A stretch of DNA of 20,596 nt. It comes from a virus. Made by a program: the position numbers and the translations under genes. The stretch lies in IMG/VR virus record IMGVR_UViG_3300034166_001279, positions 1 through 20,596 of that record. One strand, 5' to 3'. Below, one piece after another: positions 1-20,596 of this stretch (positions are counted from its first letter, which is position 1; the number at the start of each line of letters is the position of its first letter). The notes below the pieces were generated by a model, which saw only the letters and a program-made list of their open reading frames with translations, ran no database searches and was not told the origin of the DNA.

Positions 1-1
1 A

Positions 2-2551
2 GAGGCAGGGTTAGGGTTAGCTTCATATTTTGGCAGTGAGGCGGCACAAGCATACGCACCAGAAAGTGAATATGCTGGATTAGTTGGTGCACTAGCTGCC
101 CCTGCTGGCGTTAAAGCTGCAAGCGCAACAACTAAAGGCGCCGCTAGAGCAATATCCCCTTCTTTACAAGTTCTACTGGGAAATGAAGATGCGCTCAGAG
201 CAGCAGCGCAAAAGGAGGTGATTCAGTCTTTATCGCCTGGAGCGGTAGAAAAACTTGCAACTATGCAGCAAATGCCTGCGCTACTAGAAGGCACTGGTGG
301 CGCTCCATTAACATTAGCTGAGGCTCTACAAGAACCGTCAATAGCTAAGTATCAACTTGGTATTGGTCGCACTGCTGGCGGAGGGGATGCACTAGCAACA
401 GCACAGCAATTGAGGCAAACAGAGATTGCGGCTGGAATGGAAAGATTAGGAACCGTTCCAGAAGTAGGGCAATTATCAACTGCACTACAAGAGGCAGCGG
501 CGGAGTCTATTAAATCAAAAGACGAGCAAGCTGCTGCGATATTAGAGAAGCTGGGGATTTCTCCGGAATTGCGAGCACAAACCACAACGGAGCGGGGCGC
601 TAGTTTGCTAGCCGGATTGAGCGAACAAAAGAAGGAAGCAAAACCATTAGTTGATAAAGCATATAAAGCTTTGCCTAAAAAGCGTGAGGTTGATGCTGCA
701 TACGCCCTGACACAGGCAGAACGAGACTTTAGAAGTTTCGATTCGCTTGAAGTTGATACGCTATCTTCAACAGGCAAAAAAGTTATTAACAACGTTACAG
801 ACCTTTTGAATACAAGGGATGGTAGAATAACGATTGGCAAGCTGCAGGCGCTGCGCTCTACAGCTGGCGCAGCCATAAAAGAAGCGAGCGGTAAAAACCC
901 ACGTGAAGTAGCCTTAATGCGAACGCTAAGAGAGGATTTAGACCTTATTGGCGTTGAACAGATTCTTACTAAAAAAGCTGATGCTCCAAAAACAGCCATT
1001 GAAAAACTGAAAGAAGCAACTGCCCTACGAAGAGAGTTTGGTGAGAAATTCGAACAAGGCGCTACGGGACAGTTGCTCAAGATAAGGCGACTGGAGCCGG
1101 TAGTAAAAGCAAGCCAAGCAATCAACCTTGCATTGCGAACTCCTGAAAATGTTACGGAAATTATAAGCAAGTTTGGCAAGAACTCTGATTCTGCTGTTGT
1201 GCTTAGAGCGGAGCTTTTAAGCCGCCTTGAAAAGCATAGCAAGCCAACCAAATACATTGATGACAACAAGGAGTTGTTTAAACGCGCATTTGAAGATGAT
1301 TTTGCTCAAGTATCAAATTACGCCAACAAAAAAACTAGCAGTGCGGCATTAGAGGAGTTTGCAGACATTACAGATGCTGCAATCCCTAGGCGTGTATACG
1401 CTAATGAGCAGGCAGCGGAGGCGTTTGCTAAGCAGTTTGCAGACACTCCAATTTTAGATTATGCGCGTGGCAAGTTTCTCAAAGAGCAGTTGCTTCGTGG
1501 CAATGCGCTTGCGAACTTAGGGCAAAATAGAAGCATAGCAAGTAAGCTATTTGGCGACAGCTTCCCATCCGTTGAAGCAATAATAAAAGACTCTGAGATT
1601 TTAAAATCTCCAGGGGTATTGGAAAAGCTTGCTGTTGGCAACAACTCAATTACGGCTGTAGCACAAACTGCCCTTGGTGCAATTAGAAGTGGGCGTGTTG
1701 CAATCAACATGCTAAGAACTGGAAAGCTTACCGGCCCTGCTGTTGGCGCTGTTACTGGTGTTTTAGGCGGCGGGCCAACGGGCGCAGTTGCTGGAACATT
1801 GCTTGGCACGTCGGCCGCAGTATGGGCAGAGCGCGTTGCCAATGCAAGGGAATTACAACTTGATAAGTTTGCTGCTGAGTTGCTGGCTAATCCTAAGCTT
1901 ATTAAACTTGCAGCGGCGCCACCTACAGCATCCAATATTGATAAGCTGCTCCAACTTGGCGAGCGCATGGGATACATAAGCGCTCGTGCTGTGCGAGGGG
2001 AGATGGCATCGCCTGATGTGACAACAGAAGCACAGAGTAGCGATCCAGAACTTGCAGCACTAGAGGCAGAGCTAGCTTCATTAGAGGGAATGATGAAAGA
2101 AGCCCCGCAAAAGCAGGAAACTGTGAAGGTAGGGAAGCAAAACATAAGCATCCCTACAGGCGAGGAGTATGCACCTCCATCGCTAGTTAAAGCTGTGATT
2201 CAGGTTGAGTCTGTTGGCAACCCTAATGCAGTAAGCCCTAAGGGAGCTACTGGCTTGATGCAGCTTATGCCAGGTACTGCAAAGGATTTAGGGGTTGCAG
2301 ATAGGTTTGACCTTAAACAGAATGTAGAGGGTGGTAGCCGTTACTTGCAGCAGATGATTAGCAAGTACGGCGAAACTGATATTGCACTAGCGGCGTACAA
2401 CTGGGGACCACTTAACATTGATAAAGCTATTAGTAAGCTAAAAGCAGAAGGCAAGCGTGTAACTTGGGCCAACATTAAAGAAATAGTAAAGGTGCCTGAA
2501 GAAACTCGGTTGTACGTAAATAAAGTATTAAACAAAGTTACAGAAGCATAG
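2..2551 (+). CDS. Ejection-type internal virion protein with C-terminal lytic transglycosylase (5' partial)
   Basis: The frame is open from the window edge to the TAG at 2549-2551, so the gene starts outside the window. An internal GTG at 218 behind GGAGG is in frame, but the codons upstream of it keep the same Ala-rich coding character, so I do not take it as the true start. At least 849 residues are present. Most of the protein is helical, rich in Ala, Leu, Lys and Glu. A Gly/Ala-rich membrane-compatible segment lies at about 1725-1835 (GAVTGVLGGGPTGAVAG). The C-terminus (about 2160-2551) is an SLT-type domain: the catalytic Glu is codon 2207-2209 (VIQVES), followed by GATGLMQLMPGTA and ALAAYNWG. 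Known relatives are podovirus ejection proteins that enter the envelope and open peptidoglycan during DNA entry. The enzyme domain is clear; the ejection role is inferred from length and position. Confidence 0.85.
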   Translation, partial: EAGLGLASYFGSEAAQAYAPESEYAGLVGALAAPAGVKAASATTKGAARAISPSLQVLLGNEDALRAAAQKEVIQSLSPGAVEKLATMQQMPALLEGTGGAPLTLAEALQEPSIAKYQLGIGRTAGGGDALATAQQLRQTEIAAGMERLGTVPEVGQLSTALQEAAAESIKSKDEQAAAILEKLGISPELRAQTTTERGASLLAGLSEQKKEAKPLVDKAYKALPKKREVDAAYALTQAERDFRSFDSLEVDTLSSTGKKVINNVTDLLNTRDGRITIGKLQALRSTAGAAIKEASGKNPREVALMRTLREDLDLIGVEQILTKKADAPKTAIEKLKEATALRREFGEKFEQGATGQLLKIRRLEPVVKASQAINLALRTPENVTEIISKFGKNSDSAVVLRAELLSRLEKHSKPTKYIDDNKELFKRAFEDDFAQVSNYANKKTSSAALEEFADITDAAIPRRVYANEQAAEAFAKQFADTPILDYARGKFLKEQLLRGNALANLGQNRSIASKLFGDSFPSVEAIIKDSEILKSPGVLEKLAVGNNSITAVAQTALGAIRSGRVAINMLRTGKLTGPAVGAVTGVLGGGPTGAVAGTLLGTSAAVWAERVANARELQLDKFAAELLANPKLIKLAAAPPTASNIDKLLQLGERMGYISARAVRGEMASPDVTTEAQSSDPELAALEAELASLEGMMKEAPQKQETVKVGKQNISIPTGEEYAPPSLVKAVIQVESVGNPNAVSPKGATGLMQLMPGTAKDLGVADRFDLKQNVEGGSRYLQQMISKYGETDIALAAYNWGPLNIDKAISKLKAEGKRVTWANIKEIVKVPEETRLYVNKVLNKVTEA

Positions 2552-2559
2552 GAGGTATT

Positions 2560-3675
2560 ATGGCTTGGGCAGCAGGAACCTACACTAAAGGAAATAACGC
2601 TACTGGTGGTTGGGCTGGTGATGCAGCGCTTAGTATCGGCATAGAAGCTGGTCGCCATGACACTCAGGACAACGATTTTGCTACTGGAATTAACCAGTGT
2701 CTTAACAAAGACGGCAGTAATGCATGTACTGGTAACATTAACCTTGGTGGGTTTTTACCTGCTAACATAGGTGCTGGTACTGCTGCTGCACCTGCTATTT
2801 GTGCTGGCAATGATATTGATACTGGCATTTTTTCGCCTGCTGCTAATCAGATTGGCATAGCTTCTAATGGAGCAGAAAGAGTTCGCGTTGACGCAAGTGG
2901 TCGGGTTGGGGTTGGGACTACTTCTCCCGCGTATACACTAACTTCTCAGGCTGATGCTTCTGTTGCAATATCCATTGAGTCTCGTGGTAGGGCATCTGAT
3001 AACACTTCTGCCATTTTGTTTACTCAAAACGACACAACTCAGTTAGGAAGAATTCAAACGTCAGCAAGCTCATTAGATATTCAAAAAACGGGCAACAATC
3101 CAATTTTGTTAACTACTAACAGCCTTGAGCGAGTAAGAATTAATGGCAATGGTTATGTTGGGATCGGGACAAACAATCCTCAAGAAATACTGCATGTTGA
3201 GGGGCCTATTTTAATTGGAAGGCAAAATGCCAGCGAAGGAGGAGAAATTCGCCTTGCCAGGGCTAGCGATAATGCGGTGCATTGGATTCTTGATACTTAC
3301 GGGTCTGGTTCTACTCCTCCATTCCGAATAATTAACTCTAGTAGCGTCGGAGTTGAGGTAGCTTCTGGAGCAACGTCTTGGACTGCCTACTCAGACATTC
3401 GGCATAAAAAGAATATTCAGCCGTTGTCTTACGGGCTAGATGAGGTTCTTGAAATTAGTCCTATTAGATTTGATTACGATTTTGAAGAATCAAACGATTC
3501 AAAGAGAATTGGTTTTTCTGCCCAAGAGGTTCAGGCAATTGTTCCAGAGGCGGTATTTGCCTCTGAAGATGGCAAGTTAAGCTTATCGGCAACAGAGCTT
3601 ATTCCAATGCTGATTAACGCTATCAAAGAGCTTAATACAAAAGTTGAGGCTTTGGAGGCGCAGCTTGCAGGATAG
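2560..3675 (+). CDS. Tail fibre/tailspike with C-terminal S74 intramolecular chaperone
   Basis: A 371-residue protein starting at ATG 2560 behind GGAGG at 2551-2555, right after the preceding stop. The N-terminal part is Gly/Asn/Thr-rich. Two fibre-type repeats are visible: ERVRVDASGRVGVGTTSP (about residue 106) and ERVRINGNGYVGIGTNNP (about residue 190). The last 100 residues form the Peptidase_S74 (endosialidase-type) chaperone, with SDIRHKKNI at residues 278-286. In this family the Ser and the Lys five residues later (here Ser278 and Lys283) form the autocleavage dyad. GFSAQEVQ and a final coiled-coil helix (IKELNTKVEALEAQL) follow. The chaperone drives trimer folding and is then released. 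It sits in the late operon between the ejection-type protein and lysis-type genes. Receptor specificity cannot be read from the sequence. Confidence 0.88.
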   Translation: MAWAAGTYTKGNNATGGWAGDAALSIGIEAGRHDTQDNDFATGINQCLNKDGSNACTGNINLGGFLPANIGAGTAAAPAICAGNDIDTGIFSPAANQIGIASNGAERVRVDASGRVGVGTTSPAYTLTSQADASVAISIESRGRASDNTSAILFTQNDTTQLGRIQTSASSLDIQKTGNNPILLTTNSLERVRINGNGYVGIGTNNPQEILHVEGPILIGRQNASEGGEIRLARASDNAVHWILDTYGSGSTPPFRIINSSSVGVEVASGATSWTAYSDIRHKKNIQPLSYGLDEVLEISPIRFDYDFEESNDSKRIGFSAQEVQAIVPEAVFASEDGKLSLSATELIPMLINAIKELNTKVEALEAQLAG

Positions 3676-3677
3676 TG

Positions 3678-4097
3678 ATGCGGCAACTTCGGTTAGTGAG
3701 AGTATCAGAATGTAATGGGGCAACTTGCGGCGTTCTTGTCATAGACGACGCGCCAGAATTTGTCACGCTTGAGGACGCCTGGCGTGATAACGAAAGGTTA
3801 GTAAGTTGTATTCCTGTTGGCAGGTATAAAATAAAGCCACGGATTAGCCCTAAGTTTGGCAATACTTGGCAAGTCATAGACGTACCTCAGCGAAACCATA
3901 TCTTATTTCATGCTGGCAATACGCACCGTGATACTAACGGGTGTATACTGTTAGGTATGCAATTTGGTGATATAGGTGAAGATCAAGCCATACTAGCTAG
4001 CAGGTCTGCGTTTAACAACTTTATGCGGCTAATGAACGGAGTAGGTGAAGCAGAACTATTGATTATTGATGCCTATGGTGGTGGGAGGGTGCACTAA
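3678..4097 (+). CDS. DUF5675-like protein, possible cell-wall hydrolase
   Basis: A compact 139-residue cytosolic protein. ATG 3678 is chosen; a GTG at 3675 sharing one base with the upstream stop is the alternative, and neither has a strong ribosome binding site. The pattern TLEDAWRDNE, then SCIPVGRY, then HILFHAGN, then DTNGCILLG matches my memory of the DUF5675 family, which occurs in phage lysis regions and near effector genes. The H-x-GN...D-T-x-GC signature recalls the His/Cys pair of L,D-transpeptidase-like folds, but no activity is established that I know of. Counting from the GTG, the conserved His is residue 79 and the Cys residue 90. The stop overlaps the next start (TAATG). With a holin two genes downstream and no other lysozyme in the late operon, an endolysin role is a reasonable guess only. 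Confidence 0.65.
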   Translation: MRQLRLVRVSECNGATCGVLVIDDAPEFVTLEDAWRDNERLVSCIPVGRYKIKPRISPKFGNTWQVIDVPQRNHILFHAGNTHRDTNGCILLGMQFGDIGEDQAILASRSAFNNFMRLMNGVGEAELLIIDAYGGGRVH

Positions 4098-4333
4098 TGA
4101 CAGAACATGATTTGATTTCTGTTAAGTATTGGGTGGACCTAACGGTTAAAGCGCTTATAGGCATTGTAGTTACCTTAGTCGGCATGGATTACAGGTCAGT
4201 TAAAAACAGCTTGCGTGAGTTAGAGCAGAAAAAGTACGAGTTATTTGTTCAAGCTCAAGTGATTCACGTTGAGTTGTTAGCTATTAAAGATAGAGTTGAG
4301 CGGATCGATAATAAGCTTGATAGGGTTAAATGA
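4097..4333 (+). CDS. Small membrane/coiled-coil protein (holin-associated or spanin-like)
   Basis: A 78-residue protein whose ATG overlaps the preceding stop (TAATG), with GGGAGGG just upstream. There is one predicted transmembrane helix near residues 17-32 (KALIGIVVTLVGM), then a charged helical region (SLRELEQKKYELF and IKDRVERIDNKLDRVK) typical of a coiled coil. This N-terminal anchor plus periplasmic coil topology fits an i-spanin or a small holin partner. No family was recognised. Its place between the DUF5675-like gene and the holin supports a lysis role, which is inference. Confidence 0.6.
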   Translation: MTEHDLISVKYWVDLTVKALIGIVVTLVGMDYRSVKNSLRELEQKKYELFVQAQVIHVELLAIKDRVERIDNKLDRVK

Positions 4334-4358
4334 TATGAAAAAGATGGAAGGACTGTAT

Positions 4359-4541
4359 ATGCCAATTATACTTTCGATTGTACGACATTTGCTAACGCTT
4401 GCTGCTGGTGGGTTGCTTACTGCTGGTATTAGTGAGAATGATGCTACTACGTTTATCAAAGCTGCTGAACCTGTAATTGGCGGTGCCATACTGTATGGTA
4501 CTGCTCAGGTTTGGTCATTAGTTGATAAGAAAAAGCGTTAA
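4359..4541 (+). CDS. Putative holin, Pam3-gp28-like
   Basis: A 60-residue hydrophobic protein. ATG 4359 is chosen because GGAAGGA at 4346-4352 lies six bases upstream; ATG 4335 and TTG 4296 are in frame but less well placed. The sequence runs MPIILSIVRHLLTLAAGGLL, then an acidic turn (SENDATTF), then a second hydrophobic stretch ending VWSLVDKKKR. The start with an I/L-R-H motif, the Gly-rich first helix and the W-S-L-V-D-K-K end match my memory of the Pam3-gp28 putative phage holin family (about 60-70 residues, two helices). A holin would form the timed lesions in the inner membrane. It is the last gene of the plus-strand late operon; its TAA shares bases with the stop of the convergent gene. 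Confidence 0.72.
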   Translation: MPIILSIVRHLLTLAAGGLLTAGISENDATTFIKAAEPVIGGAILYGTAQVWSLVDKKKR

Positions 4542-4849
4542 GAACTAATTCTATATCGTTTAGCTCTGTTAAACGATTTTGGTCCTGCTGCTTTTAAATG
4601 TTTAACTCTTGTTCGTATTGCTTCGCAAGCATCTGGATAATCAAACACGTTTTGACAAATATAGATTAAGTTGCAAGGCTGAGGGCGTTTAGAAAAGAAA
4701 AACAATTCTAATGCCCCTAGTTCTAGTTTTGTCATGCGGCAACATGGATCTATGTAATCTATGATTGCTCGTTCTATGACTGCTAACCATAGGATATGTT
4801 CTGGCGTGGCTACGTCATGGTCTAGGTAATCTTCAACCTGCAATGTCAT
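4538..4849 (-). CDS. Conserved-looking phage protein of unknown function
   Basis: A 103-residue protein. ATG at 4849 is chosen because it forms a 4-base ATGA overlap with the upstream gene's stop; a TTG at 4867 is the alternative. The pattern W-L-A-V-I-E-x-A-I-x-D-Y, then GALELFFFS, then LIYICQNVFDYPDACEAIRTRV resembles a widespread small phage protein I have seen near nucleases and replication genes, but I know no function or name for it. It appears all-helical and carries a Cys pair (PCCRM). It is the last gene of the long minus-strand operon, and its stop overlaps that of the holin gene. Confidence 0.7.
   Translation of the reverse strand: MTLQVEDYLDHDVATPEHILWLAVIERAIIDYIDPCCRMTKLELGALELFFFSKRPQPCNLIYICQNVFDYPDACEAIRTRVKHLKAAGPKSFNRAKRYRISS
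4555..4580 (+). terminator. Intrinsic terminator of the late operon
   Basis: A perfect 8-bp stem (ATCGTTTA at 4555-4562 with TAAACGAT at 4570-4577) has a 7-base loop and runs into TTTT. It lies just after the holin stop and inside the coding end of the convergent minus-strand gene. Orientation fits the plus-strand late transcript. Confidence 0.6.
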
Positions 4850-5154
4850 TTCACGATCTCTAGCCAATCTTCTAAGTATAGTGTTACTAGCCAGGGCCTA
4901 TTGTTTTTCCGGTGAATAACTACTGGAGTTTTATCCCCGCAATCTCTTGTTGCTTGGTCTATAGCTTTATCCACATTAAGATTCTGCACTCGTTTAACTT
5001 CGATGTGGTATGACGTTAATTCGGTGCAAACTACGTCTGAGTCACCTGCCTTGCCACAGAATTGTTGTGTTCGTCTAGCGGTAAAGCCGTGTTCTTTTAG
5101 CTTGTTTGCTAGCTCTCGCTCCCCTGCTGCACCTTTAGCGCGTGAATTTACCAT
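4846..5154 (-). CDS. PD-(D/E)XK nuclease, Hjc/Holliday-junction-resolvase-like
   Basis: A 102-residue protein with ATG at 5154 and AGAGG about eight bases upstream. The nuclease core is readable in order: GERELA (acidic residues 12 and 14), a basic strand (TARRTQQFCG), GDSDVV (Asp40), then HIEVKR (Glu52 and Lys54). This is the E...D...ExK order of archaeal Hjc-like and related phage resolvases, which cut four-way DNA junctions as dimers using Mg2+. Length is at the short end for the family. It is two bases downstream of another nuclease-like gene and overlaps the following gene by four bases. In the same operon as an annealase it probably resolves recombination or replication branches before packaging. 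Confidence 0.8.
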   Translation of the reverse strand: MVNSRAKGAAGERELANKLKEHGFTARRTQQFCGKAGDSDVVCTELTSYHIEVKRVQNLNVDKAIDQATRDCGDKTPVVIHRKNNRPWLVTLYLEDWLEIVK

Positions 5155-5156
5155 AG

Positions 5157-5660
5157 TTAAAACCTCTCATTAGCGAGCTTTTGAAACTCATGCGCAAACG
5201 CTGCTTCTCTTGGTGGACTAGCAGCAAAGCGTTTGATGACATCTCGGTATAGATCGTGAGGTGTACGGCATACTATTAGCTCAGAATCCTTACCACCATG
5301 CATACTAACCAAGAACTTACGACGGCGGTAGTACTTTTCGTGTAGCTCGTCTGATACTGCTGATACGATGTGATCACGAAAGGGCTGTCTGACATGCTTT
5401 ATAGCGGCCCAGAATCGCCGTAAAGCCTGCCTATCATCAAACTCATGGTTTAGGTTAGACGGGTGAAACTCAACGAATACGCCGTGTATTAGAAAGTCAC
5501 AGGTCTTATTGTGGCCGATAGGCACTTGAAAAGTAGCCCCCATCTTTAGCTCGTAGTCGCCAATATAGCGTTCTAGTAGCATGCCTGCTGCATATTCTGC
5601 GTGACTAGCAAAGGTAATAGGTCTGTCGGGAATACTTGGTAAAGTCCGACGGTCACGCAT
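5157..5660 (-). CDS. Possible PD-(D/E)XK-like nuclease of unknown type
   Basis: A 167-residue protein. The ATG at 5660 lies inside a small hairpin (AGCCC/GGGCT at 5660-5677), with only a short AGGG as ribosome binding site. Residues 22-70 read like a restriction-type nuclease core: an acidic helix (MLLERYIGDY, Glu30), then KTCDFLIHG (Asp55), then FVEFHP (Glu64 and His66). The Lys expected in the third motif is replaced by His, as happens in some variant families such as Vsr-like enzymes. The C-terminal half is basic and helical (KYYRRRKFLV, DVIKRF). It is packed directly before the Hjc-like gene. The nuclease call rests on this pattern only. Confidence 0.55.
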   Translation of the reverse strand: MRDRRTLPSIPDRPITFASHAEYAAGMLLERYIGDYELKMGATFQVPIGHNKTCDFLIHGVFVEFHPSNLNHEFDDRQALRRFWAAIKHVRQPFRDHIVSAVSDELHEKYYRRRKFLVSMHGGKDSELIVCRTPHDLYRDVIKRFAASPPREAAFAHEFQKLANERF

Positions 5661-5709
5661 AGCCCTATTGTCGGGCTGAAAGCTATCTACTGCAAGTTAA
5701 GATTAAATG

Positions 5710-6267
5710 TTACTCAACGGTAAAGATGTCTGTTTGTCGTTTAAGACCTGTTGGAAATTGCAGCTCATGATTTGTAAAACTTTTCTCTTTAAATACGACA
5801 AGGTTAGTTGGCTGGATAGTCAGTCTGCCATTGTATAGCTGGATAAAGCAGAACTCCTTTGCCTGTTCAGGAGCAGCAGAAAATCCATCACCGACGGGCG
5901 CTGCGGTAAACAGATACTGCCCTTCGTGCTGTCCTGGTCTAAGCTGTGTTTGAACCTTACATTCTAACCCTGCTAAGTAGCGATATTCTAAGCAGGTAAA
6001 ATCTTCGCCGTAACAATCCCACGTCTGAGCTTCTTCTGGTTCCCAGGGTGTTTGCGGTGCATCATCAAATGCCAAGCTATGCGCTGGTAAGTTTCGGTAT
6101 ATTGCGCCTGACTCTAGCATGACTGTACATCCCCACATTCTTCCGGGGTAGGAAACTAGCCCAAACCAAACCGCAGGAATGAAGCCTGTAGGCTCTTGGT
6201 GTGTATATCTGCTGTCAACGTAACAATAGAGGTGCCGAGGTAGTTCGCCGACCAGGGTGTTTTTCAC
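5710..6267 (-). CDS. Phage protein of unknown function
   Basis: A 185-residue soluble protein starting at GTG 6267, with AGGAGG a few bases upstream. No family was recognised. It is rich in aromatic residues (YCYVDSRYTH, AVWFGLVSYPGRMWGC, WDCYGEDF, LEYRYLAG), with several Cys, and looks mostly beta-stranded. The segment from the start to GRMWG has the look of a conserved domain; the C-terminal part (NLVVFKEKSFTNHEL) is more ordinary. There is no signal peptide or membrane segment. It lies between the Imm5-like gene and the nuclease pair in the minus-strand operon, so it is probably made early, with no further clue to its job. Confidence 0.65.
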   Translation of the reverse strand: MKNTLVGELPRHLYCYVDSRYTHQEPTGFIPAVWFGLVSYPGRMWGCTVMLESGAIYRNLPAHSLAFDDAPQTPWEPEEAQTWDCYGEDFTCLEYRYLAGLECKVQTQLRPGQHEGQYLFTAAPVGDGFSAAPEQAKEFCFIQLYNGRLTIQPTNLVVFKEKSFTNHELQFPTGLKRQTDIFTVE

Positions 6268-6294
6268 TTCTCCTCCTTTGGCGGCTTAGGTCTC

Positions 6295-6831
6295 TTATTC
6301 ATGCGTCATCCCCTCCATCATCTTCAGCAATTGTTTCACTTGAGCATCCCAAGCAGCATACCTAGCAGCAGCCCTAGCAGCATTCCTAGCAGCATCACAA
6401 GCAGCAGCCCCAGCAGCAGCCCAAGCAGCATCACAAGCAGCATCCCAAGCAACATCACCAGCAGCAGCACAAGCAGCATCCCTAGCAGCAGCATCCCAAG
6501 CAGCAGCCCAAGCAGCAGCTAGTTCTATTTTTGTTGCTTCTCCATGTGCGAACTTTTCCGCTACTACTAACGCGGCTCTGCTACACTCATCGGTCATTAA
6601 ATGCTCAACTTGCCTAGCACACCACACCGCAAAAAGCCTTAGCGTCTTTGAGTCAATTAGCTTATCTCTGCAAACTACCCATAACTTATGTTCGGACGGA
6701 ATTGCGTTGTGCTTCAAAATATCAGTTACCGTTCCGCTCCAGTCTTCAGACAAATAACGAGAGGGATCGTAGCATGGTACCCAACTGCGAATGTCGGCAA
6801 TGGTGAACCGCTCTTCAGGTGTCTTGGTCAT
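6295..6831 (-). CDS. Imm5-like putative immunity family protein with Ala-rich repeat tail
   Basis: A 178-residue protein with ATG at 6831, GAGGGGG nine bases upstream and a 4-base ATGA overlap with the previous gene. The core FAVWCARQVEHLM (residues 67-79), SRAALVVAE and KFAHGEAT (94-100) matches the signature I recall for the family annotated as putative immunity protein (Imm-5-like), often followed by Ala/Trp repeats. Residues 105-162 are a run of about 14-15 tetrapeptides of the form x-A-A-x (AAWD, DAAC, DAAR, AAAG), expected to be one long helix. Function is unknown in phages; immunity to a toxin is only the family label. The N-terminal part (TPEERFTIADIRSWVPCYDP) reads like a conserved phage-type lead. 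Confidence 0.7.
   Translation of the reverse strand: MTKTPEERFTIADIRSWVPCYDPSRYLSEDWSGTVTDILKHNAIPSEHKLWVVCRDKLIDSKTLRLFAVWCARQVEHLMTDECSRAALVVAEKFAHGEATKIELAAAWAAAWDAAARDAACAAAGDVAWDAACDAAWAAAGAAACDAARNAARAAARYAAWDAQVKQLLKMMEGMTHE
6346..6519. repeat. 12-bp imperfect tandem repeat encoding x-Ala-Ala-x units
   Basis: On the plus strand this tract is made almost entirely of AGCAGC and AGCATC blocks with a 12-bp period, matching the tetrapeptide repeat of the gene it lies in. Whole units can be gained or lost without breaking the frame. It also creates a long Ser/Pro-rich open frame on the plus strand that is a shadow. Confidence 0.75.
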
Positions 6832-7811
6832 CGAAACGATCCCCCTCTAAAAGCAGGGCTTACAATGCCCATCTCCTTACCATCAACAACTAACTTGCAG
6901 GTTGGCTTGTTGTGTATACGTATCGCTTTTTCAGCAAGTTTGTAACCAAAGTCAGGCCAGTAGTACCTAAACCTACCATCGTTAAACGGTGCTGCTGCAC
7001 TTGCCAATGCTACAACTTGGCCATTATCTGCTACTAATTCAACACGGCGTGCTTTAGGCGGCATGATAAGTACCGGCTTATATGCTCGTGGTTCTGGTGG
7101 TGTACTATGTCTATCGGCATGAGATTTCCACAAATAGTTACGAGGTAGTTTTACGCTGCCTGCTGAATTGTGAAGATAAATCATTGAGTCGATCAGGTCT
7201 GAGGTTGGCCAAGCCTTTCGCTCAGGTCGGGGGGTTTTATCGTTGGTGTTTAGCCTGCCATTCATTGCAGGGTGCCACCAGAAGTATACGTCTGACCTAG
7301 CATGTAGCGCTTTGCTTGCTTCTACATCTCCATCGACACAAGATGTACCATCCCAACTGTAATTATAGTTGCCAGCCAAAGGCTTGTGCGTGCCGTGAGT
7401 TTCGTTTTTATAGCGTCGTGATACTGCACCTTTCCACGGTGTATTTACGATGATACAGCTAGGGGCTTCCTGTTTTACGATATCTAAGTATTTGTCTGGA
7501 TTACTTACGTTGTGCTCACAAAACGGCGAAATCTCCATTACAACAGAATTATACTTCCGTTTAAGCAGTTCGTATTTGCGTGCTAATTGCCTTATTGTGG
7601 GAATATCTGCGTCGCCAAAGAGATGAGCATCACTCCATAGTAAATGCACTCTAAAATGTGGACACCTGCCAGTACCAAGTAGTCGATCTACTGCGGAGAG
7701 AGCATTACCAAACGTGTTAGCAAAACACCCAGCTGCCCAACCTTCTGGATGCTCTCTCACTGCAAGGTCTGTATATTTGGGTAATCCTAGATAATCAATT
7801 CCGTATAGCAT
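6828..7811 (-). CDS. Putative TIM-barrel (glycosidase-like) phage protein
   Basis: A 327-residue protein. The ATG at 7811 directly abuts the preceding stop (TAA then ATG, no gap), with AGGGG nine bases upstream. No transmembrane or signal segment. Residues 1-230 show short hydrophobic strands each followed by conserved-looking polar clusters: FRVHLLWSDAHLFGD, VVMEISPFCEHN, CIIVNTPWKG, ETHGTH, YNYSWDGTSCVDGDV and VYFWWHPAMNGR. This spacing is typical of a TIM barrel with acidic and His residues at strand ends, as in glycoside hydrolases. The C-terminal 80 residues look like a small beta domain. I recall similar proteins in other phages but no established function. Co-translation with a secreted protease gene suggests a shared role. 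Confidence 0.55.
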   Translation of the reverse strand: MLYGIDYLGLPKYTDLAVREHPEGWAAGCFANTFGNALSAVDRLLGTGRCPHFRVHLLWSDAHLFGDADIPTIRQLARKYELLKRKYNSVVMEISPFCEHNVSNPDKYLDIVKQEAPSCIIVNTPWKGAVSRRYKNETHGTHKPLAGNYNYSWDGTSCVDGDVEASKALHARSDVYFWWHPAMNGRLNTNDKTPRPERKAWPTSDLIDSMIYLHNSAGSVKLPRNYLWKSHADRHSTPPEPRAYKPVLIMPPKARRVELVADNGQVVALASAAAPFNDGRFRYYWPDFGYKLAEKAIRIHNKPTCKLVVDGKEMGIVSPAFRGGSFR

Positions 7812-8453
7812 TTAGCGTCCCCTGTTACATTGTCGAATTGTTGTTAATGTTGCTTGTGAAATTGGTAGCCAGTTATTCCAAAGATTAACGTATTGTAGTG
7901 CGGCGCCATGCATGATCGTTGCTGGCAAGCTATTATCATGGTCTGCACCGAGCGAATGACCTATTTCGTGCGCTGCTGCTATGACTGAATGACGGTAGCG
8001 TGGTTCTCCTAACGCGCTAACGATCGTTGCATTACTAGTACTAACTTTATGCCCACTAATGCAGCTTTGATACGCTTGGCCTGCTAACCACAGTGAGTTA
8101 TCGTGTTGAATTGGCGGTAGTATTGCGTGATGTATCCACCGCGGGCGATAATTTTTACCCACGAAATACTCCTCATCCCACCACCAATGTGTGTTGTCTA
8201 TGCCGTGCCCTGTTAATCTATCCCTAGATTTTTTAGGATTAGCAATGCAGCGGAAACGACGTAAATTCAATTTAATATTTTCCCGTGCGTAAATCGCTTG
8301 CACGTCTCGTATCAATTGCCGCCCTTGCTGACATGTCAGTGAGTATGGCCCTTTAGCTAGTACAACTGACAAATTAGTTGGCCGAGCATAACAGGGGGGG
8401 ATGGTAGCAGCAGTTAAAAACCAGCTCGCAAAACTCAGCATCATGCGTCGCAT
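7812..8453 (-). CDS. Secreted metzincin-type zinc metalloprotease
   Basis: A 213-residue protein. ATG at 8453 is chosen because AGGTGA lies just upstream and the product then begins with a Sec signal peptide (MRRMMLSFASWFLTAATI, probable cleavage after PPCYA); a longer in-frame start at 8522 would bury this signal. The active site is AAHEIGHSLGADHD at residues 160-173, the HExxHxxGxxH zinc motif of metzincins, followed by the Met-turn TIMHG (Met181). Several Cys residues suggest disulfides, fitting a periplasmic or extracellular enzyme. The catalytic family is clear; the substrate is unknown. It is the only obvious secreted protease here and lies on the early strand rather than with virion genes, with its stop abutting the start of the TIM-barrel-like gene. 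Confidence 0.82.
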   Translation of the reverse strand: MRRMMLSFASWFLTAATIPPCYARPTNLSVVLAKGPYSLTCQQGRQLIRDVQAIYARENIKLNLRRFRCIANPKKSRDRLTGHGIDNTHWWWDEEYFVGKNYRPRWIHHAILPPIQHDNSLWLAGQAYQSCISGHKVSTSNATIVSALGEPRYRHSVIAAAHEIGHSLGADHDNSLPATIMHGAALQYVNLWNNWLPISQATLTTIRQCNRGR

Positions 8454-8493
8454 AAATGTCACCTGGTAAAACCTAGCCGCTACCCATCCCACA

Positions 8494-8805
8494 TTAAAAC
8501 GGTATATCATCAACGTCTGCATCTGCTAATTCGTACTTAAATTTTGCTGGCGGTGTAGTAGCAGGTTGACCACTAGTGACACGTTCAGCGTTGTAATTTA
8601 CTCGCTCTGATTCACTGTTAATTGCTTCTTGCAACAATACCACAAGCTTTTCTAAATCAGACTTATAAAGATATTTCGAATCTTTCCATTCTTCTGTATT
8701 TTTGTCTTTGTAGCGCTTGCTAATTTGATAAGTATAACCTCCGTTGTTAGCAGGCCACATTGTTATCTGTACTCCGCCATCTTTATACGTTTTGACTGGT
8801 TTCAT
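8494..8805 (-). CDS. SSB-like protein with acidic DDIPF tail
   Basis: A 103-residue protein with ATG at 8805 and AAGGA about seven bases upstream. The N-terminal 60 residues predict strands VQITMW, YTYQISKRYKDK and DSKYLY, then the helix SDLEKLVVLLQEAI, an arrangement resembling PC4-like single-strand-binding folds. A flexible Pro/Thr linker leads to the C-terminus DADVDDIPF, nearly the DDDIPF tip of bacterial SSB, which recruits replication and repair partners. The tip is the strongest evidence; the fold is inferred. It overlaps by 23 bases the upstream gene, a paralog lacking the tail. In an operon with an annealase and a resolvase, single-strand DNA binding fits well. Confidence 0.68.
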   Translation of the reverse strand: MKPVKTYKDGGVQITMWPANNGGYTYQISKRYKDKNTEEWKDSKYLYKSDLEKLVVLLQEAINSESERVNYNAERVTSGQPATTPPAKFKYELADADVDDIPF

Positions 8806-9091
8806 ATCGGTCCTTTATTTGTTTAGTCACTGTTGTTAAAACATCGTCTATTTGTACAACGCCTTTTGGTAGTGTTGGACCGCAATCATGCTGCCTTGCC
8901 CAAGCAGCGGCTCGCAAAAACATCTGTCCTATTGCTTCTAGCTCATCTGGGAAAATGGTTTGAGTAGCTTTATATTGCCCGGATCTTTTGTCTTTATAGC
9001 TTTTTTGAAACGTAAAAGTGATACGTTCGGGCTGTTGCCAAACCACTAATTGTGATGTGTGTGCCTTGAATGCTCCAATCCTTGTTGCCAC
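8783..9091 (-). CDS. Paralog of the SSB-like protein, without acidic tail
   Basis: A 102-residue protein starting at GTG 9091, with AGGAGG about nine bases upstream. It shares the layout of the next gene: strands (QLVVWQQ, ITFTFQKSYKDK), the motif Y-K-D-K-x4-(W/Y)-K, then (S/D)-(D/E)-L-E and a helix. Both carry the motif at the same distance from the start. Here the C-terminus is TTVTKQIKDRYETSQNV, basic and polar instead of acidic. A tandem duplication that left one partner-binding tail is the simplest reading; the two may form a heteromer on single-stranded DNA. No exact family name is known to me. Confidence 0.62.
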   Translation of the reverse strand: MATRIGAFKAHTSQLVVWQQPERITFTFQKSYKDKRSGQYKATQTIFPDELEAIGQMFLRAAAWARQHDCGPTLPKGVVQIDDVLTTVTKQIKDRYETSQNV

Positions 9092-9117
9092 GCTGTTCTA
9101 CCTCCTGTAGTATTGAA

Positions 9118-9140
9118 GGAAGCTAATTCAATTAGCCTCC
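9118..9140. repeat. Inverted repeat in the leader of the SSB-like genes
   Basis: GGAAGCTAATT (9118-9128) and AATTAGCCTCC (9130-9140) form an 11-bp near-perfect inverted repeat with one G-T pair around C9129. On the minus strand it lies between the 55-residue gene's stop and the AGGAGG of the GTG at 9091. It pairs an upstream GGAGG inside the stem. No T-run follows on the minus strand, so it is not an obvious terminator. Confidence 0.45.
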
Positions 9141-9144
9141 TTAG

Positions 9145-9312
9145 TTAGTCCCCTGATTCATTGTCCGATGAGTCAGGGGTTTTTTCGTTTAGTACATCAA
9201 TCGCCCACAACAATCCGTCTAACTGTCCACGCTCAAAATCGGATAGTTTTTCGGTCGATGCGAACGAATTAACAATAGCCAAAAGATCATTTATTTTGCT
9301 TTCGATATTCAT
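9145..9312 (-). CDS. Small acidic phage protein, unknown function
   Basis: A 55-residue frame starting at ATG 9312 with a weak GAG-type ribosome binding site and ending at TAA 9145-9147. It reads MNIESKINDLLAIVNSFAS, then EKLSDFERGQLDGLLWAIDVL, then an acidic tail (TPDSSDNESGD). The helical, Leu/Ile-patterned body and G-Q-L-D-G-L-L-W-A-I phrase look like a genuine small protein, and the frame fills a gap in an otherwise packed operon. Function unknown. The last 35 bases of coding sequence form a plus-strand terminator hairpin. Confidence 0.6.
   Translation of the reverse strand: MNIESKINDLLAIVNSFASTEKLSDFERGQLDGLLWAIDVLNEKTPDSSDNESGD
9150..9185 (+). terminator. Strong plus-strand intrinsic terminator inside a minus-strand gene
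   Basis: CCCCTGATTCAT (9150-9161) pairs with ATGAGTCAGGGG (9168-9179), a 12-bp stem with one G-T pair and a 6-base loop, followed by TTTTTT at 9180-9185. The T-run exists only in the plus direction, while every nearby gene is on the minus strand. It would stop antisense or late read-through transcription entering the early operon. Confidence 0.6.
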
Positions 9313-9466
9313 TGAGTATCTCTGCTAGTAAATCCATCACATGCATTTGCCTCTCGCTCGAACGCTTTTTCAAATATGCCAATAGCTCCTTTTGGTAGTA
9401 CGTTGTGTAGCGTTGCCACCCCGCTCTGACCCACTTTTCTTGTTCTTTTTCCCATAGCTTTTTCAT
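9287..9466 (-). CDS. Small basic helical protein, unknown function
   Basis: A 59-residue frame starting at ATG 9466, with AAAGG about nine bases upstream, ending at TGA 9287-9289. It reads MKKLWEKEQEKW, GWQRYTTYYQKELLAYL, MHVMDLLAEILNEYRKQ: rich in Lys, Glu, Trp and Tyr with helical periodicity, as expected of a real small phage protein. A competing 70-residue frame covers 9309-9521 on the same strand; it has GGAGG nine bases before its ATG, but its composition (Gly, Thr, Asn scattered, little pattern) and its 38-base overlap with the annealase gene argue against it. I prefer this frame but cannot exclude the other. Confidence 0.6.
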   Translation of the reverse strand: MKKLWEKEQEKWVRAGWQRYTTYYQKELLAYLKKRSSERQMHVMDLLAEILNEYRKQNK

Positions 9467-9483
9467 TGATTAACGCCTTTGCT

Positions 9484-10311
9484 CTATTCTGCAGCCATAA
9501 TCGTTTTGTCTTGATCTGCATCGGTGTAATCCTCCGTGATACACTGTGTTAATTTTTCTAGCCGTATCGGTGCTCTGTATACGTCGTTTATGATATGTTT
9601 TGCTTCGCAATCCCTAAGATAAGCAGCCGCTTTTTCTTTTGCTTTCCCTTCCAGTTTTGAAATGTCGTAAAAAGTCGGGATTCGCCTAGTAGCCAGCTTT
9701 TCAGGCGCTTTAACGGGCTCTATTCCCTCTATAAAAACACCTTCTTTTGCGTAGCCCATCAGTTCGCCTGTTTTTGTACTAACAACAGGTTCCATGCCTA
9801 ACGCAGCTTGAGGGATCGGCTGTGCAAAACTTGCTGGCATTTCTTCAGCAGTATAAAGACCGCCTAGCTCCTGAATGAACGCTTCTCTTATCGCCAAACT
9901 TTTTGCACACTTCGAAAGCATTATACTGGGCATCTGAGCCCATACAGGGGTTTTTTTGCCGTACTCAGCCATATAAGCTGTGGCGATGCTTGGGAAGCGC
10001 CTATCCTTGCGGTAGACCTTAACCGTTGCAGCAATTAAATTGCCTTTGTCGTCGCGCTCAAATTCGACTTCCATGCCATCAAATTGAGGGTGACTATTGG
10101 CTATCTTTAGGAAGCCGTTGATGCCGGTCATTAGCTGTAATCTGCCACCGGCTTTAATAGCCCAAATTTCCTTCGTAGCCGGGTTTAGTCCTGTAGCCCT
10201 GCACATCTCAGCAAACAGCATGAACTCAGGCTCAGTAAGCCCTGGCGCTACTGTATTGCGGAGAGCTGTAAGCATCTCCATATTGTTTGTTGTTGTTAAT
10301 TGATTATTCAT
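9484..10311 (-). CDS. bet: Single-strand annealing protein, Bet/RecT family
   Basis: A 275-residue protein with ATG at 10311 and GGAG about ten bases upstream. The N-terminal two thirds match phage recombination protein Bet: APGLTEPEFMLFAEMCRATG (residues 22-41), LNPATKEIWAIKAGGRLQL, MTGINGFLKIANSHPQFDG, then VKVYRKDRRFPSIATAYMAE and the C-terminal core MLSKCAKSLAIREAF. The family coats single-stranded DNA and anneals complementary strands, usually with a partner exonuclease and an SSB. No 5' exonuclease of the lambda Exo/RecE type is visible in this window. SSB-like and resolvase-like genes are downstream in the same operon, so the set likely makes replication intermediates or concatemers. 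Residues after about 190 are variable, as usual in the family. Confidence 0.93.
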   Translation of the reverse strand: MNNQLTTTNNMEMLTALRNTVAPGLTEPEFMLFAEMCRATGLNPATKEIWAIKAGGRLQLMTGINGFLKIANSHPQFDGMEVEFERDDKGNLIAATVKVYRKDRRFPSIATAYMAEYGKKTPVWAQMPSIMLSKCAKSLAIREAFIQELGGLYTAEEMPASFAQPIPQAALGMEPVVSTKTGELMGYAKEGVFIEGIEPVKAPEKLATRRIPTFYDISKLEGKAKEKAAAYLRDCEAKHIINDVYRAPIRLEKLTQCITEDYTDADQDKTIMAAE

Positions 10312-10546
10312 GATCGTAAATCTCCGGTGTTGCGTTATAGATTGCCTCGTCTAATGCGTCGTAGAGCGATTCCGAATCCTGTCTTACTGCGTCGATTAGC
10401 TCGGCCCACGTTCTAATTAGCGTGTCGCCTGTGTCTGCTACGTCAAGTATGACTCTACCGTCGCCGCTATGACTTGTTCGCACGTAAAAAGTGACGCCTC
10501 TATGCTCGACTTTGTAGACTGGTAAATCTATTTCTAGTATTTGCAT
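10304..10546 (-). CDS. Small acidic phage protein, unknown function
   Basis: An 80-residue protein with ATG at 10546, AAGGA eight bases upstream and an 8-base overlap with the annealase start, so it is probably translationally coupled to it. It predicts strands (MQILEIDLPVYKVEHR, VTFYVRTS, RVILDVADT) followed by acidic helices (AELIDAVRQD, YDALDEAIYN). Acidic residues dominate the C-terminal half. No family was recognised. It is the first gene after a promoter region with three operator-like palindromes, so it and the annealase may have their own start of transcription. Confidence 0.7.
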   Translation of the reverse strand: MQILEIDLPVYKVEHRGVTFYVRTSHSGDGRVILDVADTGDTLIRTWAELIDAVRQDSESLYDALDEAIYNATPEIYDHE

Positions 10547-10613
10547 GATTTTGTTCCTTAGTTAGTTAATAACTGCAGACTGTATACATTACTACTGTGT
10601 ACGTGTCTACAGT
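10547..10613 (-). promoter_or_regulatory. Internal control region with three degenerate operator palindromes
   Basis: The 67-base gap before the 80-residue gene holds ACTGTATACATT (10579-10590), ACTGTGTACGTG (10594-10605) and CGTGTCTACAGT (10602-10613), each a variant of the (A/G)CTGT-N2-ACAG(T/C) palindrome found before both other minus-strand operons. Extra CTGT half-sites run on into the end of the transglycosylase gene (10614-10640). The leader continues with CTAACTAAGGA, a phrase shared with other early genes. No sharp -35/-10 pair could be fixed, so the promoter is inferred from the operators. Confidence 0.55.
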
Positions 10614-11087
10614 TTAATACAGTTTTGACAGAGATATTACTTTTGCAGCGTATCGCTGTCCTTCAGCGCATTTAACCTTACCGCAGTTGTAGACGGTTAA
10701 AGCTTTGTGTAGATCGCCGTGCTGATCTAGCTCTTCGCGTAGTATTTGCGCTCCACATCTTACGTTATAGGTTGCGTCCCACAATTTACCCGCATCCGGC
10801 AAACCGCACCTAGCCGCGTTAAACGGCATAATTTGAGCCACACCACGCGCCCCTACTGATGACACTGCTTTAGGATTAAAAGCGCTCTCCACGCGCACTA
10901 AAGCCCTTAGAACGGCACGCCTTAGCCCGTAGGCATCGGCGGCCCTATCTATCTCAGCCTCTAGTACAGTCCTAGTTGGCTCGACTGGTCGCCTAGCTAC
11001 CCTACTCCCGTGGTAGACCACGGTTTCGGGGACTGAGACGTACCAGGCAAGCGCAACCAGGCAAGCTACGATCCAACCTTGCGTCAT
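10614..11087 (-). CDS. Membrane-anchored lytic transglycosylase (SLT family)
   Basis: A 157-residue protein whose ATG at 11087 forms an ATGA overlap with the upstream membrane-peptide gene. Residues 4-20 (GWIVACLVALAWYVSV) are a signal anchor or cleavable signal. The SLT domain fills residues 45-157: catalytic Glu67 in LVRVESAFNP, then SSVGARGVAQIMPFNAARCG, RCGAQILREEL and ALTVYNCGK. It cleaves the glycan strand of peptidoglycan in the periplasm. Cys9 in the anchor and four Cys in the domain are notable: weakly hydrophobic anchors with Cys occur in signal-arrest-release endolysins, so an endolysin is possible, as is a VirB1-type local wall remodeler. It lies on the early strand, far from the late holin. 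Confidence 0.85.
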   Translation of the reverse strand: MTQGWIVACLVALAWYVSVPETVVYHGSRVARRPVEPTRTVLEAEIDRAADAYGLRRAVLRALVRVESAFNPKAVSSVGARGVAQIMPFNAARCGLPDAGKLWDATYNVRCGAQILREELDQHGDLHKALTVYNCGKVKCAEGQRYAAKVISLSKLY

Positions 11088-11248
11088 TTATGCTTTACCG
11101 GCGCTGTAATAGCTGCTGGGTCTTCGCCAAGCACATAGATTTTAAACCCTATAGTGCAGGTCACAAAGCCGACAAAAAACGCAACGTGAAGCAACGTAAC
11201 GATGATTCCAGTTGGGGTAAACAATAGTTGTTTGATGTTATCGATCAT
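11084..11248 (-). CDS. Small single-pass membrane protein (holin-like?)
   Basis: A 54-residue frame starting at ATG 11248 with AAGGGAG seven bases upstream, three bases after the previous stop, and ending in a TGA that overlaps the transglycosylase ATG. Residues 14-40 (GIIVTLLHVAFFVGFVTCTI) form one clear transmembrane helix; short polar tails flank it (MIDNIKQL and EDPAAITAPVKHK). Size, topology and tight coupling to a transglycosylase suggest a small holin or membrane partner, but no family was recognised. Confidence 0.7.
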   Translation of the reverse strand: MIDNIKQLLFTPTGIIVTLLHVAFFVGFVTCTIGFKIYVLGEDPAAITAPVKHK

Positions 11249-11251
11249 GGC

Positions 11252-11431
11252 TTAGCTCCCTTGAATGTCGGTAGACTGACAATTCGACCACAGGTAACAC
11301 TTCAAGGGCACGTTATGTGTTTTCTGTGATTCCTGGCGCTCATCGACGCGAGTTATCCACAGCTTACCCCCAGCCTCAATGCCTGTACAACCAGTGCAGC
11401 AAAGCAATAGAATTGCAAGTATTTTCTTCAT
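11252..11431 (-). CDS. Small putative lipoprotein
   Basis: A 59-residue protein. ATG at 11431 is chosen because AAGGAG lies seven bases upstream and the product then starts with MKKILAILLLCCTGC, a lipoprotein-type signal with Cys15 as the likely acylated residue; the -3 position is Cys rather than the usual Leu, so the lipobox is imperfect. The mature part is polar, with two more Cys (PLKCYLWSNCQS). Size recalls outer-membrane spanin subunits, but it lacks the proline-rich stretch common there. It is second in a four-gene run of envelope products. Confidence 0.65.
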   Translation of the reverse strand: MKKILAILLLCCTGCTGIEAGGKLWITRVDERQESQKTHNVPLKCYLWSNCQSTDIQGS

Positions 11432-11472
11432 TTTTATCTCCTTAGTTAGCTTACCGTTACTGGTGAAGCATC

Positions 11473-11494
11473 GTGGACTTGTCATCAAGCCCAC
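11473..11494. promoter_or_regulatory. Intergenic stem-loop in the envelope operon
   Basis: GTGGACTTG (11473-11481) and CAAGCCCAC (11486-11494) are complementary over 9 bp apart from one position, which is a G-T pair in the minus-strand RNA, with a 4-base loop. It lies between the secreted-protein stop and the lipoprotein ribosome binding site. With no T-run, it is more likely an mRNA processing or stability element than a terminator. Confidence 0.4.
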
Positions 11495-11500
11495 TGTGCT

Positions 11501-11824
11501 TTACCAACCTAGATCCAGCCCGCGCATGGGTTGTCCTAGCCCGTCATTAGGTACTACACGCTGTACAGTCTCAGAGCCCGTTACGTCTTGGTCGTAAATA
11601 CTGCGCTGAGGTCGAGTAGTAGTCACGATGCTATACCCGGTACCCCATGGTCCGTTATCTTGCGGTACGGGTAATACGGGCTGGATCGGCAATCCAGGGG
11701 ATGCTGTTACATTGCTGTCTCGATAAAACGTACCCCTAGCGATAGCCCAATCGAGATCGGTTAATTCTGTCTGTGCGAATGCTACGCACGGCACAATAGC
11801 TAATGTTGCAAGTATCAATTTCAT
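11501..11824 (-). CDS. Secreted/periplasmic phage protein, unknown function
   Basis: A 107-residue protein. ATG at 11824 is chosen over an in-frame ATG at 11842 because AAGGAG lies about six bases upstream and the product starts directly with a Sec signal peptide, MKLILATLAIVPCVAFA, with probable cleavage before QTEL. The mature chain of about 90 residues is Pro/Gly/Thr-rich (SPGLPIQPVLPVPQDNGPWG) and ends NDGLGQPMRGLDLGW; it looks extended or beta-rich. No family was recognised. It is the first gene of the long minus-strand operon, right behind two operator palindromes, so it should be among the earliest products and act in the periplasm. Confidence 0.7.
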   Translation of the reverse strand: MKLILATLAIVPCVAFAQTELTDLDWAIARGTFYRDSNVTASPGLPIQPVLPVPQDNGPWGTGYSIVTTTRPQRSIYDQDVTGSETVQRVVPNDGLGQPMRGLDLGW

Positions 11825-11840
11825 AACGCTCCTTATAAGC

Positions 11841-11887
11841 ACTGTTTACAGCATCAATCCTACACAATACGATGTGCTGTGTACAGC
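11841..11887 (-). promoter_or_regulatory. Paired operator palindromes at the main minus-strand operon promoter
   Basis: ACTGTTTACAGC (11841-11852) and GCTGTGTACAGC (11876-11887) are 12-bp palindromes (arms CTGT and ACAG) spaced 35 bp. Between them, read on the minus strand, are -10-like hexamers (TATTGT, TAGGAT). The region divides the minus-strand operon from the divergent replication gene. The adjoining TTTCGG and AT-rich stretch (11893-11920) resembles that beside the pair at 13711-13752. A repressor bound to both sites would cover the promoter. Confidence 0.65.
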
Positions 11888-11956
11888 ATTAGTTTCGGAT
11901 ATTATAAAAATTTCTTGAGGGAATTTTGCCAGAAAGCTATAACTGGCTGAAACAAT

Positions 11957-11996
11957 AAAAAAACGCCCCATACCGGTCAAAGTAATAGGGCGTTTT
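11957..11996 (-). terminator. Hairpin with minus-strand T-run, just before the replication gene
   Basis: AAAACGCCC (11960-11968) pairs with GGGCGTTTT (11988-11996) around a 19-base loop. Reading the minus strand, seven T follow the stem, so it would end transcripts entering from the right. In the plus direction only TTTT follows, giving at most a weak attenuator between the divergent promoter region and the initiator gene. Confidence 0.5.
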
Positions 11997-12009
11997 AAAT
12001 GGAAATACT

Positions 12010-12636
12010 ATGGCTAAAATACCTCAAGAAACCTCTTTTTTCAACACAAAGAAGCATTTAGTAAGAACACTAGGCCCATACGAAGCCATCCTTCTTGCTT
12101 ACGTTGCAGAATGGGAAGCAAAGAATCTCCCTTGTTTTGCGTCACGAAAACATATTTCAGAAGAAACCGGATTTTCTGAAAAGACTATTCAAAACCTAAT
12201 CAAGAAACTAGCCGATGCAGGTTATTTGACCGTTTCACATAATGGTCGAAAAAGGGTTATTTCACTTACCAGCAAAGGGGGTACGAAATACTCCCAGAGG
12301 GGGCATAATATACCCCCTGAGGGGGTAAGAAATACTCAGATGAGGGGGTACGACGTACTCACTACTAATAAAGAGATTACTAATAAAGATATTACTAAGA
12401 ATGAATTACTAAGTGATCATGTAAATTTAAATGCTGTTCAAGATGAGGATGCTATGAAAAAAGAAGATGAAGAAAAGCATGAAGCACGATTAGCGCAACT
12501 GAGAGCGGAGTCTGAGGGTTGGGAGGATAAGGGTACCCATTGGGAAAAATGGGATGCTGAGACTCGAACAATTTTGCGGAAAAACAAATCAATATACCAA
12601 GAAAGGCGTTGGAGCCATGACGATATACCTGAGTAA
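12010..12636 (+). CDS. Replication initiator, lambda O-like, with winged helix
   Basis: A 208-residue protein with ATG at 12010 and only a weak GGAAA upstream. Residues 20-80 form a winged helix-turn-helix: LGPYEAILLAYVAEWEA, FASRKHISEETGFSEKTIQN, LIKKLADAGYLTV and the wing HNGRKRVISLT. This layout matches the N-terminal domain of phage O-type initiators, which bind iterons in their own gene. A low-complexity linker (NKEITNKDITKNE), of the kind common in this family, is encoded by AT-rich DNA. The C-terminal 60 residues are charged and helical and probably contact the helicase or its loader. No helicase loader gene follows; a host or distant phage protein must serve. The four repeats inside the gene support the assignment. 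Confidence 0.78.
   Translation: MAKIPQETSFFNTKKHLVRTLGPYEAILLAYVAEWEAKNLPCFASRKHISEETGFSEKTIQNLIKKLADAGYLTVSHNGRKRVISLTSKGGTKYSQRGHNIPPEGVRNTQMRGYDVLTTNKEITNKDITKNELLSDHVNLNAVQDEDAMKKEDEEKHEARLAQLRAESEGWEDKGTHWEKWDAETRTILRKNKSIYQERRWSHDDIPE
12277..12420. other. Candidate replication origin: four iterons plus AT-rich tract
   Basis: Four repeats begin with GGGGG at 12277, 12299, 12321 and 12344, spaced 22, 22 and 23 bp: GGGGGTACGAAATACTC, GGGGGCATAATATACCCCC, GGGGGTAAGAAATACTC and GGGGGTACGACGTACTC. Each is an imperfect palindrome. They are followed at 12361-12420 by an AT-rich tract built on ACTAATAAAGA and ATTACTAA repeats, as expected of an unwinding element. Placement inside the initiator gene mirrors the lambda origin. 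Confidence 0.72.
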
Positions 12637-12739
12637 GCCCGCTAAACGGCCTAGCAGCCCCAAGGTTGAAAGATAATGCTGCGGGGTAGGGTTACCCCTA
12701 GGCTACGAAGGATAATGCAACCTAGGGGCTTGTAGAGGG
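12637..12739. promoter_or_regulatory. Convergent intergenic region with overlapping hairpins
   Basis: This gap separates the ends of the initiator gene and the minus-strand four-gene cluster. CCCCTAGG (12695-12702) pairs with CCTAGGGG (12721-12728). GGGGTA (12683-12688) pairs with TACCCC (12693-12698), which uses some of the same bases, and CCCC at 12658-12661 could pair with GGGG at 12683-12686. A phrase GA(A/G)-G-ATAATGC occurs in both outer loops (12669-12679 and 12708-12718). No T-run follows in either direction. It probably shapes the 3' ends of both transcripts. Confidence 0.45.
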
Positions 12740-12952
12740 TTATTCGTAAACAACTATTTGAGGCGTAGAGTCATTTTTGCAGGCCTTAATGTGCTTCCGT
12801 TCTGTTCTGTTTATCGGCAAATAGTACCTCACGCAAAGATCGTTATTCTCATTTACTGCTACTTTACCAATTCGATACTCTCCGTCTTCGTCCATAACTA
12901 CCGTTGGAGCAGATACGACACCAACAGGAAAACTTTTTAGTTTCTTGCTCAT
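12740..12952 (-). CDS. Small early phage protein, unknown function
   Basis: A 70-residue protein. ATG at 12952 is chosen, with GAGGTAGGATAT just before it; a longer in-frame start at 13030 would overlap the upstream gene. It reads MSKKLKSFPVGVVSAPTVVM, EDGEYRIGKVAVNENNDLCVRY, then a basic segment (INRTERKHIKACKND). It looks like a small beta-rich protein with a basic C-terminal part. No family was recognised. It is the last gene of a four-gene minus-strand cluster of tiny orphans behind a repressible promoter, a typical setting for host-takeover proteins. Confidence 0.65.
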   Translation of the reverse strand: MSKKLKSFPVGVVSAPTVVMDEDGEYRIGKVAVNENNDLCVRYYLPINRTERKHIKACKNDSTPQIVVYE

Positions 12953-12986
12953 ATATCCTACCTCGTTACTAATATTCCTTCTGTTA

Positions 12987-13235
12987 TTACTCAGATAATA
13001 GTGCAAGTAATTCATTGTCAGTGTAATCAAACGTAACCGTATAACCGTGACGCTTTGCCGCCATTACTGCAGAGGTCGCACTATCAAACGTAACGTAGTC
13101 AGACGTAGTACTACCGTGTACGTCACCGTTACTAATGTGAGCCCAATGCCAAGTTTCGCTATCCTGACTCTGACGCACTAGAACCGTTCTATCCTCTGCG
13201 TCACAATGCTCTGCGTGTCTAATGTTGTTGCTCAT
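12987..13235 (-). CDS. Small acidic early phage protein, unknown function
   Basis: An 82-residue protein with ATG at 13235 behind CGGAGGATAT. It is rich in Asp, His and Thr (RHAEHCDAEDRTVLVRQ, SETWHWAHISNG, SDYVTFDSATSAVMAAKRHG) and ends in an acidic patch (DYTDNELLALLSE). The order of predicted elements is strands, one helix (SATSAVMAAKRHG), a strand and a final helix. No family was recognised, and no membrane segment is present. It has the same leader as the other three genes of this cluster. Confidence 0.68.
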   Translation of the reverse strand: MSNNIRHAEHCDAEDRTVLVRQSQDSETWHWAHISNGDVHGSTTSDYVTFDSATSAVMAAKRHGYTVTFDYTDNELLALLSE

Positions 13236-13249
13236 ATATCCTCCGTTGA

Positions 13250-13447
13250 TTAGTTAGCTTTAATCTCTACAGCGTCACCGATATATCTAAGCCCGTCAGC
13301 AGAGCCGAACGCAGGTGAGTAGGTCCAGGCATAATCGTTGGAGCCATAACGCTCGTTCGCTACAATCTCACAATCGTCGTTACTGCTACCCGTGATAGTT
13401 GCAACGTGCTCGTTAGTCTCAATGCTGTAAATGTAAAGTGTGCTCAT
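13250..13447 (-). CDS. Small acidic early phage protein, unknown function
   Basis: A 65-residue protein with ATG at 13447 behind CGGAGAATAT, ending 14 bases before the next start. The opening STLYIYSIETNEHVATITG predicts two strands, followed by SSNDDCEIVANERYG, which may be a helix, and a Tyr/Ser-rich end. This resembles small phage proteins with a strand-helix-strand layout, but I can name no family. Confidence 0.65.
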   Translation of the reverse strand: MSTLYIYSIETNEHVATITGSSNDDCEIVANERYGSNDYAWTYSPAFGSADGLRYIGDAVEIKAN

Positions 13448-13467
13448 ATATTCTCCGTTAATTGGGG

Positions 13468-13677
13468 TTATTTAACTAATCGGCGAATAGAGGGTGTGTC
13501 GCACAACTGTACGAGTTCAACAAATTCACTGCGAGTCAAAAGAATCTCGTCAGTATAGACTGCAACAAGATTGCGCAAACTTGGAAAATATTCTGGAATG
13601 CTGTTTATGTCGAAATTTTCACAAACACACGTATCGACATAATCTGCTATTTGTTCAAGTGTATCAAATTGTTTCAT
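13468..13677 (-). CDS. Small acidic early phage protein, first gene of the cluster
   Basis: A 69-residue protein with ATG at 13677 behind GAAAGGAATAT. It is helical and acidic (DTLEQIADYVDTCVCENFDI, LVAVYTDEILLTRSEFVELV) with a closely spaced Cys pair, C-V-C. No family was recognised. As the first gene after the paired operators at 13711-13752 it should be expressed earliest of the cluster and be under the tightest control. Confidence 0.66.
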   Translation of the reverse strand: MKQFDTLEQIADYVDTCVCENFDINSIPEYFPSLRNLVAVYTDEILLTRSEFVELVQLCDTPSIRRLVK

Positions 13678-13710
13678 ATATTCCTTTCGTTAGTGTGATT
13701 ACTATGTATC

Positions 13711-13752
13711 ACTGTATACAGTCTATCGTATGAGATGCACACTGTCTACAGT
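13711..13752 (-). promoter_or_regulatory. Paired operator palindromes at the early cluster promoter
   Basis: ACTGTATACAGT (13711-13722) is a perfect 12-bp palindrome, and ACTGTCTACAGT (13741-13752) has perfect arms; the two are spaced 30 bp. Read on the minus strand, a TTACTG and a TACGAT 18 bp apart could be -35 and -10, with one operator overlapping the -35 region and the other just past the -10. The rest of the gap up to the HTH gene (13753-13862) holds TTTCGG and an AT-rich block like that at 11893-11920, and nothing else I can name. Confidence 0.68.
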
Positions 13753-13862
13753 AATTTTCGGTATTTGGTTAAAAATCTTTAGGGGGTTTTTATGCCACGT
13801 GATATCAGGTAGTTAGGAATATTGCTTGCAGGGTAATAAGGTAAACAGTTACTCTTATCAAT

Positions 13863-14171
13863 ATGCTTGAGGGATTAAGATATTCAGTGGACAGTAAAGC
13901 AGAGCGATTAAAGTCTATTTACTCGCAGAAGCTTAGGGCTAGGTTTAAGCACACTATTGGCAGACCTAAGGGCAACATCTACTACGAGCTTAGACGTAGG
14001 CTAGGGCTCACACAGACAGAAGCAGGAGCGCTCGTAGGTATTACACAAAAGGCGTGGCAATATCGTGAGCGTGGCAAGGTCATGTACTATCCTTTGGAGA
14101 TAGCTATGTTGCATGAGCTGAGCGGTATGAGCAGTGACGACTTCCTAAGATTACTCAATGATATTGCGTAG
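13863..14171 (+). CDS. HTH (XRE/Cro-like) transcriptional regulator
   Basis: A 102-residue protein from ATG 13863; the ribosome binding site is poor, and a GTG at 13888 behind GAGGGA is an alternative. Residues 1-35 are basic (KAERLKSIYSQKLRARFKH). The helix-turn-helix spans about residues 43-70: YELRRRLGLTQTEAGALVGI then TQKAWQYRERGK, with the turn and recognition helix around GALVGITQKAWQYRE. The end is helical (YPLEIAMLHELSGM, SSDDFLRLLNDI). It is divergent from the early cluster across the paired operators, the classic place for a phage repressor or Cro-like switch protein. That it binds those sites is inference; it could also act on the late operon just downstream. Confidence 0.78.
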   Translation: MLEGLRYSVDSKAERLKSIYSQKLRARFKHTIGRPKGNIYYELRRRLGLTQTEAGALVGITQKAWQYRERGKVMYYPLEIAMLHELSGMSSDDFLRLLNDIA

Positions 14172-14292
14172 TTACCCTGCCTCGGTTAGTTCACGAGAAC
14201 CAGAAAACTACTTACCTATATGACTTTCCTAAATGATTCCAAGGGGTTACAAGCTGGAGAGCCTATTAGAGAATTCCAATTCCAAAAAAAAT

Positions 14293-14320
14293 TTGAAAAC
14301 GGCGAGGTACCGGTTACATA
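14293..14320 (+). promoter_or_regulatory. Possible promoter of the packaging operon
   Basis: In the 220-base gap before the small terminase gene, TTGAAA (14293-14298) is followed after 16 bases by TACATA (14315-14320), with an A-tract just upstream at 14284-14291. The match to a sigma-70 promoter is moderate. The gap otherwise shows only a 43-codon frame without a ribosome binding site. Confidence 0.35.
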
Positions 14321-14391
14321 TATACCCAACCACTCATATAAAAATCCCTAATGTTATCTCAAACCTTGTTTTACGTAGCTGAGGCTAAAAA

Positions 14392-14871
14392 ATGGAAGAT
14401 GAAAGCGATTTAAAACAGGTCGAAGTTATTCAAGACTTGGCTAAAATATCGGAGTCTAAAATAGCGATTGAGGTGGAGCCTCCTGTGCTTAGGGTAGTAC
14501 CTCAGACTAGGGATCATCAGAAAGATGAGCAGTTAGGGTTACAAATACGGGATTTAGCTAGGCATGGCTTGTCTAAGAGTTCTACAGCGTTAACTGCTAG
14601 GGTTAGTGTTTACATCTTAGAGAAGTATTACCTAGAAGAGTTTTTAGAGGGTCAAGCTGAGATGCAAAAAGGTTTAGCTGCTGTAGCTATATCTGAGGCT
14701 ATGAATGGCAATACGCCAATTTTGCTTCATCTGTTAAAGACTAAGCTAGGTTGGAGTGAGCAGCATCAGATTGAGATTAGCGGGGAGGTAAGGAGCGTTG
14801 TCAGTGCCAAGCCGTTATCCAAGGAAGAGTTTATCCAAAAGTACCTTACCGACGACGATAGCACCAATTAG
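14392..14871 (+). CDS. terS: Terminase small subunit-like protein
   Basis: A 159-residue protein with ATG at 14392 and GAGG eight bases upstream. After a charged N-terminus, residues 47-110 give the HTH-like region common in small terminases: LQIRDLARHGLSKSSTALTA, a YILEKYYLEEFLEG phrase, then AISEAMNGNTPILLHLLKTK and LGWSEQ. The pattern of an HTH, a Y-x-x-E-F-x-x-G segment and a GN...LLK...GW end is typical of phage proteins placed just before the large terminase. The subunit recognises the packaging site on phage DNA and hands it to the motor. Its 3' end overlaps the next frame by 68 bases. Confidence 0.75.
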   Translation: MEDESDLKQVEVIQDLAKISESKIAIEVEPPVLRVVPQTRDHQKDEQLGLQIRDLARHGLSKSSTALTARVSVYILEKYYLEEFLEGQAEMQKGLAAVAISEAMNGNTPILLHLLKTKLGWSEQHQIEISGEVRSVVSAKPLSKEEFIQKYLTDDDSTN

Positions 14872-15052
14872 CTATTATCGTTGCCCTAGCTGTTTTTGTG
14901 TTAGTTTAGTTATCACGAGTCGTAAATGGATAAATTGTGGTGGGCACAGGTGTAATGCTTGGTTTAAGTTACAAACTTACCGTGTTAGTCGATTGGAGTA
15001 TGAAACAGTATGGGCATTGAGCACAGTTTTAAAGAATCAGATGAACAAGTAA
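14804..15052 (+). CDS. Ogr/Delta-like zinc-ribbon protein 1
   Basis: An 82-residue frame. GTG 14804 is chosen because AAGGAG lies exactly eight bases upstream (14790-14795); a TTG at 14798 is the alternative. The first third overlaps the small terminase gene. The zinc site is YRCPSC, then 14 residues, then CGGHRC, followed by NAWFKLQTYRVSRLEYE. The C-x2-C...C-x4-C spacing and the aromatic plus Arg tail resemble the Ogr/Delta family of late-gene activators in P2-type phages. The family link is by spacing and tail only. It is directly followed by a second such frame. Confidence 0.6.
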   Translation: MPSRYPRKSLSKSTLPTTIAPISYYRCPSCFCVSLVITSRKWINCGGHRCNAWFKLQTYRVSRLEYETVWALSTVLKNQMNK

Positions 15053-15219
15053 TGCGTTGTCCTGCTTGTGAACACCTATCTACGGTAAAGGTTAGCGATG
15101 AGTTTCCTTATGTGAGTCATTTTGCTGGTGATATGGGGGTTTATTTTGTTTGCCAGAATCCTAAGTGTAATGTGGAGCGGATTTATAATCCTGAAACGGT
15201 AATGGTAAGTGGACGATAG
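15052..15219 (+). CDS. Ogr/Delta-like zinc-ribbon protein 2
   Basis: A 55-residue protein from ATG 15052, which overlaps the previous stop (TAATG) and so begins MRCPAC, as Ogr proteins do; an in-frame ATG at 15010 would add 14 residues. Zinc ligands are Cys3, Cys6, Cys34 and Cys39 (RCPAC ... FVCQNPKC). P2 Ogr has C-x2-C-x22-C-x4-C with a similar CQN-x-x-C second half and a tail Y-E-S-V; here it is C-x2-C-x27-C-x4-C and YNPETVMV. Such proteins bind DNA upstream of late promoters and contact RNA polymerase. It overlaps the large terminase start by 11 bases. Confidence 0.68.
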   Translation: MRCPACEHLSTVKVSDEFPYVSHFAGDMGVYFVCQNPKCNVERIYNPETVMVSGR

Positions 15220-16633
15220 GTTTGCTGAACATAGGGCTGATGAGCATGTTGTATGGGCACCACAAGCTGGCCCACAAGAGGCTTTAATTGCCTGCCCTAT
15301 AACACTAGTGGGTTATGGTGGTGCTAGAGGTGGCGGTAAGACTGACGGGGTACTAGGTAAGTTTGCTATTAAGCAAGAGCAATTAGGGGCTGATTTTAAT
15401 GCTATCTTTTTTCGTAAAGAACTTCCTCAAGCTGATGACCTTATTGAGCGCGCCAAGCAGATTTACCTACCCCTTAAAGCGCATTGGCAGGACCAGAAAA
15501 AGCAGTTTACCTTCGTGTCGGGTGGTCGCTTACGTTTTAGACCTTTAGCGAATGACGCTGACGCTGAAAAGTACCAAGGCCAGAACCTCTCAGATTGCGC
15601 TATAGAAGAAGCTGGTAACTATGCCGACCCAAGCTGTATCTGGAAGCTATTTGGAGCACTGCGAGGCAAGGGAGGCGGTCAAATCATCCTTACATTCAAC
15701 CCCGGTGGTATAGGGCACAGTTGGCTAAAGGAATTGTTTATCAAGCCAGCACCAAAAGGCATGAAAGTGCTTGCTAAAGACCTGCCTAACGGCGCTAGTT
15801 TTGACTACATCTACATTCCAAGTAGGGTGCATGATAACCAGATATTGTTAGCTCGTGACCCTGAATACATTAATCGCTTGCACATGGTTGGTAGTCCAGA
15901 GCTGGTGCGGGCTTGGCTAGAAGGAGACTTTGAAATCCATGAGGGTAGTTACTTTCCTGAGTTTAGCTCTAAACATATCATTGCTGCTTTTAACGTCCCT
16001 CAACACTGGCCTCGTTATTTGGGCTATGACTGGGGTTATCGTAGCCCTTTTGCTGCTATCTGGGGTGCTGTTAGTTCTGGACGTGATGATAGAGGTAACG
16101 AAGTACCATATCCAAAAGGAGCTATTATCATCTATCGCGAAATGTGGGGAAAAGGAGTTGATAACGTCGAGCAGGCTAACAGAATTGCATCAGTTTCCGT
16201 GGGAGAAAATGCAGTAGCTGTTGCTGACCCTAGTATCTTCAATCATGAGGGTGGCCCAAGTATAAACGACCAATTTACAACAGTCTTTAGTAAGTACAAG
16301 CAAATGGGCTTTAGAGCTGCTGATAATGATCGTATCTCTGGGTGGTCCCAAATTAGACAAAGGCTAGTCGCTAAACCTCCGTTACTTTACATATTTGCTA
16401 CTTGCCCGTACTTGCTAGAAACTTTACCATCTATGTCAATAGACAAACGAAGACCAGAAGATTTGGACACAAGCGGTAATGATCATGCTTGTGACGCTTT
16501 ACGATACCTCTGCAAAGCACGTTTAATTGATTCTCAATGGGAGCAACCAGCAGAAGTATTCAACAAAGGCTTGGTTAAATTACAAAGTTATATTGCAAAA
16601 GTACGAGCTAGAAACTCTAAGAGCAAAATATGA
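15209..16633 (+). CDS. terL: Terminase large subunit
   Basis: A 474-residue protein from GTG 15209, with no strong ribosome binding site and an overlap with the preceding gene that suggests coupling. The ATPase half has Walker A GGARGGGKTDG (residues 37-47) and Walker B DCAIEEAG (129-136), followed by a coupling motif in LTFNPGG. The nuclease half has GYDWGYRSP (Asp274), VADPSIF (Asp340) and NDHACDALRY (Asp425 and Asp429), the acidic cluster of the RNase H-like headful or site-specific nuclease. It powers DNA translocation through the portal and cuts the concatemer. It overlaps the portal start by four bases (ATGA). All key motifs are present, so it should be functional. Confidence 0.95.
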   Translation: MDDRFAEHRADEHVVWAPQAGPQEALIACPITLVGYGGARGGGKTDGVLGKFAIKQEQLGADFNAIFFRKELPQADDLIERAKQIYLPLKAHWQDQKKQFTFVSGGRLRFRPLANDADAEKYQGQNLSDCAIEEAGNYADPSCIWKLFGALRGKGGGQIILTFNPGGIGHSWLKELFIKPAPKGMKVLAKDLPNGASFDYIYIPSRVHDNQILLARDPEYINRLHMVGSPELVRAWLEGDFEIHEGSYFPEFSSKHIIAAFNVPQHWPRYLGYDWGYRSPFAAIWGAVSSGRDDRGNEVPYPKGAIIIYREMWGKGVDNVEQANRIASVSVGENAVAVADPSIFNHEGGPSINDQFTTVFSKYKQMGFRAADNDRISGWSQIRQRLVAKPPLLYIFATCPYLLETLPSMSIDKRRPEDLDTSGNDHACDALRYLCKARLIDSQWEQPAEVFNKGLVKLQSYIAKVRARNSKSKI

Positions 16634-19200
16634 AAAAACAACCTGTATCACTCATTAAAAAGTATTCAGGTCGCTGGTGGAAAGCTCAGATTTCTGATGC
16701 AGAAACAAGACGTAAAAAGTTTATTCAAGACGCTGAAGAGTCAATTCGGGTTTATAACGCGCATAGACAAATAGACACACTACGAGATGCACAGCGACGT
16801 TTAAATGTTTGGTGGTATTGCATTAATACGTTGTTACCTGCTTATTACAGCTCAACACCTAAAGCCGAAGTAAACTTACGTAAAAGAGCAGGTGGCATAC
16901 CCTACGAACTAGGCAGCATTATCATAGAACGCAACACTCAGTATGCAATGGATTGCAACTTTGATTTTGACAAGATTGGCTATCAAGCAGCTCTGCAATT
17001 TTTGCTTACTGGACAAGCCGTTTTATGGGCTAGGTACGTAGCTAAGTTTGAAACAATTTTTCAAGAGATTGCTATTATCAAAGACCCAAGCGGAGCTTAT
17101 TTAGATGGGAATGGACAGCCTTACGAAGACGATTTAGAAGGCTTTACAGAAACAACAGGTGGCATCTTAATCAAATCTGTAGAAGTAGAGCAAAAAACAG
17201 ATGAAAAAACTGTTTTAGAAGTTATTTCTTACAGTGATTACTTTTGCTCTGATGCTCGAAATGAGCAAGAAATAGAATGGCAGGCTAGACGTGCGTTCTT
17301 AGACAGGGACCAAGCAAAAGACCTGTTTGGCGACGTTGTTGCAGAAGAACTAAACTATGACAGTTTTCCAGAGGTTATCAAAAAAGACATAGCCCGAAAA
17401 GAAGATAAGTTTGAAGGTAAGGCAGAAGTATTTGAAATTTGGTGCCAAGCAACAAACAAAGTTTATTGGATACAAAAAGGTGGTGATAAAACCATTATTG
17501 AAGAGATGGAGCCCCCCATCAAATTTGAAGGGTTTTATCCCTGCTCGGTTATACGACAATCTATTGATCCAGATAGCGTAATTCCAGTATCTGATTACGC
17601 CCATGTTAAAGACCAAATTCTAGAAGTAGAGCGGCTTACAACTCGTATCCATGCTGTCACTCAAGCAATACGCACTAACTTTGCTTATGACAGCGCTATG
17701 GGCCGCACCATTGAACAAATCTTTGAAGACGACCTAAAGGGTGTCCCTGTCGATAATTGGCCTGCTAATCGCGGCAGAGGCGGCTTGCAAGGGTCAATGG
17801 AATTTGCTCCATTTGAGCCATTTGCAAATGCACTCAATGTTCTTCAAGAAATTCGACAAAATGCTTTACAGCAGCTTTACGAAACGCTGAAAGTTTCTGA
17901 TCTATTACGTGGCACCTCAGAACAATACAAATCTGCTACGGCCAACAGGCTAGAAAACCAGTGGTCGTCAATGGGGCTAATTGTACGACAGAACATGTTT
18001 ACCAAGTTTATGTCGGACGCTATCGCTAAACTTGGCGCTATTATCTGCGAACAATTTGATGAAGCTAGGATTTTAGAAATTGGAGATGCTACAGCTCTTA
18101 TTGAGCCTATTATCTTTATACCAACGCCACCTCCCGCGCCAATGCCAGAACCAGGGCAAGAAGGTATGCTACCAGTTGAGCTACCTCCTATAGCTCCACA
18201 GCCAGATCCTCTAATGCTTATCGAGGATATGAAGCGTCAAATTATTGACATACTACGCGACGACACTAAACGTAGTTACCGTATTCAAATAGCGTCAGAT
18301 TCTATGGTAGCTATAGACCAACAGCAGCAACAACAAGAAGGACAAGCGTTAATTGCTACAGCAGGACAATTCTTTGACCAAATGCGAGGACTGATCGAGC
18401 AGTTTCCGCCGTTAGTAGAATTCAGTATTGCCTTGTTTCAAAACACAATTAAACGGATGAAAGGAGGCAAAGAGCTTGATGGTATCTTTACTAAAGCCCT
18501 TAGTCAGATTGGTGAAATTGCTGCGGCGAAGGAAGAGGCAGCTAAACAACCGCCGCCGCCAGACCCAGTCATGCAAGAAGTGCAAGGCCGATTGCAAATA
18601 GCGCAAATAGAATCTCAAGCTAGATTGCAACAAGCTCAAATGGAGGCTCAAGACAAAGCTGTTAAGAATCAGCTTGCCATGCAAGATCAGCAGCTTAAGA
18701 TGCAGCGTGATCAACTTGAGGCTCAACTTCGTGTTCAAGACCAGCAATTTAAAGAGTTTATTGAGCAGCAAAAGCTAGGTATCGATCAACAAGAAGTGCA
18801 AATTAAAGCACAAAGTGTGCAAGTAGATATGCTTAAAGTGCAATCATCAGCTCAATCTGAAGCTGATAAAACACTTATTAAGCAAGAATCAAGCCAAATG
18901 CAGCACATCCTTGAAATTCAAAAACTCGAACTTGAGCAAATGCGTATACGGTTATCTGAGTCCGAAAAACTCATGGAAGAACGCAGACTTGCTTCAGATA
19001 GCGCTTTAGAGCAACTTAAAGTGCGGATGGAAAGTATAAACACTACAAACGCAGCGGTTGAATCTAGCGCAGCAAAACAGCAGCCAATAGTAATAAATAA
19101 TATTATTCCAAAAGCTAGTAAGAAGTTAGGTACGATTGGAACTGATGTTTTTGGAAACACAACTTTGTCTATTGATAACATTGATGATGATAAGGATTAG
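16630..19200 (+). CDS. Portal protein, P22-like, with long coiled-coil C-terminus
   Basis: An 856-residue protein whose ATG overlaps the terminase stop. The N-terminal part (RWWKAQISDAETRRKKFIQD, RRLNVWWYCINTLLPAYYSS) and the middle (VSDYAHVKDQILEVERLTTR, SDLLRGTSEQYKSATANRLE) match podovirus-type portals of the P22 kind. Dodecameric portals form the packaging vertex. A Pro-rich hinge lies near residues 500-530 (TPPPAPMPEPGQEGMLPVEL). From about residue 640 to 810 the chain is Gln/Lys/Glu-rich with heptad-like pattern (LRVQDQQFKEFIEQQKLGID), a long coiled coil that would form a barrel inside the capsid. At 856 residues it is longer than P22's 725, the excess being the coil. Confidence 0.85.
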   Translation: MKKQPVSLIKKYSGRWWKAQISDAETRRKKFIQDAEESIRVYNAHRQIDTLRDAQRRLNVWWYCINTLLPAYYSSTPKAEVNLRKRAGGIPYELGSIIIERNTQYAMDCNFDFDKIGYQAALQFLLTGQAVLWARYVAKFETIFQEIAIIKDPSGAYLDGNGQPYEDDLEGFTETTGGILIKSVEVEQKTDEKTVLEVISYSDYFCSDARNEQEIEWQARRAFLDRDQAKDLFGDVVAEELNYDSFPEVIKKDIARKEDKFEGKAEVFEIWCQATNKVYWIQKGGDKTIIEEMEPPIKFEGFYPCSVIRQSIDPDSVIPVSDYAHVKDQILEVERLTTRIHAVTQAIRTNFAYDSAMGRTIEQIFEDDLKGVPVDNWPANRGRGGLQGSMEFAPFEPFANALNVLQEIRQNALQQLYETLKVSDLLRGTSEQYKSATANRLENQWSSMGLIVRQNMFTKFMSDAIAKLGAIICEQFDEARILEIGDATALIEPIIFIPTPPPAPMPEPGQEGMLPVELPPIAPQPDPLMLIEDMKRQIIDILRDDTKRSYRIQIASDSMVAIDQQQQQQEGQALIATAGQFFDQMRGLIEQFPPLVEFSIALFQNTIKRMKGGKELDGIFTKALSQIGEIAAAKEEAAKQPPPPDPVMQEVQGRLQIAQIESQARLQQAQMEAQDKAVKNQLAMQDQQLKMQRDQLEAQLRVQDQQFKEFIEQQKLGIDQQEVQIKAQSVQVDMLKVQSSAQSEADKTLIKQESSQMQHILEIQKLELEQMRIRLSESEKLMEERRLASDSALEQLKVRMESINTTNAAVESSAAKQQPIVINNIIPKASKKLGTIGTDVFGNTTLSIDNIDDDKD

Positions 19201-19203
19201 ATT

Positions 19204-19644
19204 ATGTCTATGACTAACGCTGCTGAAGCAGCACTTCTTGATTTGCTTTTTTTAAACACAGATTGGGCTAACATTGGCGATGTTGCTGGATTGCAAAACT
19301 CAGCTACGGCTGGAAGTTTCTTCATCTCGCTTCATACTGCTGATCCAGGCGAAGCTGGCAATCAATCAACCAGCGAAGCATCATATACTGGATATGCTCG
19401 CGTTGCTGTAGCTCGTACTGCTGGTGGATGGACTCGCACAAGCAGCACTATTGCAAACACCGCACTTGTTCAGTTTGCTCAATGTACTGGTGGTTCGTCG
19501 ATTGTAACACACTTTGGTATTGGAACTGATTCTACTGGTACAGGAAACTTACTTCTCAAAGGTGCTCTTACATCATCGCTTTCAATTTCCACCGGAATCC
19601 AGCCACAGTTTGCCGCTGGTGCTATGACTGCTAGTGTCGATTAA
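19204..19644 (+). CDS. Virion structural protein, small phage tail-fibre-like family
   Basis: A 146-residue protein with ATG at 19204 and AAGGA about nine bases upstream. After a helical start (AAEAALLDLLFLNTDW) the sequence is Ser/Thr/Gly-rich: SFFISLHTADPGEAGNQS, SEASYTGYARVAVART, CTGGSSIVTHFGIGTD and LLLKGALTSSLSISTGIQP. The phrases LHTADPG, EASYTGYARVAV and THFGIG are ones I recognise from a common family of small phage structural proteins, often annotated as tail fibre protein; its exact place in the virion is uncertain. It follows the portal by three bases, so it belongs to the head or tail assembly set. Confidence 0.7.
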   Translation: MSMTNAAEAALLDLLFLNTDWANIGDVAGLQNSATAGSFFISLHTADPGEAGNQSTSEASYTGYARVAVARTAGGWTRTSSTIANTALVQFAQCTGGSSIVTHFGIGTDSTGTGNLLLKGALTSSLSISTGIQPQFAAGAMTASVD

Positions 19645-19826
19645 TGAAAACTGCGGCCCAGCAAGCAATAGATGAGCAAACATTGCAACCACTATTTAAA
19701 TGTGGTGATTGCGATGAAATTATCATTGTTTTCAGTGGCCGCTTTTTTCGTACTTGTGAACATACAAATGCTGTAATTATTGCAACATCTGAAGCAGCAA
19801 AGGCGGTGACAAGTGGCAATAACTAG
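19644..19826 (+). CDS. Small zinc-ribbon-like protein
   Basis: A 60-residue frame with an ATG overlapping the previous stop (TAATG) and no clear ribosome binding site. It reads MKTAAQQAIDEQTLQPLFKC, with C-G-D-C and FFRTCEHTNAV giving a C-x2-C-x13-C-x-H set of possible metal ligands, and an Ala-rich helical tail. Phage head operons often hold such short proteins, but no family was recognised. It overlaps the next gene by 14 bases, which supports real translation. Confidence 0.55.
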   Translation: MKTAAQQAIDEQTLQPLFKCGDCDEIIIVFSGRFFRTCEHTNAVIIATSEAAKAVTSGNN

Positions 19827-20596
19827 CGTTGGAGATCTAGCAAACTCTTGGACTAACAATAAAGTTTTCCAATCTAATTGGTTCAAAACTGCAAACCCTA
19901 CGCCTAATTTCAACGGTCATTGGCTTGATTTGTCTATGGCCGCCGGTACGCCAAAGTTTAATCCTTATGTAGGAAATGCTCTGGAGTTTACCCCGCTTGT
20001 TGGTTCTGGCAATAACGGTATAAACGCAGGACTTGGGGGCGATAGCTATCTTGTTCGGTATCGTGCAAGCGGAAGTAATACCAGTAATCACATTGCGCCA
20101 GGCAACTTCATGCTCATGGATTATGTTGGTTTTTATCCGCTCGTTGATATGGATTTCACCGATTTGCAGGTGTTTGATAATACGAACTATGCCAGCAGAT
20201 ACACATCTGGTTTACGGTTGATGGTTGTAACCACAATTCCTCAAAGCGTTTCGGGTGTGGCAGAAGTAAATGTTACTTACACTGACAGTAATAATGTTCA
20301 AACAAGTGTAAGTTTTTGGGTAACAGCAATTACTTCAATTGGAACCATAAATTGTCTTACCAGCAACGGATATTTTGACCGTACATTAGGCCCATTTGTT
20401 CCTCTTGGCCCAGGCACTATTGATGTAAAACAAGTAGATAGTATTACAATGCTTTCACCTGCTGGAGGTTTTTGTGCATTTGTACTTGTAAAACCAATAT
20501 ACGAAACTACGGTTTACAGTGCTAATACCCCTGTTGAACTTGAGTTTCCAAGAAATAAAGTACCAGCGTTTGTACCTAATGATACGGCGACCACCG
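19813..20596 (+). CDS. Virion structural protein, 3' partial (cut by window end)
   Basis: An open frame from GTG 19813 to the end of the window, at least 261 codons with no stop. AAAGGCGG lies upstream with about the right spacing. The opening, MAITSVGDLANSW and then WLDLSMAAGTPKFNPYVGNA, matches a kind of beta-rich phage structural protein I have seen in podovirus head operons. The rest is rich in Val, Thr, Asn and Gly (GNFMLMDYVGFYPLVDMDF, EVNVTYTDSNNVQTSVSFWV), typical of virion proteins. It overlaps the preceding 60-residue frame by 14 bases. Its place after terminase, portal and a small structural gene suggests a head or decoration component; scaffold and major capsid genes are not seen in the window and are probably farther right. 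Confidence 0.75.
   Translation, partial: MAITSVGDLANSWTNNKVFQSNWFKTANPTPNFNGHWLDLSMAAGTPKFNPYVGNALEFTPLVGSGNNGINAGLGGDSYLVRYRASGSNTSNHIAPGNFMLMDYVGFYPLVDMDFTDLQVFDNTNYASRYTSGLRLMVVTTIPQSVSGVAEVNVTYTDSNNVQTSVSFWVTAITSIGTINCLTSNGYFDRTLGPFVPLGPGTIDVKQVDSITMLSPAGGFCAFVLVKPIYETTVYSANTPVELEFPRNKVPAFVPNDTATT

Follow-up and report, generated by a model that had tools for sequence, protein, structure and literature searches.

The LexA box is CTGT-N8-ACAG, and the operators of the MqsA antitoxin are inverted repeats with short spacing. In phage phi29, one small phage protein, p4, represses early and favours late transcription. C proteins of the C.Esp1396I type bind, in the account given in PMC3758141, as homodimers to pseudo-dyads that precede the genes under their control, contacting few bases, and their C-boxes consist of GAC/GTC with a TATA spacer. 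The late promoters of phage P2 carry TGT-N12-ACA, and their activator Ogr has the arrangement CX2CX22CX4C, as described in PMC3931495. Here, we analyse a dyad with a spacer of 2 in an uncultured freshwater phage. The window, i.e. the whole stretch examined, comprises 20,596 bp (IMG/VR record IMGVR_UViG_3300034166_001279, positions 1-20,596).

Results

The dyad CTGT-N2-ACAG (CTGTNNACAG) occurs four times in the window for 0.36 expected, and none of 100 shuffles contained at least four copies. The four perfect 12-bp copies listed in a preliminary description of this DNA (P1-O1, P1-O2, P2-O1, and P2-O2 in Table 1) were confirmed, and all of them lie between genes. Indeed, all seven sites of that description are outside genes according to a hand-made gene list, which leaves a non-coding share of 5.8%. 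The full 12-mer is not exceptional when one mismatch is allowed (6 copies vs 2.85 expected, 7 of 100 shuffles being equally high), two mismatches give 39 vs 32, and 10 of 3,328 dyads, CTGT-N2-ACAG among them, occur at least four times. The significance of the motif therefore lies in its intergenic placement and in the relatives.

Two of the three weaker copies, P3-O1 and P3-O2, have paired homologues in relatives and were retained, whereas the copy at 10594-10605 was dropped because it is devoid of the TGTNNACA core and overlaps P3-O1. The late side of the window contains no strict copy, in agreement with the preliminary description. The claim that all sites precede minus-strand genes stands only in part, since the P2 pair is located between divergent genes (minus 11501-11824 and plus 12010-12636), with 16 bp separating P2-O2 from the ATG of the former, which is downstream of it; a role for the plus-strand replication gene may therefore also be possible. 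The P1 operon runs leftward from 13677 to about 12743 and comprises four small genes, for which a family search gave nothing below E 0.05. Scanning the window for Rfam families and tRNAs gave no matches, and a literature search for the strings ACTGTATACAGT and CTGTNNACAG found no mention of them in the papers covered.

Table 1 Candidate operators, promoter elements, and associated genes in the window.
Feature	Position	Strand	Remarks
Operator P1-O1	13741..13752	-	ACTGTAGACAGT on minus strand; kept in relatives
-35 TAGACA of HTH-proximal early promoter (P1)	13743-13748	-	overlapped by P1-O1
Operator P1-O2	13711..13722	-	ACTGTATACAGT; at -10/+1
P1 -10 candidate TAGACT	13720-13725	-	17-bp spacer
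First gene of P1 leftward operon	13468..13677	-	
Operator P2-O1	11876..11887	-	GCTGTACACAGC; homologous sites in relatives
P2 -35 TGTACA	11880-11885	-	overlapped by P2-O1
P2 -10 candidate TAGGAT	11857-11862	-	17-bp spacer; spacing read from sequence
Operator P2-O2	11841..11852	-	GCTGTAAACAGT; directly downstream of P2 -10
Operator P3-O1	10602..10613	-	ACTGTAGACACG; one half degenerate
P3 -35 TAGACA	10604-10609	-	overlapped by P3-O1
Operator P3-O2	10579..10590	-	AATGTATACAGT; supported by paired homologues
P3 -10-like TATACA	10581-10586	-	inside P3-O2; 17-bp spacer
Acidic protein, 80 aa	10304..10546	-	first gene after P3
RecT-type gene	9484-10311	-	next after 80-aa gene
Half-site	13838..13849	+	GGTAAACAGT; just upstream of HTH start; retained in some relatives
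HTH protein, candidate binder	13863..14171	+	first gene of rightward late operon; recognition helix 62-71
Zn-ribbon protein (CX2CX27CX4C), rival candidate binder	15010..15219	+	just before TerL gene

We ranked the 3,328 gapped dyads across 56 regions from relatives, all non-redundant and located to the left of the HTH gene; loci with less than 200 bp on that side were dropped, and contexts where at most 9 of 30 flanking bases differ were merged. CTGT-N2-ACAG ranked first, with 34 contexts for a mean of 3.1 (sd 3.2), counts that are inflated by relatedness. Its outer extensions TACT-N6-AGTA (25) and ACTG-N4-CAGT (24) ranked second and near the top, respectively. The fuller dyad is TACTGT-N2-ACAGTA, which refines the 12-bp motif to 14 bp, and a rarer form (A form) is CTATGT-N2-ACATAG.

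The C form, CTGT-N2-ACAG, shows 34 contexts in 203 kb on the early side and 1 in 225 kb on the late side, so its near absence from the late side extends to the relatives. Confinement is looser for the A form, which has 7 contexts on the early side and 2 on the late side, and two of the three identical A-form copies of one locus (L260) are on the late side of the HTH gene. By these distributions, the repeated dyad is largely restricted to the promoters of one gene class, as expected of a phage repressor-operator regulon. A minus-strand ORF starts within 400 bp of 32 of the 34 C-form sites, and 29 of the 34 are outside ORF calls (mechanical calls, 60-nt edges allowed) in sequence that is 80% coding. 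In the same 203 kb, the reversed control gave 0 contexts and spacers of 1, 3, 4, and 8 gave 1, 2, 4, and 1; the single N8 context against 34 for N2 bears out the proposed difference from the LexA box, and a LexA/SOS regulon was rejected on this spacing.

The sites recur before the same three leftward operons in relatives, partly as near matches: the three-promoter layout is strict in G003, strict except for one near match in G006, and made of near matches only in G005. In the latter two, the transglycosylase gene is also directly followed by two sites with a distance of 23 bp between them, strict in G006 and as near matches in G005. Strict sites within 350 bp of the HTH gene are missing in 25 of the 56 loci, and in 11 of the 32 loci whose left sequence extends over 4.5 kb or more, no part of that sequence contains one.

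In 21 of 49 loci, TGTNNACA contains the -35 hexamer of the best promoter near the HTH gene, or in 20 of 49 when we removed the bonus that the promoter picker gave to spacers holding CATC. A -10 match occurs 15-18 bp beyond 11 of 41 sites, compared to 2 of 41 when the opposite strand is read; by itself, the promoter scan does no better than shuffles (9 vs 7.5). Read with the early genes, the first middle base of the dyad is A or T in 36 of 41 sites; as sites entered this count only if their outer pairs matched (CG or AT), their outer-pair symmetry is by construction. The sites overlap predicted -35 and -10/+1 elements. One operator copy would cover the -35 hexamer (TNNACA) and the other the -10/+1 region. 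Since the hexamer is inside the dyad, a bound protein would exclude RNA polymerase and thus block it directly. A single cooperative complex is not what spacings of 23, 30, and 35 bp would suggest.

An HTH_3 match is present in 9 of 16 records, and in these it is the HTH gene alone. HTH_31 matches the window protein at E 2e-4 (22 bits, below the cut-off of 27), and 38 of 51 family members match Xre-like-HTH with E values of 0.1 or lower (best 1.5e-5). The predicted model (pLDDT 82.4) shows a five-helix fold (helices 39-47, 51-58, 62-71, 77-87, and 91-101, preceded by an N-terminal helix 9-20) with the helix-turn-helix at helices 2-3. Its best structural match is C.Esp1396I, with Z 6.7 over 71 residues and 13% identity, although a Z below 8 may mean a common arrangement only. 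The best Foldseek E is 0.03, none being at or below 0.001, which therefore indicates a fold likeness rather than proof of a lambda-repressor-like class. Some of the weak structural matches are to enzymes that are unrelated but have an HTH-like domain (HppE, with Z values reaching 6.0). Membership of the MqsA antitoxin family (PF15731) was rejected, as the Pfam match (E 0.0028, 18.2 bits) is under the cut-off of 30 and spans 70-109 of 131 only.

Strict sites were found in 20 of 26 RecT loci with the core HTH and in 3 of 15 others (at least 5 kb left of RecT required, near-identical loci merged). The operator thus tracks the HTH lineage, but this co-occurrence also marks the phage lineage. On the other hand, the operator adjoins HTHs with 16 different recognition helices. 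Among 28 locus pairs with operator regions at least 70% identical, 15 have HTHs less than 50% identical, and one pair has 94% of the operator region in common and HTHs that are 38% identical. Conversely, L089 and L081 have the helix string TREAWQYRE in common and HTHs 91% identical, and L081 is devoid of a site at the HTH-proximal promoter. The corresponding helix strings of L125 and L140 are GEETLRYRE and SEYQLRYRE. The HTHs are near-invariant at the YRER-x-K residues, which include Y67, R68, R70, and K72.

Discussion

We propose that a dimeric repressor acts on three leftward early promoters in a group of lytic freshwater phages through the operator TACTGT-N2-ACAGTA, whose core is TGT-N2-ACA, and that the HTH protein is the most likely repressor, a proposal to which we give about even odds of being right. 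We infer repression, its timing, and the identity of the binder; the sites, their placement, conservation, and promoter overlap are read from the DNA itself. Expressed from the start of the rightward late operon, where its gene comes first, the HTH protein would switch off the early operons at late onset. The half-site just upstream of its start is possibly a weak autoregulatory site. Tyrosine integrase (PF00589), the integrase type covered by the search, and S24 peptidase (PF00717) had no match in 16 records, which may be fragments, with positive controls in 14 of 14 and 11 of 14 cases. Lytic timing, i.e. early shut-off, therefore fits better than immunity, and a temperate switch of the CI/C2 type was rejected on the basis of these two families.

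The idea of one repressor governing a regulon is thus supported for the operator family and its three promoters, but only in part for the binder: the HTH protein is favoured as the only HTH_3 match and by lineage, and disfavoured by helices that swap freely under a constant operator. With one operator kept group-wide, either the HTH protein may read it via YRER-x-K instead of the variable face of the helix, or a non-neighbouring factor (a host regulator or the Zn-ribbon protein) may read it while the HTH has another role, e.g. at different sites, an account that in our estimation has an equal chance of holding or failing.

A host transcription factor acting on the same operator and promoters, shared by phages of a common host group, would explain why the operator stays the same from phage to phage in spite of their differing HTHs, but we consider it rather unlikely. 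Our motif-pair scan of viral contigs returned 31 stretches, 9 with an HTH homologue; the dyad pairs in the 22 without a detected one also point to a host factor, although many look like chance or repeats, and inspection by eye of the nearby ORFs of 17 of these 22 recognised no regulator beside the sites. Against a host factor, the sites follow the phage lineage with the core HTH, as above, and a terminase alignment scan of genome_contigs (44 stretches) gave no relative and so pointed to no host. We know of no such host box.

Slightly less probable still is another phage protein, such as the Zn-ribbon protein, which resembles the Ogr/Delta activators. Its 17 other aligned members are 53-74% identical to that of the window, whereas HTHs fall to 29%, and 12 of the 18 members have an Ogr_Delta match with an E value of 1 or lower (best 0.013). 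Nevertheless, the family gives better scores with Lar (best E 0.00028), and the window protein reaches 13.3 bits for an Ogr_Delta (PF04606) cut-off of 26.3, which led us to reject its membership. Moreover, Ogr is described as activating late genes (PMC3931495), whereas the sites here overlap core elements of early promoters. The Zn-ribbon protein is present with no strict site in L274 and L263, and L264 and L267 have a site with no Zn-ribbon match. The replication initiator (12010-12636) is probably not the binder, because the palindrome arrays found at 1-4 kb to the left of the HTH gene differ among phages with the same helix, which initiator sites would be expected to do, unlike the operator. 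The 80-aa gene was also rejected as a regulator, since it occurs widely in the group, among others in G007 and G015, both without the C form; its product had no DNA-binding family match in the family search.

Finally, it is very improbable that the dyads are no dedicated operator and simply reflect a shared type of host promoter with strong hexamers at -35 and -10: TNNACA does coincide with the -35 and the first middle base is biased as described, but the left half CTGT is outside the hexamer and CTGT-N2-ACAG still tops an unbiased ranking, the outer extensions also rank high, and the second sites of P1 and P2 are at or after the -10.

Under the proposed repression by the HTH protein, binding of its product to P1, P2, and P3 should give protection centred on TACTGTNNACAGTA. 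Members of the terminase group are frequent in IMG/VR, where one scan matched 238 relatives, and the phage collection search showed no close cultured relative, the best-ranked of 707 matches being 41.9% identical and all below 60%. A defined operator is a direct handle on the early/late switch of this group.

Among known systems, the operator, which looks like an off-switch for early genes, has the CTGT/ACAG half-site in common with the SOS box, differing by its spacer (8 in LexA, 2 here). The HTH protein is small and helical like C.Esp1396I and regulators of the lambda-repressor class, but the C-boxes described in PMC3758141, with GAC/GTC and a TATA spacer, differ from CTGT-N2-ACAG, and a family scan of part of the genes noted no restriction-modification genes beside it. 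It also shows a weak likeness to the C-terminal domain of MqsA (PDB 3fmy, E 0.63; Foldseek rank 4, E 0.056), and inverted repeats with short spacing are common to both systems, but no toxin partner was noted beside it. P2 Ogr and P4 Delta combine, as here, a TGT...ACA dyad with a CX2C...CX4C phage protein, but with a spacer of 12 and at late promoters, compared to 2 and early promoters here. By analogy, the proposed early shut-off by one small protein would resemble the early/late switch of phi29 p4, whose sites differ from this dyad. Compared with these systems, ours is of an ordinary kind with one testable anomaly, a constant operator with a variable helix, which puts to the test the reliability of recognition-helix rules in the annotation of regulators.

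A conserved operator family

The operator family is well supported. The four perfect 12-bp copies of (A/G)CTGT-N2-ACAG(T/C) claimed in the preliminary description are all present, at 11841, 11876, 13711 and 13741, and its placement of the sites in gaps held, since all seven listed sites lie outside the genes of our own list, by which the window is 5.8% non-coding. CTGTNNACAG occurs four times in the window, against 0.36 expected, and none of 100 dinucleotide shuffles contained four. The 12-mer with one mismatch, counted in the window alone, is unremarkable (six, compared to 2.85 expected, with 7 of 100 shuffles equally high), and nine other gapped dyads of the same form are seen at least four times in the window; the case for this dyad therefore requires the relatives.

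When we scanned with the helix-turn-helix protein (HTH, 13863..14171, plus strand), its relatives and the terminase, an HTH homologue was found at 109 loci; of these, 56 are non-redundant and have at least 200 bp left of HTH, for a total of 203 kb. In these left regions, CTGT-N2-ACAG (C form) ranks first by count among 3,328 gapped 4+4 dyads, with 34 distinct contexts (mean 3.1, s.d. 3.2), the runner-up among N2 dyads having 15. TACT-N6-AGTA (25 contexts) and ACTG-N4-CAGT (24) pick up the outer bases of the same dyad, whose full form is TACTGT-N2-ACAGTA. The reversed control pattern is found 0 times, spacers of 1, 3, 4 and 8 give 1, 2, 4 and 1 occurrences, respectively, and right of HTH the C form occurs once in 225 kb. 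A minus-strand ORF starts within 400 bp of 32 of the 34 C-form sites, and 29 of the 34 fall outside our ORF calls, in sequence that is 80% coding.

A second form, CTATGT-N2-ACATAG (A form), is found in L092/L098, L053, L091 and L078, and in L260 as TTATGTAAACATAG, in three identical copies at 6023, 6527 and 8865. With seven contexts left and two right of HTH, the A form keeps less strictly to the early side than the C form does; two of the three L260 copies are on the late side, beyond the HTH gene, and both operator form and placement in this locus differ from those of the window. In L092 the A form stands beside HTH while the second promoter has the C form, so both are probably recognised by a single factor. 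Operator sites of either form are not universal, being present left of HTH in 37 of the 56 loci, and in 21 of the 32 whose left sequence is 4.5 kb or longer.

We also observed 12, 7, 6 and 4 copies of CTGTNNACAG in the viral contigs L197 (265-832), L176 (647-923), L178 (1834-2091) and L173 (3320-3558), respectively, in which no HTH homologue was detected. Some of these clusters look like repeats, and those of L173 and L178 look like intergenic operators.

Promoter anatomy

The leftward early promoters P1, P2 and P3 of the window and the sites of three related records are listed in the table. The weak copies proposed at 10579 and 10602 have as counterpart, in G005 and G006, a pair 23 bp apart that likewise follows the transglycosylase gene.

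Early promoters of the window and operator sites in the window and related records (site positions in bp relative to HTH)
Feature	Sequence or position	Basis or remark
P1, window	TAGACA-N17-TAGACT	promoter scan and picker
P2, window	TGTACA-N17-TAGGAT	read from sequence
P3, window	TAGACA-N17-TATACA	read from sequence
Sites, window	-123/-153, -1988/-2023, -3262/-3285	
Sites, G006	-170, -2241, -4204/-4227	-2241 a near match
Sites, G005	-213, -1699/-1735, -3850/-3873	all near matches
Sites, G003	-67, -2954, -4514, -1421	-1421 an extra site

For 21 of 49 loci, a simple picker placed the -35 hexamer of the best early-strand promoter near HTH within TGTNNACA, a count that becomes 20 when its bonus for CATC in the spacer is dropped; it found no promoter in five of the 49. 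Across 41 sites (34 C form and 7 A form), TAnnnT with at least four of six matches lies 15-18 bp past the hexamer at 11 sites on the early strand versus two on the other strand, other single offsets giving up to four on either strand. Of the 41, 36 have A or T as their first middle base, and the second site of the window pairs lies on the -10 or directly after it. The consensus promoter scan alone was not above shuffles, and the promoter positions therefore rest on conservation. Since a rightward TTTACA-N17-TACGAT overlaps the 11841 site, the replication gene may also be controlled there.

A conserved block, GATATCA...TTAG...CTTGCA-N17/18-TACTCT, occupies 13795-13862 and ends immediately upstream of the ATG of HTH, for which there is no clear ribosome-binding site; the block may be the late promoter, in which case the mRNA of HTH would be leaderless.

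Phage and gene layout

The window is a virus record of 20.6 kb from IMG/VR. Its top-ranked named terminase match is Pseudanabaena phage Pam5 (41.9% identical), all 707 matches being below 60%, and 238 IMG/VR relatives were matched. The rightward late genes are, in order, HTH, a putative TerS, a Zn-ribbon protein, TerL and a putative portal; we take the second for TerS by its position, and the gene after TerL for the portal. The Zn-ribbon protein (15010-15219), found in many group members, shows weak likeness to Lar and Ogr/Delta. The leftward early genes include a RecT-type annealing protein, a transglycosylase and a resolvase-like nuclease, and among the leftward genes are also a reprolysin-like metallopeptidase gene (7812-8522, Pfam E 2.3e-6) and one for a protein with alanine-rich AAWDAA-type repeats (6295-6831). 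In many relatives, the gene after P3 encodes an acidic protein of 75-80 aa with a DDAIYNATPE-like end (10304-10546 in the window).

Between the early and late genes, the plus strand carries a gene for an O-like replication initiator, inside which are GGGGGTA repeats with a CCCCCTGAGGGGG palindrome (12277-12350). Several relatives have, 1-4 kb left of HTH, arrays of xxxCA-NNN-TGxxx palindromes spaced by roughly 20-45 bp, whose outer bases vary from phage to phage. These repeats and arrays are likely to be origin iterons of the kind associated with lambda O.

Which protein reads the operator

The reader of the operator, unlike the family itself, is not well supported. HTH had been proposed as the possible repressor, and it is indeed the sole such protein found and adjoins one site pair, but the operator is unchanged beside differing helices. 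Neither tyrosine integrase nor S24 peptidase was found in the 16 records searched (the window, the 35.6-kb relative G001 and others); HTH_3 matched one protein each in nine of them, below the cut-off and always at the HTH gene, and gave no match in the remaining seven. Of the 41 loci that bear RecT and have 5 kb or more of left sequence, 26 have a core HTH (E < 1e-30), and 20 of these contain strict sites; the figure is 3 of 15 where HTH is remote or missing (Fisher p 0.0008). This comparison is confounded by phage lineage.

The AlphaFold2 model of HTH (51-sequence alignment, mean pLDDT 82) shows a lambda-repressor-like domain with its recognition helix at 62-71. Every fold match is weak in score, the nearest being the controller protein C.Esp1396I (Z 6.7, 71 residues, 13% identity), with the lambda and 434 repressors and the MqsA C-terminal domain also near. 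C.Esp1396I binds bases mainly through R46 and through R35 and T36, which lie close to where helix 3 begins (PMC4041747). Over 56 distinct HTH sequences, R44, R68 and E69 are identical in all, Y67, R70 and K72 are kept in 53, 50 and 54, respectively, and positions 62 and 63 are hypervariable. In HTH, the three C.Esp1396I residues would presumably correspond to the variable positions 62-63 and to the constant stretch past helix 3.

In 31 of 56 loci, [CA]TGTNNACA[GT] is found no more than 350 bp from where HTH starts, beside 16 different helix strings and one truncated gene. In 15 of the 28 locus pairs at least 70% identical over 70 bp around the site, the HTHs are less than 50% identical; L009 and L125, for example, are 94% identical in the site region versus 38% in HTH, with helices TQKAWQYRE and GEETLRYRE. 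Taken across all 465 pairs, the correlation between site-region and HTH identity is only weak (Spearman 0.14). L081 and L089 have a helix string in common, yet differ in presence of the site. With the same operator beside different helices, and with this mismatch, the operator is independent of the recognition helix's variable face. It is read either by constant HTH residues or by another factor.

The likeliest mechanism is a dimeric repressor that directly occludes the three early promoters during the lytic cycle. We give this reading, with the late-operon HTH as the probable repressor, about an even chance of being right; binding, repression and timing are what we infer. Such a system is ordinary in kind among phages, and the point of interest here is that operator and recognition helix are uncoupled.
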